DNA of 64,000 nucleotides. It comes from Thioclava nitratireducens. GTDB taxonomy: Bacteria > Pseudomonadota > Alphaproteobacteria > Rhodobacterales > Rhodobacteraceae. Each line of letters opens with the position of its first letter. The first letter of the stretch is position 1. The notes under the pieces are model-generated. The model ran no database searches and had not been told where the DNA came from. It saw only the letters and a list, made by a program, of their open reading frames with translations. Location: positions 1,276,501 through 1,340,500 of the forward strand of contig NZ_CP019437.1 of the NCBI RefSeq assembly GCF_001940525.2, written 5' to 3'. This document shows, piece by piece, positions 1 to 64,000 of the stretch. A program made the translations under genes and the position numbers.

Positions 1-122
1 GTTTGCATCAGGCCGCGGCGGAGATGCCTGCCGCAGCGGGCAGCCTCGACACGCTTCAGCCGGCCGTCGGGAAACTCGGCGGCGCCTGCAAGAGCTGCCA
101 TGACGAGTTCCGCGCGAAGTAA
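1..122 (+). CDS. cytochrome c' (C-terminal end only)
   Basis: The gene starts before the window; only the last 39 codons are visible, ending in TAA. They contain the haem-binding CKSCH motif eight residues from the C-terminus. A c-type haem site at the very end of a short four-helix protein is the hallmark of class II cytochromes (cytochrome c'), periplasmic proteins that bind NO or CO. The next gene, six bases downstream, encodes a di-haem membrane cytochrome b561, a common partner that could pass electrons to it. The N-terminus and signal peptide cannot be seen, so the family call rests on the tail and the neighbour. Confidence 0.75.
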   Translation, partial: LHQAAAEMPAAAGSLDTLQPAVGKLGGACKSCHDEFRAK

Positions 123-128
123 CACCTG

Positions 129-725
129 ATGAAAGACACTGCCGCCGCCCCCGCGAAGAAGACCGTCACGGTCTGGGATCCCGTCGTGCGCCTGTTCCAC
201 TGGCTTCTGGTGCTGGCTTTTGCCGTTGCCTGGGGCCTGGGGGAGTGGGGGCCGAACCAGATGACATGGCATTTCTATGCGGGCTACGTCATCGCGGGAC
301 TGTTGGCGGTGCGTCTGATCTGGGGGTTCGTGGGGCCGCGCACGGCGCGGTTCTCGCACTTCCTCTATGGGCCCAAGGAGGTGGCGGATTATCTTCGCCA
401 CCTGCCATCCAAGGAAAGCTCCGACCATGTCGGGCATAATCCGCTTGGCGGCTGGTCTGTCGTCGTGATGCTGGGGCTTCTGATCGTGCAGGTCGTGACC
501 GGGCTGACATCCGATCCGCAGGACTATATCAACGTCGGTCCGCTTGCGGGCTCCGTGCCCGAGAGCATCAGCACGAGCTGGGCGCCCAAGATCCACGAGC
601 TTGTCTCGACCTTGCTGCTGATCGTGGTCGGCATCCATATCGCGGCCATCGTCTATTACCGGGCGTGGAAGGGCGTGAATCTCGTCAGGCCGATGATTAC
701 CGGCAAGAAAGAGGTGGGGGAGTAA
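129..725 (+). CDS. cytochrome b561 family protein
   Basis: A 198-residue integral membrane protein of the cytochrome b561 / Ni,Fe-hydrogenase cytochrome b type. The pattern WDPVVRLFHW with H24, a second histidine at H48, and two more in the C-terminal helices (KIHE and GIHIA) fit four helices holding two b haems. Such proteins oxidise quinol and pass electrons to a periplasmic c-type cytochrome. It lies six bases after a cytochrome c' gene and is probably in the same transcript, so cytochrome c' is the likely partner; that pairing is inferred from position. Length is normal for the family. Confidence 0.88.
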   Translation: MKDTAAAPAKKTVTVWDPVVRLFHWLLVLAFAVAWGLGEWGPNQMTWHFYAGYVIAGLLAVRLIWGFVGPRTARFSHFLYGPKEVADYLRHLPSKESSDHVGHNPLGGWSVVVMLGLLIVQVVTGLTSDPQDYINVGPLAGSVPESISTSWAPKIHELVSTLLLIVVGIHIAAIVYYRAWKGVNLVRPMITGKKEVGE

Positions 726-768
726 CCGCTCTCTTGACCGCCGCAGCGGGCGGGGCTAGCGCTCGCTC

Positions 769-2184
769 ATGACGAGCAACGATCCCCATCAGAGCGCGCC
801 GCCGCCCCAGTCGCAGAGCCAAGCGATGCCTCTCGCCCGCCATGTGCGGGCGATCTTCACTCTGGGCCTGCCGCTGATCGGCTCCAATCTCGCGCAGATG
901 CTGCTCAACGTGACCGATACGGTGATGGTGGGCTGGTATGGCGTCGAGGCGCTGGCGGCGCTGGTGCTGGGCACCTCCTATTTCTTCTCTATCTTCATGC
1001 TGGGCAACGGGATCGCGCTGGCGGTGATGGGGCGCGTCTCGGCGAGTCTGGGCGCGGATGACGAGGTGCAGGCGCGGCGCGACACCCGAATGGGGATCTG
1101 GCTATCGATCCTGTTCGGCGTCGCGATGCTCCCGCTGTTCTGGAATTCCGGCGCGGTGCTGGAGCTGCTGGGGCAGAAGCCCGAGATCGCGGCGCTCGCA
1201 CAGGATTACCTGCGTATCCTCGGCTTCGCGCTCGCGCCGGGGCTCGCGATGATGGTGATCCGGTCCTACCTGTCCGCGCAGGAGCGCACGGCGGTGCTGC
1301 TCTGGATCACGCTTGCGGCGGTTCTGCTGAACGCGGGCGTCAACTGGATCCTGATCTTCGGCAATTGGGGCGCGCCGGAACTGGGGGTGCGCGGTGCGGC
1401 GATCGCTTCGCTGAGCGCGATGGTGCTGAACCTCGTCGCGCAGGCGATCTATGCCGCGCGTGCGCCCGGACTGACTCATATCCGGCTGTTCCAGCGCTTC
1501 TGGCGGCCCGATTGGGAGGCGTTCTGGATCGTTGCGAAGATGGGGCTGCCGGTGGGGCTGACCTCCGTCGCGGAAGGCTCGATGTTTCAGGCCTCGGCGC
1601 TGATGATGGGCTGGATCGGCACGGTCGAACTGGCCGCGCACGGGATCGCGCTGCAGGTCTCCTCGATCACCTTCATGGTGCATGTCGGTCTCTCGAACGC
1701 CGCCACCGTGCGGGCAGGTCGGGCGCATGGGCGCCGTGATCCGCGCCTGCTGCGTGACGGGGCGTTGGCGGTGACGGGGATGTCGCTGGGCTTCGGTTTG
1801 CTGACGGTCGCGGTCTTCGTCTTCGCGGGGCCTTGGCTCACGCGCCTGTTTCTCGATGCGGACAACCCGGCCACGCCCGAGATCGTCCTCTACGGCGTTC
1901 GCTTTCTGATGGTCGCGGCGATCTTCCAGCTGTTCGACCTGATGCAGGTGATGGCTCTGGGACTGCTGCGTGGCGTGCAGGATACGCGCGTGCCGATGTG
2001 GATGGCGGTGGCGAGCTATTGGCTGATCGGCATCCCGGCCAGCTACTTTCTCGCCTTCACGCTGGATCTTGGCGGGGTGGGGCTGTGGTTCGGCCTCGTC
2101 CTCGGCCTCGCATCGGCGGGGGCGATGATGATGCGCCGGTTCTGGCGCGGTGCATGGCTGCATCCGCGCCCGGCAGCGGCTTAA
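769..2184 (+). CDS. MATE family efflux transporter
   Basis: A 471-residue inner-membrane protein with about twelve hydrophobic segments arranged as two similar halves, matching the multidrug and toxin extrusion family. The first helix carries the typical pattern GLPLIGSNLAQMLLNVTDT followed by MVGWYG, and the second half begins with a similar amphipathic lead-in near residue 245. These proteins export cationic drugs or metabolites in exchange for protons or sodium. Which substrate is exported cannot be told. Its stop codon overlaps the 3' end of the convergent ubiquinone-type hydroxylase gene by four bases. No strong ribosome binding site precedes the ATG. Confidence 0.92.
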   Translation: MTSNDPHQSAPPPQSQSQAMPLARHVRAIFTLGLPLIGSNLAQMLLNVTDTVMVGWYGVEALAALVLGTSYFFSIFMLGNGIALAVMGRVSASLGADDEVQARRDTRMGIWLSILFGVAMLPLFWNSGAVLELLGQKPEIAALAQDYLRILGFALAPGLAMMVIRSYLSAQERTAVLLWITLAAVLLNAGVNWILIFGNWGAPELGVRGAAIASLSAMVLNLVAQAIYAARAPGLTHIRLFQRFWRPDWEAFWIVAKMGLPVGLTSVAEGSMFQASALMMGWIGTVELAAHGIALQVSSITFMVHVGLSNAATVRAGRAHGRRDPRLLRDGALAVTGMSLGFGLLTVAVFVFAGPWLTRLFLDADNPATPEIVLYGVRFLMVAAIFQLFDLMQVMALGLLRGVQDTRVPMWMAVASYWLIGIPASYFLAFTLDLGGVGLWFGLVLGLASAGAMMMRRFWRGAWLHPRPAAA

Positions 2185-3392
2185 CGCACGCCAAGCCCCG
2201 CCTTCATCAACGTCTTGCGCACCGGTCCGAGGGAATAGAGCGCGCCCAAGACGCCCGCGCGCAGATCGCGCAGTGGCTGGGCCTCGACCATCGAGGCACG
2301 GTTGAGCAGATCGATCCCCACCTCCCGCGCCTTCACCTCCGGCCAGCGGCGACGGTGATAGGCGTCGAGCATCTTCGCCTCGCCCAGATGCACCGGGTCT
2401 TCCTCGGCCAGCTTCAGAAGGCAGGCCAGATCGGCGAGGCTCATGTTCAGCCCCTGCGCGCCGATCGGCGGAATGACATGGGCGGCCTCGGCGATCAGGG
2501 CCACGCGCTGGCCCGAGAACCGATCCGCGATCTGCGTCATCATCGGCCAGACCGCGCGGCGGGTCTCCAGCTTCAGCGGCCCGAGAAGCCCGGTCGAGCG
2601 TTCCATGATCGCCGCTTCGAACGCTTCCGTGGGCAGCGTGGCGAGGCGCTCGGCCTCGGCGGCGCGCTCCATCCAGACGATCGCGGAAGACGGCTTGCCA
2701 TCGCGGTCGGGCAGCGGCACCAGCGTGAACGGCCCACCCGAGCGGTGGATCTCGGTAGAGACGTTGTCATGCGGGATCGGGTGGGTGACAGCGAAGGCCA
2801 GTGCCTTCTGGCCGTAGCGGATCGTCTTTACGCCGAGGCCAGCCGCTTCGCGCACGAAGGAATTGCGGCCATCGGCCCCGATCACGAGACGGGCGCGCAC
2901 ATGGGTGCCGTCGGACAGCGTCACCTCGGCGCCGCTTTCGCGGGTCACGAGGCCAGTCGTCGCGATGCCGGGGCGGAAATCGACGAGCGGATTATCGGCA
3001 AGGGCGGCCACCAGCTCGCGGCGCAGCAGCCAGTTCGGGAAGTTCCAGCCGAAGGGTTCGTCGGACAAGTCGGCTGCGTCGAAATCGCGGGTCAGCCGTG
3101 CGGTCGGGCTTTCGCCGCCCGCATCGACGATCCGCATGATCTGCAGCGGCGCGGCATAGGGCAGGAGCCGATCCCAGATTCCCGCCGCTTTCAGCACCTC
3201 CCGCGAAGGACGCAGGAACGCGGTCGAGCGCATATCCGCGCCCTCGGCTGCTTCTTCGGTGACCGGCGGCGTGGGATCAACGCAGATCGTGGTGAAGCCC
3301 GCCTGCCCGAAGGCCGCGGCTGCGGTCAGGCCGGCGACGCCGCCGCCGGAGATCAGGATATCGGTGTCGATGGGTGTGCGGGTCTCGGCCAT
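2181..3392 (-). CDS. UbiH/UbiF/Coq6-type FAD-dependent monooxygenase
   Basis: A 403-residue flavoprotein hydroxylase. The N-terminal dinucleotide fold shows GGGVAGLTAAAAFGQAG near residue 16, the middle carries the second FAD signature GADGRNSFVREAAG, and a late segment ALIAEAAHVIPPIGAQGLN matches the conserved flavin-contact GD/H-P-G-N region of ubiquinone hydroxylases. Members add hydroxyl groups to the ubiquinone ring. Which ring carbon this copy modifies (UbiH, UbiF or UbiL type) is not decidable here. The start is set by GGAGG eight or so bases before the ATG. It is convergent with the MATE gene. Confidence 0.9.
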   Translation of the reverse strand: MAETRTPIDTDILISGGGVAGLTAAAAFGQAGFTTICVDPTPPVTEEAAEGADMRSTAFLRPSREVLKAAGIWDRLLPYAAPLQIMRIVDAGGESPTARLTRDFDAADLSDEPFGWNFPNWLLRRELVAALADNPLVDFRPGIATTGLVTRESGAEVTLSDGTHVRARLVIGADGRNSFVREAAGLGVKTIRYGQKALAFAVTHPIPHDNVSTEIHRSGGPFTLVPLPDRDGKPSSAIVWMERAAEAERLATLPTEAFEAAIMERSTGLLGPLKLETRRAVWPMMTQIADRFSGQRVALIAEAAHVIPPIGAQGLNMSLADLACLLKLAEEDPVHLGEAKMLDAYHRRRWPEVKAREVGIDLLNRASMVEAQPLRDLRAGVLGALYSLGPVRKTLMKAGLGVR

Positions 3393-3520
3393 GGGGCGCC
3401 TCCGTCAATGTCCGTGCCATTTTGCCCTCCGGCGCGGGCAGGTGCAATGATCCGCCGCTGGGATGCGACGTGGCGACACAGCGGAACGCGAGACGGCCCC
3501 GCGCAAATCCCGAAGGGGGA

Positions 3521-3558
3521 GCACAAAAAGAAACAGCCCGGATCGCGCGGATCCGGGC
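3521..3558 (-). terminator. Rho-independent terminator after the small membrane protein gene
   Basis: On the minus strand GCCCGGATC and GATCCGGGC form a nine-base-pair stem with a five-base loop, followed by a tract with TTTCTTTTT. It lies about 37 bases beyond the stop of the gene at 3596-3823. Confidence 0.8.
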
Positions 3559-3595
3559 CGTGTTCGCCATGGGCGAGAATTCTTCGAATAGGACG

Positions 3596-3823
3596 TCAGC
3601 CGCCTGCGGTCATCACCACGAGAAGGGCGAGCATGATCCAGGTTGCGCCAACAGCCCAGAGGATGAGGCCACCGAGGCCCATGGTCACAACCATGCCAGC
3701 GGCCAGAGCCACGACGACAAGCGCGAGGGTGAACATGAAAGCAGGCGTAATCTGCTTGTGCTCGGTTTCGGAATGATTGGCCGCATAGGCCGAAACGCCG
3801 GAGTCGGCAGTCGTCATGGTCAT
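3596..3823 (-). CDS. small two-helix membrane protein, unknown function
   Basis: A 75-residue protein with a polar N-terminal 25 residues and two hydrophobic helices (about residues 28-48 and 51-72), ending in a short tail. I recognise no family. A GGGAG ribosome binding site sits about eight bases before the chosen ATG, and a strong terminator follows the gene, so it looks like an independently expressed single gene. It lies between the UbiH-type gene and the HAD phosphatase on the same strand. Reality of the gene is fairly likely; its function is unknown. Confidence 0.7.
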   Translation of the reverse strand: MTMTTADSGVSAYAANHSETEHKQITPAFMFTLALVVVALAAGMVVTMGLGGLILWAVGATWIMLALLVVMTAGG

Positions 3824-3936
3824 ATCGATTCTCCCGTTTGCTGTCTCCCTGACAGGCCCCCGTCACTTAAAGATGCATCGCGGACCGATAAAGACGCGAA
3901 GCCGTGCCATATTGTCGCAGAGTCGTCACTTTGCCT

Positions 3937-4638
3937 TCAATCGCGCGTGATCTCGCGCAGGAACGCGGCGAGATCGGCGGTGTGGTAGTGGATGTGATCC
4001 TCTGGCGCAGGGGCGGGGGCGACATGCACGGTCTTCATGCCGAGTGCATGGGGATGGCGCAGGTTGCGGGCGTCGTCCTCGAACATAGCGCCGCGCGTGG
4101 GCTCGATCTCGGCCTGCGCGAATATCCGGTTGAAGGCTTCGCCGCGCGGCTTTGGATGAAACTCCGCGTGCTCGACACCATAGACCCCGTCGAAAAGCCC
4201 GGTCAGCCCACGCGCCTCGATGACCCGTGTGGCATAGGGGGCCGAGCCGTTCGTGTAGACGATCTTGCGGCCCGGGAGCGCGTCGATGCCTTCGCGCAGC
4301 GCATCATCCTTGACCAAATGATCGAGTGAGATCTCGTGGACTTCGTGCAGATAGGGCGCCGGGTCGACGTCGTGCTCGTGCATCAGCCCGGCCAGCGTGG
4401 TGCCGTAAAGCTGCCAGTAGTGGTTGCGCAGGTGATCGGCCCGCGCCCGATCGACGCCCAGCGAGCGCATCACGAAATCGGTCATCTTCACCTCGATCTG
4501 GTCGAAGAGTCGCGCCTCCGGCGGGTAGAGCGTGTTGTCGAGATCGAACACCCAGGCGTCGACATGCGCGAACTCGGCGGCGAGGTCGCGGTCGGCGGGG
4601 GCGGCGGAGGCGGGGGCAGGCGCGGTGCTGTCTGTCAT
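3937..4638 (-). CDS. HAD-superfamily pyrimidine 5'-nucleotidase
   Basis: A 233-residue soluble hydrolase of the haloacid dehalogenase superfamily. Motif I is VFDLDNTLYPP near residue 35 (nucleophile Asp and acid Asp), motif II is YTNGSAP, and motif III/IV is MFEDDARN. This arrangement with a helical cap after motif I matches the SDT1/PHM8-like pyrimidine 5'-nucleotidases, which dephosphorylate UMP/CMP or related phosphates. I chose the internal ATG because the frame upstream (to 4740) reads as low-quality sequence and runs into the divergent GntR gene. The start region has no strong ribosome binding site, so the start is the weakest part. Confidence 0.85.
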   Translation of the reverse strand: MTDSTAPAPASAAPADRDLAAEFAHVDAWVFDLDNTLYPPEARLFDQIEVKMTDFVMRSLGVDRARADHLRNHYWQLYGTTLAGLMHEHDVDPAPYLHEVHEISLDHLVKDDALREGIDALPGRKIVYTNGSAPYATRVIEARGLTGLFDGVYGVEHAEFHPKPRGEAFNRIFAQAEIEPTRGAMFEDDARNLRHPHALGMKTVHVAPAPAPEDHIHYHTADLAAFLREITRD

Positions 4639-4734
4639 GGGCTGCAAGCTAAGTTGCGGGGCGCGCGGGTGCAATCTGCTTGTCACCGGGTGCGCGCCGC
4701 GCCTAATCTCTGGCAGATCTCGAAAGCAGGATGC

Positions 4735-5388
4735 ATGCAAAAAGACGCCTACACTCTCATACTCGACGCCATCGACGAAGGCGTCTACCGCCCCGGGGAC
4801 CGCTTGGTCGAATCCGAATTGGCGGAGCGGTTCGGAGTGTCACGCACCCCGGTGCGCGAGGCGTTGCAGCGGCTCGAAACCCAACAGATGCTGGCCCGCG
4901 ACGGGCGTTCGCTCATCGTCGCCTCGCTCGATCACAACCAGTTGGCGGAGTTGTATGTCGTGCGCGCCGAACTGGAGGCGCTGGCCGCGCAGCTGGCTGC
5001 GAAACATGCGGCTCCCGAAGAGGTCCGGGTGCTGCAGAACATGATCGACGAAGATCGCGGCCAACTCGACGATCCGGAAGCGTTGAGCCGGGCCAACCGC
5101 CGGTTCCACCACCAAATTCACCTCGCCTCGCATAATCGTTACCTCGTCCAGCAGCTCGATCTTGTGCACCGCTCGATGGCGCTTCTCGCGACCACCTCTC
5201 TTGCGGTGAAGGGCCGGGGCGAGGCGGCGCTCGACGAGCATCAGGCGATTGTCGATGCGATCCGCGAGGGCAATGGCGACGCGGCGGCCTCGGCGCTGCG
5301 GGCCCACATCTCGCGCGCCTTCGAGACGCGCCTCACGCTCGACGCGGCGCATCACGGGACGGCGGGCCACTGGGCCGAGGCTCTCTGA
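4735..5388 (+). CDS. GntR/FadR-family transcriptional regulator (FCD domain)
   Basis: A 217-residue one-component regulator. Residues 1-65 form a winged helix with the GntR signature LAERFGVSRTPVREAL, and residues 75-210 form an all-helical FCD ligand-binding domain; RFHHQIH, DEHQAIVDAI and RAHISRAF supply the histidines and acidic residues that usually bind a metal and a small carboxylic acid. The ATG at 4735 is chosen because the domain begins almost at once after it; an ATG four bases earlier is in another frame. It is transcribed away from the HAD gene and ends against the convergent glycosyltransferase gene with no gap. The ligand and target genes are unknown. Confidence 0.88.
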   Translation: MQKDAYTLILDAIDEGVYRPGDRLVESELAERFGVSRTPVREALQRLETQQMLARDGRSLIVASLDHNQLAELYVVRAELEALAAQLAAKHAAPEEVRVLQNMIDEDRGQLDDPEALSRANRRFHHQIHLASHNRYLVQQLDLVHRSMALLATTSLAVKGRGEAALDEHQAIVDAIREGNGDAAASALRAHISRAFETRLTLDAAHHGTAGHWAEAL

Positions 5389-7449
5389 TTATCCGATAAG
5401 CGGTGAATGGGCCTCGCGTTGCGGGGGCGGGCGCGCCGCGGCCTCTGCGGGGGCGATCTCGTCGCCGGGTCGGGCCTCCGACGCTGTCGCGTCACTGTCG
5501 TCGAAAATGCCGTGGCTCGTCTTGTCCCAGTAGAAGGGGCGCGCGATCAGTTCGTAGAGCGCCTTCCAGCCCGCCAGCGCGCCCAGCGGATAATAGAGGT
5601 GGAGCGTCGGGATCCATTTTATCAGGTTGCGATGCTCCGCCCCCCGGCAGGCCCAGGCAGAGGTCGTGATCGCGATCAACTCGGACAGAATGAAAGTCCC
5701 CATAACTAACGCGAAGACCGGGCCGGGCAGGGCGCTCGCGATCGGATGCCACAGCCCGAACAGCGCGAGCCAAAAGCTCCACAAGACCGGCGCCAGAACA
5801 TATTGCGAGAGCGAACCGAGGATCAGGATCTGCACGCCGAGAAAGCGTTTCGTGCCCAGATCGCGCCAGAGCTGCACCGGATCGCGCATATGCACCGCCC
5901 ATGTCATCGCGTAGCCCTTGAGCCAGCGCGAGCGCTGTTTGACCCAAGGCAGGGCGCGGCAATTCGCCTCCTCGAAGGTGGCGGCAGCGATCAATTCGGT
6001 GCGGTAGCCGTGCCGCGCGAGACGCACGCCAAGATCGGCATCCTCGGTCACGTTATGCGCGTCCCAGCCGCCCAGCTCCTCCAGCGCGTCGCGGCGGAAG
6101 AAGAGGGTCGTTCCGCCCAAGGGCACGACGAAGCCGAGCCGCGCGAGCCCGGGCAGGAACATCCGGAACCACGTCGCATATTCCACGGTGAAGCAGCGCG
6201 CGAGCCAATTGGTGCGCGGGTTGTAATAGTCGAGAACCCCTTGCAGGCAGGCCGTCTCGGGCGGGGCCGCGAGGAAGCGCTGGGCGACGATCTGCAGTTG
6301 ATCCGGCTCGGGCGCGTCCTCGGCGTCCCAGACGCCGATCACCGAGCCGCGACAGAAGTTCAGCGCGTAGTTCAATGCGCGCGGCTTCGTCTTGATCGGC
6401 CCGTCGGGTACCGTGACCACCCGCATCCAGCGTGGCAGATCGGCGTTCGCAAGAGCCGCACGGGTCATCGTGTCGCTATGTTCGATGACGAGGATCACAT
6501 CGATCAATTCGCGCGGATAGCGCAGCTTGCCGAGCCGCGAGACGAGCCGCGCCGCGATGTCGGTCTCGCGAAACAGCGGGACCATCACCGAGATGATCGG
6601 CAGCCGCCCTTTCGGCGCGCCCCGGATGAGTGCGTCCGGGCGGGGCTTGCGCTGTTCGGTGATCTCGCTCGCAAAGGCTGCGAGCTTGAGCGCCATGGAA
6701 CCCACGAGCGTCAGCATCACCCACCCGAAGAAAAGCCCGAGAAGCAGGTTGGGCGCGAGCAACATTCCGAGCCCGGTCACCGCTACGAGCCCCGCCGCGA
6801 TCCGGCTGGCGCGCCGTTCGTTATGGTTGCGGCAGCTCTCGACCGGGTCGACCTTGATCTCGGCGTGTCGGATCAGCGCGGTCTCGCGGCATGTGAGCAG
6901 GCTGTCATGCACGCAGCGTTCCGCGGCCAGTACGAGCCTGTAGGGCGCATGGCACGTGGGTAGCGAAGCCTGTAGAGCCTCGAAATCCTCGGGCCGTGCG
7001 GTCGCGATGAGGGTGACGCCGCCGACGCGCCGCCAGGGAACCATCGCGTGCTTCAGGCAAAGCTCCGGTCCGATGGCATCGATGAGGCGAGGATCGGGCG
7101 GCTCCTCTTGCAGGTCGACGACCGAGGCATGTCGTTGTTCCGCCAAGGCGGCCATCAGATCGGTCTCGTGTACCCAGCCATTCGCGAGAAGGATATCACC
7201 AAGCCTTACATCTTCGCGCTGCCGAAGCGCCGACGCCGTAAGCAGATCGGCCGGATCGACCGCGTCCCGATCCAGCAGGATTTCTCCCAGAGGTGGGCGC
7301 GCGGCGCGGCAGGCGTGTCGTTTTGGCTTCGCATCAAAGCTGCGCCGTCTGAGCGGAGAAATGGAATTCGCGATTGGATTGGTCAGCAGCAGCGGCGCCG
7401 GTTTGGCGTCAGCCGCTGGTGTTTTCAAAAGCTTTTGCCGCGCGCCCAT
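5389..7449 (-). CDS. GT2 processive-type glycosyltransferase with N-terminal MshEN-like domain
   Basis: A 686-residue membrane enzyme. Residues 53-105 carry two tandem 24-25-residue repeats of the kind found in MshEN / GspE N-terminal c-di-GMP-binding domains: the second repeat (R82 to Q105, starting RLGDILLANGW) fits the published pattern at every key position, while the first (P53 to Q77) lacks the leading Arg and the Gly. Two helices lie near 218-258. The catalytic GT2 domain (285-520) has DAED at 375-378, TED at 468-470 and QRSRW at 505-509, the signature of cellulose/chitin-synthase-like enzymes. Three further hydrophobic segments follow. It probably makes or exports a surface glycan; the sugar is unknown. 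GAGG precedes the ATG. Confidence 0.88.
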   Translation of the reverse strand: MGARQKLLKTPAADAKPAPLLLTNPIANSISPLRRRSFDAKPKRHACRAARPPLGEILLDRDAVDPADLLTASALRQREDVRLGDILLANGWVHETDLMAALAEQRHASVVDLQEEPPDPRLIDAIGPELCLKHAMVPWRRVGGVTLIATARPEDFEALQASLPTCHAPYRLVLAAERCVHDSLLTCRETALIRHAEIKVDPVESCRNHNERRASRIAAGLVAVTGLGMLLAPNLLLGLFFGWVMLTLVGSMALKLAAFASEITEQRKPRPDALIRGAPKGRLPIISVMVPLFRETDIAARLVSRLGKLRYPRELIDVILVIEHSDTMTRAALANADLPRWMRVVTVPDGPIKTKPRALNYALNFCRGSVIGVWDAEDAPEPDQLQIVAQRFLAAPPETACLQGVLDYYNPRTNWLARCFTVEYATWFRMFLPGLARLGFVVPLGGTTLFFRRDALEELGGWDAHNVTEDADLGVRLARHGYRTELIAAATFEEANCRALPWVKQRSRWLKGYAMTWAVHMRDPVQLWRDLGTKRFLGVQILILGSLSQYVLAPVLWSFWLALFGLWHPIASALPGPVFALVMGTFILSELIAITTSAWACRGAEHRNLIKWIPTLHLYYPLGALAGWKALYELIARPFYWDKTSHGIFDDSDATASEARPGDEIAPAEAAARPPPQREAHSPLIG

Positions 7450-7543
7450 GCCAAACCTCGCATCTGTCCTTGAAGGCAGGATGCGCGCGTTTGATTAATA
7501 GGCAGTTAACCTCAGTTCGGAGCCTATAGTCGCCGGAAGCGCG

Positions 7544-8707
7544 TTACGACTTGCGCGCGCGCATCGCTCTCGCGAAACGCTCGAACAGGTAGTAGCTGTC
7601 CTGCGGGCCAGGGCTCGCCTCGGGGTGATACTGCACCGAGAAGACCGGGCGATCGGCCATCGCAATACCGCAGTTCGAGCCGTCGAACAGCGAGACATGG
7701 GTCTCGGTCACACCCTTGGGCAGGGTCTGGCTGTCGACCGCGAAACCGTGGTTCATCGAGGTGATCTCGACCTTGCCGGTGGTCAGGTCCTTCACCGGGT
7801 GGTTCGCCCCATGGTGTCCGTGGTTCATCTTGACGGTCTTCGCGCCAAGCGCGAGCGCCAGCATCTGGTGGCCGAGGCAGATACCGAAGACCGGCAGCTC
7901 GGTTTCCAGAACGCCCTTGATCATCGGCACGGCATATTCCCCGGTCGCTGCCGGATCGCCCGGACCGTTCGATAGGAAGACCCCATCGGGTTCAAGCGCG
8001 AGCACGTCCTCGGCCGTCGCGGTGGCTGGCAGCACGGTCACGTCGCAGCCAGCCGAGGCGAGGCAGCGCAGGATGTTGCGCTTCGCGCCGTAGTCGATGG
8101 CGACAACTTTCAGGTCGTTGCCTTCGGCTTTCTTGTAACCCTCGGGCCAGGCCCACCGCATCTCGTCCCAGCGGTAGCTTTGCGCACAGGTCACGTCTTT
8201 CGCGAGATCGAGCCCTTCGAGCCCGGACCATTCGCGGGCCTTGCGTACCAGCGCCTCGATGTCGAAGACCCCGTCGGGGTTGTAGGCGATCGCGACATGC
8301 GGCGCGCCTTGCTGGCGGATTTCGCGGGTGAGGCGGCGAGTGTCGATGCCGCCGATGCCGATGCGACCGCGCTTCTCCAGCCACTCGACCAGAGTCTCGG
8401 CGGCGCGCCAGTTCGACGGCTCGGTCGGGTCCCATTTCACCACCATTCCGGCGGCAACGGGATCGTTGGTTTCGTCATCTTCCGGGTTCACGCCGGTATT
8501 GCCGATATGGGGGAAGGTGAAGGTCACGACCTGGCCCGCATAGGAGGGGTCGGTCATGATTTCCTGATAGCCGGTCATCGACGTGTTGAAGACGAGTTCG
8601 GCCACCGTCTCGCCCGGGCGGCCGAAGCCCTTCCCGTAGAACAGCGAGCCATCAGCGAGTGCGATCAATGCAGTGGGCTTTTCCGATGCGGACTGGCTTG
8701 CAGGCAT
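7544..8707 (-). CDS. carA: carbamoyl-phosphate synthase small (glutaminase) subunit
   Basis: A 387-residue subunit that hydrolyses glutamine and channels ammonia to CarB for carbamoyl phosphate, the precursor of arginine and pyrimidines. The N-terminal domain has LADGSLFYGKGFG and the conserved MTGYQEIMTDPSYAGQ; the class I glutaminase domain has the nucleophile in FGICLGHQ and the His-Glu pair in YHPEASPGP. The open frame extends to 8767, but I start at 8707 because GGGGAG lies eight bases upstream and a good promoter occupies 8739-8767. carB is not in the window; argF and argD, which use this product line, lie at about 30 kb. Confidence 0.95.
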   Translation of the reverse strand: MPASQSASEKPTALIALADGSLFYGKGFGRPGETVAELVFNTSMTGYQEIMTDPSYAGQVVTFTFPHIGNTGVNPEDDETNDPVAAGMVVKWDPTEPSNWRAAETLVEWLEKRGRIGIGGIDTRRLTREIRQQGAPHVAIAYNPDGVFDIEALVRKAREWSGLEGLDLAKDVTCAQSYRWDEMRWAWPEGYKKAEGNDLKVVAIDYGAKRNILRCLASAGCDVTVLPATATAEDVLALEPDGVFLSNGPGDPAATGEYAVPMIKGVLETELPVFGICLGHQMLALALGAKTVKMNHGHHGANHPVKDLTTGKVEITSMNHGFAVDSQTLPKGVTETHVSLFDGSNCGIAMADRPVFSVQYHPEASPGPQDSYYLFERFARAMRARKS

Positions 8708-8738
8708 GGCGCGACTCCCCGATGTCAAAATTCGCCGG

Positions 8739-8767
8739 AACCTAGACGCGCTGGGCGCGGGGGTCAA
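8739..8767 (-). promoter_or_regulatory. probable sigma-70 promoter of carA
   Basis: On the minus strand TTGACC, a 17-base spacer and TAGGTT. It would start transcription about 25 bases before the carA ATG at 8707, which also argues against the longer reading of the gene. Confidence 0.5.
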
Positions 8768-8877
8768 GAGGGCACGAGATAATTGCGAATTGCTTATTTA
8801 TCAACAACTTGCAAGAGTTGTGCGCGTTTCGCAATACCGCTATTCTGGCGCCTTCACGGAAGTAGGGACACGATGTG

Positions 8878-9342
8878 ATGCAAATGCGCGACAAGATCGC
8901 CGCCGCATTGAAAACGGCGATGAAGGAAAAGGATCAGGAGCGGCTCTCGACGCTGCGGCTGGTCAATGCCGCCATCAAGGACCGCGAGATCGCGATGCGT
9001 GCCGAAGGCGAGGGCGAGGGCACTGTCGGCGACGCCGAAGTGCTTGCGATCATGGGAAAGATGGTGAAACAGCGTCAGGAAAGCGCGCGGGCCTATGAAG
9101 AGGGCGGGCGGCTGGAACTGGCCGAGAAGGAACAGGCCGAGATCCGCGTGATCGAGGAATTCCTGCCGCGCCAGTTGACCGAAGACGAGGTGAATGCTGC
9201 CATCGAAGCGGCCATCGCGAAACTCGGTGCGGATTCGATTCGCGACATGGGCCGCGTGATGGGTGAGCTGAAAGGCCAATACACCGGACAGATGGATTTC
9301 TCGAAGGCGGGCCCGATGGTGAAGGATCGCCTCGCCTCGTGA
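8878..9342 (+). CDS. GatB/YqeY domain-containing protein
   Basis: A 154-residue soluble protein of the YqeY family, related to the tail domain of the amidotransferase subunit GatB. It shows the typical start MRDKIAAALKTAMKEKD, the helical hairpin with LRLVNAAIKDREI, and the C-terminal domain with RVMGELKGQYTGQMDFSKA. The family is thought to interact with tRNA but has no settled role. An AGGGA lies nine bases upstream; a GTG one codon earlier (8875) is an equally possible start. It is divergent from carA, with a possible promoter near 8835, and ends at a clear terminator. Confidence 0.9.
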   Translation: MQMRDKIAAALKTAMKEKDQERLSTLRLVNAAIKDREIAMRAEGEGEGTVGDAEVLAIMGKMVKQRQESARAYEEGGRLELAEKEQAEIRVIEEFLPRQLTEDEVNAAIEAAIAKLGADSIRDMGRVMGELKGQYTGQMDFSKAGPMVKDRLAS

Positions 9343-9370
9343 TCGGCGGCTGCCTTCGCTGGCCGGGAAC

Positions 9371-9398
9371 AACGCCCCCTCGTGGGGCGTTTTCTTTT
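9371..9398 (+). terminator. Rho-independent terminator after the YqeY gene
   Basis: AACGCCCC and GGGGCGTT form an eight-base-pair stem with a CTCGT loop, followed by TTTCTTTT. Confidence 0.85.
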
Positions 9399-9422
9399 GC
9401 GCATTTTTGAAAGGAGGCGGCG

Positions 9423-9608
9423 ATGCCGGCACAATCGAAGGCACAGCAGAAAGCTGCGGGCGCGGCGCTTGCCGCCAAGCGCGGCGAGATGAAGGTGGGC
9501 GATCTTCAGGGCGCCTCGAAGGAAATGTATGACAGCATGTCCGAGAGCGAGCTCGACGATATCGCGAGCACCAAGCGCAAGGATCTTCCGGACAGCAAGG
9601 ACGACTGA
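9423..9608 (+). CDS. DUF3008 family small protein
   Basis: A 61-residue, highly polar protein beginning MPAQSKAQQKAAGAALAAKR and containing the conserved SKEMYDSMSESEL segment of DUF3008. No signal or membrane segment is present. The function of the family is unknown. A strong AAAGGAGG lies seven bases before the ATG. It sits after a terminator, so it needs its own promoter or read-through, and it is convergent with the DUF2244 gene. Confidence 0.85.
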   Translation: MPAQSKAQQKAAGAALAAKRGEMKVGDLQGASKEMYDSMSESELDDIASTKRKDLPDSKDD

Positions 9609-9629
9609 TCTGTCCGCTTGCCGCGGGGA

Positions 9630-10166
9630 TCAGGAGGGCAGCGGCGCACGCGCGGCTGCGAGCCGGATCACCAGTTCGCGGTGCAGTCGTTGCCGTTCCT
9701 CGGGCGTGAGGAAAGCACCGATCTCGACCTCGCGCGGGCCGCCTCGCAGGGTCAGGTAGGCTGCGACCGGCCCGGCTTTTGCGTGAAGATCGACCTGTAC
9801 CCAATGTGGATTCGCCGCCCAGTCGCGCGACGGCTTGCCCGGTTCGTGGCGGATAAGGTGCAGCTCGGGCCCGTTGAATGTCAGGATCTCGAGCACTTCG
9901 CCCGTGCGATAGCTGTGCGAGATCGCCCACCACACCCCCGCGATGGCGAGCGCGATGAAGGGCAAGAGCCCCCAAAGCTCCACGTGACCCAGCAATGAAA
10001 GTAGCGGCAGGCTGACCATGACGACGGTCGCCGCGATGAAGAAGACGAAACCTTTACGCGGCAGGGAGCGGTAGGGCCACAGATGCAATTGATCGGGCAG
10101 GGGCGCAGCCTCGGAGCGGGGCGCCTCCATGGTTTGGCCTTCGGTATCCGTCCAGCGATAGGGCAT
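9630..10166 (-). CDS. DUF2244 domain-containing membrane protein
   Basis: A 178-residue protein with the DUF2244 layout: a cytoplasmic N-terminus with LWPYRSLPRKGF, two close transmembrane helices (about residues 40-60 and 64-82), and a C-terminal soluble domain in which the segment around DWAANPHWVQVDL is typical. Family members are often encoded near terminal oxidases, and here the gene lies directly downstream of ctaD, although a hairpin separates the two. A role in respiration is suggested by position only. Confidence 0.87.
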   Translation of the reverse strand: MPYRWTDTEGQTMEAPRSEAAPLPDQLHLWPYRSLPRKGFVFFIAATVVMVSLPLLSLLGHVELWGLLPFIALAIAGVWWAISHSYRTGEVLEILTFNGPELHLIRHEPGKPSRDWAANPHWVQVDLHAKAGPVAAYLTLRGGPREVEIGAFLTPEERQRLHRELVIRLAAARAPLPS

Positions 10167-10206
10167 GATCCGCCCGGTCCTTCCTGCAACCTTTCGCCCT
10201 TTTGCA

Positions 10207-10234
10207 AACGGCCCCGGATCGCTCCGGGGCCGTT
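10207..10234 (-). terminator. hairpin terminator after ctaD
   Basis: AACGGCCCCGGA and its exact complement form a twelve-base-pair stem with a four-base loop 25 bases beyond the ctaD stop. The T-rich tail on the minus strand is short, so termination may be partial and DUF2244 may be reached by read-through. Confidence 0.65.
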
Positions 10235-10258
10235 CTCGTTATCAGGAGATGTAGATCA

Positions 10259-11929
10259 CTAGTGCGCGTGTGCGTGATCCCAATCCTCGCGCTTCGGGAG
10301 CTCTTCGAAAGTGTGCTCCGGCGGCGGGGAGGGCAGGGTCCACTCCAGCGTATCGGCATACTCGTTCCAGTAGTTGTTCTCGGTGACGCGCTTACCCTTG
10401 AACAGGGTGTAGAACACGATGCCGAGGAAGAACACGAAGCTGGCGAACGAGATAAACGCACCGATCGAGCTGACGAAGTTCCAGGTGGCGAAGGCCTCCG
10501 GGTAGTCGATGTAGCGGCGCGGCATGCCCTGACGGCCGAGGAAGTGCTGCGGGAAGAAGATCAGGTTGGACCCGATGAACATCATCCAGAAGTGCAGTTT
10601 GCCGGCCCATTCCGGGTATTGGCGCCCCGACATCTTGCCGATCCAGAAGTAGACGCCGGCGAAGATCGCGAACACCGCCCCCAGCGACATCACGTAGTGG
10701 AAGTGCGCCACGACGTAATAGGTGTCGTGGTAGACGCGGTCGAGCGGGGCTTGGCTGAGCACCACGCCGGTCACGCCGCCGATTGTGAACAGGAACAGGA
10801 ACCCGATCGCCCAGAGCATCGGTGTCTTGAACTCGATCGAGCCGCCCCACATCGTCGCGATCCAGCTGAACACCTTCACGCCGGTTGGCACCGCGATCAC
10901 CATCGTCGCCACCATGAAGTAGCTCTGCTGGGTCAGCGACAGGCCGACCGTGTACATGTGGTGCGCCCAGACGACGAAGCCCAGAACACCGATCGCCACC
11001 ATCGCATAGACCATCGGCAGGTAGCCGAAGACCGGCTTACGCGAGAAGGTCGCGATGACGTGGCTGATGATGCCGAAGCCCGGCAGGATGATGATGTAGA
11101 CCTCGGGGTGTCCGAAGAACCACAGGATGTGCTGGTACAGGATCGGATCGCCGCCACCCGACGGATCGAAGAAGGTGGTGCCGAAGTTGCGGTCCATCAG
11201 CAGCATGGTGATCGCGCCTGCCAGAACCGGCAGCGAGAGCAGGATCAGCCAGGAGGTCACGAAGATCGACCAGGCGAAGAGCGGCACCTTGTGCAGCGTC
11301 ATGCCCGGCGTGCGCATGTTGAGGAAGGTCGTGATCATGTTGATCGCGCCAAGGATCGAACTGGCGCCCGAGACGTGCACGGCGAAGATCGCGAGGTCCA
11401 TGGAATAACCGCCCTCGTGGACCGATAGCGGCGGGTAGAGCACCCAGCCCACGCCCGAGCCCGAGCCGCCACCGCCACCCGGCGCCAGCAGCGAGGCGAT
11501 CCCGAGCGAGGTGCCCGCGACATAGAGCCAGTAGCTGAGGTTGTTCATCCGCGGAAAGGCCATGTCCGGCGCGCCGATCTGGAGCGGCATGAAGTAGTTG
11601 CCGAAGCCCCCGAACAGCGCCGGGATGACGACGAAGAACATCATCAGGACGCCGTGATAGGTAATCATCACGTTCCAGAGGTGCCCGTCGGGGGTGCATT
11701 CCTCAGCCGAAGCGATGAAGCGCGCGCCTTCGGCGCACATGTATTGCACGCCCGGCTCCATCAGCTCGAGGCGCATGTAAACTGTGAACAGGACCGAGAT
11801 CAGCCCCACCGCGCCTGCGGTGAAGAGATACAAGATCCCGATATCCTTGTGATTGGTCGACATGAACCAGCGGGTAAAGAACCCGCGCGACTCATGTGCG
11901 CCCTCGCCGTGAACGGCTGCGTCCGCCAT
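10259..11929 (-). CDS. ctaD: cytochrome c oxidase subunit I (aa3-type)
   Basis: A 556-residue subunit with twelve helices that holds haem a, haem a3 and CuB and reduces oxygen while pumping protons. All metal ligands are visible: TYHGVLM (haem a), FGHPEVY (CuB His cross-linked to Tyr), AHHMYTVG (two CuB His) and [11 protein letters not shown] (haem a3 and haem a). The C-terminus [12 protein letters not shown] is typical of the alphaproteobacterial enzyme. I start at 11929, with GGAGATC before the ATG; the longer frame to 12031 has no support. The other oxidase subunits are not nearby; cytochrome c550, a likely electron donor, is the next gene upstream. Confidence 0.97.
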
Positions 11930-12155
11930 AGTGATCTCCCATTTCTCCCGACAGACCCGGGTCTCCCGTCCCTTTGGGTCTGAATGTCGGGAGGTTATGA
12001 AGATTTGGAGGGCAGGGCAAGAATTCAGCACACGCTGCCGTGAAAAAATGTCGCAGCTCTGTCAGGTGTGAGTGATCCGTGATCTCGCGCCCTTGGCACG
12101 CGGAGCGCGGGCTGAGACCGCCCCGCGCGACAGTTGCGAATCCGCGACGCGGCTC

Positions 12156-12185
12156 ACAAAAAAGCGGACCCTCGAAAGGGTCCGC
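12156..12185 (-). terminator. Rho-independent terminator after cycA
   Basis: On the minus strand GCGGACCCT, TTCG loop, AGGGTCCGC, then six T residues. Lies about 30 bases past the cycA stop. Confidence 0.9.
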
Positions 12186-12215
12186 CAACGAACGCGTGAT
12201 ATGTTCGTTTCGCGA

Positions 12216-12647
12216 TCAGGACTCGGGCGCGTCGGGCGACACTTCTTCCGAGCCGAGATAGGCCGCAATGTCTTCCTGGTTCTTGCGCTGCTTGTAGGCC
12301 ATGCCGGATTTCGCCTTGGGATCGCCGGTTTGTTCCTCGAGGAACTTCGTGGGATCGGTGATGTATTCGGCGAGCAGCTCTTCGGTCCAGACGGCGCCGG
12401 TTTCGGCGTATTCCTTGATCCCGTCCTTGTATTTATAGCCATCGACGGATGCGACCTTGCGGCCGATGACATTGTAGAGGTTCGGGCCGACCTTGCCGCC
12501 TTTGAAGATCGCCGTGCCATCGGGGGCGACGATCGAGTGACAGGCCTTGCACCGTTTGAATTCGTCTTTGCCTTTCTCGACGTCCTGCGCGAGCGCGGGG
12601 CCCGCAACGGCGACGGCGGTGATCATGGCAATAAGGCTGAGTTTCAT
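12216..12647 (-). CDS. cycA: cytochrome c550 / c2-type periplasmic cytochrome
   Basis: A 143-residue secreted class I cytochrome c. A 20-residue signal peptide ends in GPALA-Q. The mature protein binds haem at CKACH, and KSGMAYK holds the methionine ligand. The insert FKGGKVGPNLYNVIGRK is typical of Paracoccus c550 and Rhodobacter c2. The protein shuttles electrons from the bc1 complex to the aa3 oxidase, whose subunit I gene ctaD is the next gene downstream. AAGGAAG is the ribosome binding site, and a strong terminator follows, so it is probably transcribed alone. Confidence 0.93.
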   Translation of the reverse strand: MKLSLIAMITAVAVAGPALAQDVEKGKDEFKRCKACHSIVAPDGTAIFKGGKVGPNLYNVIGRKVASVDGYKYKDGIKEYAETGAVWTEELLAEYITDPTKFLEEQTGDPKAKSGMAYKQRKNQEDIAAYLGSEEVSPDAPES

Positions 12648-12761
12648 CGCGTCTTCCTTGTTGGTTTTGAGTTAAAGCTCGAGCCCTCCCGACCCGGCTT
12701 TCACAGGGCAGTCACGCTGCCTTGAAGGGCGTTCTAACATGCATGATTGCCTATGTGTCCA

Positions 12762-13436
12762 CTAAACTTCCGAGGTCGCATTTAGTTTACTCACGAAAAT
12801 GCGACTGAATGTCGCACGCAGCGCGACGTCAAGATCGGCCATTCCCACCGGCAGGCCGAGGTCGACGAGGCTGGTGACCCCGTGCTCGCGAATCCCGCAA
12901 GGGACGATTCCGTCGAAATGCGAAAGATCGGGCTCCACGTTGATCGAGATGCCGTGGAAGCTGACCCATTTGCGCAGCTTCACTCCAATCGCGGCGATCT
13001 TGTCTTCGCGCAGGCTACCGTCTGCCGCCTTCGGTTTGTCGGGACGTTGCACCCAGACGCCGACGCGGCCGTCGCGAATTTCGCCTTTCACGTTGAATTC
13101 GTCAAGCGCGGCGATCACCCAGTCTTCGAGCTGGCGCACGAAGCAGCGCACGTCGCGCCCGCGCTTGTTCAGGTCGAGCATGACATAGGCGACGCGCTGG
13201 CCGGGCCCGTGATAGGTGTACTGACCGCCGCGCCCGGCCTCGAAGACGGGGAAACGGTCGGGATCGACAAGGTCTTCACGCTTGGCGGAGGTGCCGGCCG
13301 TGTAGAGCGGCGGATGCTCGAGCAGCCAGATCATCTCCTCGGCTTCGCCTGCGGCGATCTTGGCGACGCGGTCTTCCATGAAGGCAAGTGCCTCGTCGTA
13401 CGGGACCGGGCTGTCACTTACGCGCCATTCCACCAT
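12762..13436 (-). CDS. lipB: lipoyl(octanoyl) transferase
   Basis: A 224-residue enzyme that moves octanoate from acyl carrier protein to lipoyl domains of 2-oxoacid dehydrogenases, including the SucB encoded at about 54 kb. The conserved segments are all present: [26 protein letters not shown], the catalytic lysine region AIGVKLRKW followed by SFHGISINV, and the catalytic cysteine in VPCGI. Length is normal. It is transcribed away from the peptidoglycan-binding gene across a 200-base divergent intergenic region. Confidence 0.95.
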
Positions 13437-13637
13437 TTCTTAACCTCACCCGCCGGAATTCCTCACCCGGCGTCAATAATTCTTGCCACATCACCGATTC
13501 GGAGCGCAAACTTTACCTATTGGTAAGGTCGCGCACCCCCCGCGCCGGTCACATTCCGACCGGTCCTGTCGTGCAGAAACATGGAATTTGCGGGGCAACA
13601 GGCAAGACCGGAAGTCATTTGATTGGAGGGTTCAGGA

Positions 13638-15296
13638 ATGAAACACAAGTTCGTTCTGGCGGGTCTTGCGCTCGCCGTCGCTACGGGCGGACCGGCCACG
13701 CCAGCATTGGCGGGCGGTTCGGATATCGTCGGCGGGGTGATCGGAGGGATCATCGGCGGCGCGATCGTGAACGAGGCCAACCGCCAGCCGCGTACGGTCA
13801 CCAAGCGCACCTATTACAAGAAGCCGACCATGTCGTCGGCGCAGCGCGAGGCCAATCGCGAGGTGCAGGTCTCGCTCAACCACTTCGGATGGAATGTCGG
13901 CACACCGGACGGGGTGCTGGGGCGCAACTCGCGCGCGGGTATCTCGCAATACCAGGCTTTCATGGATTTCCCGATTACGGGCGAGCTGACCGATATTCAG
14001 CGCAGCATCCTCACCACCGCCTATCAGAAGGCGAGCCTTGGCGGTTCGGCGGTTGCGCAGACGATCTCGACCCATCCGCAGGGGATGCGCGGCCTGCTGA
14101 TGCAGACGCGCGACCAGATGCTGGGCACCGGAGATGCGACTTATGCCGGCAACTCGATCGGTGGTTTGCCGCCGCAGATTTCCGAGGCCGTGTTCGAGAT
14201 CGCGCGCAGCTCCAATGTCGAACCGCAGCAGTTGATGGCGCGGTCGGGCTTCGTGCAGCTGGCCGATCTGAACAATGACGGTCGAACCGATTACCTGCTC
14301 GACACCTCGGTGCTGGGGCCAGGCTTCTGGTGCAACGACAAGAGCTGCGCGGTGCGGGTCTTCGCCTCGACGCCGAGCGGCTTCTCGCGCAACGATTTCC
14401 AGGCCTATAACGCGACGCCTGCCATGTTTACCTGTCAGGCGGGGGCCTGTCAGAAGACTGGAGCGAGCGTCCAGAACAACGCGCCGGTGACAGCCGCAGC
14501 GCCTGCGCCAGCTCCTGCCGCGCCGTCTTTCTCGACGCAGATCGCGTCGCAGCCGGCGCCTGCGATGCCGTCCTTCGTCGCGCCCGCGCCGGTTGCCGAA
14601 CCGGTGCCGGTGTCGCTTGCGTCTTTCTGTTCGAAGACCAGTCTCGTCACCTCGTCGAATGGCGGCTTCGTCACGGAGGCCTCGCTGACCGATCCGGGGC
14701 AGGCTCTGGGCGAGCAGTTCTGCCTCGCGCGCGGGTACGCGCTCGATGAAGGTGCGGCGCTGGAGGCCAAGATCGGCGGCTTCACCCCCGAGCAGATCGC
14801 TGCGCAATGCCGCGATTTCGGGGCGCTTCTGTCCGAGCAGGTGGCCGCCGTCCGCAGCACCCCGCGCGAGGCGACGCTTGCCAAGGTGAAAAGCTTCATC
14901 GCCGGTTCGGGCATGAGCCCGGCGCAGCTGTCGGGCACCGCGAAGGTCTGCCTGTCGGTCGGCTACCGCACCGACGACATGGAGGTGGCGCTGGGATCGG
15001 CGTTGGTTCTGGGTGGTCTGGGCGAGGGAGCCTATGACGAGCTTGTCGGCCATCACCTTATGCAGGGAATCGGCACCGCCGAGCGCCCCGATCTCGCGAT
15101 GGATTGGTACGAGAACGCGCTTTCGGCGCAGCCGGTCTTCGCGCCCGCACAGCCCGAGCGTAGCGGTCTCATCCGCAAGGCGGCCCTGATGATGAACGGC
15201 CGCGCCGATGCGTCGTCGGCGCCGAAGCCCGCGATGGCCCTGCCAAGCTTTGCCGCGAAAGCGGCAGAGCTCGTGGAAACCGCGGCGCCGCAATAA
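13638..15296 (+). CDS. secreted protein with peptidoglycan-binding-like domain
   Basis: A 552-residue exported protein. Residues 1-25 are a signal peptide ending PALA. A glycine-zipper stretch (SDIVGGVIGGIIGGAIV) follows, then a domain at about 65-140 resembling PG_binding_1, with VQVSLNHFGWNVGTPDGVLG. The middle, around 215-260, has an FG-GAP-like DLNNDGRTDYLLD segment; a Pro/Ala-rich linker (about 285-330) leads to a helical C-terminal region with Sel1-like traits (AMDWYENAL). GGAGGG seven bases before ATG 13638 decides the start over an upstream TTG. The exact role is unknown; cell-envelope maintenance is plausible. It is followed by tRNA-Leu. Confidence 0.82.
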   Translation: MKHKFVLAGLALAVATGGPATPALAGGSDIVGGVIGGIIGGAIVNEANRQPRTVTKRTYYKKPTMSSAQREANREVQVSLNHFGWNVGTPDGVLGRNSRAGISQYQAFMDFPITGELTDIQRSILTTAYQKASLGGSAVAQTISTHPQGMRGLLMQTRDQMLGTGDATYAGNSIGGLPPQISEAVFEIARSSNVEPQQLMARSGFVQLADLNNDGRTDYLLDTSVLGPGFWCNDKSCAVRVFASTPSGFSRNDFQAYNATPAMFTCQAGACQKTGASVQNNAPVTAAAPAPAPAAPSFSTQIASQPAPAMPSFVAPAPVAEPVPVSLASFCSKTSLVTSSNGGFVTEASLTDPGQALGEQFCLARGYALDEGAALEAKIGGFTPEQIAAQCRDFGALLSEQVAAVRSTPREATLAKVKSFIAGSGMSPAQLSGTAKVCLSVGYRTDDMEVALGSALVLGGLGEGAYDELVGHHLMQGIGTAERPDLAMDWYENALSAQPVFAPAQPERSGLIRKAALMMNGRADASSAPKPAMALPSFAAKAAELVETAAPQ

Positions 15297-15438
15297 CCTA
15301 TCGCTTGCGCAGGCCGGGACCGCCCGGCCTGTCGCGACGGCAAGAGCGTGAATGAGAAAAATTCTCGCCAATCCCGAAATACCCCCTTTTCATCCCCCAA
15401 GCCTTTGGCTAATACGCGCCACACCAAGCCTAGACAGT

Positions 15439-15525
15439 GCGGTCGTGGCGGAATTGGTAGACGCGCAGCGTTGAGGTCGCTGTGGGGTAACTCCCGTGGA
15501 AGTTCGAGTCTTCTCGACCGCACCA
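15439..15525 (+). tRNA. tRNA-Leu(GAG)
   Basis: An 87-nucleotide class II tRNA. Acceptor GCGGTCG pairs with CGACCGC, the anticodon loop TTGAGGT gives anticodon GAG, a long variable arm (GTGGGGTAACTCCCGTG) is present, and CCA is encoded. A short inverted repeat (ATCTCTC / GAGAGAT) follows within 25 bases. Confidence 0.95.
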
Positions 15526-15758
15526 TCTCTCTCCCTAGGAGAGATCTGACTGACCCGACGCGGGTTATCCCCCAGATCAAGTTCACCGTGACACGTCGAA
15601 GATGCATGTGCATCGCCGCTTGGCGGATTCCTGGAGTTTTTCATTATCTTTCAGATGGTTAGTTCGCTTTTGCGGGCGCCGTGCGCTCGGCTCAGCGCTC
15701 GGAAGGTGCTCTTGCTGGTCCTGTTCCTCGACAGCGGCTTACGCTGAGCGAGGATCGC

Positions 15759-15981
15759 ATGACCTGCCACATCACCGGAATCGTCATATCCCCGAGGGCA
15801 CGATCAGCGCCAATTGTACGGTCAGCTTCGAGCGGCTCGGCGGAATCGTCACGAGCGTCGAGCAGGGGGGGACGCAGCGCGGGGGCCTCGGATCGTCTCG
15901 GCATAGATTGACGCGAATGGCGCGCTCGTGAGCGATCTCCCCGCGGGCGTCTTTGCGCGAGTCGGGTGGCGACGCGGATAG
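15759..15981 (+). pseudogene. decayed small beta-domain gene, possibly phage-collar-like
   Basis: Three adjoining frames give one continuous-looking protein: MTCHITGIVIS in the first, PEGTISANCTVSFERLGGIV in the second, and PRIVSA-stop-IDANGALVSDLPAGVFARVG in the third, ending at TAG 15979. Two frameshifts and one internal stop are therefore needed. The pattern (ITGxVxSPxGTxxAN, then a late DANGA and PAG) resembles short beta-sandwich proteins often found in tail regions of alphaproteobacterial phages; that likeness is from memory and is weak. Sequencing error is unlikely to explain all three lesions. Confidence 0.5.
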
Positions 15982-16041
15982 CACAGTTTCCGCCGCTCGA
16001 TCCGGCGGGGTCGCCGCAGCTTTACGCGATGGGAATCCCCG

Positions 16042-16480
16042 TGCGTCACGAAAGGCACCCGGCTCGCGACGCCGCGCGGTCCGCGCCGGGTCGAGAGCCT
16101 GCAACCGGGCGACCTTGTCACCACGCTGGATGATGGGCCGCAGCCGGTTCTATGGTGCGCGCACCGCCGGTTCGGGGCAGAAGCGCTCGCTGCCAATCCG
16201 CGGCTGCGTCCGGTCCGACTGCAGCCCGGCGCGTTCGGTAATTGCCGGGCGCTCGTCCTATACGCGCAACATTGCGTCTGGCTGCTGCTGCCGAGTCACA
16301 CCTTGGTCAAGGCCTAAGGCGCGTGGGTCGAAGGTTTTTGGACCGGGCCGCTGGCGCTACCTGCGCTGCCCTCCTTCGACCTGGCCCTCTGTTGCGCGCG
16401 CGACCCGATCTGGCCGAGGTCCATTTCCTCGGCGCGGCGCTCGATACGGTCTATGGTCCGCGTGTCCGGCCATGGTGACG
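16042..16480 (+). pseudogene. broken Hint-domain protein gene
   Basis: In one frame from 16042 the translation begins CVTKGTRLATPRGPRRVESL and continues QPGDLVTTLDDGPQPVLW, the classic start of a Hint (Hedgehog/intein-type autoprocessing) domain, with the nucleophilic cysteine in place. The frame is stopped by TAA at 16315 after 91 codons; recognisable sequence (VEGFWTGPLALPALPSFDLAL) continues past the stop and then moves to another frame (RPDLAEVHFLGAALDTVYGP). No start codon or N-terminal region joins it upstream in frame. Hint proteins are common in Rhodobacteraceae, often as parts of large secreted proteins. This copy is non-functional as written. Confidence 0.65.
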
Positions 16481-16608
16481 CAGCGGCAATTTTGCCGCTC
16501 CAAATGCAAGTCTTGGTCGCTCCTTGCGCGACAGGTGACGCAAAACGGCAATTTTTCGGGCGAATCCGTGCTGTGATAGCCCTGTGATGCGGGTTTTTGA
16601 TTTCCGGG

Positions 16609-16637
16609 TTGAAAAACGGAAGTGCCCTTGCTTTAGT
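16609..16637 (+). promoter_or_regulatory. probable sigma-70 promoter of the ABC importer operon
   Basis: TTGAAA, a 17-base spacer and TTTAGT, giving a start about 40 bases before the TTG start codon at 16686. Confidence 0.5.
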
Positions 16638-16685
16638 CACATGCACGGGAAATGACCAACGACAAAAAACAACGGGGAGCCCGCT

Positions 16686-17786
16686 TTGAACAACGCAGCT
16701 AGCGGCGATGGATTCGTCGTATTCGACCGCGTGCAGAAGAGCTATGACGGCGAAACGCTCGTCGTGAAAGATCTCAATCTCTCGATCGGCAAGGGTGAGT
16801 TTCTAACGATGCTCGGCCCGTCTGGATCCGGAAAAACGACCTGCCTTATGATGCTTGCAGGTTTCGAGACCGCCACGAATGGCGAGATACGCCTCGACGG
16901 CCAGAACATCAACATGGTGCCTCCGCACAAGCGTGGCATCGGCATGGTGTTCCAGAACTACGCACTCTTTCCTCACATGACCGTAGGCGAGAATCTCGCC
17001 TTCCCGCTCGAAGTGCGGGGCATGGGCAAGGATGAGCGCGAAACCAAGATCAAGCGTGCGCTGGACATGGTGCAGATGGGGAGCTTCATCCATCGCCGTC
17101 CGGCGCAGCTTTCAGGCGGTCAGCAGCAGCGGATCGCACTGGCGCGCGCGCTGGTGTTCGACCCCGAGCTGGTCCTGATGGACGAACCGCTCGGTGCGCT
17201 CGACAAGCAGCTTCGCGAACATATGCAGTTCGAGATCAAGCACCTGCACGAAAGTCTCGGGATTACCGTGGTTTACGTCACCCACGATCAGGGCGAGGCG
17301 CTGACCATGTCGGACCGCGTCGCTGTGTTCAACGACGGGCGCATCCAGCAGCTCGCACCGCCGGATGAACTCTACGAGCGCCCGCAGAACAGCTTCGTCG
17401 CGCAGTTCATCGGCGAGAACAACAAGCTTCCGGGCAAGGTCGAGACGCTGAACGGCGACACCTGCACGGTGCGACTCGAGAATGGCGAGATCATCGACGC
17501 GACGGCGGTCAACATTCGCGAGGCGGGGCAGGAGACGCTGGTCTCGATCCGCCCCGAGCGGGTCGAGTTCAAGCCCGAGATGATGCCTTCGGGCGCCCAT
17601 ACGATCACCGCGGACGTACTCGAAGTGATCTACATGGGGGACATACTGCGCACCCGGATGAAGGTCGCGGGATCGCGGGAATTCGTCATGAAATCGCGCA
17701 ACACTCTCGATCAGGTGCGACTGACGGAAGGCCAGACGGTCAAGATCGGCTGGCACCCGCAGGACGCGCGCGCGCTCGATCTCTGA
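16686..17786 (+). CDS. polyamine-type ABC transporter ATP-binding protein
   Basis: A 366-residue ATPase of the spermidine/putrescine (PotA-like) branch. Walker A is GPSGSGKTT near residue 43, the signature motif is LSGGQQQR, Walker B is LVLMDEPLGALD, and the switch histidine is in VTHDQGE. The C-terminal 120 residues form a TOBE-type regulatory domain. The start codon is TTG: GGGGAG lies six bases upstream and no in-frame ATG precedes the Walker A region at a sensible distance. It is the first gene of an operon that continues with the binding protein, a DUF2314 protein and two permeases. Confidence 0.92.
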   Translation: MNNAASGDGFVVFDRVQKSYDGETLVVKDLNLSIGKGEFLTMLGPSGSGKTTCLMMLAGFETATNGEIRLDGQNINMVPPHKRGIGMVFQNYALFPHMTVGENLAFPLEVRGMGKDERETKIKRALDMVQMGSFIHRRPAQLSGGQQQRIALARALVFDPELVLMDEPLGALDKQLREHMQFEIKHLHESLGITVVYVTHDQGEALTMSDRVAVFNDGRIQQLAPPDELYERPQNSFVAQFIGENNKLPGKVETLNGDTCTVRLENGEIIDATAVNIREAGQETLVSIRPERVEFKPEMMPSGAHTITADVLEVIYMGDILRTRMKVAGSREFVMKSRNTLDQVRLTEGQTVKIGWHPQDARALDL

Positions 17787-17900
17787 GAATGCGGAGCATG
17801 CGGGCCAAGCTCCGCACGCTCCGATCTGCCGCAACACGCGGCCAAGCGGCGAAAACGCCGTAAAACCACAAAAGCTCAACCAACTGGGAGTAAAACCAAG

Positions 17901-18977
17901 ATGAAAAAAGCTATGATCCTGAGCACGGCGCTCGTCGGCCTCGTGGCCGGGGCGGCGCAGGCCGAGCAAGTCACTGTCCTGTCCTGGGGCGGGGCCTACG
18001 AAAAGAGCCAAGTCGAGGCCTATAACAAGCCCTTCACCGAGGCGACCGGCATCGACGTGAACATGGAAGCCGCCGACAATCCCGGCACCCCGATCAAGGC
18101 GCAGGTCGAGGCGAACAACGTCTCGGTCGACGTGGCCGACGTCGAGAAGTCCGACGCGATCCGCCTGTGCGACGAAGGTCTGCTCGAGCCGATCGACCCC
18201 GACACCGATCTCGCCGCCGCCCCCGACGGCACCCCAGCGAGCGAGGACTTCATCGACGGCTCCTTCACCGATTGCGGCGTCGCCAACATCGTGTGGTCGA
18301 CCGTGATGTCCTACAATGCGGACAAGGTCGACGGCACGCCGACCTCGATCGCCGATTTCTTCGACACCGCGAAATACCCGGGTAAGCGCGGGCTGCGCAA
18401 GTCGGCGAAAGGCACGCTCGAAGTGGCGCTGATGGGCGCAGGCGTTCCGGCCGCGGACGTCTACAAGGTGCTCGGCACCCCCGAGGGCGTCGACAAGGCC
18501 TTCGCCGAGCTCGACAAGATCAAGAGCGACGTCGTGTGGTGGGATGCCGGCGCGCAGCCGCCGCAGCTGCTGGCCGATGGCGAAGTGGTGATGTCGACCG
18601 CCTATAACGGCCGTATCTTCAACGCCGAGGTCGCCGAGGGCCAGCCCTTCAAGATCGTCTGGGACGGCCAGCTTCTGGACTTCGACTTCTTCGTGATCCC
18701 GAAAGGGGCGCCGCATATGGAAGCCGCGAAGAAATACTTGAAGTTCGCGACCGAGACCCAGCAGCTCGCCAATCAGGCGAAGTGGATCTCCTACGGTCCG
18801 GCGCGCAAGTCCTCGGCTCCGTTGGTCGGCATGTATCAGGACGGCAAGACCAAGATGGGCCCGCATATGCCCACCGCGCCTGAGAACATGTCGAACGCTC
18901 TGGTCAATGACTCGGAGTTCTGGGCGGACCACGACACCGAACTGAGCGAGCGCTTCAACGCCTGGCTCGCTGGCTAA
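17901..18977 (+). CDS. polyamine-type ABC transporter substrate-binding protein
   Basis: A 358-residue periplasmic binding protein of the PotD/PotF class. The signal peptide (residues 1-21) ends AAQA-E; the mature part starts with VTVLSWGGAYEKSQ, the usual first strand of these proteins. Two lobes follow, with WWDAGAQPPQLLADGEV in the hinge region typical of the family. The ligand may be a polyamine or another small cation or organic acid; sequence alone does not settle it. It lies 114 bases after the ATPase gene and has a GGGAG ribosome binding site. Confidence 0.9.
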   Translation: MKKAMILSTALVGLVAGAAQAEQVTVLSWGGAYEKSQVEAYNKPFTEATGIDVNMEAADNPGTPIKAQVEANNVSVDVADVEKSDAIRLCDEGLLEPIDPDTDLAAAPDGTPASEDFIDGSFTDCGVANIVWSTVMSYNADKVDGTPTSIADFFDTAKYPGKRGLRKSAKGTLEVALMGAGVPAADVYKVLGTPEGVDKAFAELDKIKSDVVWWDAGAQPPQLLADGEVVMSTAYNGRIFNAEVAEGQPFKIVWDGQLLDFDFFVIPKGAPHMEAAKKYLKFATETQQLANQAKWISYGPARKSSAPLVGMYQDGKTKMGPHMPTAPENMSNALVNDSEFWADHDTELSERFNAWLAG

Positions 18978-19043
18978 GTCCTGCGAGGGTCGCGCGGCAC
19001 TCCGCCGCGCGGCCCGACCTGTTCGATGTCAGGAGCCCCGTGG

Positions 19044-19535
19044 ATGTCAGCCTTCCGGTCGTCTCTGGCCAGCTTGTGCCTCGGCCTTTGTCTGTCGCTG
19101 TCCGTCACCTTGCCCGCACGAGCGGATGAAGATGCGGTGGTCGGCTACGAGACCGGCGATACGCAGATGAACATGGCGATCGGCCAAGCCCGCGCGACTT
19201 ATGAAACTGTCTTCATTCCCGCGGTGCGCGCCCGGTCCGGCTCGCGTTTCATGCTCAAGGCAGGGATCGATACCCCCGCCAATGGCTTCGAACATATCTG
19301 GATCGCGCCGATTTCGATCTCCGCGCAGAAAATCACCGGCACGTTGATGAACGAGCCCGTGCATTTCAAGGCGCATGCAGGAGACGAGATTACCTTCGCG
19401 CCGAACCAGATTTCCGACTGGAGCTTCCGACGCGAAGGCAAGCTCCACGGTAACTATACGACGCGGGTGATGCTGCCCGATATTCCCGCCGAGCAAGCCG
19501 CGAAACTGCGCGCGCAGCTCGCCCCGCTGCCCTGA
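19044..19535 (+). CDS. secreted DUF2314 protein inside the ABC operon
   Basis: A 163-residue exported protein: the signal peptide ends PARA-D at about residue 29. The rest matches DUF2314 (YegJ-like), with MNMAIGQARATYETVF, FEHIWIAPI and the segment GDEITFAPNQISDWSF, in which the DW pair is highly conserved. The family has no known biochemical role. AGGAG lies nine bases before ATG 19044; an earlier ATG at 19026 lacks this. It sits between the binding protein and the first permease with short gaps, so it is almost certainly co-transcribed with the importer, which is an uncommon arrangement. Confidence 0.85.
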   Translation: MSAFRSSLASLCLGLCLSLSVTLPARADEDAVVGYETGDTQMNMAIGQARATYETVFIPAVRARSGSRFMLKAGIDTPANGFEHIWIAPISISAQKITGTLMNEPVHFKAHAGDEITFAPNQISDWSFRREGKLHGNYTTRVMLPDIPAEQAAKLRAQLAPLP

Positions 19536-19552
19536 GGGGCCAAGGAGACACG

Positions 19553-20833
19553 ATGAGCGACGCAACGATGGATGCGAGCCTAAACGGCCCTGAACCAACA
19601 CAGTTGAAGACTGCCGACGGGCTGCCGCTGAAGGTCGCCCTCGCGAAATCGCAGGCCCGCGCGAAACGCCGCGCCTTCCTGCTGGTCGCGCCTCTGTTCC
19701 TTTTTGTCCTGATCACCTTCGTGGTCCCGATCGGGCAGATGTTGCTGCAATCGGTCTATAACGACGGCTTCTCGAAGAATGCGCCGGCGCTTGGGCAATG
19801 GTTCGACGCGCATCCGTTGGGCTCGCCCATCGACGAGAGCGCCTATGCGGCGCTCGCCTCGGACCTCAAGCAAATGAAGGAAAACCGGACGCAGGGCGAG
19901 GCGGGGACGCGGATCAACTATGACGTCGCGGGCACGCGCTCGCTCTTCACCTCGACCGCGCGCAAGATCGAACGTCTCGAGCCGCCATGGAAAGAGGCCA
20001 TCCTCGGCGTGGACGAGGGGTGGAGCGATCCGAACCTGTGGCGGGCGATGCGCTCTGCCTCGAGCCCCTATACGGTGGATTTCTACCTCGCCGCGATGGA
20101 TCACACCCGCGACAAGGACAACAATATCGTGCCGGTCGATCCGCAGCGCGCGATCTACGGCAAGCTGTTCACCCGCACCGCGATCTTGTCTCTGGTGATC
20201 ACCGTGCTGTGCATGATCCTCGCCTTCCCGATCGCGCATCTTCTGGCCTCGCTGCCGCTGGCGAAATCCAATCTTCTGATGATCTTCGTGCTGCTGCCCT
20301 TCTGGACCTCGCTGCTGGTGCGGACGACCTCGTGGATGGTGCTCCTGCAGCAGCAGGGCGTGATCAACGATCTGCTCGTCTGGTCGGGCCTGATCGGCAA
20401 CGATAACCGGCTGGAGATGATGTATAACCAGACCGGCACGATCGTTGCGATGACCCACATCCTGCTGCCCTTCATGGTGCTGCCGCTCTACTCGGTCATG
20501 CGGACCATCCCGCCGAGCTATGTCCGCGCGGCCCGCAGCCTTGGGGCCACCTCGTGGACCGCCTTCCGCCGCATCTACCTGCCGCAGACGCTGCCGGGGA
20601 TCGGGGCAGGGGCGCTTCTCGTGTTCATCCTGTCGGTCGGCTACTACATCACCCCCGCCCTTGTCGGTGGTGCGGACGGTCAGCTGATCTCGAACATGAT
20701 CGCCTTCCACATGCAGAAATCGCTCAACTGGTCGCTCGCGGCAGCACTCGCCTCGATGCTGCTGGGCGGCGTCATCATCCTCTACTGGCTCTATGACCGG
20801 CTGGTGGGCATCGACAACATGAAGCTGGGCTGA
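19553..20833 (+). CDS. ABC transporter permease (PotB-like) with large periplasmic insert
   Basis: A 426-residue inner-membrane permease. After the first helix (about residues 40-62) there is an unusually long polar region of about 140 residues before the second helix near 203; this extension is seen in one alphaproteobacterial branch of PotB-like permeases. The cytoplasmic EAA-type loop that docks the ATPase is RAARSLGATSWTAFRRIYLP. It is 17 bases downstream of the DUF2314 gene and 12 bases before the second permease, consistent with one operon. Confidence 0.9.
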   Translation: MSDATMDASLNGPEPTQLKTADGLPLKVALAKSQARAKRRAFLLVAPLFLFVLITFVVPIGQMLLQSVYNDGFSKNAPALGQWFDAHPLGSPIDESAYAALASDLKQMKENRTQGEAGTRINYDVAGTRSLFTSTARKIERLEPPWKEAILGVDEGWSDPNLWRAMRSASSPYTVDFYLAAMDHTRDKDNNIVPVDPQRAIYGKLFTRTAILSLVITVLCMILAFPIAHLLASLPLAKSNLLMIFVLLPFWTSLLVRTTSWMVLLQQQGVINDLLVWSGLIGNDNRLEMMYNQTGTIVAMTHILLPFMVLPLYSVMRTIPPSYVRAARSLGATSWTAFRRIYLPQTLPGIGAGALLVFILSVGYYITPALVGGADGQLISNMIAFHMQKSLNWSLAAALASMLLGGVIILYWLYDRLVGIDNMKLG

Positions 20834-20845
20834 GGAGAAACACAG

Positions 20846-21757
20846 ATGGCCGTTCCCGCATATGCAAGCCCGCTCGAGAGAACCTGGCACTACGCCTATC
20901 TCGTGATCTGTGGCCTGATCTTCTTCTTCCTGATCGCGCCGATCGTGGTGATCATTCCGCTGTCCTTCAACGCGGAGCCTTACTTCACCTTCACCGAGAA
21001 GATGCTGAGCTTCGACCCCTCCGGCTATTCGATGCGCTGGTATGACATGCTGCTGACCTTCGGGATGCAGGAGCCGCAGGTCGAGCGCAGCTGGTCGTGG
21101 TGGATGGATGCCTGGCAGCATTCGACCTGGATCGACGTGGCGAAGAACTCGATCATCATCGGCTTCTTCTCGACGATCCTCGCGACGGTGCTGGGCACGC
21201 TGGCCGCCCTCGGCCTGTCGCGCCCCGAGATGCCGTTCCGCCGTGCCATCATGGCGGTGCTGATCTCGCCGATGATCGTGCCGATCATCATCACCGCGAC
21301 GGGGCTGTTCTTCTTCTATTCGAAGACCGGGCTCGCGCATTCCTATCCGGGCATCATCATGGCCCACGCGACCTTGGGCATTCCCTTCGTGATCATCACC
21401 GTGACCGCGACGCTGGTGGGCTTCGATCACTCGCTGACCCGCGCGGCGCAGAACCTCGGGGCGGATCCGCGCACGACCTTCTTCAAGATCGTGATGCCGC
21501 TGATCCTGCCGGGCGTGGTCTCGGGCGCGCTGTTCGCTTTTGTGACCTCCTTCGACGAAGTCGTCGTGGTGCTCTTCGTGGCAGGCTACGACCAGCAGAC
21601 GATCCCGCGTCAGATGTGGAACGGTATCCGCGAGCAGATCAGCCCCGCGATCCTTGCGGTGGCCACGATCCTCGTCTTCGTGTCGATCGCGCTTCTGACC
21701 ACGGTCGAACTGCTGCGCCGCCGCTCCGAGCGCCTGCGTGGGATGTCACCTGGCTAA
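20846..21757 (+). CDS. ABC transporter permease (PotC-like)
   Basis: A 303-residue second permease with six helices. The ATPase-docking loop is TRAAQNLGADPRTTFFKIVMP near residue 205. It completes the importer encoded from 16686. Its 3' end overlaps the convergent DUF1810 gene by twelve bases, and the operon's terminator lies inside that opposite-strand gene. Confidence 0.92.
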   Translation: MAVPAYASPLERTWHYAYLVICGLIFFFLIAPIVVIIPLSFNAEPYFTFTEKMLSFDPSGYSMRWYDMLLTFGMQEPQVERSWSWWMDAWQHSTWIDVAKNSIIIGFFSTILATVLGTLAALGLSRPEMPFRRAIMAVLISPMIVPIIITATGLFFFYSKTGLAHSYPGIIMAHATLGIPFVIITVTATLVGFDHSLTRAAQNLGADPRTTFFKIVMPLILPGVVSGALFAFVTSFDEVVVVLFVAGYDQQTIPRQMWNGIREQISPAILAVATILVFVSIALLTTVELLRRRSERLRGMSPG

Positions 21758-22159
21758 GGCGTCAAACGTCAGCGGGCAGCGCTCGCCCTCATAAAACGTC
21801 TCAAGGAGCCGGGTGAACACCGGCTCCTTTTTCTTTGAGGCGGCCTCGAACAGCGTCGCGCAGGAGCGCAGCTTCAGCGCATCGACCGGCCCCATGATCT
21901 CCTCGATGGGCGTGCCCGCATGGGCGAGCACCGCCTCGGAGGCCTCTACCAGCCGCGCCCGCAACACCGGATCGGCGAGATAGGCCCGCGCCTCGGCCAG
22001 ATCAGCGATCCCGTATTCCACCGCTCGGGGCGACCGCCCGAGCGAGGCCAGTTGCGGGAAGATCCACCAGATCCAATGGCTAGTCTTGCGACCTTGGCGT
22101 AGCTCGCGCAGCGCGGTCGGATAGTCGCGGGCTTGGGGGGCGTGGAAGCGTTGGGTCAT
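21746..22159 (-). CDS. DUF1810 family protein
   Basis: A 137-residue soluble protein with the DUF1810 hallmarks: a start like FHAPQARDYPTALRELRQGR, then KTSHWIWWIFPQ, and SRAVEYGI-type sequence (PRAVEYGIADLAEARAYL). The family is widespread in bacteria and has no assigned function. It is convergent with the ABC permease gene, overlapping it by twelve bases. Confidence 0.9.
   Translation of the reverse strand: MTQRFHAPQARDYPTALRELRQGRKTSHWIWWIFPQLASLGRSPRAVEYGIADLAEARAYLADPVLRARLVEASEAVLAHAGTPIEEIMGPVDALKLRSCATLFEAASKKKEPVFTRLLETFYEGERCPLTFDALAR
21803..21836 (+). terminator. terminator of the ABC operon, inside the opposite gene
   Basis: AAGGAGCCGG and CCGGCTCCTT form a ten-base-pair stem with a seven-base loop, followed by TTTTTCTTT on the plus strand. 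It starts 46 bases after the permease stop, within the coding part of the DUF1810 gene (where it encodes a KKKEP run). Confidence 0.8.
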
Positions 22160-22282
22160 GGGATGAGCCTAGCACGCTCTGGACATCGCGAGGAGGGCCG
22201 CGACCGATCCGAGGGTGGGCGCAATCGCGCCCGCCCTGGGGGCGGGTTGGGCGCGGCCCGGCCTAGGGGCCGGGCGGGGGGA

Positions 22283-22942
22283 TCAGAAACCTTCCAATTC
22301 CTTTAGTTTCTTTTCCATCCAGTGACAGATCTTCTGAGCGAACACATCTGCCAAGTCTTCCCGTCGAACGTCCTTCAGCATTGGAGGCTGGTAACTTTGA
22401 CCACGGTCCATCGCAGGCAGTAGCTGGATGTATGGCGTTTGACTGTTAACTGGAACTTGCGAGTTCAGCCATCCGGACGAAATCTTACCGTCGGTGGTGC
22501 TAAACTGACCATCTACGCGCCGCTCAATTGTGCGACCATCCTGTAGTGTCGTAATCTCGCGGCAATTCGAAATAGTAACGTTGCTTACGTTTCCCGCGAA
22601 TGAAAACATTCCTCCAATTCGAAGCGCTGCCGGTTCAGGCTTTGCTGAGGACGCATGACCATGTTCTTCTGCGTTCCTCGCGTGAAAAGCATAGTTCAGG
22701 ATTGGATTATCTTTTCTCTCTTTTATTAGATTATCTGCCCATCCATTTCGTTCGCGCTCCCGCGCGGCGGTTTCAGCAAATTTCAGAAATTTCCTGAACT
22801 CGCTGAGCGCCAAAGACCAATGTGTTCGAAGCTCTTCGTATGTGGCATCACCGGAGAGACGCTTTATAGCGATGCGGAAGTCGCAGACTGCGTCTCTTGC
22901 GCGCCTCTGAAAGGCGTGGACTTTCGGGTTGTTTCCCGTCAC
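22283..22942 (-). CDS. unknown protein with HEPN-like motif, coupled to thyX
   Basis: A 219-residue protein I do not recognise. Residues 5-100 are helical and contain R89-N-A-E-E-H94, an R-N-x3-H pattern like the active site of HEPN ribonucleases; the rest is richer in beta-type sequence, including [18 protein letters not shown]. The start is GTG, sharing GTGA with the thyX stop, with GGAGG six bases upstream, so translation is coupled to thyX. G+C is lower than the neighbours (31, 32 and 21 of 60 in three lines counted, against 40 of 60 in a thyX line), which suggests recent transfer. The HEPN assignment is inference. Confidence 0.72.
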
Positions 22943-23853
22943 CCCCAAACCTCCGTAAACTCCCGCCACTCCCCTTTGCTCATGCCGGACGTCTCCTGCG
23001 TGATCTCCTCGCCCGCCAGACGGCGCTTCAGCAGCTCCACCGCCTTGCCCGACAGGTTCACCCCGCCCAACCTATAATCCTCGAAGGCCGAATAGGCCGC
23101 GGGGACCCAGTCACGCACGATGTCGCACATGGTCTCGGCATAGACGCGGATCTCGTATTGCGCGTGGCTGTCGGCGCGCAGGCGCAGGAAGTGGAAGAGG
23201 TTGTGCAGGTCCACCTTCCAATACCACTGGGTGTAAATATTGGTGGGCAGGTTCATCCGCGCAAGTTCCCGCGCGAGGCCCTGTTTGCCCGCATCCTCGT
23301 CGGGCGTCAGCATGTCCTCGTAATGGTCATAGGCGCGCATCGCGTCGTCGCGCAGGATGTCGAGCACGCGGGCGGCCTCGGCGCCTTCGAGCACCTGACC
23401 GCGGCCCTGATGGTTCTGGCTCGATTGCGCGGCGAGCTGGCTGGCCTCGGGGATGTAGAACTCGCGGTCGAGGATCGAGTAGCGCGCGGAGTATTCGTTG
23501 ACGTTTGCGGTGCGGTGGCGGATCCACTGACGCGCGACGAAGACCGGAAGCTTGACGTGGAACTTGACCTCGCACATCTCGAACGGGGTCGAATGCCAGT
23601 GCCGCATCAGGTAGCGGATCAGGCCCGCGTCGCTGTTCACCGTCTTGGTGCCCCGGCCATAGGAGACGCGCGCGGCCTGCACGATCGCATTGTCGTCGCC
23701 CATGTAGTCGATGACCCGGACCACCCCGTGATCGAGCACTTCATGGGCTGTATAGAGCCGCTTCTCCATCCCCGGCGAAACCGCCCGCGCGGTCATTTGC
23801 GTCTCGGCGCGCTGTGCGTCGATCTCAGCTTGTTGTTCGGGGGTGAGCGCCAT
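22939..23853 (-). CDS. thyX: FAD-dependent thymidylate synthase
   Basis: A 304-residue flavoenzyme making dTMP from dUMP with methylenetetrahydrofolate and NAD(P)H. The ThyX signature [14 protein letters not shown] is at residues 112-125, and [14 protein letters not shown] is the usual upstream conserved block. Length is slightly above many family members because of a polar N-terminal 25 residues. GGAGG before ATG 23853 sets the start; the frame to 23886 is not needed. Presence of ThyX suggests that classical ThyA may be absent from this genome, which the window cannot test. A low-G+C gene overlaps its stop. Confidence 0.95.
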
Positions 23854-24007
23854 GATGTCCTCCGGATGTCTCGAATCGACCTCCACTATATCTGCGATGG
23901 GCGGCTCTAGGAACCGCCATATCCTGTGGATAAGCCGGGGTGCTTGCCGCGGCCGCGTCAGGAGCTATCCTCCGGTTAACCGCAATCAGTTCCAAGGAAG
24001 CCTGTTC

Positions 24008-24442
24008 ATGAAAATCGAATATCTGCACACGATGGTCCGCGTGCTCGACCTCGAGAAATCGAAAGCCTTCTACGAGCTTCTGGGGCTCAAGGAACGCAAC
24101 CGCATCGAAAACGAGAAGGGCCGCTTCACGCTGGTCTTCATGTGCCCGCCCGATCAGGACGACGGCACGGCGGATGTCGAGCTGACCTGGAACTGGGACG
24201 GCGATAGCGGGCTGCCCTCGGACAGCCGCCATTTCGGCCACCTCGCCTACCGCGTCGAGAATATCTACGAGATGTGCCAGCACCTGATGGACAACGGCGT
24301 AACGATCAACCGTCCGCCGCGCGACGGTCACATGGCCTTCGTGCGCTCGCCCGACAATATCTCGGTCGAGCTGCTGCAGATGGGGGAGTCGCTGCCGATC
24401 CAGGAACCCTGGGCCAGCATGGAGAACACCGGCAGCTGGTGA
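24008..24442 (+). CDS. gloA: glyoxalase I-type VOC protein (lactoylglutathione lyase)
   Basis: A 144-residue metalloenzyme of the vicinal oxygen chelate fold. The four metal-ligand positions of glyoxalase I are present: H7 (HTMVRVLDL), E58 (VELTWNW), H78 (FGHLAYRV) and E121 (SVELLQ). It converts the methylglyoxal-glutathione hemithioacetal to lactoylglutathione. AAGGAAG lies seven bases before the ATG. It is convergent with pth, whose stop codon directly abuts its own. Confidence 0.88.
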   Translation: MKIEYLHTMVRVLDLEKSKAFYELLGLKERNRIENEKGRFTLVFMCPPDQDDGTADVELTWNWDGDSGLPSDSRHFGHLAYRVENIYEMCQHLMDNGVTINRPPRDGHMAFVRSPDNISVELLQMGESLPIQEPWASMENTGSW

Positions 24443-25153
24443 TTACTTGCGAAAGTGATCCTTGAGCTTGTCGAAGGGGCTGCGGGTTTCCGTGGCCTCT
24501 TTCTTTTGCGGGGCGGGCTGCGGGGCGTCTTGCGGGGCAGAGGTGTCGGCTTTCGCGGGCGCTTTGGTTCCGGTCGAAGAGCGCGGCGGCGCGACCCGCA
24601 GGCTCACCGCATTGAGGAATTTCGACCCGTCGCCCGCCGCCAATGCGGGCGCGCCGTCCGAAATCCCGCGCAGCAGATCGTCGAGCATCTCCTGCTCCGC
24701 CTTCGGGAAATCGTTGAGCACATAGCCCGCCACGCGGTCCTTGTGGCCCGGATGGCCGATCCCGAGCCGCACCCGCGCATAGTCGGGCCCCATATGCTGA
24801 TGGATCGAGCGCAGCCCGTTATGCCCCGCATGGCCGCCGCCCTGCTTTAGGCGGCACTTGCCGGGGGCGAGGTCCAGCTCGTCATGGAAGACGGTGATGT
24901 CGGAGACGTCGACCTTGTAGAAATCGGCGGCCGCGCGCACGGATTGGCCGGACAAGTTCATGAAGGTCTCGGGTTTCAGCAGCACAACGCGGGTTGAGCC
25001 GAAACGGCCCTCACTCACCTGCCCCTGAAACTTGCCGCGCCACGGGGCGAAGCCGTGATCCTCGGCGATCCGGTCGAGCGCCATGAAGCCGATATTGTGA
25101 CGGTTGTTCGCGTATTTCGCGCCCGGATTTCCCAGGCCCACCCAGAGTTGCAT
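24443..25153 (-). CDS. pth: peptidyl-tRNA hydrolase with extended C-terminus
   Basis: A 236-residue enzyme that frees tRNA from stalled peptidyl-tRNA. The N-terminal LWVGLGNPGAKYANNRHNIGF carries the catalytic histidine, and FHDELDLAPGKCRLKQGGGHAGHNGLRS is the conserved core. Typical Pth is about 190 residues; here a low-complexity Ala/Pro/Lys tail of about 45 residues is added, as in other Rhodobacterales. It lies downstream of rplY on the same strand, the common rplY-pth order, although a small membrane-protein gene and a terminator intervene. Confidence 0.95.
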   Translation of the reverse strand: MQLWVGLGNPGAKYANNRHNIGFMALDRIAEDHGFAPWRGKFQGQVSEGRFGSTRVVLLKPETFMNLSGQSVRAAADFYKVDVSDITVFHDELDLAPGKCRLKQGGGHAGHNGLRSIHQHMGPDYARVRLGIGHPGHKDRVAGYVLNDFPKAEQEMLDDLLRGISDGAPALAAGDGSKFLNAVSLRVAPPRSSTGTKAPAKADTSAPQDAPQPAPQKKEATETRSPFDKLKDHFRK

Positions 25154-25240
25154 GCGTCTCCCCTTTCGAACGACGGTGTCGAGGCTCTGCTCACTCCGGG
25201 ATAAGTGAGCGCGCGCGAAGGGGAAAGGGGGTCGTCGCGT

Positions 25241-25531
25241 TCAGGCGGCGCGGTGTTCGACGTGGGCCGGGCGTCCCGATGTGCCGACGACGATCGGGCG
25301 CTCTTGAGTGTCGGGAAGGGCAAACTCATCGAAGAGGCGTTCGCTGGTCTCTTCGATATTGCACTTCGCGATTTCCTCATACCCGTTGCGCGGGAGTCGT
25401 CGGGCCGTAAAGATGCCGAACGGTCGCAGGACCGGACCCAGCACCGTATAGAGGGCGCGGCTAATTGCGTTGAGCATTCTAGGCGGTAGCACCACGAATG
25501 CTGCAAGAACGAGTGCGAATAGCTCCAGCAT
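25241..25531 (-). CDS. small hypothetical protein between rplY and pth
   Basis: A 96-residue protein with a hydrophobic N-terminal 20 residues (LELFALVLAAFVVLPPRM) that may be a membrane anchor, then a basic linker and a polar tail with NIEETSERLFDEFALP. I recognise no family. It lies on the same strand between rplY and pth, downstream of the rplY terminator. Coding likelihood is moderate: it keeps an open frame with plausible composition but no strong ribosome binding site. Confidence 0.5.
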   Translation of the reverse strand: MLELFALVLAAFVVLPPRMLNAISRALYTVLGPVLRPFGIFTARRLPRNGYEEIAKCNIEETSERLFDEFALPDTQERPIVVGTSGRPAHVEHRAA

Positions 25532-25663
25532 GTGACTAGCCTTTAGGTTGTATTAACTTTGAGGCTATAGCGTTTCGCGCAAAAGGCGAGGAAATTCGAG
25601 ATCACATAGATGTGAACGCGCTTGGTTGGCGGTTTGCCGCGCATCCGGGGAATCAAGCGCCGC

Positions 25664-25695
25664 GCAAAGAAAAACGGGGCCCCGAAAGGCCCCGT
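25664..25695 (-). terminator. Rho-independent terminator after rplY
   Basis: On the minus strand ACGGGGCC, TTTCGG loop, GGCCCCGT, then TTTTCTTT. Begins about 25 bases after the rplY stop. Confidence 0.88.
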
Positions 25696-25720
25696 CTCGA
25701 AAATCTCATCGGAAGAAGAA

Positions 25721-26356
25721 TTACTCTTCGGTCGCTTCTTCGCTGGCTTCTTCGCCCTCGTCCTCGTCGGAGGAACCGCCACCGAAGCCTTTCGGCGGGG
25801 CGACGTTCGCGATCACGAAGTCACGCTCAATGGTGGGCTTGGCGCCTTTCGGCAGGTCCACGTCGGAGATGTGGATGGTGTCGCCGATCTGCTTGCCTTC
25901 GAGGTCGACCACGATCTGCTCGGGGATATCGCCGGCGAGAACGTTGAGTTCGACTTCCGGGCGCACCGCGACGAGGGTGCCGCCGCGCTTCAGGCCGGGC
26001 GCCTTCTCGTGGTTGATGAACTCGACATGCACGAAGAGCGAGATGCGCGAGTTGCGGTGGGTGCGCATGAAGTCGACATGGGTCGGCAGGTCCTTCACGA
26101 CGTCTTTCTGAACGCCGCGGCAGATCACGCGGACGTCTTCCTGGCCTTCCATCTTCAGGTTGAAGAGGGTGGACATGAAGCGGCCTTTGCGCAGGCGGGT
26201 GATCAGGCGGTTGTAGTCAAGGTTGATTGCAACCGGGTCCTTGCCGTCGCCATACACGATACCGGGCACGAGGCCCTCACGACGCGCTTGCCGAGCGGCC
26301 CCCTTGCCCGTCCCCGTACGCGCCACGGCTTTGATCGTTTCGATCTCTTTTGCCAT
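25721..26356 (-). CDS. rplY: 50S ribosomal protein L25 / general stress protein Ctc
   Basis: A 211-residue two-domain L25 (Ctc type). The N-terminal domain (about 1-95) binds 5S rRNA and starts with [20 protein letters not shown]; the C-terminal TL5 domain follows, then an acidic tail rich in Glu and Asp. I start at 26356, where GGAGACC precedes the ATG; the open frame to 26449 reads as non-coding. It is divergent from the MarR-GNAT gene. Confidence 0.96.
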
Positions 26357-26512
26357 AACTGGTCTCCAATTTGTCAAAGTGATGGGCCGCCTCCAAGGGT
26401 GTCGGGCCCATGAAGCCGCGCGAATACTCGGGATTGGCCGGGATGGCAAGGGGAAACCGACGACGTTACGGAAACCGGGACGGGACGGAAACCGGGGTTG
26501 CCACAGCCTGGT

Positions 26513-26553
26513 ACCTGACTAAAGTCAGAAAATATTCCGGACTTCAGTCAGGT
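26513..26553 (+). promoter_or_regulatory. double palindromic operator before the MarR-GNAT gene
   Basis: ACCTGACTAAAGTC (26513-26526) and GACTTCAGTCAGGT (26540-26553) are inverted copies with one mismatch in 14. Each arm is also part of its own palindrome: CTGACTAAAGTCAG (26515-26528, perfect) and CGGACTTCAGTCAG (26538-26551, one mismatch per half-site). The two palindromes have the same sense and their centres are 23 bases apart, about two helical turns. They end seven bases before the ATG, so binding would block expression. Autoregulation by the MarR domain encoded just downstream is the natural reading. Confidence 0.75.
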
Positions 26554-26559
26554 ATTTCC

Positions 26560-27438
26560 ATGGATTCTATCGCACGTATACGCCGGTTCAACCGGGCCGT
26601 CACCCGACAGCTCGGGGCGCTCAACTCGTCTTTCCTGGGGCGTGGCCGCCCGCTTGGTTCTGCGCGGGTGCTCAACCTGATCGGGCGCGGGCAGGGGGAT
26701 GTCGCGAAACTGCGCGAGGTATTGGCCCTCGATTCCGGGCAGATGAGCCGCCTGTTGCGCGGGCTGGAGGGCGAGGGATTGATCGTGATGGAGGACGATC
26801 CCGAGGACGGGCGGCGCCGCATCGCGCGGCTCACCGACGCGGGCCAGGCGGAATTCGCGGAATATGAACGGCTCTCCGATGCGCAGGCGGCGGATATCCT
26901 GTCCCGCCATCCCGATCACGCCGCGCTGCTGGGGGCGATGGACCTGATCGCGACGTCGTTGACGCGCAGCGAGATCGAGATTGTGCCCTGCGACCCACTC
27001 GATCCGCGCGCGCAGTCCTGTCTGGCCAAATATTATGCGGAACTCTCTGCCCGGTTCGACGGGGGCTTCGACGTGAGCCTGTCGAAAGACCCCGAGGCCG
27101 CCGAGATGCGTCCGCCCCATGGCACGTTCCTGATCGCCTTATCCGACGGATTGCCGCTGGGCTGCGCAGCCCTGAAGGGCGGGGCGGACTATGCCGAGGT
27201 GAAACGCGTCTGGATTGCCCCCGCCGCACGCGGCTTGGGGTTAGCGCGGCAGCTAATGAACGCGCTCGAAGTCTCGGCCCGCGAACTGGGCCACCTGCGC
27301 CTGCGGCTCGACACGAATTCAGCGCTGCCCGAAGCGATCGCAATGTACCAGCGCTTCGGCTGGCACGAGATCCCGCGTTACAACAACGATCCCTACCCGG
27401 ACCGGTTCTTCGAGAAACGCCTGCTCGCTCAGGAATAA
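26560..27438 (+). CDS. MarR-type regulator fused to GNAT acetyltransferase
   Basis: A 292-residue two-domain protein. Residues 1-140 form a MarR-like winged helix (KLREVLALDSGQMSRLLRGL as the recognition region, then the wing DDPEDGRRR). Residues 150-290 form a GNAT fold with the acetyl-CoA loop VWIAPAARGLGLARQLM and a typical C-terminal MYQRFGWHEI. This fusion is known in several bacteria; the acetyl acceptor is unknown. The ATG at 26560 is chosen because the palindromic operator lies immediately before it; the longer open frame to 26410 runs through that operator. Its last ten bases overlap the convergent lldD. Confidence 0.88.
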   Translation: MDSIARIRRFNRAVTRQLGALNSSFLGRGRPLGSARVLNLIGRGQGDVAKLREVLALDSGQMSRLLRGLEGEGLIVMEDDPEDGRRRIARLTDAGQAEFAEYERLSDAQAADILSRHPDHAALLGAMDLIATSLTRSEIEIVPCDPLDPRAQSCLAKYYAELSARFDGGFDVSLSKDPEAAEMRPPHGTFLIALSDGLPLGCAALKGGADYAEVKRVWIAPAARGLGLARQLMNALEVSARELGHLRLRLDTNSALPEAIAMYQRFGWHEIPRYNNDPYPDRFFEKRLLAQE

Positions 27439-28592
27439 GTGTCGAAGAACCCGTTCGGGATCAGCAGATCGTCCCGGCCCAGATCCTCGATCCGGCGCTT
27501 GCCACACAGAGCCATCGATGTGTCCAGCTCTTTTTGGATGACCTCGAGCGCCTTGGTTACGCCCGGCTCGCCCATCGCGCCCAGACCGTAGACATAGGCG
27601 CGCCCGATCATCACGCCCTTCGCGCCAAGCGCCAGCGCCTTGAGCACGTCCTGCCCCGAGCGGATACCGCTGTCGAGCCAGACTTCGGTCTTGTCGCCGA
27701 CTGCGTTGACGATCTTCGGCAGCATCCGGATCGAGCTGAGCGCCCCGTCGAGCTGACGCCCGCCATGGTTCGAGACCACGATCGCATCGGCTCCTGTGGC
27801 GGCCGCCATCTCGGCATCTTCTTCGCTCAGGATTCCCTTCAGGATCACCTTGCCGCCCCACATGTCCATGAGCTGCTTGATCCGGTCCCAGTTGAGCGAC
27901 TGATCGAATTTTTCCGCCGTCCAACTTGCCAGCGAGGCGGGATCGGCGGCGCTCTCCACATGGCCAACGATATTGCCGAAGAAGCGCCGCCTGGTCTGCA
28001 GCATCTCGATGCCCCAGCGCCATTTCGTGGCCAGATCGGCCAGCACGGCGGGGGTGAATTTCGGCGGCGCCGTCAGGCCGTTCTTGAGGTCCTTGTGCCG
28101 CTGCCCCAGCAGCTGCAGATCGACCGTGATGACCAGCGCGGAGCAGCCCGCGGCCCGTGCCCGATCCAGCACGCGCTTGTTATAGTCGTCGTCGGTCAGC
28201 GTATAAATCTGGAACCAGAAGGGCTGGCTGACATTCTCGGCCACGTCCTCGATCGAGCAGATCGACATCGTCGACAGCGTGTAGGGTACGCCGAACTTCT
28301 CCGCCGCGCGCGCCGCCTTGATCTCGCCATCCGCGCGCTGCATCCCCGTCATCCCGACCGGCGCGAGCGCCACCGGCATCGCGACGTCCTGACCCAGCAT
28401 CGTCGATTTCGTCGAGCGCCCCGTCATGTCCCGCGCGATCCGCTGGTTGAGCCGGATCTGCGCGAAATCCTCGGTATTCTCGCGGAAGGTCTGCTCGGTA
28501 TACGAGCCGCTTTCCGCGTAATCGTAGAACATCTTCGGCGTGCGGCGCTTATGCAGACGTTTCAGATCGGCGATGGAGGTGATGACGGGCAT
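27429..28592 (-). CDS. lldD: FMN-dependent L-lactate dehydrogenase / alpha-hydroxy-acid oxidase
   Basis: A 387-residue flavoenzyme of the FMN-dependent alpha-hydroxy-acid dehydrogenase family, oxidising L-lactate to pyruvate with electrons passed to quinone. It has the substrate and FMN site markers: FDYAESGSYTE-like (FYDYAESGSYTEQTFREN), PVALAPVGMTGMQ, and the catalytic His-Arg block VSNHGGRQLDG. The closely related mandelate or glycolate enzymes cannot be fully excluded, but length and motifs are those of LldD. It is convergent with the MarR-GNAT gene. Confidence 0.88.
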   Translation of the reverse strand: MPVITSIADLKRLHKRRTPKMFYDYAESGSYTEQTFRENTEDFAQIRLNQRIARDMTGRSTKSTMLGQDVAMPVALAPVGMTGMQRADGEIKAARAAEKFGVPYTLSTMSICSIEDVAENVSQPFWFQIYTLTDDDYNKRVLDRARAAGCSALVITVDLQLLGQRHKDLKNGLTAPPKFTPAVLADLATKWRWGIEMLQTRRRFFGNIVGHVESAADPASLASWTAEKFDQSLNWDRIKQLMDMWGGKVILKGILSEEDAEMAAATGADAIVVSNHGGRQLDGALSSIRMLPKIVNAVGDKTEVWLDSGIRSGQDVLKALALGAKGVMIGRAYVYGLGAMGEPGVTKALEVIQKELDTSMALCGKRRIEDLGRDDLLIPNGFFDTYS

Positions 28593-28722
28593 GGGGGTTC
28601 CTCTCTCCGTGGTTAAGTTTCCTTACCAATCGCGCGAAATTTGCGCAATCACCCATCGCAAGGCTTGCAATCATGCCCGATCCGTTCCCATCTCGCCGGG
28701 AGAACACGAAAAGGAGAGCGCC

Positions 28723-29493
28723 GTGAACGAGGTATGGCTCGGCCTGATGGGCGGCATGGTGGCGGGCGTCGCGACAGCCGCCGGGGCGATCCCGGCGCTC
28801 CTGGGTCGCTCGATGAGCCAGCGCACCGCCGATACGATGCTGGGCTTTGCGGCGGGCGTGATGCTCTCGGCGTCGTATTTCTCGCTGATCCTGCCGGGGA
28901 TCGACGTGGCAGAGACGATGTTGGGCTCTGTCTGGGTCGCCGCCGCCATCGCCGCGATCGGGATCGCCATCGGCGCGGGCTTCGTGGCCTGGCTGAACGC
29001 GACCTTGCCCCACGAACACTTCACCTCCGGCCGTGAGGGTGCCGATGCGGCGCAACTGGCGCGGATCTGGCTCTTCGTGATCGCGATCACCATTCACAAC
29101 TTTCCCGAAGGTCTGTCGATCGGCGTCGCTTTCGGCGCGGGCAACGAGAACGGCTTCTCGGTTATGACTGGCATCTCGCTGCAAGACATCCCGGAAGGCC
29201 TCGCCGTGGCCGTCGCGCTGATCGGGCAGGGTTATTCTCGGCGGAAGGCCTTCTTCGTCACCGCGATGACCGGGGCGGTCGAACCCGTGGGCGCGCTGGT
29301 CGGCGCAGCTGCCGTGTCGGTCTCCGGCGCACTGCTGCCATGGGGGCTGACCTTTGCAGCGGGTGCCATGCTATACATCATCAGCCACGAGATTCTCCCG
29401 GAAACCCACCGCAACGGGCACCAGAACCGCGCGACCGCCGGGCTACTCTTCGGCCTGATCCTGATGATGTTCCTCGACGTGACGCTTGGCTGA
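28723..29493 (+). CDS. ZIP family divalent metal transporter
   Basis: A 256-residue inner-membrane protein with eight helices. The metal-binding helices IV and V are visible as TIHNFPEGLSIGVAFG and QDIPEGLAVAVALIG, and HEILPET lies near the C-terminus. These are ZupT-like importers of zinc, iron or manganese. The start is GTG at 28723, with AAGGAG eight bases upstream. It is divergent from lldD. About 220 bases without a convincing gene separate it from argD. Confidence 0.9.
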   Translation: MNEVWLGLMGGMVAGVATAAGAIPALLGRSMSQRTADTMLGFAAGVMLSASYFSLILPGIDVAETMLGSVWVAAAIAAIGIAIGAGFVAWLNATLPHEHFTSGREGADAAQLARIWLFVIAITIHNFPEGLSIGVAFGAGNENGFSVMTGISLQDIPEGLAVAVALIGQGYSRRKAFFVTAMTGAVEPVGALVGAAAVSVSGALLPWGLTFAAGAMLYIISHEILPETHRNGHQNRATAGLLFGLILMMFLDVTLG

Positions 29494-29715
29494 TCCCTCT
29501 TTACTTCCGCGCTGCCCCAGCGTAAGCGCCATGCATGATCGCAAGGACCGCATATATTTCCCGTCCCCGACGTCGCCGCTGAAGCGCCTGACGTCCGATC
29601 TGCCGTGGCCTGCCGCCACACCCAATCCCAAATCGCTGACCGAAGGCCCCCGAATGTTGACAGCCCCCCGGGACTGTTGCACGAATTTGCCTTCCCTTAC
29701 TGGAGCTTGACCCCG

Positions 29716-30894
29716 ATGATCCCCTCCGTCCTGCCGACCTATAATCGCGCACCGCTCGCCTTCGTTAAGGGCGAAGGTTCCTGGCTCGAGACGGCGGACG
29801 GGAACCGATATCTCGATATGGGCGCTGGGATCGCGGTGAATGCGCTGGGTCATGCCGCGCCGGAACTGGTCGAGGCGCTGACCGAGCAGGCCGCGAAGCT
29901 TTGGCACGTCTCGAACCTCTACCAGATCCCGCAACAGCAGGCGCTGGCCGATGCGCTGGTCGAGAAGACCTTCGCCGATACGGTCTTCTTCACCAATTCC
30001 GGCACCGAGGCTGCGGAACTCGCGATCAAGATGGCGCGGAAATACTGGTCCTCGAAAGGCGAGGACCGGGTGGAGATCATCACCTTCGAGGGCGCCTTCC
30101 ACGGCCGCTCCACCGGTGCGATCTCGGCCACGCCGAAATCGGAAAAGATGGTGAAGGGCTTCGGCCCGCTGCTGCCCGGCTTCACCCAGCTTCCCTGGGG
30201 CGATCACGAGGCGCTCAAGGCTGCCGTCACCGACAAGACCGCCGCTATCCTGATCGAGCCGATTCAGGGCGAAGGCGGCATCCGCCCGGTGCCCGATCAA
30301 TGCCTGAAAGGGCTGCGCGATCTCTGCGACGAGACCGGCGCGCTCCTGATCTTCGACGAGGTGCAATGCGGCGTGGGCCGCTCTGGCCGGCTGTTCGCGC
30401 ATGAATGGGCAGGCGTCACGCCCGATATCATGATGGTCGCGAAGGGCATCGGCGGGGGCTTCCCGCTGGGCGCGGTGCTGGCGACCGAGGAGGCCGCCTC
30501 CGGCATGGTCGCGGGCACGCATGGCTCGACCTATGGCGGTAACCCGCTGGGCTGCGCGGTCGGCGCCAGGGTGATGGAGATCGTCTCCGAGCCCGCTTTC
30601 CTCGACCAGGTGAACGCCAAGGCAGGTTTCCTGCGCCAGAAGCTCGAAGGGCTGATCGCGGCGCATCCCGAAACGTTCGAAAGCGTGCGCGGCACCGGAC
30701 TGATGCTGGGGCTCAAATGCAAGCGCGCGCCGGCCGATCTCGTGGTCGCCGCTTATGACCAGCACCTGCTGACCGTCCCGGCGGCGGATAACGTGCTGCG
30801 CCTGCTGCCCGCGCTGAACATTTCCGAGGCCGATCTGGCCGAGGCGGTGACCCGGCTCGATGCCGCCGCGTCGCAACTCGAAAAGGCCGCCTGA
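29716..30894 (+). CDS. argD: acetylornithine aminotransferase
   Basis: A 392-residue class III PLP-dependent aminotransferase of arginine synthesis, making N-acetylornithine from the semialdehyde. Family blocks include [54 protein letters not shown], and the PLP lysine in [14 protein letters not shown]. The ATG at 29716 gives the normal length. argF follows after 88 bases, the usual argD-argF pair, with a dispersed repeat in between. Confidence 0.94.
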
Positions 30895-30907
30895 CTTCCT
30901 CTTGGCG

Positions 30908-30967
30908 TAAATATCCTCGGGGGCTGCGCGGGAGCGCAGCGGGGCGGACAGCCCCTCAGGCCCCTCC
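30908..30967 (+). repeat. intergenic repeat copy A (TAAATATCCTCGGGGG type)
   Basis: Begins TAAATATCCTCGGGGG, then a stem-loop (CTGCGC / GCGCAG), then GGACAGCCCC and GGCCCCTCC. A second copy with the same head, a different hairpin and the same GACAGCCCC tail lies at 53383-53429 on the minus strand. In both, the head faces the end of the upstream gene. Confidence 0.7.
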
Positions 30968-30982
30968 ACGAAAGACAAACCG

Positions 30983-31909
30983 ATGAACCATTTCCTCGAT
31001 ATCCACAAAACCGACCCCGCCGCGCTGCGGTCCATGATCGACCAGGGCATCGCGATGAAGCAGGCCCGCAACGGTCGTCCGAAAGGCGCGCCCGATGACG
31101 AGCAGCCGCTCGCCGGGCACATGGTCGCTCTGATCTTCGAGAAGCCCTCGACCCGGACCCGCGTCAGCTTCGATGTCGGCGTGCGTCAGATGGGCGGGCA
31201 ATCGATGGTGCTCTCGGGCGCGGATATGCAGCTGGGCCATGGCGAGACCATCGCCGATACCGCCCGCGTTTTGTCGCGCTACGTCGATCTGATCATGATC
31301 CGGACCTTCGAGGAGGAAACACTGCTCGAGATGGCCGAATATGCCTCGGTGCCGGTGATCAACGGCCTGACCGACCGCACTCACCCCTGCCAGATCATGG
31401 CCGATGTTATGACCTATGAAGAGAAGCGCGGGCCGATCGCGGGCAAGAAGGTGGTCTGGTCGGGCGACGGCAACAACGTCTTCGCCAGCTTCGCCCATGC
31501 CGCGGCGCAGTTCGGCTTCGATCTGACCTTCACCGGGCCGGAAACGCTCGACCCCGAACGTGCGTGGCTCGACTTGGCCGAGAAGGCGGGCCACCCGATC
31601 ACGATAGAGCGCGATCCGATCAAGGCGGTCGAAGGCGCCGATCTGGTTGTCACCGACACCTGGGTGTCGATGCATGATCCGGAATCTGCGAAGGAGCGTC
31701 GCCACAACCAGCTGCGGCCCTACCAGGTCAACGAGGAGCTGATGAGCCACGCCAAGCCCGACGCGCTCTTCATGCATTGCCTGCCCGCGCACCGCAATGA
31801 CGAGGCGACGAGCGGCGTCATGGACGGCCCAGCCTCGGTGATCTTCGACGAGGCAGAGAACCGTCTGCACGCGCAAAAGGCGGTGATGCGCTACTGCCTC
31901 GGCAAGTGA
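30983..31909 (+). CDS. argF: ornithine carbamoyltransferase
   Basis: A 308-residue enzyme joining carbamoyl phosphate and ornithine to form citrulline. The carbamoyl phosphate site STRTR is at residues 56-60, HPCQ follows near 134, and the ornithine-site cysteine is in HCLPAHR near 264. Length is normal. It follows argD on the same strand and, with carA at about 8 kb, belongs to arginine synthesis. It is convergent with engB. Confidence 0.96.
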
Positions 31910-31930
31910 CGACAGAAGCCGGGCAGGGGG

Positions 31931-32581
31931 TCACTCCAGCCCGGCGATGATCGCGCGCAGCGTCTCGATCCCTTCGCCCTTTTCGGACGAGGTCAGTACG
32001 ATCTCGGGGAAGGCGGCAGGGTGTTTGGCCAGCGCCTTACGCACCTGATCCAGCACCTTTTCGCAATCTTTCGCGCTGACCTTGTCGGCCTTCGTCATCA
32101 CGACCTGAAATGGGACGGCGGCGCGGTCAAGCAGCGTCAGGATCTCCTCGTCTACCGCTTTGACGCCGTGGCGCGTGTCGATCAGCACGAAGGCGCGACG
32201 CAGCGTCGCGCGGCCGGACAGGTAATCCTTCAGCAACGCCTGCCATTTCGCGACCACCGCGACCGGGGCCTGCGCGAAGCCGTAGCCCGGAAGGTCGACC
32301 AGATAGGGTCCGTCCTGCGTGGTGAAATAGTTGATCTCCTGCGTGCGGCCCGGCGTGTTCGATGCGCGCGCGAGGTTGCGGCGGTTCGTGAGCGCGTTGA
32401 TCAGGCTTGACTTGCCGACATTGGATCGTCCCGCGAAGCAAACCTCAATGCGGTCGGCGGGTGGTAGCCCCTTCATCGCGACGACGCCCTTGAGGAAATC
32501 GACGGGGGCGGCGAACAGCTTGCGCCCACGCTCACGCGCGAAATCGTCGGGCTCTTCGGCCAGCGGGAAATTCAACTCCAT
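31931..32581 (-). CDS. engB: ribosome biogenesis GTP-binding protein (YihA/YsxC)
   Basis: A 216-residue small GTPase needed for assembly of the large ribosomal subunit. G1 is GRSNVGKSSL, G2/G3 lie around NTPGRTQEINYF and VDLPGYGFA, and G4 is MTKADK. It is the last gene of the run yidC-MOSC-engB: its ATG overlaps the MOSC stop by one base (TGATG), so the genes are translationally coupled. Confidence 0.95.
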   Translation of the reverse strand: MELNFPLAEEPDDFARERGRKLFAAPVDFLKGVVAMKGLPPADRIEVCFAGRSNVGKSSLINALTNRRNLARASNTPGRTQEINYFTTQDGPYLVDLPGYGFAQAPVAVVAKWQALLKDYLSGRATLRRAFVLIDTRHGVKAVDEEILTLLDRAAVPFQVVMTKADKVSAKDCEKVLDQVRKALAKHPAAFPEIVLTSSEKGEGIETLRAIIAGLE

Positions 32582-33348
32582 CAGAGTACCTCGATCTTGT
32601 CGCCGCGCGCGATGCGGCCCTGTTTTGTGACGAGGCAGAATACGCCAAGGTCAGTATGCCCGTAATGGCGTTCCAGCTCTGCCAGCATGTCGATGTCGCG
32701 CTCGCCCGTCTCGATACTGGCGTCCGTCGCGCGACAACGCCCGATACAGGCGCGCAGTTGCAGCTCTGCCTCGCCCACGCGTACCGTTTTCCCGATCAGG
32801 TCCATCTCGGCGAAGGGCTCCCAGCCCTCGACCCAGAGATTGGCGCGGAAGCGGCGGCGGTCGATGGGCTTGCCCACACGCGCCGAGAGATCGTCGAGCG
32901 AAGCCTGCCCGATCAGCGAGACATAGGGCAGGGGATCATCGGTGAAAGCCCGGTCGGGGCCGCGTACCAGCGCGGTCGGGCGCGGCGCGCTCTCGGGCCA
33001 GAACGGGCGCAGCCATTCCAACAGTTTGCGCTGGTCGAGCTCACGCTCGGGATCGATCTCGAGATGCCATTGCTCGGGGTGCTCCAGCAGAATGTGTCCG
33101 TTCTCGAGCATCCGCGACGTCACCCCCATCAGGCCCGGCGCGGAACGTCCGATCACGAAGTTGATCTTCTGGCCCCAGCCATCCGCGCGCCCCTCCGCAT
33201 CGACACCGATCTTGGAGCGCTCATGCAGCACCGCCCACTCCCGGTCGCAAGGCAAGACGCGCCCCTCTTCAAGGGACGCGTCCTTCAGTTCCTCTACCCC
33301 GATCGACTTGATCGGATGTCGGTAGATGCGAGAGAGCGTTGCGCTCAT
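32581..33348 (-). CDS. MOSC domain-containing protein
   Basis: A 255-residue protein with an N-terminal MOSC_N beta-barrel (IYRHPIKSIGVEEL, DREWAVLHE) and a C-terminal MOSC domain with FRANLWVEGWEPFAEMDLIG and the conserved cysteine in RACIGRCRATD. MOSC domains handle molybdenum-cofactor sulfur transfer or reduce N-hydroxylated compounds. The start overlaps the yidC stop by four bases (ATGA) and the stop overlaps engB, so it is firmly in this operon, a usual place for it in Rhodobacterales. Confidence 0.92.
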   Translation of the reverse strand: MSATLSRIYRHPIKSIGVEELKDASLEEGRVLPCDREWAVLHERSKIGVDAEGRADGWGQKINFVIGRSAPGLMGVTSRMLENGHILLEHPEQWHLEIDPERELDQRKLLEWLRPFWPESAPRPTALVRGPDRAFTDDPLPYVSLIGQASLDDLSARVGKPIDRRRFRANLWVEGWEPFAEMDLIGKTVRVGEAELQLRACIGRCRATDASIETGERDIDMLAELERHYGHTDLGVFCLVTKQGRIARGDKIEVL

Positions 33349-35192
33349 TTCTTCTCTTCGGCGGGTTTCTTCCGCGAGAAGCTCTCTTTGATATTGCCGA
33401 ACAGGTCCGGCCGCTTCCCGTGCATCGACATGATCGTGTACTGCTGGATGAACGTGATCGTGTTGTTCGTGATCCAGTAAAGCACGAGGCCCGAGGCGAA
33501 GCTGCCCAGCATGAACATGAAGACCCACGGCATCCACGCGAAGATCATCGCCTGAGTCTTGTCCGTCGGCGCCGGGTTCAGGCGCTGCTGGAACCACATC
33601 GAGACACCCAGCAGGATCGGCAGGATACCGAGCGACAGGATGAAGAGCGGCGAGCCCGGATCGGGCGCTGCGAAGGGCAGAAGGCCGAACAGGTTCAGGA
33701 TCGAGGTCGGATCGGGGGCCGAGAGGTCGTGAATCCAGCCGATCCACGGCGCGTGATACAGTTCGATCGTGACGTAAATCACCTTATAGAGCGAGAAGAA
33801 GATCGGGATCTGGATCAGAAGCGGCAGACAGCCCGCGGCGGGGTTCACCTTGTGCTTCTTGTAGAGCTCCATCATGCCCTGCTGCATCTTCTGGCGGTCG
33901 TCGCCAGCGGCCTCTTTCATCTTCTCCATCTCGGGCTGCAGTTCCTTCATGCGCGCCATCGAGATGTAGGACTTCCGTGCCAGCGGGAAGACGATCAGCT
34001 TGATGATGAAGGTCAGCGCGATGATCGCCCAGCCCATGTTGCCGATCGCGCCATGCAGGAAGTGCAGGAGGCGGAACATCGGCTTGGTGAGGAAGTAGAA
34101 CCAGCCCCAGTCGAGCGAGTCGACGAATTTCGGGATCGGGACATTGTCCTGATAGTCGCGCAGGGTTTCCCATTCCTTCGCACCGGCGAAGAGGTGGGTC
34201 TGCGAGTCACCCTTGGCGCCCGGCGCGACGTCGATCACCGGCAGGCGGGTCTCGGTCTGGTAGATGTCGGACTTCTCGCCCGAATATTTCACCACCGAGG
34301 TGAAGGGGCCCGAGATCGGCGCCAGAACGGTCTGCCAGTATTTGTCGGTAAAGCCCGTCCAGCCGGCGTCCTTCACCTGCTTGATCTCGGCCTGACCCTC
34401 GGCGCCCTTGTTATCGAGCTTGGTGATGTTCTTGTATTTGATCTCTTGGAGATTGCCGTCATCCATCGCCACGAGGCCTTCGTGGAGCACGTAGACGCGG
34501 CGCTCCTCGGGGATGCCGTGACGCGCGATGATACCGTATGGGGCAAGCTTCACGGCGGCGTTGGTACCGTTCTGCACCGACTGCTTGATCGTGAAGAGAT
34601 ACTTGTCATCGACCGAGATCTCGCGCTGGAAGGTCAGGCCGTGGCCGTTGTCCCACTGAAGCGTCACAGGCGTGTCGGGCGTGAGTTTGCCGTTGCCGAC
34701 CTGCGTCCAGACCGTATTCGGGCCGGGCACCTGGTCGCCCGGCAGACCGCCCGCGGGCAGCCAGCCATAGACGACGTAATAGGGCAGGGTCGAATTGTCG
34801 GTATTGCCGCTGATGGGCGAGAGGAGACGCACGTCGGGCGAATCTTTCGCCAGCGTTTCCTTGTATTTCTTGAGCGACAGGTCGTCGAAGCGCCCGCCGA
34901 GAGTCGAGATCGAACCCTCGACCGCCGGGGTGTCGATCGCGATGCGCGCGGCGCTTTGGGCTTGGGCGCTCGCGGTTTGCGACATGGTCGCCGTATCGAC
35001 CGGCGCGCCGGTGGTGTCGGCCGCAGACTTCGGTGCGATATCAGTGCTTTCGGGCGTCGCGGCCTGTTGCGTGGTCACCTCGCTCGGCGGGGTCGTCGTG
35101 TCCTGCGTGGGCGGGAAGAAATAGGTCCAGACGCCCAGCACGACTGCGGAGAGTACCACCGCGAGAATGAGATTCTTGTTTTGGTTGTCCAT
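33345..35192 (-). CDS. yidC: membrane protein insertase
   Basis: A 615-residue insertase of the long Gram-negative type. An N-terminal helix (NLILAVVLSAVVLGVWTYFF) is followed by a large periplasmic beta-domain (about 60-360) and the conserved five-helix core, with GWAIIALTFIIKLIVFPLARKSY and LPLLIQIPIFFSLYKV. It inserts membrane proteins such as oxidase and ATP synthase subunits. It has a probable promoter of its own at 35232-35260, since the EAL-like gene upstream ends only 167 bases away. Confidence 0.97.
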   Translation of the reverse strand: MDNQNKNLILAVVLSAVVLGVWTYFFPPTQDTTTPPSEVTTQQAATPESTDIAPKSAADTTGAPVDTATMSQTASAQAQSAARIAIDTPAVEGSISTLGGRFDDLSLKKYKETLAKDSPDVRLLSPISGNTDNSTLPYYVVYGWLPAGGLPGDQVPGPNTVWTQVGNGKLTPDTPVTLQWDNGHGLTFQREISVDDKYLFTIKQSVQNGTNAAVKLAPYGIIARHGIPEERRVYVLHEGLVAMDDGNLQEIKYKNITKLDNKGAEGQAEIKQVKDAGWTGFTDKYWQTVLAPISGPFTSVVKYSGEKSDIYQTETRLPVIDVAPGAKGDSQTHLFAGAKEWETLRDYQDNVPIPKFVDSLDWGWFYFLTKPMFRLLHFLHGAIGNMGWAIIALTFIIKLIVFPLARKSYISMARMKELQPEMEKMKEAAGDDRQKMQQGMMELYKKHKVNPAAGCLPLLIQIPIFFSLYKVIYVTIELYHAPWIGWIHDLSAPDPTSILNLFGLLPFAAPDPGSPLFILSLGILPILLGVSMWFQQRLNPAPTDKTQAMIFAWMPWVFMFMLGSFASGLVLYWITNNTITFIQQYTIMSMHGKRPDLFGNIKESFSRKKPAEEKK

Positions 35193-35231
35193 GAAACCCT
35201 AAGTCCACAAGCCTGTCGAAAACTTGCATGG

Positions 35232-35260
35232 GTTCAACAGAAGGGGCAGCCAAAGGTCAA
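35232..35260 (-). promoter_or_regulatory. possible sigma-70 promoter of yidC
   Basis: On the minus strand TTGACC, a 17-base spacer and TTGAAC, placing transcription start about 33 bases before the yidC ATG. The -10 match is poor. Confidence 0.4.
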
Positions 35261-35359
35261 GCCATTTTCCCTTGAAACGATCGATCGGGCACGGTTTGCC
35301 TCTGCGTGCTTGGTCACGATGCCGGGCGCGCGGCGGCGGAGAGCGGTCTGCGGGGCCGC

Positions 35360-36979
35360 TCAACGCCGGCCGATTTGCGGCGTCGCGGCGAGCTTGGTGC
35401 GGTGCCGTTCTGCCCAATCGAGAAATTCGCTGATCGGCATCGGGGCGGCGATCGCCGGGCCTTGCACCGCTGAGCAGCCCAGCTGGCACAGCATCGCGTG
35501 CTCGGCGATACCCGGCACCCCTTCGGCGAGAGTTTTCAGCCCCAGTCCTTCGGCCATCGATACGATCGCGGCGGTCAGGCGCTGGTGTTCGGTGTTGTGG
35601 TCGATCTGTGCGGTGAGCGAGCGATGGATGCGCAGCCGCTGCGGTCCGAGCCGGTGGATCGTTTCTGCCGAGACGGGGCCGGTGCCGAACCCCGCCAGTT
35701 CGATCAGGCAGCCTAGGCGTTTGATTTCGTGCAGGGTGCGACAGCAAACCGGATCGTCGAGCCGCGCCACCATCGCCTGCGGGACGATCAGCCGCAGCCG
35801 GTTCGGGGCGATCTCGAACCGGTCGAATTCCCAGGCCAGCCGCTCGGCCAGTCTCGGGTCGCCCATCTGGCCGTGCAGGAATGGCAGCGAGGCCGGGCCG
35901 AAGTCGCTGCCGTCGCGCGAGATGTCGCGCAGCGCACCGAAGGCCGCGTAGAGCATCACCTCGGAGAAGCGCGCGCCGAGCCCTGCAGCTTCGATCGCGG
36001 GAAGAATCTCGCTTTCGGTCAGGATCCCGCGCTGCGCGTGAAGCCAGCGCGGGATTGCCTGAAATCCCACGATGTCCCCGGTATCGGTGGATATCTGCGG
36101 CAGGAAGAACGCCTTTATATGCCCGGCCTCCAGTGCCTCCCCCACGCTGGCGGATAGCGGGTGCGGGCCCGGCTCTTTCATGACGATCTTGTTGGAACGG
36201 GAGGAGCGGATCGCGCCGGGCCCGCTGCGCATCGCGCGCTCGGCGGCGGTTTCGGCGCGCGACAGTGCCGCCTCCGCCTCCGCATGGGCGTGCGCTTCGG
36301 CCTTGGCCAGCGTGGCGGCGTCCTCGCGATGGGCAGGGGACGCATCACTCCGGCCCACGAGGTGAAAGCCGATATGCATGGTGATCTGTTCGGTCTGTGC
36401 CGCGATCGAGTAAGGCTCGCTTACCGCTTCCTGCAGGCGCCCGCAAAGCTGGATCATGCCCTCGAGCCCGAGGCGTGGCGTCGGGCGCAGCAGGACCGCG
36501 AAACGGGCACCCTCCCATCGGGTGACTACGTCGCCGCTGCGCAGCTGCCCCTGAAGCCGCTCGCCGATCCGGCGCAGCAGCAGGTCGAAGTCCCTGGCCG
36601 GCAGGCGCCGGAGCGCCTGCTCCGGCGCGTCGAGGCCGAGGATCAGGCAGCCGGTCGGGCGATTGCGCGCCCGCGCGTCCTGCAGGGATGCGGCCATTTC
36701 GGAGATCGCGGCATTTGGCGGCGGCAGGCCGGTAGCGGGGTCGCAGCCTTCCTCGTCAGTCTCAAGCGGGACGGGCAGGGGACGGGTCATCCATCCCACT
36801 AGAAGCGCGGTAAGGCCGATCAACACCATCGCCTCGGGCCCCACCCAAAGCAGGGCGAGCCCACAGGCCGGTACGAAGGCGATCATCTCGCGGCGGAGCA
36901 GAACCGGCCCCGGCTTGCCGTGATATTTTGCGCGCAGCTCTGATTTGCGGGCGGCGCGCTTGCCACCGTCCTTCCCCAT
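35360..36979 (-). CDS. degenerate GGDEF-EAL protein
   Basis: A 539-residue membrane-anchored protein. Two hydrophobic segments (about 32-47 and 49-65) are followed by a GGDEF-like domain (75-210), a helical Ala/Glu-rich linker, and an EAL-like domain (275-530). The catalytic motifs are gone: GGDEF is EGARF at 156-160, EAL is QAI at 307-309, the metal-binding Asn and Glu positions are lost, and DDFGTG is AGFGTG at 429-434. It therefore should neither make nor cleave c-di-GMP, but could bind a nucleotide or a partner. I start at ATG 36979; the frame to 37045 lacks support. It lies between ttcA and yidC. Confidence 0.88.
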   Translation of the reverse strand: MGKDGGKRAARKSELRAKYHGKPGPVLLRREMIAFVPACGLALLWVGPEAMVLIGLTALLVGWMTRPLPVPLETDEEGCDPATGLPPPNAAISEMAASLQDARARNRPTGCLILGLDAPEQALRRLPARDFDLLLRRIGERLQGQLRSGDVVTRWEGARFAVLLRPTPRLGLEGMIQLCGRLQEAVSEPYSIAAQTEQITMHIGFHLVGRSDASPAHREDAATLAKAEAHAHAEAEAALSRAETAAERAMRSGPGAIRSSRSNKIVMKEPGPHPLSASVGEALEAGHIKAFFLPQISTDTGDIVGFQAIPRWLHAQRGILTESEILPAIEAAGLGARFSEVMLYAAFGALRDISRDGSDFGPASLPFLHGQMGDPRLAERLAWEFDRFEIAPNRLRLIVPQAMVARLDDPVCCRTLHEIKRLGCLIELAGFGTGPVSAETIHRLGPQRLRIHRSLTAQIDHNTEHQRLTAAIVSMAEGLGLKTLAEGVPGIAEHAMLCQLGCSAVQGPAIAAPMPISEFLDWAERHRTKLAATPQIGRR

Positions 36980-37060
36980 GACACCTACCCCCGTGGCACA
37001 TGCAGGCCCCTCAGGAGCCCCCTTCGCCGGCGAGGTTAGGCGCAATTGGTATTCAGCCGG

Positions 37061-37942
37061 TTAATCGCGCTCGCGCAAAACCGGGACGTTTTCGTTAAAA
37101 TCCGCTTCACTCTCCGCGCGCCGCTCGAGCCCCGCGAAATCGAAGATCGCGGGGTCGCACAGGTGCGAGGGGCGCGCGTTGAGTAGCGCCTTGAACATCT
37201 TGTTGCGGCGGCCGGGGGTGTTCTTCTCCCAGCCGTCGAGCATCATCTTCACCTGCTGGCGCTGCAGCCCGTCCTGAGAGCCGCAGAGATCGCAAGGGAT
37301 GATCGGATAGTCCATCGCGCGGGCGAATTTCTCGCAATCTTCCTCCGCGACGAAGGCGAGCGGTCGATAGACGAAGAGATCGCCTTCCTCATTCAGCAGT
37401 TTGGGCGGCATCGTCGCGAGGCGCGAGCCGTGGAACAGGTTCATGAAGAAAGTCTCGAGAATGTCGTCGCGGTGATGACCCAGCACGACGGCCGAGCAGC
37501 CTTCCTCGCGCGCGATGCGATAGAGGTTGCCGCGCCGCAGCCGCGAGCAAAGCGCGCAATAGGTGCGGCCCTGCGGGACCTTGTCCATCACGATCGAATA
37601 GGTGTCCTGATATTCGATCCGGTGCGGCACGCCCATCTTCTCGAGGAATTCCGGAAGCACGGTCGCGGGGAAGCCCGGCTGGCCCTGATCGAGATTGCAG
37701 GCCAGCAGCTCCACCGGCAGCAGCCCGCGCCATTGCAGCTCGTGCAGCACGGCCAGCAGCGTGTAGCTGTCCTTGCCGCCCGACAGGCAGACCAGCCAGC
37801 GTTGACCGCGTTCGATCATGCCGTATTTCTCGATCGCCTCGCGGGTTTCGCGCACGATGCGCTTGCGCAGTTTCTTGAACTCGGTCGTCGAGGGCGCTCC
37901 TGCGAAAAGCGGATGGATCGGGCTGTCTTCGTCATCAAGCAT
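37061..37942 (-). CDS. ttcA: tRNA 2-thiocytidine(32) synthetase
   Basis: A 293-residue PP-loop ATPase that puts sulfur on cytidine 32 of tRNA. The PP-loop is [12 protein letters not shown], and the Fe-S cluster cysteines are in TYCALCSR and [25 protein letters not shown] is the typical later block. The start at 37942 has AAGGA eight bases before it and overlaps the yidD stop by eight bases; the open frame to 38071 lies within yidD and is rejected. Confidence 0.94.
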
Positions 37943-38225
37943 CTGGAGTGTCCTTCGCGTCATGCGCATGGGCGCAACGATGGGCGGCGTCATGTTCGGG
38001 ATCGGCGCCAGGCACCGGGTCGTAGCCATGCCCGCCCCAGGGGTGGCAGCTGAGGAGCCGTTTCCCGGCAAGCCATCCCCCCTTCAGTGCGCCGTGCCTC
38101 TCGAGCGCTTCGAGCGCATAGACCGAGCAAGTCGGCTGGTAGCGGCAGCCGTGCCCCATCCAGGGGCTGAGCAGCAAGCGATAGGCATGAACCGGCAGGG
38201 CGAGGATTCGGGCGAGGGGGCTCAT
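37935..38225 (-). CDS. yidD: membrane protein insertion efficiency factor
   Basis: A 96-residue YidD protein. The diagnostic stretch [20 protein letters not shown] is followed by the [13 protein letters not shown] block, and the tail is His/Asp-rich. It helps YidC-dependent insertion and is usually encoded beside rnpA. Its start overlaps the rnpA stop by four bases (ATGA), and its end overlaps ttcA. Confidence 0.95.
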
Positions 38226-38650
38226 TTGCGTTTGCTCCCCTTGGGTTTGCGCGGTCTCGGCGGGGTGATCGGCAAATCGTGAATGATCGTGAGCACGGTC
38301 TCGAATTCGGCCAGCATGGCGGCGAAGTCGCGCGTTGCGGTCGCCTCGGGGCGCCCGACCAGAACATAGTCCCAGCCCGGCCGACCCGCCTTGGGCAGAA
38401 CGGCGCGGGCGATTTCGCGCAGGCGGCGTTTCGCGCGATTGCGCGCCACCGCATTGCCGAGCTTCTTCGAGCAGGTGAACCCCACGCGGATCAGATCGGG
38501 GGCGACGGGCTCGTCTTCGCGGCGTTTGCGCGCCTGCAGCAGAAAGCCGGGCATCCCCTTACGCTGCGCCGAGGCCGCTTTCAGGAAATCCGCCCGCTGC
38601 CGCAGAACCGCGGTCGGGCGAGTCGGATCATCTGAGCGTATGGCGGCCAT
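38222..38650 (-). CDS. rnpA: ribonuclease P protein component
   Basis: A 142-residue basic protein that, with the RNase P RNA, matures tRNA 5' ends. The conserved RNR block is NAVARNRAKRRLREIAR, preceded by VGFTCSKKLG. A basic tail ([12 protein letters not shown]) ends it. GGAGG lies seven bases before the ATG. It follows rpmH by 130 bases in the usual order. Confidence 0.95.
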   Translation of the reverse strand: MAAIRSDDPTRPTAVLRQRADFLKAASAQRKGMPGFLLQARKRREDEPVAPDLIRVGFTCSKKLGNAVARNRAKRRLREIARAVLPKAGRPGWDYVLVGRPEATATRDFAAMLAEFETVLTIIHDLPITPPRPRKPKGSKRK

Positions 38651-38780
38651 CAGGGGACCTCCGGCGAATAAACGGCGCGCAAAATAGCGAAGCCGCCGGT
38701 CTTTTCACCGATCCGACCCGAGGGCCCGACCTGCGAAAAGCATCCGGCGGCGTCAAAAGCCAGTCGCGGCTGTAACGGCC

Positions 38781-38915
38781 TTAAGCCGACAGACGCTTAC
38801 GGCCCTTCGCGCGACGGGCGTTGAGAACCCGGCGTCCACCCTTCGTGGCCATGCGGCTGCGGAAGCCGTGGCGACGGGCGCGAACGAGGTTCGACGGCTG
38901 GAACGTGCGTTTCAT
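38781..38915 (-). CDS. rpmH: 50S ribosomal protein L34
   Basis: A 44-residue ribosomal protein, starting [18 protein letters not shown] and ending in the basic GRKRLSA. It matches L34 along its whole length. It heads the rpmH-rnpA-yidD-ttcA run and is preceded by a strong promoter at 38979-39007. Confidence 0.97.
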
Positions 38916-39220
38916 CGTTTTCACTCCGGTTCGGGCCCAGAAACAGGATTCGAGGGCCAGATAGCATTTCGAAGCCGCTCTTTAGTGACCTCTCCCCGGC
39001 AAGTCAATTCGCGAAAGCGGGTTTTTTCCGGCTTTTCCGGTCGCTTCGCATGGATCGTGACCGCTCACGGGGTTTTGCCTTTCGTGCGAGCCACCTATCT
39101 TGTGCACAAAGAGCGGCTGACGCGCAGGATGGCATCCTTGCATCCTGACGGGCGGTGCATCAAGAGTGACAGTGAAGGGGACAGGCCGACGCTGCGGGGC
39201 GGCTCTGCGTTTGATAGGCG
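38916..39220 (-). other. divergent intergenic region between rpmH and the histidine kinase gene
   Basis: About 305 bases without a gene. It holds the rpmH promoter (38979-39007) and a small hairpin around 39130-39150 (GGATG...GCATCC). I see no clear promoter for the kinase gene and no DnaA-box cluster. Confidence 0.6.
38979..39007 (-). promoter_or_regulatory. sigma-70 promoter of rpmH
   Basis: On the minus strand TTGACT, a 17-base spacer and TAAAGA, about 64 bases upstream of the rpmH ATG. Confidence 0.6.
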
Positions 39221-40645
39221 ATGAAAGTGAACACTCTTTCAGGACGGTTTCTGATCCTGACCACGGTTTTCGTGGTGCTCGCCGAGGCGTTGATCCTTTT
39301 GCCGGGGCTGGCGAATTTCCGTGAGGACTATCTTCTTACGCGACTCGAGCGGGCGCAAATCGCCTCGCTCGCGCTGCTGACCACAGACACCACCATCGCG
39401 CCCGATCTGGAAAAGGAACTGCTCTCCAACGCGGGCGTCTTCAACGTCGTGCTGCGCAGAGATGCGGCGCGGCAGCTGGTGTTGTCCTCTCCGATTCCCT
39501 CGCCCGTGACCGAAACCTACGATTTGCGCGATTCGACCGAATGGACGCGCATCCGTGACGCGGTGCATGCGCTCTTCGATTCCGAGGATCGCGTAATCCG
39601 GGTGCTGGGGCAGCCGGTGCAGAAGGGCGGCATCGTGATCGAGGTGACGCTCGCGACCGAGCCGATGCGGATCGCAATGGTGGAATACGGGCTACGGCTC
39701 CTGTCGATCTCGGCGGTCTTCTCCGTGATCACCGCCGTTCTGCTGTTCCTGCTGGTGCGGCGGCTGATGGTCGTGCCGATCAAGCGGCTTGTAGCGCATA
39801 TGTCATCCTACGCGGACGCGCCCGAAGACGCGCGGCGTATCATAACCCCGCAGGCCAGCGTCGAGGAACTGCGCGTGGCGGAAGAGGCCTTGGCCTCGAT
39901 GCAGCAGCAGCTCACCGCGTCGTTGCGCCAGAAGGAGCGTCTCGCACAGCTGGGGCAAGCGGTCGCCAAGATCAGCCACGACCTGCGCAACATCCTGACC
40001 ACGGCGCAGCTCTTCGCCGACCGTATGGAAAGCTCGGACGATCCCGGCGTGAAGCGCGCGGCGCCGAAGCTGACCGGCTCGATCGAGCGCGCGATCAACC
40101 TGTGTGAAACGACGCTCGCCTTCGGCAAGGCCAAGGAGCCGCCGCCGACGCTGTCGCGCTTCATGTTCGGCGAGCTGGCGCAGGAAGTTCTGGAAAACGA
40201 GGAACACCCGAGCGAAGGCCCGGTCGTCGATTTCGTCACCGACATGCCGCCGAACCTGGTAATCCGTGCCGACCGCGAGCAGCTCTACCGCGTGCTCAAC
40301 AACCTCGTGCGCAATGCCCGTCAGGCGATCGAGGCCACCGGAAAGAACGGTACGGTAGAGATCGGCGCAGGCGAGAATTCCGAAGGTTGGTGGATCCGCG
40401 TGCAGGACAGCGGCCCCGGACTGCCCGAGACCGCCCGCGAACATCTCTTCAAGCCCTTCACCGGGGGCACCCGAGCGGGCGGTACGGGGCTCGGCCTCGC
40501 CATTGCCGCGGAGTTGATTCGTGGCCATGGCGGGCGGCTGGACCTCGTTCGGACCGATGGGAGCGGCACCGAGTTTCGCATCTTCCTGCCCTCCGATGTC
40601 GCGTTGGATTGTGTCTCCGAGAAGGGCGCCGGCGCAATCTCCTGA
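39221..40645 (+). CDS. membrane sensor histidine kinase
   Basis: A 474-residue kinase. Two helices (about 8-28 and 155-180) enclose a periplasmic sensor domain of about 125 residues; a HAMP-like region follows, then the dimerisation helix with the phospho-acceptor in AKISHDLRNILTTAQ, and the ATP-binding domain with NNLVRNARQAIE (N box), DSGPGLP (G1) and GTGLGLAIA (G2). No response regulator gene lies next to it, so it is an orphan within this window. The signal it senses is unknown. Confidence 0.9.
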   Translation: MKVNTLSGRFLILTTVFVVLAEALILLPGLANFREDYLLTRLERAQIASLALLTTDTTIAPDLEKELLSNAGVFNVVLRRDAARQLVLSSPIPSPVTETYDLRDSTEWTRIRDAVHALFDSEDRVIRVLGQPVQKGGIVIEVTLATEPMRIAMVEYGLRLLSISAVFSVITAVLLFLLVRRLMVVPIKRLVAHMSSYADAPEDARRIITPQASVEELRVAEEALASMQQQLTASLRQKERLAQLGQAVAKISHDLRNILTTAQLFADRMESSDDPGVKRAAPKLTGSIERAINLCETTLAFGKAKEPPPTLSRFMFGELAQEVLENEEHPSEGPVVDFVTDMPPNLVIRADREQLYRVLNNLVRNARQAIEATGKNGTVEIGAGENSEGWWIRVQDSGPGLPETAREHLFKPFTGGTRAGGTGLGLAIAAELIRGHGGRLDLVRTDGSGTEFRIFLPSDVALDCVSEKGAGAIS

Positions 40646-40791
40646 GCCCGTGCGGGGTTACGCGCCGGCAGCGATGCACCCATCCGCAGGGCTGCCGCGA
40701 GGGCATCCGGGAATTTTGACGGTTTTGCGAAATTGCCGCGAATTTGCTCTTGCATCGCTCCGACGTGGCCGTTACATCGCCCCACATAAGC

Positions 40792-40868
40792 GGACCCGTA
40801 GCTCAGCTGGATAGAGCACTTGACTACGAATCAAGGGGTCGGGCGTTCGAATCGTCCCGGGTCCGCCA
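40792..40868 (+). tRNA. tRNA-Arg(ACG)
   Basis: A 77-nucleotide tRNA. Acceptor GGACCCG pairs with CGGGTCC, the anticodon loop CTACGAA gives ACG (normally edited to ICG), the T-loop is TTCGAAT, and G then CCA are encoded at the 3' end. Confidence 0.95.
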
Positions 40869-40995
40869 TTTCTCTCCCTTCCGAAATGTAGATGATCAGC
40901 ACGCCACTGATGCGGTTACGCGCGCGGTGATAGCTGTCAAGCGCTGGCGTGGCTGCAGTCCCAGACTTTGCGCATGACGTATGGCAGAGGCTTAG

Positions 40996-41259
40996 GTGCG
41001 TGGTGTGCGGAGTATCACGCCGCCGGGACCCGGCCTCGCGCTCGACTGTGCGATTTGCGTGGCTTTGCGCGTCGCGACCGACTGCGGCATCTCGAACAAC
41101 GCGCATATCATCACGATGGACGCGCGGGTCTTGGGCGTGGAGCTCGCGAAAGACATCGCCGATGCCTTCCTGGCCTCGTCCTTCGATCCCGAGGGGAAAT
41201 CGGCGGACAACGTTCAGGCCATTGACGCGGTCGATGCCAAGTATCACACGACGGTCTGA
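40996..41259 (+). pseudogene. C-terminal remnant of an RpiB/LacAB-family sugar-phosphate isomerase
   Basis: The frame keeps about 60 residues that match the end of RpiB-like isomerases: [19 protein letters not shown], then [12 protein letters not shown] and DAVDAKY before TGA at 41257. In intact members this segment carries the conserved Asn and follows about 150 residues of Rossmann-like core, which is missing. Sequence before about 41070 has no family likeness, and tRNA-Arg lies within 130 bases, so the 5' part has been deleted. The intact class 1 fructose-bisphosphatase gene follows after 61 bases, as if in an old operon. Confidence 0.65.
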
Positions 41260-41320
41260 GCGAACTCCCGAGGGCCGGGCGGTTCGCCGCCCGGTCCCAA
41301 CTCACTGACGGAATTCCCAC

Positions 41321-42289
41321 ATGCTGACCTTGCCGAACGACCGTCCCTCGCAGGCGGCGCACCTGCGTGACTGCCTGCCTGCTGGCGGGCTTGGAGAGAT
41401 CATCGCCGCGCTGGCGAATGCCTTGCCGCCGATCGAGCAGCGGCTCGCGGCGGGCAGGTTGCCCGGCGATCCGGCCGCGCCCTGTGGTCAGAATGAGAGC
41501 GGCGATGTGCAGAAGGCGCTCGATGTCGGCGCGCATGACCACATCATTGCGGCGCTTGCCGGGCTGGGTGTGCGGCACATGCTGTCGGAAGAGGCCGAAG
41601 AGGTCGAACTGCTCGACCCGGAAGGCCGCTTCGATCTCGCGATCGATCCGATCGACGGGTCGGGCTCGATCGGTATCGGCGCGCCGCTCGGGATGCTGTT
41701 CGCGATCTACCCGACCGGTCCTGCCGATTTCCGGCGTCCGGGCTCGGAGGCGATCGCGGCGGGTTATGCCTCCTTCGGTCATTCGCTGGATTTCGGGTTC
41801 ACGGCCGGGCAGGGGGTGCAGATCGTCACCTATGACGGCAAGGACTTCCGCATGACGGCGCAGGATGTCCGGCTGTCGCCCAAAGCGTCGACCATTGCCT
41901 ACAACGCCTCTAACGAGCGCCATTGGAGCCCGGGGCTGCAACGCTGGGCCGCCGAGTTGCGCGCCGGGGCAGAGGGCCCGCGCGGGCGCGATTTCAACAT
42001 GCGCTGGCTGGCGGCGGCGGTCGGTGAATTGCACCGTATCCTGCTCAAAGGTGGCGCGTTCCTCTATCCGGCGGACCGGCGCGAAGGCTATCGCGCGGGA
42101 CGGCTGCGGCTGGCCTATGAGGCGGTGCCGATCGCCTGTCTGATCGAAGCGGCAGGCGGCCGCGCCACCGATGGCACCAAGCGCATCCTCGATCTCGTGC
42201 CGGAGGCGCCGCACCAGAACGTGCCGCTCGTGTTCGGCGCCTCGGAAGAGGTCGAGATCATCAAGACATATCTTTCGGAGGAGACCTGA
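41321..42289 (+). CDS. fbp: class 1 fructose-1,6-bisphosphatase
   Basis: A 322-residue enzyme converting fructose-1,6-bisphosphate to fructose-6-phosphate in gluconeogenesis or the Calvin cycle. The metal site is DPIDGSGSI (canonical DPLDGSSN), with SEEAEE upstream; substrate contacts are YNASNERHW, LHRILLKGGAFLYP and RLRLAYEAVPIACLIEAAGG. It appears complete. On its 5' side is the remnant of an RpiB-like isomerase gene and on its 3' side, four bases on, the first codons of a class II aldolase gene, so it looks like the survivor of a sugar-phosphate operon. Confidence 0.92.
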   Translation: MLTLPNDRPSQAAHLRDCLPAGGLGEIIAALANALPPIEQRLAAGRLPGDPAAPCGQNESGDVQKALDVGAHDHIIAALAGLGVRHMLSEEAEEVELLDPEGRFDLAIDPIDGSGSIGIGAPLGMLFAIYPTGPADFRRPGSEAIAAGYASFGHSLDFGFTAGQGVQIVTYDGKDFRMTAQDVRLSPKASTIAYNASNERHWSPGLQRWAAELRAGAEGPRGRDFNMRWLAAAVGELHRILLKGGAFLYPADRREGYRAGRLRLAYEAVPIACLIEAAGGRATDGTKRILDLVPEAPHQNVPLVFGASEEVEIIKTYLSEET

Positions 42290-42292
42290 CCC

Positions 42293-42334
42293 ATGGCCCG
42301 CATCACGCTACGCCAATTGCTGGCGGCGCGCTGA
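42293..42334 (+). pseudogene. 5' stub of a class II fructose-bisphosphate aldolase gene
   Basis: ATG begins MARITLRQLLAAR and then TGA. The first ten residues are the invariant start of class II aldolases (CbbA/FbaA: M-A-x-I-T-L-R-Q-L-L). GGAGGAGACC lies at a normal distance. Nothing resembling the remaining roughly 340 residues is found downstream before tRNA-Ala, so all but the first 13 codons were deleted. Confidence 0.65.
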
Positions 42335-42791
42335 GCACGTCGCCTGTCGAGGCCAGCCACAAGTGCGGCACATGGTGAGCGATTTTCTCCGTGGCCCCGG
42401 AATGTCGCAGAAACCACGCTTTCCGTCCGAAGACGCGCAACGGGCTACGAGCCCCAGCGCGAAGAAGCTATCGTCGCGATCGCGGGCGGCCGTTCTCCGA
42501 CGAACAGACCGCGCGCACGAGTGAGATGGCGGCGCGCAAAGGTCGACCTCGGTGGACGCTACTCGACGAAGTACAACGCCTGTGTCGGTCGCGTCACGAA
42601 GCGCGCGCTGGCACCGAGTGAGGTCGACAAGGCTGCGTTGGCGCGCACTCCACGTCCTCACGGTGTCGTTCGCTGGCGGAAGAAAGCCCTATGCGGGGGA
42701 GCCTAAGCGCACGGCGACCGGACCGCGCCGGCGCGCGGCGAACTTCTCACGACAAGCGCGATGTGATCGGATGCGTTTTCGGAAGTTTGTT
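42335..42791 (+). other. 457-base gap with no recognisable gene
   Basis: Between the aldolase stub and tRNA-Ala. Several short open frames exist on both strands, none with a ribosome binding site, family likeness or consistent composition. It probably represents the join and drift left by a deletion. Confidence 0.6.
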
Positions 42792-42867
<76 letters not shown>

Positions 42868-43062
42868 ACCGGAGGTCCAGCGGGTCAGCCCCGCTGTGTG
42901 GGGAGGCGTATAGGCAAAGCGTCGGGGCGGCGCAAGAGGAATTTGTTGTGAAGGCGGGGGAAATTTTTGTCCGCTGCGTATTCCCGCGCGTCACCTGAGC
43001 GGCGCTGGCGTAGAGCGCGCCTCGGGGCAGGGGAGAAGCGGGAATACGCACGGCCTCACGTC

Positions 43063-43100
43063 CGGAAAAAGAAAAAGGCGCGACGGTTTCCCGTTGCGCC
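43063..43100 (-). terminator. Rho-independent terminator after the FYDLN-acid gene
   Basis: On the minus strand GGCGC, an interrupted ACGG/CCGT extension and GCGCC form a hairpin followed by TTTTTCTTTTT. Thirty bases past the stop. Confidence 0.85.
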
Positions 43101-43129
43101 TTGATCTCTCGTCCGAGCGGCCCAGCCGA

Positions 43130-43456
43130 TCAGTTGTCTTCCTTGTCCTCGGTGCTGACATCCGCGATGTCATCGAGCGAGACATTGTCGTCATCGTCGT
43201 CGTCGTCGAGCAGATCGTCGTCGAGATCCACGTCGCCGTTATCGTCGTCGAGATCGTCATCGTCGAGATTGACGTCGTCATCTTTCTGCGACGACGTCTT
43301 GTCGGTCACGAGCGTGCGACCGCTGCCCGAGGTCAGAGCCTCGAGGGTGAAGGTGTTGTTGCAGACCGGGCAGGTCATCGGGTCGTTATTCAGGTCGTAA
43401 AAGCGGCTCGCGCAATGCGGGCACAGACGCTTGACGCCCCATTCCTCTTTCGGCAT
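43130..43456 (-). CDS. FYDLN acid domain protein (TIGR02300 family)
   Basis: A 108-residue protein typical of Alphaproteobacteria. The N-terminal half has two CxxC pairs flanking the name motif (CPHCASRFYDLNNDPMTCPVC), a likely zinc ribbon; the C-terminal half is almost all Asp and Leu. The acidic tail produces the long GTC/ATC-rich stretch in the DNA. AGGAG before ATG 43456 sets the start; the frame to 43681 is not coding. Its function is unknown. Confidence 0.93.
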   Translation of the reverse strand: MPKEEWGVKRLCPHCASRFYDLNNDPMTCPVCNNTFTLEALTSGSGRTLVTDKTSSQKDDDVNLDDDDLDDDNGDVDLDDDLLDDDDDDDNVSLDDIADVSTEDKEDN

Positions 43457-43560
43457 GGAATTCTCCTGCGCACTTATATCCAGCAGAGTCGCAGCCAACT
43501 GCCACATGCCGCGCAGGGTGTCAAAGCCTTTTCGCGCCTTTCTTGTGGGGCTGCGACCCG

Positions 43561-44295
43561 ATGGCCGCGCCTCTTGACCGAACCTGCCGGAGAATGCCCC
43601 TGTCCCGCCCACCTCACATTCCCGAACTGCCCGAGGTGGAGTTGGTGATGCGCCGTTCCGGTCGCGCGCGCAGGTTCTCATTGCGGGTGTCGCGGGTCGA
43701 CGGGCGGGTGGCGCTCACGATCCCGCGGGGCGCGTCCGAGCGAGAGGCGCTGGCCTTCGCGCGCTCGCAAACCGAATGGCTGCGCAAGACGCTTGGGGCG
43801 ATCCCGCCCGCGCGGGCCGTGCGATTCGGACAAGCTGTCCCCTTCCAGGGGCAGATGCTGATGCTCGAACCCGCGTCGCTGCGCAGCCCGAAGATCGACG
43901 GCGCGCGCCTCCTCGTGCCCGAAGATCCGGCACGGCTGGGCGTGCGGGTCGAGACTTTCTTCAAACACGCAGCTCGTCAGAGACTGCATGCGGCGACCGC
44001 GCGCTACGCCTCCGAGATCGGGCGTGACTTCGCAAAGATCACGATTCGCGACACCCGCTCGCGCTGGGGGTCCTGCAGCTCGACCGGAGCGCTCTCCTAT
44101 AGCTGGCGGTTGATCATGGCGCCGCCGGACGTGCTGGATTATGTCGCGGCCCATGAGGTCGCGCATCTGGAGGAGATGAATCACTCGCCCGCCTTCTGGC
44201 GCGTCGTCGAATCCCTGCGGCCGAGCTTCAAGGCAGAGCGCGCATGGCTCAAGCGCGAAGGCTCCGCGCTCCATGCGATCCGGTTTCGCGATTGA
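43561..44295 (+). CDS. YgjP-like (M48-related) metallopeptidase
   Basis: A 244-residue protein of the DUF45 / YgjP family. An N-terminal beta-region (SLRVSRVDGRVALTIPRGAS) is followed by the zinc-binding motif HEVAHLEEMNHS with the third-ligand region further on (FWRVVE), and RDTRSRWGSCSS is the typical preceding block. Substrate is unknown. ATG 43594 is an alternative start, but its GGAG would be only one base from the ATG. It ends 31 bases before the next GntR gene. Confidence 0.87.
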   Translation: MAAPLDRTCRRMPLSRPPHIPELPEVELVMRRSGRARRFSLRVSRVDGRVALTIPRGASEREALAFARSQTEWLRKTLGAIPPARAVRFGQAVPFQGQMLMLEPASLRSPKIDGARLLVPEDPARLGVRVETFFKHAARQRLHAATARYASEIGRDFAKITIRDTRSRWGSCSSTGALSYSWRLIMAPPDVLDYVAAHEVAHLEEMNHSPAFWRVVESLRPSFKAERAWLKREGSALHAIRFRD

Positions 44296-44309
44296 CCCGC
44301 GGCGGCAAC

Positions 44310-44317
44310 GTGATCAC
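44310..44317 (+). promoter_or_regulatory. GTGATCAC palindrome before the GntR gene
   Basis: A perfect eight-base palindrome followed by A, nine bases before the ATG at 44327. The same nine-mer GTGATCACA occurs twice upstream of sucC (60737-60765). A single GntR-type half-site pair is possible; see findings. Confidence 0.4.
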
Positions 44318-44326
44318 AAAAAGCGA

Positions 44327-44983
44327 ATGACAACGATTTCCACACGCCCCATCGAGACCGCCGCCCATGATCGGCTGTACCGCACTTTGCGCCAGCAGAT
44401 CATGGTGGGGGAGTTGCTGCCGGGCACTGCGCTGACGTTGCGGGGTTTGGGCAAGCAATACGGTGTCTCCATGACCCCCGCGCGGGAGGCGCTGCGGCGG
44501 CTGGTTGCGGAAGGCGCGCTGACGCTGTCGAGTTCGGGGCGGGTAACCACGCCGGAGCTGTCCAACGAACGGATCGAGGAGCTGGCCGCGCTGCGGGCGC
44601 TGATCGAGCCGGAACTGTCGGCCCGTGCCCTGCCGCGCGCCCACCTCGCGCTGATCGACCGTCTCGGTGCGATCAACGTCGCCAATGCCGAGGCCGTCGC
44701 GAAACAGGATGCGGTCGGCTACATCCGCACCAACCTCGAATTCCACCGCACGCTCTATCTGCGCGCGCAGGCGCCCGCGATGCTCGCGGTGATCGAGACC
44801 GTCTGGCTGCAGCTGGGGCCGACGATGCGCGCGGTCTATACCAAGCTGCAGCGCAACGAGCCGCCGCGCCATCACCGGATGATTCTCTCCGCTCTGCGGG
44901 CGGGCGACGAACCGGCGCTGAGATTGGCCGTGCGCACCGATGTGACCCAGGGGTTGCGCCATCTGGCTCAGCGCGGGTGGTGA
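44327..44983 (+). CDS. GntR/FadR-family transcriptional regulator (FCD domain)
   Basis: A 218-residue regulator. The winged helix (10-75) includes LGKQYGVSMTPAREALRRL, and the FCD domain (85-215) has the metal-ligand-type residues in NLEFHRTLYL and RHHRMILSAL. Arg is used at a position where many family members have Ser-Arg-Thr (SMTPAREAL). Start chosen at ATG 44327, as the upstream frame overlaps the peptidase gene. A GTGATCACA palindrome lies just before it, shared with the sucC promoter region, which suggests but does not prove control of TCA-cycle genes. Confidence 0.87.
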   Translation: MTTISTRPIETAAHDRLYRTLRQQIMVGELLPGTALTLRGLGKQYGVSMTPAREALRRLVAEGALTLSSSGRVTTPELSNERIEELAALRALIEPELSARALPRAHLALIDRLGAINVANAEAVAKQDAVGYIRTNLEFHRTLYLRAQAPAMLAVIETVWLQLGPTMRAVYTKLQRNEPPRHHRMILSALRAGDEPALRLAVRTDVTQGLRHLAQRGW

Positions 44984-45032
44984 AACCGCCCCTGAAGCGG
45001 TGGGGAAGGTGGATAAAATCGGCCTGGGCGAC

Positions 45033-45061
45033 TTGACGCGAGGCGCCATTGGCCGTATTCC
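45033..45061 (+). promoter_or_regulatory. possible sigma-70 promoter of rpmB
   Basis: TTGACG, a 17-base spacer and TATTCC, giving a leader of about 100 bases before the rpmB ATG. Confidence 0.45.
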
Positions 45062-45165
45062 GCGCCAACAGATTTTCGGGCGCTGCCAAGCGGCGCCTTT
45101 TCATGTTGGGGCCGGGCGCGCGATTCGCGTAACTTCGGCCAGGTAAGAAACGAAGGAAGAATGCC

Positions 45166-45453
45166 ATGTCGCGCGTTTGCGAACTGACCGGCAAGGGCCC
45201 CACGACGGGCAACAAAGTGAGCCACGCGAACAACAAGTCGCGTCGTCGCTTCCTGCCGAACCTGAACGATGTTTCCCTGATCTCGGATACTCTGGGCCAG
45301 AGCTTCAAGCTGCGCGTTTCCGCAGCCGGCATGCGCTCGGTGGACCATCGCGGCGGTCTCGACGCGTTCCTCGCCAAGGCGAAGGATGCGGACCTCTCGG
45401 TGAACGCTCTGAAGATCAAGAAAGCGATCGCGAAAGCTCAGGCTGCCGCCTGA
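45166..45453 (+). CDS. rpmB: 50S ribosomal protein L28
   Basis: A 95-residue ribosomal protein with the L28 start [20 protein letters not shown] and [12 protein letters not shown]; the C-terminal extension seen in Alphaproteobacteria is present. AAGGAAG precedes the ATG and a strong terminator follows, so it is a single-gene unit. Confidence 0.97.
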
Positions 45454-45478
45454 TCCCTTTCCGGATCGGAATTTTCGA

Positions 45479-45506
45479 AAACCCCGCGCCGAGGCGCGGG
45501 GTTTTT
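45479..45506 (+). terminator. Rho-independent terminator after rpmB
   Basis: CCCCGCGC, CGAG loop, GCGCGGGG, then TTTTTG; flanked by a matching A run upstream. Confidence 0.92.
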
Positions 45507-45566
45507 GCTTTGTTCGGCTGAACTGTCGCATTCCCATCGTCACATCCTCACGCTAGTGTGAGCGCC

Positions 45567-45920
45567 ATGTGGAGGACGCGCTTCAAGCTACTGATCGGGA
45601 TCGTCGCGGCGCTCGTGCTGGCCATGACCAGCATGACCATGGCGGTTGCGCGCGGGAAGGCGCGTGTCGCGGGCGAGGTGGTGATCTGCACCGGCTATGG
45701 CGTGACCACGATCAGCGTCGATGCCGATGGCAACCCGACTGGCCCCGTGCATCTCTGTCCCGACATGGTGCTGGCGATGATGGCCGCCGTCGCGGTCGCG
45801 CCGGCCCTGCCGACTCCGCCGCAGGGCGAGGGGCGCAGGCTGCAGACGGTCGAGCTCGAGAGCGCGCAGGCGCAGGCCTTCGTGGTGCCGCGCGCCCGTG
45901 GTCCGCCTGCAGCCGTCTGA
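45567..45920 (+). CDS. small exported or anchored protein of a copper-delivery pair
   Basis: A 117-residue protein with an N-terminal hydrophobic segment (about 8-28) and a short motif region VVICTGYGVTTISVDADG ending in HLCPDMV. The two cysteines and the VICTG...HLCP pattern resemble DUF2946-like proteins found near copper genes in Rhodobacterales; the likeness is from memory. It is followed after 39 bases by a PCu(A)C chaperone gene, which supports a role in copper handling. A GTG nine bases earlier is an alternative start. Confidence 0.7.
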   Translation: MWRTRFKLLIGIVAALVLAMTSMTMAVARGKARVAGEVVICTGYGVTTISVDADGNPTGPVHLCPDMVLAMMAAVAVAPALPTPPQGEGRRLQTVELESAQAQAFVVPRARGPPAAV

Positions 45921-45959
45921 TCCCCAGCCTTCAGACGAATACACCCTCAGGAGACATGA

Positions 45960-46520
45960 ATGATCCGCAAATACCTGATGAGCGCGGCGCTGATCGCCGT
46001 CGCTCTCCCCGCCTTCGCCGCTGACCAGATCCAGATCATCGACCCTTATGTCCGGGTCTCGACCCCGATGTCGAAATCGGCGGCGGCCTTCATGGAGATC
46101 AAGAACATCTCCGATCTCGACGACCGGCTCGTCTCGGTCAGCTCGAACGTTGCCGCGCGTGTCGAACTGCATACGCACAAGCAGGGGCCGAACGGCGCGA
46201 TGCAGATGCTCGAAGTCAAGGAAGGCTTCGAGGTTCCCGCCAAGGGCGAGCATGTCCTGCAGCGCGGCGGCGATCACGTCATGTTCATGGGGCTGAAGCA
46301 GTCGCTCCATCAGGGTGACATGGTCACGCTCAATCTGCGTTTCGAGAAAACCGGACTGATGGTCGTCGACGTCCCGGTCGATCTCAGCCGCGATCAGCCG
46401 ACCGAGACTGCGCAGGATCCCGCGCCTGTCTCCACACCGGAGATTTCACATGAAGACGTGACCCACGGCGAGCCGGAACATACCGAGCCCACCATGGATA
46501 AGAAAGAAGGCGATATGTAA
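45960..46520 (+). CDS. copper chaperone PCu(A)C
   Basis: A 186-residue periplasmic protein. The signal peptide ends PAFA-A at about residue 20. The core (25-140) matches PCu(A)C proteins, with copper-binding residues in ELHTHKQ, AMQML and DHVMFMGL, the latter being the HxM pair. The tail from about 145 is acidic and His-rich and may hold extra copper. These proteins deliver Cu(I) to the CuA or CuB site of cytochrome oxidase, for which ctaD lies at about 11 kb. GGAGA precedes the ATG. Confidence 0.93.
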   Translation: MIRKYLMSAALIAVALPAFAADQIQIIDPYVRVSTPMSKSAAAFMEIKNISDLDDRLVSVSSNVAARVELHTHKQGPNGAMQMLEVKEGFEVPAKGEHVLQRGGDHVMFMGLKQSLHQGDMVTLNLRFEKTGLMVVDVPVDLSRDQPTETAQDPAPVSTPEISHEDVTHGEPEHTEPTMDKKEGDM

Positions 46521-46537
46521 GCCGGGCAGGGCGGCGC

Positions 46538-47524
46538 TCAGCCGCCCAGCTGCTCCAGCATCACAGCCGCAGCTGCAGAGGCCGCGCTTTCACCGCTGGC
46601 CACCGCGTCGCCCAACTCGCGCATTTTCGCCCGGATCTCCGGATCCCGGCGCAACCGCGCGAGGAGCCCCTCGCGGACCTCAGCCTCGAACCAGTGCCGC
46701 GCCTGCTCGGCGCGGCGCTGATCGAAATGCCCGTTCGCGCGGCGCCATTCGGCTAGCGCGGTCATTTCTTCCCATGCTTTCTCCAGCCCGTTCTCCTCCA
46801 TGGCCGAGACCGGCAGCGCCTTCGGGAAACCCTCGGGGTCCTGCGGGCGCTTGCGCAGCAGCCGCAGCGCGCCCGCGTAATCCGAGACCGTCCGCATGGC
46901 GGCCGGTTTCAGATCGCCATCCGCCTTGTTCACCAAGATCAGGTCGGCCATCTCCATGATGCCGCGCTTGACGCCCTGCAGCTCGTCGCCGCCAGCCGGG
47001 GCCATCAGCAGAACGAACAGGTCGACCATCTCGGCTACCAGCGTCTCGGACTGGCCGACGCCCACGGTCTCTATCAGGACGACGTCGAAGCCCGCCGCCT
47101 CGCAGAGGCTCACCGCTTCGCGGGTGCGTCGCGCGACGCCGCCGAGATGCGCTTGTGAGGGCGAGGGGCGGATGAAGGCGTTGGGATCGCGCGACAGACG
47201 TTCCATACGGGTCTTGTCACCGAGGATCGAGCCGCCGGAGCGGGCCGAGGACGGATCGACCGCCAGCACGGCGACCTTCAACCCCTTGCCGGTCAGCATC
47301 ATCCCGAAGGCTTCGATGAAGGTCGATTTGCCCACTCCCGGCGTGCCCGAAAGCCCGATCCGCAGCGCCTGACGCCCTTCACCTGCGAGCGTATCGAGCA
47401 GTTCGACCGCCTGCGCGCGATGCTCCGCCCGCCCGGATTCCACCAGCGTGATCGCACGCGCCAGAGCGCGACGATCGGAGGCGAGAATGCGCGGAGCGAG
47501 GTCGGCGGGGCTTTGATCGGTCAT
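46538..47524 (-). CDS. meaB: methylmalonyl-CoA mutase-associated GTPase
   Basis: A 328-residue G3E-family GTPase that protects and reloads methylmalonyl-CoA mutase. Walker A is [10 protein letters not shown] near residue 60, then [28 protein letters not shown] and VNKAD. The C-terminal helical arm is present. Start at ATG 47524; the frame to 47569 is not needed. The mutase genes themselves are not in the window. It is convergent with the PCu(A)C gene. Confidence 0.94.
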
Positions 47525-47654
47525 CGGCAGGCTTTCGCTGATTTTGGGTGTTCGTGTCAAAAATGACATCAGACGTGAAGACTTATCGGTTACTTGCCTG
47601 CACCCTGCGACCTATGTCCAGAGCGAATGGGAAATTCCTGACAAGAGGATACCA

Positions 47655-48407
47655 ATGAGATTTCTATCGAGCCTTTCGTCGCGCCCGGTGGCTGCGATCC
47701 TGAGCGCAGCGTTGCTAGTCGCGCCCTTGGGCACGGCGCCGGCGCGCGCCGATCAGAGCGACAAGATCGTCTTCGACGTGGTGCTCAAGGGCATCCGCGC
47801 GGGTGAGCTGGCGATCAACGGCAAGATCACCGACGGTGCCTATGGCGCGAACGGCGTGTTGCAGACGGCGGGCCTCGTGGGGCTGCTGCGGAAAATCAAG
47901 TTTTCGGCCAGTGTCTCCGGCCTCTATGACGGTCAGAAGTTCACCCCGATGAAATATTCAGAGGTCGACGACGCACCGGGACGCAAGTCCAAGCACCAGA
48001 TCATCTACAAAAACGGCACGCCGGTTTCCGTCAGTCAGCAGCCACCGCGCAAGCCCTCGCCCCGGGATGTCGATCCCGCGAAACAGGGCGGCACGGTCGA
48101 CCCGCTGACGGCGCTCTATGCGGTGCTGCGCGACGTGCCGCGCGACGAGGCCTGCAAGCTCGACGTGAAGATGTATGACGGCGCGCGGCGCTCGCAGGTG
48201 CGGCTCTTCGAGCCCAAGCCCGATGGCAAGAACATCGTCTGTTCGGGCGAATATCGCCGCCTCGCGGGCTTCTCCGAGAAGGACATGAAGGAAAAGTCCC
48301 GCTTCGCCTTCACCCTCTATTACGAGCCGAGCCCGAATGGCGGTTTGCAGGTCGACAAGATCGAGACCGACACGCTCTATGGAAAAGGTCGTCTCACTCG
48401 GCAATAA
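47655..48407 (+). CDS. DUF3108 domain-containing exported protein
   Basis: A 250-residue periplasmic protein. The signal peptide ends PARA-D at about residue 32. The rest is the DUF3108 beta-fold with FDVVLKGIRAGELAINGKI at the start of the domain and DPLTALYAVLRDVP in the middle, both typical. The function is unknown; an outer-membrane or lipid role is often guessed. hrpB begins eight bases after its stop. Confidence 0.88.
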   Translation: MRFLSSLSSRPVAAILSAALLVAPLGTAPARADQSDKIVFDVVLKGIRAGELAINGKITDGAYGANGVLQTAGLVGLLRKIKFSASVSGLYDGQKFTPMKYSEVDDAPGRKSKHQIIYKNGTPVSVSQQPPRKPSPRDVDPAKQGGTVDPLTALYAVLRDVPRDEACKLDVKMYDGARRSQVRLFEPKPDGKNIVCSGEYRRLAGFSEKDMKEKSRFAFTLYYEPSPNGGLQVDKIETDTLYGKGRLTRQ

Positions 48408-48414
48408 GGGGCGG

Positions 48415-50865
48415 GTGAACACAGACCGCCTTTCCCTTCCTATCGACGTGGTGCTGCCCGATCTGCGGGCGGCGCTGTCATCGCATGGCCGCGCGGTGCT
48501 GATGGCGCCGCCGGGCGCGGGCAAGACGACCCGCGTGCCCCTCGCGCTCTTGGACCAGATTGAGGGCGGAATCGTCATGCTGGAGCCGCGCCGCCTGGCC
48601 GCGCGCGCTGCCGCCGAGCGGATGGCGGAGACTTTGGGCGAAAAGGTCGGCGAGACGGTCGGCTACCGCATCCGGGGCGAGGCGAAGGTCTCGAAATCCA
48701 CGCGGATAGAGGTCGTTACTGAAGGCATCCTGACGCGCGTGCTGCAATCCGACCCGGAATTGACCGGCATCGGTTGCGTGATCTTCGACGAATTCCATGA
48801 ACGCTCGCTGAACGCAGACTTGGGGCTGGCGCTGACATGGGAGGTGCGCGGCGCGCTCAGGCCCGATCTGGCGCTGGTGGTGATGTCGGCCACGCTCGAT
48901 GCAGAGCCGGTGGCGGCATTGCTCGACGACGCGCCGATCGTGGTGTCCGAGGGGCGGGCCTTTCCGGTCGAGACGCGCTGGTTGGATCGTCCGGTGGACA
49001 GTTCGATGCGGTTTGAGGCCGCGATGGCCGGGCTGATCACCGAGGCCGCGGAGGCCACCGACGGGAGCCTTCTGGCCTTCCTGCCGGGCGAGGGCGAGAT
49101 TCGCCGCGTCGAAGGGCTGCTGAAGGGCCGCTTGGCCGATGACATCGCGATCCGCCCGCTGTTCGGCGCGATGGAATTCGCCGCCCAACGCGCCGCCATC
49201 GCGCCCGCGCCCTCGGGCCGGAAACTGGTGCTCGCCACAGCCATAGCGGAAACCTCTCTGACCATCGAAGACACCCGCGTCGTGATCGACGGCGGCCGCG
49301 CACGCCGGGCGCGGTTCGACCCGGGCTCTGGCATGGCGAGGCTGGTCACCGAACCCGTCTCCCGCGCCGAGGCCGAGCAGCGCCGGGGCCGCGCGGGCCG
49401 CGTGGCCGAGGGCATCTGCTACCGGCTCTGGACCAAGGGCGCGGAAGGCGCGCTGCCCGCCTTCGCCCCGCCCGAGATCGAGGTCGCCGACCTGACCGGA
49501 CTTGCGCTGGAACTCGCGGTCTGGGGCACCGATGGTGGCGATCTGGCTTTCCTGACGCCGCCGCCTGCACCTGCGATGGCCGAGGCGCGCGCTTTGCTGG
49601 AAGAACTCGGCGCGCTGAAATCGGGGCTGATCACGGAACACGGGCGCAAGCTCGCCAAACTGCCGCTGCACCCGCGCCTCGGGCACATGCTGCTGACCGC
49701 GGGCCCCGAGGCGGCACCGCTTGCTGCCCTTCTGGCCGAACGCGATCCGCTGCGTGGCGCGCCCGCTGACCTGACGCTGCGCCTCAGCGCAATTCGCGAC
49801 CCGAAGCGCTTGGAGGCGCACCACCCCTATACGCCCCATCGCGGCACAATCGAGCGTATCCGATCCGAGGCGAAGCGGCTGGCCCGCCTCGCCACTGCAG
49901 CGCCCGAGACCTATTCCTCCGCCGAGCAACTCGCGCTCGCTTACCCTGACCGTGTGGGGCTTCGCCGCAAGGGGGACGCGCCGCGCTACGTGCTCTCGGG
50001 CGGCAAAGGGGCGGTGGTGGCCGAAGGCGATCCGCTGGGCGCGCAACGCCTCATCGTGGTGAGCGATCTAGACGGCGATCCGCGCGAGGCGAAAGTGCGC
50101 CAAGGCATCGCGATCTCCGAGGCCGAGCTTCGTCGCCTCTACGCGGATCAGATCGCATGGCAGGATGTCTGCGACTGGTCCAAGCGAGAGGGCCGCGTGA
50201 TCGCGCGCAAGCAGGAGCGGTTCGGCGCGCTGGTCCTCGACGATCGCGTGTGGAAAGACGCCCCGCGCGAGGCGGTAGCGCAAGGCGCGCTGGCAGGATT
50301 GCGCCAGATCGGCCTGCCGATGAGCGCGGCGGCGCGCCGGCTGCAGGCGCGGGTGGAGCTGCTGCGCGGGCAGGGGGCCGATCTGCCCGATTTCTCCGAT
50401 GAGGGGCTTTTGGCCTCCGCCGAGAACTGGCTTCTGCCCTATCTCGGCAAGGCGAGGACCGAGGCCGACCTGCGCAAGCTCGACCTCACCGATCCGCTGC
50501 GCGCAGCGCTCGACTGGGAGCAGATGCAGCTGGTGGACCGTCTTGCCCCCGCGCATTTCGAAACTCCGCTCGGCCGTCGTGTGCCCATTGACTACGCTGG
50601 CGAGGCGCCGGGCATCGAGATCCGTCTGCAGGAGATGTTCGGCGTCACCACCCATCCGACGGTCGGCCCGAAACGCCTGCCGCTCAGGATCACGCTGCTG
50701 TCACCCGGCCACAAACCCATTCAGGTCACGATGGACCTGCCCGGGTTCTGGGAGGGCTCTTACGCCGATGTGCGCAAGGATATGCGAGGGCGCTACCCCA
50801 AGCACCCGTGGCCCGAGGACCCGCGCGAGGCCGATCCGACGCTGCGGGCGAAGCCGCGCAAGTGA
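48415..50865 (+). CDS. hrpB: ATP-dependent helicase HrpB
   Basis: An 816-residue DEAH-type helicase. Walker A is APPGAGKTTRVP near residue 40, the DEAH box reads DEFHERSLN, then VMSATLD, TSLTIEDTRVVIDGG and QRRGRAGR. The C-terminal HrpB-specific domain ends with WPEDPREADPTLRAKPRK. I start at GTG 48415, with AAGGGG just upstream and normal length; an ATG at 48379 would overlap the DUF3108 gene by 29 bases. Its cellular role is not settled. Confidence 0.92.
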   Translation: MNTDRLSLPIDVVLPDLRAALSSHGRAVLMAPPGAGKTTRVPLALLDQIEGGIVMLEPRRLAARAAAERMAETLGEKVGETVGYRIRGEAKVSKSTRIEVVTEGILTRVLQSDPELTGIGCVIFDEFHERSLNADLGLALTWEVRGALRPDLALVVMSATLDAEPVAALLDDAPIVVSEGRAFPVETRWLDRPVDSSMRFEAAMAGLITEAAEATDGSLLAFLPGEGEIRRVEGLLKGRLADDIAIRPLFGAMEFAAQRAAIAPAPSGRKLVLATAIAETSLTIEDTRVVIDGGRARRARFDPGSGMARLVTEPVSRAEAEQRRGRAGRVAEGICYRLWTKGAEGALPAFAPPEIEVADLTGLALELAVWGTDGGDLAFLTPPPAPAMAEARALLEELGALKSGLITEHGRKLAKLPLHPRLGHMLLTAGPEAAPLAALLAERDPLRGAPADLTLRLSAIRDPKRLEAHHPYTPHRGTIERIRSEAKRLARLATAAPETYSSAEQLALAYPDRVGLRRKGDAPRYVLSGGKGAVVAEGDPLGAQRLIVVSDLDGDPREAKVRQGIAISEAELRRLYADQIAWQDVCDWSKREGRVIARKQERFGALVLDDRVWKDAPREAVAQGALAGLRQIGLPMSAAARRLQARVELLRGQGADLPDFSDEGLLASAENWLLPYLGKARTEADLRKLDLTDPLRAALDWEQMQLVDRLAPAHFETPLGRRVPIDYAGEAPGIEIRLQEMFGVTTHPTVGPKRLPLRITLLSPGHKPIQVTMDLPGFWEGSYADVRKDMRGRYPKHPWPEDPREADPTLRAKPRK

Positions 50866-50937
50866 ACCATGCGCATCGCGCGGATTGACCCTACGAGAGG
50901 CTTTCGCGCATATGGCGCGAGGCAATGAGGGAAAACC

Positions 50938-51441
50938 ATGACCGAAACACTGACCTTCGAGGACCGCAAGCGCCTCGAGATGACCGTGCTGATGACGCCC
51001 GATCAGGCGAATTTTTCGGGCAAGGTGCATGGCGGCGCGCTGCTGAACTGGCTCGACCGGGTCGCGTTCTCGCTCGCCTCACGCTACTCGCAGCGCTACG
51101 CGGTGACGCTGTCGGTCGACCAGGTGACCTTCCAGCAACCGATCAACGTGGGCGAGCTGGTAACTTTTCGCGCCAGCGTGAACCATACGGGCCGCACCTC
51201 GATGGAGATCGGCATCCGCGTCGAAGCCGAGAACATCACCGCGGGCACGCGGCGACACACGAACAGCTGCTATTTCACGATGGTCGCGGTGGATGAAAAC
51301 GGAAAACCCGCAGAGGTGCCGACCTTGAAGCCCGACACGGACGAGGAACGCCACCGCTGGCGCGCCGCCGAACTCCGCCGGGAACTGCGCCGTGAATTCG
51401 CCGCGAAGATGGATGCGGCTGCGGATCACGGCGAGGGCTAA
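50938..51441 (+). CDS. acyl-CoA thioesterase (hotdog fold)
   Basis: A 167-residue thioesterase of the YciA/BFIT type. The conserved active-site region is PDQANFSGKVHGGALLNWLD, with Asn and His of the family; later conserved segments are VTFQQPINVGELV and SMEIGIRVEAEN. A charged helical tail of about 40 residues follows. It cleaves acyl-CoA thioesters; the chain length preferred is unknown. It ends at a bidirectional terminator facing lpdA. Confidence 0.9.
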   Translation: MTETLTFEDRKRLEMTVLMTPDQANFSGKVHGGALLNWLDRVAFSLASRYSQRYAVTLSVDQVTFQQPINVGELVTFRASVNHTGRTSMEIGIRVEAENITAGTRRHTNSCYFTMVAVDENGKPAEVPTLKPDTDEERHRWRAAELRRELRREFAAKMDAAADHGEG

Positions 51442-51483
51442 GCCTGAGCTCGTGACCGGAGTTCGGGCCACCGCGCCAAACGA

Positions 51484-51509
51484 AAAGGGCGCCCCGCGGG
51501 GCGCCCTTT
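51484..51509. terminator. bidirectional terminator between the thioesterase gene and lpdA
   Basis: AAAGGGCGCC and GGCGCCCTTT form a ten-base-pair stem with a six-base loop; T or A runs lie on both sides, so it can stop transcription from either direction. Confidence 0.85.
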
Positions 51510-51534
51510 CGCGTTTCTCTCGACCCTTGGCCGA

Positions 51535-52923
51535 TCAGGCGTGGATCGCGCCGTCGCCGCAGGCCAGTGCGGCTTCGCGAACGGCCTCGGAGAAGGTCGG
51601 GTGAGCGTGGCAGGTCAGCGCCACGTCCTGTGCCGAGGCGCCGAATTCCATCGCCACGCAGATTTCGTGGATCAGGTCGCCCGCGCCCGGGCCGATGATG
51701 TGGCAGCCGAGGATGCGGTCGGTTTCCTTGTCCGCGATCAGCTTCACGAAGCCGTCCGACTGGAACACGGCCTTGGCGCGGCCATTGCCCATGAAGGAGA
51801 ACTTGCCGACCTTGTAGGCGCGACCGTCCTGCTTGAGCGCCTCTTCGGTCTGACCGACCGAGGCGACTTCCGGGCTGGTGTAGATCACGCTCGGGATCAC
51901 TTCGTAGTTCACGTGACCATGCTTGCCCGCGATGACTTCGGCAACAGCCATGCCTTCGTCCTCGGCCTTGTGGGCGAGCATCGGGCCGGTGACCGCGTCA
52001 CCGATCGCGTAGATGCCCTTGGCGGTGGTCTGCCAGTGCGCGTCAGTCTTCACCTGACCGCGCGGCAGCATCTCGACGCCGACGCCCTCAAGCCCCAGAC
52101 CGTCGGTATAGGGCTTGCGGCCGGTCGCGACGAGGACGGTCTCGGCCTCGATCGACGCGTTGCTCTCATCCTTGCGCAGCTGGTAGTTCACCGTGGCCTT
52201 GCCGTTCTTCACGTCGACGCTCTGGACGGCGGCGCCCATGACGAATTTCAGTCCCTGCTTGGTCAGGATCTTCTGGAAGTTCTTCGAGACCTCGCCGTCC
52301 ATGCCGGGGGTGATTGCGTCGAGATATTCCACGACGGTGACATCCGCGCCGAGACGAGCATAGACCGAGCCCATTTCCAGACCGATGACGCCCGCGCCGA
52401 TCACGACCATCGACTTCGGGATCTTGTTCAACGACAGCGCGCCGGTCGAGGTCACGACGGTTTTCTCGTCGATCTCGATGCCCGGCAGCGACGACGGCTC
52501 GGAGCCGGTGGCGATCACGATCGACTTGGCGTTATGGACGTCGTCGCCCACTTTCACCTTGCCGGCCTCGGGGATCGAACCCCAGCCCTTGATCCAGTCG
52601 ATCTTGTTCTTCTTGAACAGGAACTCGATGCCCTTGGTGTTGCCGTCGATGACTTCCTGCTTGTAGGTCAGCATCTGCTTCCAATCGACCGAAGGCGATT
52701 TGCCCTTCAGGCCCATCTTGGCGAAGTTATGCTCGGCTTCGTGCAGCTCGTGGGTGGCGTGCAGCAGCGCCTTGGACGGGATGCAGCCCACGTTGAGGCA
52801 GGTGCCGCCGAGGCTTTCGCGGCCTTCGACACAGGCGGTCTTCAGGCCCAGCTGGGCGCAGCGGATGGCGCAGACATAGCCGCCCGGGCCGCCGCCGATC
52901 ACGATCACATCATAGTCAGCCAT
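51535..52923 (-). CDS. lpdA: dihydrolipoyl dehydrogenase (E3)
   Basis: A 462-residue flavoprotein that reoxidises the lipoyl groups of 2-oxoacid dehydrogenases with NAD. FAD binding is [16 protein letters not shown] (9-24), the redox disulfide is C42/C47 in [16 protein letters not shown] binding is [13 protein letters not shown], and the catalytic His-Glu pair is in [13 protein letters not shown]. It is the last gene of the sucA-sucB-MAPEG-lpdA run on the minus strand and serves the SucA-SucB complex. Confidence 0.96.
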
Positions 52924-52971
52924 TGTTCTTGCTCCTTGGGTTGGGGCGCGAGGAGGCCTCGCGCCGGGAGG

Positions 52972-53364
52972 TCAGATCAGCGCGGCAATCGCCAGCGCCA
53001 GAATTGCGAAGAAGGAAAAGCCCCAGATGAGCGAGCGCCACGGCACCCAGCCCAGCAGATAGGACGGAATGTAGAGGAGCCGCGCGATCAGGAAGATCCA
53101 GGCGAAGGCCACGGTGGCGGCGCTCGATTGTCCGGTCAGTCCGATGACCAGCGCGACGGGGGCGAAGAGAATGAGCCCCTCGAAGGAGTTGTTCATCGCG
53201 CGCTGCAGCCGTCCGAGCAGGGTCGAGATCGGCGGCGGCGTCTTGTCGCGCGGGGAAACGGGGTATTTTGTGCCGAGCTCGGTATTGGCCTTCACCGAAT
53301 ACGCCACCATCAGCCCCAGATGGAGCAGGATCGCGAGTATGAGCACGGTCAGTTCGGGGGTCAT
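52972..53364 (-). CDS. MAPEG family membrane protein
   Basis: A 130-residue protein with four hydrophobic helices and the MAPEG core RAMNNSFEGLILFAPVALV, with ARLLYIPSYLLGWVPWRSLIW near the C-terminus. Eukaryotic relatives are glutathione-dependent; the role of bacterial ones is unclear. GGGAG before ATG 53364 sets the start. It lies between sucB and lpdA, a usual spot in Rhodobacterales. Confidence 0.9.
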   Translation of the reverse strand: MTPELTVLILAILLHLGLMVAYSVKANTELGTKYPVSPRDKTPPPISTLLGRLQRAMNNSFEGLILFAPVALVIGLTGQSSAATVAFAWIFLIARLLYIPSYLLGWVPWRSLIWGFSFFAILALAIAALI

Positions 53365-53382
53365 CGGTCGCTCCCGGAGGTG

Positions 53383-53429
53383 AGGGAGGCCCGGGGGCTG
53401 TCTGCCCCCCGGACCCCCGAGGATATTTA
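53383..53429 (-). repeat. intergenic repeat copy B (TAAATATCCTCGGGGG type)
   Basis: On the minus strand TAAATATCCTCGGGGG, a hairpin with CCGGGGGG / CCCCCGG, then CAGACAGCCCCC and GGGCCTCC. Shares head and tail with copy A at 30908-30967. It lies between sucB and the MAPEG gene, oriented with transcription. Confidence 0.7.
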
Positions 53430-53470
53430 GCAAGAGCGAAGGGGCAGGGGATGCCGCCTTCGTTCCGGTC

Positions 53471-55003
53471 TTACAGATCCATCAGCAGGCGGCGCGGGTC
53501 TTCCAGCGCTTCCTTGACGCGCACGAGGAAGGTCACGGCGCCTTTGCCGTCGACGATGCGGTGGTCGTAGCTGAGTGCGAGATACATCATCGGCTTGATG
53601 ACGATCTGGCCGTTCTCGACCATCGGACGTTCCTGGATCTTGTGCATGCCGAGGATGCCCGATTGCGGCGGGTTGAGGATCGGCGAGGACATCAGCGAGC
53701 CATAGACGCCGCCGTTCGAGATGGTGAAGGAACCGCCCTGCATCTCGGCCATCGAGAGCTTGCCGTCACGGGCGCGGGTGCCCATCTCGGCGATCGTCTT
53801 CTCGATCGAGGCGAAGCCCATCTGGTCGGCGTCGCGCACGACCGGCACGACGAGGCCGTTTGGGGTGCCCACGGCCACGCCCATGTGGACGTAGTTTTTG
53901 TAGACGATCTCGTTGCCGTCGATCTCGGCGTTCACTTCCGGGACCTCTTTCAGCGCGTGGCAGCAGGCCTTCACGAAGAAGGACATGAAGCCGAGCTTCA
54001 CGCCGTGCTTCTTGAGGAACAGGTCCTTGTACTCGTTGCGCAGGTTCATGACGCCCGACATGTCCACCTCGTTATAGGTGGTCAGCATCGCGGCCGTGTT
54101 CTGCGAGTCCTTGAGGCGCTTGGCGATGGTCGCACGCAGGCGGGTCATCTTCACGCGCTCTTCGCGCGACGCGTCATCGGCATTGACCGGACCGCGCGGC
54201 GCCTGCGAGGGCGTCGAGGCGACGGAAACCGAGGCCTGCTTCGGCGCGCTTTCGGCCTTGGCCACGTCTTCCTTCATGATTCGGCCATCCTTGCCCGAAC
54301 CCTGAACGGAAGCCGGGTCGATGCCCTTCTCCGCCATCAGCTTCTTGGCGGACGGCGCATCCTCGACATCCTTGCCGCCTTTGCCGCCGCCGGCGGGGGC
54401 TTCGGATTTGGTCTCTTCCTTGGCGGGCGCGCTGGCGGCGGTTCCACCGCTTTCGCCCTCGGCGATCACGGCCAGCTTGGCCGAAGCGTCGACGGTCGTG
54501 CCTTCTTCGGCGACGATCTCTTTGAGAACGCCAGCAGCGGGCGACGGCACTTCGACCGAGACCTTGTCGGTTTCCAGCTCGCAGAGCATCTCGTCGGCCG
54601 CGACCGTGTCTCCGACCTTCTTGAACCACGTCGACACAGTTGCCTCGGTGACCGATTCACCAAGGCTGGGCACCATCACGTCGGTCATCTTTCCCTCGTT
54701 CGATTGGGGCTGTTGGGCGGGTTTTTCCGCCGGTTTGTCTTCTTTCTTCGGCGCGGGGCTGGCGCCAGCCTCTTCGATCGTCGCGAGAAGCGCATCGACG
54801 CCGACGGTCTCGCCTTCGGCGGCGACGATCTCGCCGAGCGTGCCGGCTGCGGGGCTCGGCACTTCGACGGTCACCTTGTCGGTTTCGAGCTCGCAGAGCA
54901 TTTCGTCGGCGGCCACGGTGTCGCCGGGCTTCTTGAACCAGGTGGCGACGGTGGCTTCCGTGACGCTCTCGCCGAGCGTGGGAACGCGGACTTCAGTGGA
55001 CAT
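53471..55003 (-). CDS. sucB: 2-oxoglutarate dehydrogenase E2 (dihydrolipoyl succinyltransferase), two lipoyl domains
   Basis: A 510-residue core protein of the 2-oxoglutarate dehydrogenase complex. It has two lipoyl domains, lysines K43 and K147 in identical ETDKV settings, instead of the single one usual for SucB. A peripheral subunit-binding domain (about 215-250, [23 protein letters not shown]) and the catalytic domain follow, with the active-site His and Asp in [12 protein letters not shown]. LipB and LpdA encoded elsewhere in the window act on it. It follows sucA by four bases. Confidence 0.96.
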
Positions 55004-55007
55004 CTAT

Positions 55008-57962
55008 TCAACCCTCCAGTGCATCGTTGACGAGCGCGTCTTGCTCGGCCTTGTGGCGGCTTGCCAGACCCGTCGCGGGCGAGGCGGACGCCGCGCGGCC
55101 GGCATAGCGCGCACGGGCATGTTTCGCGTCGATCTTGGCGAGGACCCATTCGATATAGGGTTCGACGAAGAACCAGGCGCCCTGGTTTTTCGGCTCCTCT
55201 TGGCACCAGACGATCTCGGCATTCTTGAAGCGGGTCAGCTCTTTGGTGACCGCCTGCGCGGGGAACGGGTAGAACTGTTCCAGACGCAGCAGGTAGACAT
55301 CGTCGAGCCCACGCTCGTCGCGCTGCGCGAGCAGGTCGTAATAGACCTTGCCCGAGCACATCACGACGCGCTTGATCTTGTCGTCGGCCTTCAGCTCCAA
55401 ATCCGAATTGCCGCGCTCTGCATCGTCCCACAGGACGCGGTGGAAGCTCGAGCCGGTGGTGAACTCCTCCGCCGTGGAGACGGCCTTCGGGTGACGCAGC
55501 AGCGATTTCGGCGTCATCAGGATCAGGGGCTTGCGGAAGTCGCGGTGGATCTGGCGGCGCAGGATGTGGAAGTAGTTCGCCGGCGTCGTGCAGTTCGCGA
55601 CGATCCAGTTATCTTCCGCCGACAGTTGCAGGAAGCGCTCCAGACGGGCCGAGCTGTGCTCGGGGCCCTGACCTTCGAAGCCGTGCGGCAGCAGGCAGAC
55701 GAGACCCGACATGCGCAGCCATTTCCGCTCGCCCGAGTTGATGAACTGGTCGAACATGATCTGCGCGCCGTTGGCGAAATCGCCGAACTGGGCTTCCCAG
55801 AGCGTCAGCGCCTTCGGTTCCGCCAGAGAGTAGCCGTATTCGAACCCGAGCACCGCGTATTCGCTGAGCATCGAGTCGATCACCTCGTAGCGGGCCTGAC
55901 CCTCACGGATGTGGTTGAGCGGGTAATAGCGGTCCTCGTTCTCCTGGTTCACGAAGGCCGAGTGGCGCTGCGAGAAGGTACCACGGGTGGCGTCCTGACC
56001 CGACAGGCGGACAGGGTAGCCCTCGGTCACGAGCGAGCCGAAGGCCAGCGCCTCGGCGGTCGCCCAGTCGAAGCCCTTGCCGGTCTCGAACATCTGCTTC
56101 TTGTTGTCGAGCAGACGCTGCACCGTCTTGTGCAGGGCAAAGCCCTCGGGCGCGGTCACGAGCGCCTTGCCGACCTCCTCGAGAGTGTCGGGCGAAATCG
56201 CCGTGGTGCCGCGCTCGTATTCGCTCTTTTCCCGCTCCATGCCGGACCAGCGACCGTCGAGCCAGTCGGCCTTGTTCGGTTTGAAGACCTTGCCGGCCTC
56301 GAACTCCTCGTTGAGATGCGACTGGAACGAGGCTTTCATATCCTCGATCTCGCCCTCGGGGATCAGGCCGTCGGCCACCAGACGCTCGGTGTAGAGTTGC
56401 AGCGTGGTCTTGTGGGTCTTGATCGACTTGTACATCACCGGGTTGGTGAACATTGGCTCGTCGCCTTCGTTGTGACCGAAGCGGCGGTAGCAGAAGATGT
56501 CGATCACGACGTCCTTGTGGAACTTCTGACGGAACTCGGTCGCGACGCGGGCGGCGTGCACGACGGCCTCGGGATCGTCGCCGTTCACGTGGAAGATCGG
56601 GGCTTCCACCATCAGCGCGAGATCGGTCGGGTAGGGCGAGGTGCGCGAGAAGTGCGGCGCGGTCGTGAAGCCGATCTGGTTGTTGACGACGAGGTGGATC
56701 GTGCCACCGGTGCGGTGACCGCGGATGCCCGAGAGCTGGAAGCACTCGGCCACGACGCCTTGACCGGCGAAGGCTGCATCACCGTGTAGCAGCACCGAGA
56801 CGACCTTGGAGCGGTCCGAACGGTCGGCCAGCTGATCTTGCTTGGCACGGACCTTGCCGAGCGCGACCGGGTTCACCGCCTCAAGGTGTGAGGGGTTCGC
56901 GGTCAGCGACAGGTGGACCTTGTTGCCGTCGAACTCACGGTCGGCGGAGGCGCCGAGGTGGTATTTCACGTCGCCGGAGCCGTCCACGTCCTCGGGCTTG
57001 AACGAGCCGCCCTGGAATTCGTGGAAGATCGCGCGGTAGGGTTTTTGCAGGACGTTCGCGAGGACCGAGAGGCGACCGCGGTGGGGCATGCCGACCACGA
57101 CCTCTTGCAGGCCGAGCTGGCCGCCCCGCTTGATGATCTGCTCCATCGCGGGGATCAGCGCTTCGCCACCGTCGAGGCCGAACCGCTTGGTGCCCATGTA
57201 CTTGACGTGCAGGAACTTCTCGAAGCCTTCGGCCTCGACGAGCTTGTTGAGGATCGCGCGGCGGCCGGTCTTGGTGAAGGTGATTTCCTTGCCGTAGCCT
57301 TCGATACGCTCTTTCAGCCAGGCCGATTGCTCGGGATCGGAGATGTGCATGTATTGCAGCGCGAAAGTGCCGCAATAGGTGCGCTTCACGATATCCATGA
57401 TCTGGCGCATCGAGGCGATCTCGAGGCCGAGCACGTTGTCGATGAAGATCGGACGATCCATGTCGGCATCGGTGAAGCCGTAGCTCTTCGGATCGAGCTC
57501 CGGATGCTGGCCGGTGTCGCGCATCCCCAGCGGGTCGAGATCGGCGGCGAGGTGACCGCGGATACGGTAGGCGCGGATGATCATCAGCGCGCGGATCGAG
57601 TCCAGCACGGCGCGTTTGACCGCCGCCTCGTCGACCGCGACGCCGGCCTCGGCAGCCTTCTTCTTGATCTTGTCGCCAGCGGCCTTGCCCTCGGCGGGGG
57701 CGGGCCATTCGCCGGTCAGCGCCGCAGTCAGATCGTCGGCGGCCATCGGCGGCCAGTCGCGACGCTCCCAGCTTGCGCCTTCGGCGGATTTTCTCACGTC
57801 CTGATCGGGATCACCGAGCGAGGCGAAGAAGGCAGCCCAGGCGGTATCGACCGAAGACGGATCTTCGGCAAACTTCGCATAAAGCTGCTCGACATATTCG
57901 GCATTCGCGCCTTGCAGGAACTGCGAGGCATTGAACTGGTCGTTGGGGGATTGGTCGGTCAT
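55008..57962 (-). CDS. sucA: 2-oxoglutarate dehydrogenase E1
   Basis: A 984-residue thiamine-diphosphate enzyme that decarboxylates 2-oxoglutarate and passes the succinyl group to SucB. The N-terminal E2-docking segment is ANAEYVEQLYAKF; active-site blocks include GMPHRGRLSVLANVL and GGTIHLVVNNQIGFTT, with HLSLTANPSHLEAVNP. Length is normal. ATG 57962 is preceded by AAGG; a GTG three codons earlier is less likely. About 580 bases separate it from sucD. Confidence 0.96.
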   Translation of the reverse strand: MTDQSPNDQFNASQFLQGANAEYVEQLYAKFAEDPSSVDTAWAAFFASLGDPDQDVRKSAEGASWERRDWPPMAADDLTAALTGEWPAPAEGKAAGDKIKKKAAEAGVAVDEAAVKRAVLDSIRALMIIRAYRIRGHLAADLDPLGMRDTGQHPELDPKSYGFTDADMDRPIFIDNVLGLEIASMRQIMDIVKRTYCGTFALQYMHISDPEQSAWLKERIEGYGKEITFTKTGRRAILNKLVEAEGFEKFLHVKYMGTKRFGLDGGEALIPAMEQIIKRGGQLGLQEVVVGMPHRGRLSVLANVLQKPYRAIFHEFQGGSFKPEDVDGSGDVKYHLGASADREFDGNKVHLSLTANPSHLEAVNPVALGKVRAKQDQLADRSDRSKVVSVLLHGDAAFAGQGVVAECFQLSGIRGHRTGGTIHLVVNNQIGFTTAPHFSRTSPYPTDLALMVEAPIFHVNGDDPEAVVHAARVATEFRQKFHKDVVIDIFCYRRFGHNEGDEPMFTNPVMYKSIKTHKTTLQLYTERLVADGLIPEGEIEDMKASFQSHLNEEFEAGKVFKPNKADWLDGRWSGMEREKSEYERGTTAISPDTLEEVGKALVTAPEGFALHKTVQRLLDNKKQMFETGKGFDWATAEALAFGSLVTEGYPVRLSGQDATRGTFSQRHSAFVNQENEDRYYPLNHIREGQARYEVIDSMLSEYAVLGFEYGYSLAEPKALTLWEAQFGDFANGAQIMFDQFINSGERKWLRMSGLVCLLPHGFEGQGPEHSSARLERFLQLSAEDNWIVANCTTPANYFHILRRQIHRDFRKPLILMTPKSLLRHPKAVSTAEEFTTGSSFHRVLWDDAERGNSDLELKADDKIKRVVMCSGKVYYDLLAQRDERGLDDVYLLRLEQFYPFPAQAVTKELTRFKNAEIVWCQEEPKNQGAWFFVEPYIEWVLAKIDAKHARARYAGRAASASPATGLASRHKAEQDALVNDALEG

Positions 57963-58011
57963 TTTCCTCACCTTCGGTCGGTGAAACAGGGATCTGCGGG
58001 AACTCGAACGT

Positions 58012-58470
58012 TTATCGCCGGCCCGTTGAAGAGCGCGCTAGGCGCGGGGCACGCGAGGCGGTGGCGGGGCCGCGCGGAGCGCAGAGGCCCTCGCGACGGA
58101 TACGGGGGTGGAACGGCACATGATGCTGGGTCCTTTCCTTCGCGCGCGGGGCCCTCACAGATACGTCGAAACCGGCACCTGCTTGCCCGGGCATATTGCC
58201 TTCTGGCTCAGTGATGTAGGTGCTGATTTCGGGACTTCCATGCAGGGCAGGGATGCGCGCGGGGTCGGAGGTGCCCGACGAGCGGGGAGCCGGGACCGGA
58301 ACGGGCCCGCCATGAGCGGAGGTTCCGGCGAATTCCGTGGCGAGCCATGCGCCGCTCGCGACGCGCTCTGCCGCAGAAGAAGACCGGCCCCCGTCGCTGC
58401 TTTCGAGCAGGGCGCATGCGACCGTCCCCGAAACGGGGAGGGAGGCGCGCCGTGCGATCCGCAGCGACAT
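58012..58470 (-). CDS. doubtful hypothetical protein between sucD and sucA
   Basis: A possible 152-residue protein, rich in Ala, Arg, Ser and Pro, with no helix-forming or hydrophobic core and no family I know. In favour: AAGGA nine bases before the ATG, same strand and position inside the suc operon. Against: biased composition of the kind read from G+C-rich non-coding DNA. If it is not a gene, the 577 bases from 57963 to 58539 hold only spacer; I see no terminator or internal promoter there. Confidence 0.35.
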   Translation of the reverse strand: MSLRIARRASLPVSGTVACALLESSDGGRSSSAAERVASGAWLATEFAGTSAHGGPVPVPAPRSSGTSDPARIPALHGSPEISTYITEPEGNMPGQAGAGFDVSVRAPRAKERTQHHVPFHPRIRREGLCAPRGPATASRAPRLARSSTGRR

Positions 58471-58539
58471 GGGTCCGGTCCTTTCCTTGGTCTGGATGCA
58501 GGGCCGCGTGCGCCGCGACCCTGCCAGTTTCGAGAGGGC

Positions 58540-59427
58540 TTATTCGCCCTTGATCGCTTTCATCACCGCTTCGCCCAGCGTGGCGGGGCTGTCAGCGACG
58601 ACGATACCGGCCGACTTCATAGCCTCGATCTTCGATTCCGCATCGCCTTTGCCGCCCGCGACGATCGCGCCGGCGTGGCCCATGCGGCGGCCGGGAGGGG
58701 CCGTGCGGCCGGCGATGAAGCCAGCGGTCGGCTTCCAACGGCCTTTTTTCTTCTGCTCGGCGAGGAATTCCGCGGCTTCTTCTTCCGCCGAACCACCGAT
58801 CTCACCGATCATGATGATCGATTCCGTTTCCGGATCGTCGAGGAACATGTCGAGCACGTCGATATGCTCGGTGCCCTTGATCGGGTCACCGCCGATGCCG
58901 ACGGCCGAGGACTGGCCCAGACCCATATCGGTGGTCTGCTTGACCGCCTCGTAGGTCAGCGTGCCCGAGCGCGACACGACGCCGACCGAACCACGCTTGT
59001 GGATGTGGCCGGGCATGATGCCGATCTTGCAGGCGTCGGGGGTGATGACACCGGGGCAGTTCGGGCCGATCAGACGCGACTTGGAGTCGATCAGCGCGCG
59101 CTTGACCTTCATCATGTCGAGGACCGGGATCCCCTCGGTGATGCAGACGATCAGTTCCATTTCCGCGTCGATCGCTTCGAGGATCGAGTCAGCCGCGAAG
59201 GGCGGCGGAACGTAGATCACCGAGGCGTTCGCTTCGGTCTTGGCTTTCGCCTCGTGGACCGAGTTGAAGACCGGCAGGCCGAGATGCTCCTGGCCGCCTT
59301 TGCCGGGGGTCACGCCGCCGACCATCTTGGTGCCGTACGCGATTGCCTGCTCGGAGTGGAAGGTGCCCTGCGAGCCGGTGAAGCCCTGGCAGATGACCTT
59401 GGTGTTTTCGTTGACGAGAACTGCCAT
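58540..59427 (-). CDS. sucD: succinyl-CoA synthetase alpha subunit
   Basis: A 295-residue subunit that carries the phosphohistidine of the succinyl-CoA to succinate step. CoA binding is in [19 protein letters not shown], the middle has [15 protein letters not shown], and the active histidine is in [13 protein letters not shown]. It follows sucC by five bases and acts as a heterodimer with it. Confidence 0.97.
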
Positions 59428-59432
59428 GATTC

Positions 59433-60626
59433 TTAGCCTTTCACCGCTTTGACGATTTTCTCTGCGCCATCCGACAGGTTGTCGGCGGCGATGACGTTCA
59501 GGCCGGAATTCGCGATGATTTCCTTGCCTTTTTCGACGTTGGTGCCCTCGAGGCGGACGACCAGCGGCACTTCGAGGCCGACTTCCTTCACCGCAGCGAT
59601 CACGCCTTCCGCGATGATGTCGCAGCGCATGATGCCGCCGAAGATGTTCACGAGGATACCTTTGACGTTCTTGTCCGAGGTGATGATCTTGAACGCTTCG
59701 GTCACTTTCTCTTTCGTGGCGCCACCGCCGACGTCGAGGAAGTTCGCGGGCTCTGCACCGTAGAGCTTGATGATGTCCATCGTGGCCATTGCGAGGCCAG
59801 CGCCGTTCACCATGCAGCCGATCTCACCGTCGAGCGCGATGTAGTTGAGGTCGTATTTCGACGCTTCGAGCTCTTTGCTGTCTTCTTCGGTCTCGTCGCG
59901 CAGGGCGGCGATGTCCGAGTGGCGGTAGACGGCGTTGCCGTCGAAGCCGAGCTTGGCGTCGAGCACCTTGAGGTTGCCGTCGGTCATGACGATCAGCGGG
60001 TTGATCTCGAGCATCTCCATGTCCTTCTCGATGAAGGCTTGGTAGAGCTTGCCGAGAAGGCCGACCATCTGCTTCACCTGCGGGCCTTCGAGACCGAGCG
60101 AGAAGGCGACGCGGCGGCCGTGGAACGGCTGGTAGCCGGTCGCCGGGTCGATCGAGAAGCTGAGGATCTTGTCGGGGGTGTTCGCCGCGACTTCCTCGAT
60201 GTCCATGCCGCCTTCGGTGGAGGCCACGATCGAGACGCGCGAGGTCACGCGGTCGACGAGCAGCGCGAGATACAGTTCGCGCTCGATGTCGGAGCCGTCT
60301 TCGATGTAGATGCGGTTGACCTGCTTGCCCGCCGGGCCGGTCTGGTGCGTCACGAGCGTCTTGCCGAGCATCTGCTTGGCGAGCGTTTCAGCCTCTTCGA
60401 CCGATTTGGCCAGGCGGACACCGCCCTTTTCGCCGGCTTCGGCTTCCTTGAAGTGGCCCTTGCCGCGGCCACCGGCGTGGATCTGCGCCTTGACGACCCA
60501 GAGCGGACCATCGAGTTCGCTGGCTGCGGTCTTCGCTTCTTCGGCCTTGAGGACGACACGGCCGTCCGAGACCGGTGCGCCATAGCTCTTGAGAAGCTGT
60601 TTGGCCTGATATTCGTGGATATTCAT
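59433..60626 (-). CDS. sucC: succinyl-CoA synthetase beta subunit
   Basis: A 397-residue ATP-grasp subunit. The N-terminus [16 protein letters not shown] is diagnostic, nucleotide-binding residues lie in [15 protein letters not shown], and [13 protein letters not shown] and [10 protein letters not shown] are the conserved C-terminal blocks. Start at ATG 60626; an earlier in-frame start at 60641 adds five unlikely residues. It is the first gene of the suc run, preceded by a promoter candidate and paired GTGATCACA palindromes. Confidence 0.97.
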
Positions 60627-60660
60627 CCTTGGATACCCCATGCTGGTGCGATTTGAGGGG

Positions 60661-60688
60661 GTTCTAGGCGCTTAAGCCGGGGGGACAA
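60661..60688 (-). promoter_or_regulatory. possible sigma-70 promoter of sucC
   Basis: On the minus strand TTGTCC, a 16-base spacer and TAGAAC, with a start about 28 bases before the sucC ATG. Confidence 0.4.
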
Positions 60689-60736
60689 ACCGAAATCGCG
60701 ACAATCTGCCCCACTCGCCCGGAAAAAGCGACATAC

Positions 60737-60765
60737 GTGATCACAGGGCGGAAAGGTGTGATCAC
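60737..60765. promoter_or_regulatory. pair of GTGATCAC palindromes upstream of sucC
   Basis: Two perfect copies (60737-60744 and 60758-60765), each followed by A on the plus strand, with centres 21 bases apart, two helical turns. They lie in the 235-base divergent region between sucC and the plus-strand glycosyltransferase gene, about 85-110 bases upstream of the presumed sucC start. A third copy precedes the GntR gene at 44327. Confidence 0.6.
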
Positions 60766-60861
60766 AAATCGGAAAATGCTGCGCTGTGGCATGGGTGCAC
60801 TGGCACGACTCGGTTAATTGAACCTATCTGCGCTGAGCGCATTGGCAGGGATCGAATTTAG

Positions 60862-61926
60862 ATGACGCAAGGGCAAGATATGCCGCGCTGGGGCGTGGTG
60901 GCGACGGTGGACGAACCGGCTGCGCTGGTGGCCGCCTATGTCGCGCATCATCTGAGCATCGGCGCCAGCGAGGTCCACGTCTTCTTCGACCGCCCGAACC
61001 CGGAGGCCGAGGCGCTGCTCGCGCCGGTCGAAGGCGCCTTCATCCACCATTCCGGCGATGACGATTGGGAGCGCAGCTGGCGCCGGAAACGTCCCGCACG
61101 CCATCAGGGCCGCCAGAAATACAACGCGACCCGCGCGCTGTCCGAGACCGAGCTCGATTGGATGATCCATTGCGACGCGGATGAGTTCGTGAGCCTCGTG
61201 CGCCCGCTCGAATGGGAACTGGCGAAAACAGGCGAACAGAAAGCGTGGCTGCGTCTCGAAGTCGACGAGCGCTGCTATCTCGACCGCAAACCCGGCCCGG
61301 ATATTTTCAGCGGCGTGTTCCGGCGGCGCTGGGACGGGTTTCAGGATGACGGGCTGATGTTCTACGGCTTCCGCGCGCGCTTTCTGAAGAAAGGTCTCGC
61401 GGGTCATGTCGCAGGGAAGCCCGTCGTGCGCGCCGGGCGGGGCTATGCGATCGGGGTGCACTACCCGCTGAAAGACTGGGACAGTAAGGAAAACGATTTG
61501 CCTTACAGACCCAGCTATAATGGGCGGTTGATGCATTTCGATGGGCTGACGCCATTGCACTTCATCCTCAAGATGCTGCGCCGCGCCACGACCAAGGTGA
61601 AGGGGCAACCCGTGCCCTATGTCGGGTCCCGCAAGGCGCAGTTCGCCGAAGCCGCTGAGCGCGCCGCCGATCCCGCCGAGCTGAAGGCGCTCTGGTGGGA
61701 GGTGCAGGGGATGCGCGACTACGAGGCAGCCGAGTTGGAGGCCCACGAGCTGCTGATCCGCCCGGACGTGAAGATCGCGGCCGAAACGCGCGCGCTTTTT
61801 GGCGACAAGGTGGACCTTTCGCCCGCGTCGTTCGACCATGCGCTGCTTCTCCATGAGGCCGAGCTGATCGCTCGCCTAAAGGACGAATTCGGCTTCGATC
61901 CGGAGCCGCTCGTCAGTTCAGCATGA
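60862..61926 (+). CDS. glycosyltransferase family 2 protein (Glyco_tranf_2_4 type)
   Basis: A 354-residue cytoplasmic enzyme. The N-terminal VATVDEPAALVAAYVAHHLSI and ASEVHVFFDRP are the start of the Glyco_tranf_2_4 fold, and the metal-binding motif is HCDADEF near residue 100. The C-terminal 120 residues are helical. Such enzymes are common in Rhodobacteraceae and probably decorate surface polysaccharide. It interrupts the mdh-suc region on the opposite strand and overlaps the convergent gene downstream by fourteen bases. Confidence 0.85.
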   Translation: MTQGQDMPRWGVVATVDEPAALVAAYVAHHLSIGASEVHVFFDRPNPEAEALLAPVEGAFIHHSGDDDWERSWRRKRPARHQGRQKYNATRALSETELDWMIHCDADEFVSLVRPLEWELAKTGEQKAWLRLEVDERCYLDRKPGPDIFSGVFRRRWDGFQDDGLMFYGFRARFLKKGLAGHVAGKPVVRAGRGYAIGVHYPLKDWDSKENDLPYRPSYNGRLMHFDGLTPLHFILKMLRRATTKVKGQPVPYVGSRKAQFAEAAERAADPAELKALWWEVQGMRDYEAAELEAHELLIRPDVKIAAETRALFGDKVDLSPASFDHALLLHEAELIARLKDEFGFDPEPLVSSA

Positions 61927-63172
61927 ACATCATCAAGCCTGTCCGGCTGCCGACCAACCGCGAAAAGCGCGTCCAGTTCTCGGGCGTCAGCATCGGAGCG
62001 TCGGTGAAATAGGGATCGAGCGCCCAGCCCTGAACGACCCCGGTCAACGGCAACGGCGCGGGGTCTTCGAGCCACGCGCCCAGATCGACCCCGATCGGCA
62101 CGCGCCAGAAGGGGAAGGACTTTTCGCTCGTCAGGAGCGCCTCGCCATCGCTCAGCACGCCCCGCCATGTCTCGCCAAGACGGTCGGGAAACTCGACATC
62201 AAGCGCCTGATCCTGCGCGTCGCTCGGAATCCACTCCGCCTGATTGTCGGTCTCGGCTTCGGCAAGGTCCCAGAACTGCCGGTTATCCGCAATCATTGTC
62301 AGCCAATGATCCCGCGCGGCGCGGGTGTGTTGCGGGTCGGGTTGCTGGTGGAGCATGTCGAGAAGCGCAGCCGCCGGGTCGACGAAGCTGAAAATCCTCA
62401 GCCCGTCCATCGAACTGAATTGACCCGCGCTGGCGGCTTTCTCCTGCGCTTCCACGAGTTTCGCGTAGGTCTCCAACACCCGCGCGATCGCCGGCTCGGG
62501 ATCGAAGGCGAGGGTCAGCTCGCCAGCGCCCGAGATCAGATGGGTATAGGCGGAAAGCCAAGCCGCATCCGCATTGTCGAAGCGCACGATCCGAGCCTCC
62601 GCGGCTTCGGTCTCCGGTGCGCGCGGCATGAAGACGCCGCGCAGAATTGTCACCGCCGCCTCGCCGTCATCGCGCGCGCCATTGCCATCCAGATCGAACC
62701 AGAGGTCGTTCAGGTCGATCGCAAGACCGAACTCCGGCCCATCGGCCACACCGTCGAGCGCGGATCTCGCCCGATCCATCTCGGCGATCAGGGCCTCGCT
62801 TTCGCGCGTGACCGCATCGGCGGTAAAGGTTTCGCGCGGCGCGGCGCTTTCGCCGGGGACATTGCCGATTAAGGGCATCAGCACACGGGCGGCGCCGGCC
62901 TCCATCTGCCATCTCGTTGCGGCTTCGAGACTTGCGAGGAACTCCAGCCCCGCCAGCGCGAAGCGATCCTTCGGCGCGAGCGCGTCCCGCGATTTTAGAT
63001 CGGCCAGCACAGCCGCGATCCCCTCCGCCCCGATCCTTGCCGAGATCGGATCGACGGCAGGCGCATTGCTGCGCGTGATCTTGGCGGTGACCGGCCCGTC
63101 CTGCGCATGGGCGGCAATCGGTGAAACGGCGAGCAAGGCGGCGAAACACGTGACGAGACGGGCGGAACACAT
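61913..63172 (-). CDS. exported protein of unknown function downstream of mdh
   Basis: A 419-residue protein with a signal peptide (residues 1-23, ending AAHAQ). It is largely helical and has an EF-hand-like DLDGNGARDDGEA segment near 185. I recognise no enzyme family. GGAGAG lies about eight bases before ATG 63172; the frame to 63217 runs into the mdh terminator and is rejected. It follows mdh on the same strand after a terminator, and its 3' end overlaps the glycosyltransferase gene on the other strand. Confidence 0.8.
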   Translation of the reverse strand: MCSARLVTCFAALLAVSPIAAHAQDGPVTAKITRSNAPAVDPISARIGAEGIAAVLADLKSRDALAPKDRFALAGLEFLASLEAATRWQMEAGAARVLMPLIGNVPGESAAPRETFTADAVTRESEALIAEMDRARSALDGVADGPEFGLAIDLNDLWFDLDGNGARDDGEAAVTILRGVFMPRAPETEAAEARIVRFDNADAAWLSAYTHLISGAGELTLAFDPEPAIARVLETYAKLVEAQEKAASAGQFSSMDGLRIFSFVDPAAALLDMLHQQPDPQHTRAARDHWLTMIADNRQFWDLAEAETDNQAEWIPSDAQDQALDVEFPDRLGETWRGVLSDGEALLTSEKSFPFWRVPIGVDLGAWLEDPAPLPLTGVVQGWALDPYFTDAPMLTPENWTRFSRLVGSRTGLMMFMLN

Positions 63173-63180
63173 GGCACTCT

Positions 63181-63214
63181 CCAAAACAAAGGGCGCGCCG
63201 ACAAAGGCGCGCCC
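63181..63214 (-). terminator. Rho-independent terminator after mdh
   Basis: On the minus strand GGGCGCGCC, TTTGTC loop, GGCGCGCCC, then TTTGTTTT. Begins 27 bases after the mdh stop. Confidence 0.88.
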
Positions 63215-63241
63215 CAAGATTGGATCAGTCCTGTATTTCGA

Positions 63242-64000
<759 letters not shown>

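Follow-up and report, generated by a model that had tools for sequence, protein, structure and literature searches.

A cellulose-synthase-like glycosyltransferase of Thioclava nitratireducens with an N-terminal MshEN domain: a candidate c-di-GMP input to glycan synthesis

The locus considered here raises the question of whether a glycan synthase may receive its c-di-GMP input through an MshEN-type N-terminus, as the initial annotation of this DNA had proposed. The window, by which we mean the whole 64,000-nucleotide stretch that was analysed, comes from Thioclava nitratireducens, and the genus is placed by NCBI taxonomy in the Rhodobacterales, Paracoccaceae. It is likely that c-di-GMP switches sugar-polymer synthesis in this enzyme, since the front-end domain is predicted to fold like a c-di-GMP receptor, and this control is probably weaker in the Thioclava lineage than in its relatives. 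The support is computed and consists of motif matches, predicted folds, conservation in relatives, conserved neighbours, and three genes with GG[DE]EF in the genome.

Architecture of the synthase

The reading frame lies at the position first proposed for it and is read on the minus strand, with the following parts:

5389..7449, minus strand: MshEN-GT2 glycan synthase gene, 686 residues (profile matches and relatives)
6886..7299, minus strand: MshEN domain, residues 51-188
6649..6819, minus strand: two predicted helices, residues 211-231 and 233-267, read as a putative membrane hairpin (DSSP of the model)
5914..6600, minus strand: GT2 catalytic domain, about residues 284-512
6316..6327, minus strand: DAED, residues 375-378 (sequence and alignment)
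6040..6048, minus strand: TED, residues 468-470 (sequence and alignment)
5923..5937, minus strand: QRSRW, residues 505-509 (sequence and alignment)
5542..5853, minus strand: C-terminal predicted helices, residues 533-636, channel-type by likeness to BcsA (structure model)

The nearest of 6794 matches was a glycosyl transferase of Thioclava sp. JM3 (P0001, 99% identity). In Pfam, the protein was matched above the cut-offs by Glyco_tranf_2_3, Glyco_trans_2_3, Glycos_transf_2, Glyco_transf_21 and MshEN, the last over residues 110-161 (36.8 bits, cut-off 23.1), while the NCBIfam c-di-GMP motif model NF053729 covered residues 53-105 with all of its 53 positions (41.7 bits, cut-off 38, E 7.1e-11). 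By sequence, residues 48-180 resembled the solved structures of PilF, PilB and MshE, and residues 282-534 that of BcsA. In the structure model the N-terminus has the MshEN fold, with a four-helix bundle and a C-terminal subdomain. The motifs DAED, TED and QRSRW, correctly recognised at the outset, were identical in all 121 aligned sequences bar one A-to-V change within DAED; this alignment comprises the query plus the top 120 of the 6794 homologues, and thus represents close relatives. With DxD-type, TED and QxxRW motifs and flanking helices in sequence and structure model, the enzyme has the features of a processive GT2. The proposed union of an MshEN fold with a cellulose-synthase-like GT2 is thus backed by sequence and structure model, both of which describe a true fusion with the MshEN domain N-terminal of the GT2 domain.

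It was considered for Sfz2 that such an N-terminus might be a type II secretion (EpsE-like) part aiding export. The domain has been so discussed in Zetaproteobacteria, where translocation itself was doubted (PMC8250860, excerpt), and of such a secretion protein the Thioclava sequence matches the MshEN part alone, with no ATPase domain in its Pfam result, which makes an export role very improbable here.

A scan for promoters and terminators returned no promoter-like site and nothing else of use. Antisense to the synthase gene, a 405-residue open frame runs on the plus strand (5746-6963). Frames like it occur at seven further loci, and coding at high G+C is its most likely source.

The two half-motifs and the predicted binding site

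The putative c-di-GMP motif consists of two halves, both placed by NF053729 and the alignment:

7222..7293, minus strand: half-motif 1, residues 53-76, a variant (P53, D62, A63, S73, R76)
7135..7206, minus strand: half-motif 2, residues 82-105, key positions intact

Since the matches to NF053729 and Pfam MshEN lie above their cut-offs, the two repeats exceed chance similarity in sequence. They were first described as starting at residues 53 and 82, 29 residues apart, and this was borne out; the end of the first repeat had to be moved from 77 to 76, because in the register of two 24-residue motifs with a 5-residue spacer its Gln position is held by Arg76 and not by Gln77. The second repeat, said to fit at every fixed position, is complete at all key residues (R-L-G..L..L..Q), and only W92, a Trp in 121 of the 121 aligned sequences, lies beyond the published L/V/I set. 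In the first repeat Pro53 and Asp62 had been correctly listed as deviations, to which Ser73, Ala63 and Arg76 must be added; P53, S73 and R76 are at key residues.

In the alignment, the close relatives share a repeat-1 variant of their own, since Pro in place of Arg at position 53 was found in 113 of the 121 sequences and Arg in place of Gln at position 76 in 120, with Ala in place of L/V/I at position 63 in 114. To this the Thioclava protein adds Ser73 (2 of 121, with Leu in 76) and Asp62 (3 of 121, with Gly in 81), and it also has E56 and T71 where relatives usually have Gln and Lys. Other positions were nearly constant (G55 in 120 of 121, L98 in 121, L102 in 120, Q105 in 119).

The site was mapped by adding 44 to the MshE numbering, with residue roles taken from PMC5013675 (excerpt). 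One predicted half-site is complete (L54, R82, L83, G84, L98, L102, Q105), and in the other P53, R76 and S73 would stand where Arg, Gln and Leu are canonical, G55 and L69 being retained. Assigning each guanine to a Leu triad is our own reading, by way of the symmetry of the description in that excerpt. It was reported there that in MshEN the loss of any single hydrophobic residue of the conserved set carries a cost of more than tenfold, and that for changes of Arg9 or Gln32 the cost is fivefold at most. The relaxed search motif of the same source tolerates Pro in the first place and Arg in the 24th, and Asp62 and Ser73 fall outside it (PMC5013675, excerpt). In PilF, one motif of GSPII-C starts with Pro335, and the affinity of this domain for c-di-GMP was called similar to the 500 nM of MshEN (PMC11731258). 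For the two sites of PilF another study gave 324 nM and 12 nM, with a naming order of the domains that conflicts with PMC11731258, and found that a residue other than Gln at the last motif position contributed to the abolished binding of GSPII-A (PMC12002112). Ser73 takes the place of a Leu expected to stack on guanine, and we therefore predict that the Thioclava lineage binds c-di-GMP, with a lower affinity than relatives that carry Leu73.

Measured against four close relatives, dN was 0.15-0.19 in motif 1, 0.05-0.07 in residues 77-105, 0.11-0.12 in 106-188, 0.15-0.20 in 189-283, 0.04-0.05 in the GT domain and 0.02-0.05 in 513-645, with dN/dS below 0.3 throughout. Motif 1 thus varies more than the enzyme part yet not freely, and other loose parts exist too. 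Such figures bear on the reading that the MshEN domain of the Thioclava lineage has kept its fold, does not bind c-di-GMP at the concentrations in the cell and serves structure or partner binding, the GT2 being controlled otherwise, for instance by expression with carA. The departures of S73, D62, T71 and E56 from the family consensus, the faster dN of motif 1 than of the GT domain, and the fact that family members have repeatedly lost the motif, with catalytic residues staying, would all suit a domain that no longer binds. Nonetheless, the motif scores above a curated cut-off, the key positions of motif 2 are intact, the motifs are the same as in P0001 (no changes in the motifs, 10 elsewhere), and in the clade around the Thioclava synthase 21 of 22 members have an intact motif and one a partial one. 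We regard a domain without binding as rather unlikely.

Sensor, signal and neighbourhood across the family

The family, as used here, is the family group drawn around the Thioclava genome, with 295 genomes from 294 genera. The GT was matched in 271 of the 295, five of them weakly (G016, G032, G479, G481, G630), its absence from G576, G580, G583 and G634 being inferred from numbering gaps against the GGDEF survey. NF053729 exceeded its cut-off in 123 of the 295 (its position within the GT gene was checked for part of them) and a match at E 0.001 was obtained in 172. Less than half of the sampled genera still have a sensor motif that can be clearly recognised, though most retain the enzyme. We take this share from the 295-genome survey because a second set, of 102 distinct homologues, was a non-random draw (20 loci chosen for a late or odd match start, 20 hand-picked at lower identity); by our own scoring, in classes with soft borders, the motif was intact in 51 of these, partial in 10, degenerate in 29 and deleted in 12. 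Among the rows scored as deleted, L164 has an in-frame stop inside the MshEN C-subdomain, not a deletion, and L153 is fragmented. When all six frames were searched for the motif, 11 of the 12 gave no match, L164 gave 4 bits, and L038, a row scored as degenerate, still gave 43 bits. The D..D, TED and Q..RW motifs were complete in 101 of the 102, the exception (L020, with TEN) having an intact sensor motif.

The loss counts come from a quick tree of the GT domain (103 rows), supported by SH-aLRT values only. On this tree the intact state needs 12 changes, at least nine of which are forced by starred branches, and 13 of 13 outgroup rows are intact. This suggests that the sensor is most likely ancestral, many losses of it having left the enzyme in place. 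The initial annotation had named freely varying repeat positions among homologues as an outcome that would speak against its reading; the positions do vary so in much of the wider family, and do not in the clade around the Thioclava protein. Tentatively, a synthase gated by c-di-GMP in its ancestor may have been uncoupled many separate times within one family, the sensor being worn or deleted and the catalytic residues kept, which would give a series from gated to free-running with the Thioclava protein midway, at one intact and one failing half-site.

Loss of the signal was considered as a cause of sensor loss and set aside, since genomes without the sensor half retain GGDEF matches (three each in G042 and G054, one in G071, two in G081, five in G440). 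At 4379-7693 of locus L131 (G130), a PAS-GGDEF gene is found directly upstream of a distantly related GT, the sensor motif of which was scored as degenerate. The fragmented GT relative L153, which has no match to the MshEN N-half, is from a genome with no GGDEF match (G107).

In the Thioclava genome four GGDEF matches were found, and three of them carry GG[DE]EF. The fourth, a GGDEF-EAL protein within the window (35360-37045, minus strand), has EGARF in place of GGDEF, a DDFGTG-like motif was not found in its EAL domain, and it is possibly a c-di-GMP receptor or inactive. PilZ had no match at E 0.001 in the genome, nor up to E 10 in the synthase protein (Pfam). At another locus of the same genome (L178), a CelA-like GT2 gene (4818-6806, minus strand; 373 bits to TIGR03030, below the cut-off; no PilZ match) adjoins an HlyD-family gene (6819-7958, minus strand), a layout which we take to resemble that of bgsA/bgsB glucan synthesis. 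In an excerpt of PMC5567048, neither of the words HlyD and BgsB was found. That the synthase is the only c-di-GMP receptor of the genome was rejected, as the CelA-like GT2 beside HlyD and the degenerate GGDEF-EAL protein are possible outputs.

GGDEF was missing in 15 of the 295 genomes, all of them without GT and without an NF053729 match, and nine of the 280 GGDEF-bearing genomes lacked GT, G516 (below cut-off), G576 and G580 being GT-less genomes counted as GGDEF-positive on a single weak match. The association of GGDEF with GT gave a Fisher p of 2e-19 and that of a control, PF02563 (Poly_export), with GT a p of 7e-16, both taking genomes as independent, which they are not. PF02563 was missing in 13 of the 15 GGDEF-less genomes, and thus these have shed polysaccharide-export genes too; they include genomes of 4.7-5.6 Mb (G029, G462, G559), so that GGDEF absence is not confined to small genomes. 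In an RpoB tree with 48 genomes, seven changes are needed for GGDEF, and the sign test of independent pairs for GGDEF and GT was not significant (median p 0.125); of 60 genomes, those left out had no RpoB match (G475, G505, G525, G479, G023, G045, G517, G591), a partial one (G037, G506), or a frame too short or none (G523, G462). Since the control was nearly as strong and the pair test not significant, we make no claim of specificity and rejected the co-absence as proof of c-di-GMP dependence; it is compatible with the c-di-GMP model.

The synthase gene is flanked by two genes, both placed by Pfam and synteny:

7544..8767, minus strand: carA, on the same strand as the synthase gene and 94 bases upstream of it
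4336..5388, plus strand: convergent GntR/FCD regulator gene, whose true start is probably inside this frame

Both are neighbours in 16 of 16 family loci (the Thioclava window and 15 others, hand-chosen because their contigs left enough room); in L125, carA is farther away by about 1 kb. The gene order in all 16 was yqeY, carA, GT on the carA strand, convergent gntR and a HAD hydrolase gene, a FAD-binding gene being next in 15; it was absent from five loci examined outside the family. There was no export partner among the named neighbours of the Thioclava gene.

Proposed mechanism and relation to known systems

On balance we lean towards a model in which c-di-GMP, made by the GGDEF enzymes of the cell, binds the MshEN domain joined to the cellulose-synthase-like GT2 and switches polymer synthesis on. 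The MshEN domain would be cytosolic and tied to the GT2 domain by the membrane hairpin, and c-di-GMP would be held mainly by the intact half-site (L54 to Q105, as listed above), with P53, G55, L69, S73 and R76 as its variant second half-site. Binding might then shift the hairpin and open the active site, as proposed for NfrB activation, and the polymer may exit via the enzyme's own helices. It could also be that c-di-GMP binds and inhibits the synthase, or moves or assembles it, rather than activating it. In Vibrio cholerae a triple Leu mutant of MshE that was unable to bind was active, and hence a binding-free state is not always off (PMC5013675, excerpt); against this, changes in either the GT or the MshEN part of NfrB lower plating of phage N4, which was interpreted as activation (PMC8669469, excerpt), and we consider inhibition or assembly improbable. 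If c-di-GMP does bind, many sampled genera share one conserved gene through which it could control a surface glycan, and in Thioclava such control would sit in a genome without a PilZ match. As the sensor was repeatedly lost beside unchanged catalytic motifs, natural orthologues could show the costs and gains of c-di-GMP gating.

The idea of a GT2 with c-di-GMP input is already known from the E. coli exopolysaccharide synthase NfrB, and fusions of MshEN with glycosyltransferases were already stated in PMC5013675 (excerpt). Like the Thioclava synthase, NfrB is a GT2 with DxD, TED and QxxRW linked via membrane helices to an MshEN domain, and a Kd of 1.0 uM was given for NfrB (PMC8669469, excerpt). 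The NfrB model PRK11234 matched the synthase over residues 50-151 and the GT-family model PRK15489 over 46-179, both below their cut-offs. However, NfrB has the GT2 first and MshEN last, its MshEN was called fully conserved whereas motif 1 is a variant here, and its partner genes nfrA and ybcH are not adjacent to the Thioclava gene, whose neighbours are the YqeY, CarA, GntR/FCD, HAD and FAD-binding genes. The Thioclava domain order is that of Sfz2/XagB-like proteins from stalk-forming iron oxidisers, in which an N-terminal EpsE-like T2SS domain (IPR007831) precedes the GT2 (PMC8250860, excerpt), and one relative (P0072) bears the source name XagB. Those genes lie in bcsB-xag clusters (PMC4643136, excerpt); no such cluster was found at any of the 16 family loci, which have the carA-gntR context instead. 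Outside the family, the locus of a 33% relative (L133) has a BcsB-like gene before the synthase gene and a GH113 gene two genes after, and so resembles the bcsB-xag/sfz clusters described in iron oxidisers (PMC4643136, PMC8250860, excerpts); L133 and its like have the canonical first position in motif 1, unlike the Thioclava synthase.

BcsA senses c-di-GMP via PilZ, for which the Thioclava synthase has no match, and the CelA model reached 43 bits on the synthase (cut-off 699.1). BgsA, a mixed-linkage beta-glucan synthase, also combines a GT2 with a non-PilZ c-di-GMP input, but its sensor is C-terminal and of another type (PMC5567048, excerpt). MshE, PilB and the GSPII domains of PilF share the MshEN fold and the tandem 24-residue motifs with the Thioclava protein, which joins them to a glycan synthase instead of an ATPase. 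In the literature searched, judged by titles and the beginnings of abstracts, no paper on this Rhodobacterales gene was recognised. As far as these searches go, what appears to be new is a widely kept gene with a repeat-1 variant of its own, a steady site between carA and gntR, and repeated loss of the sensor.
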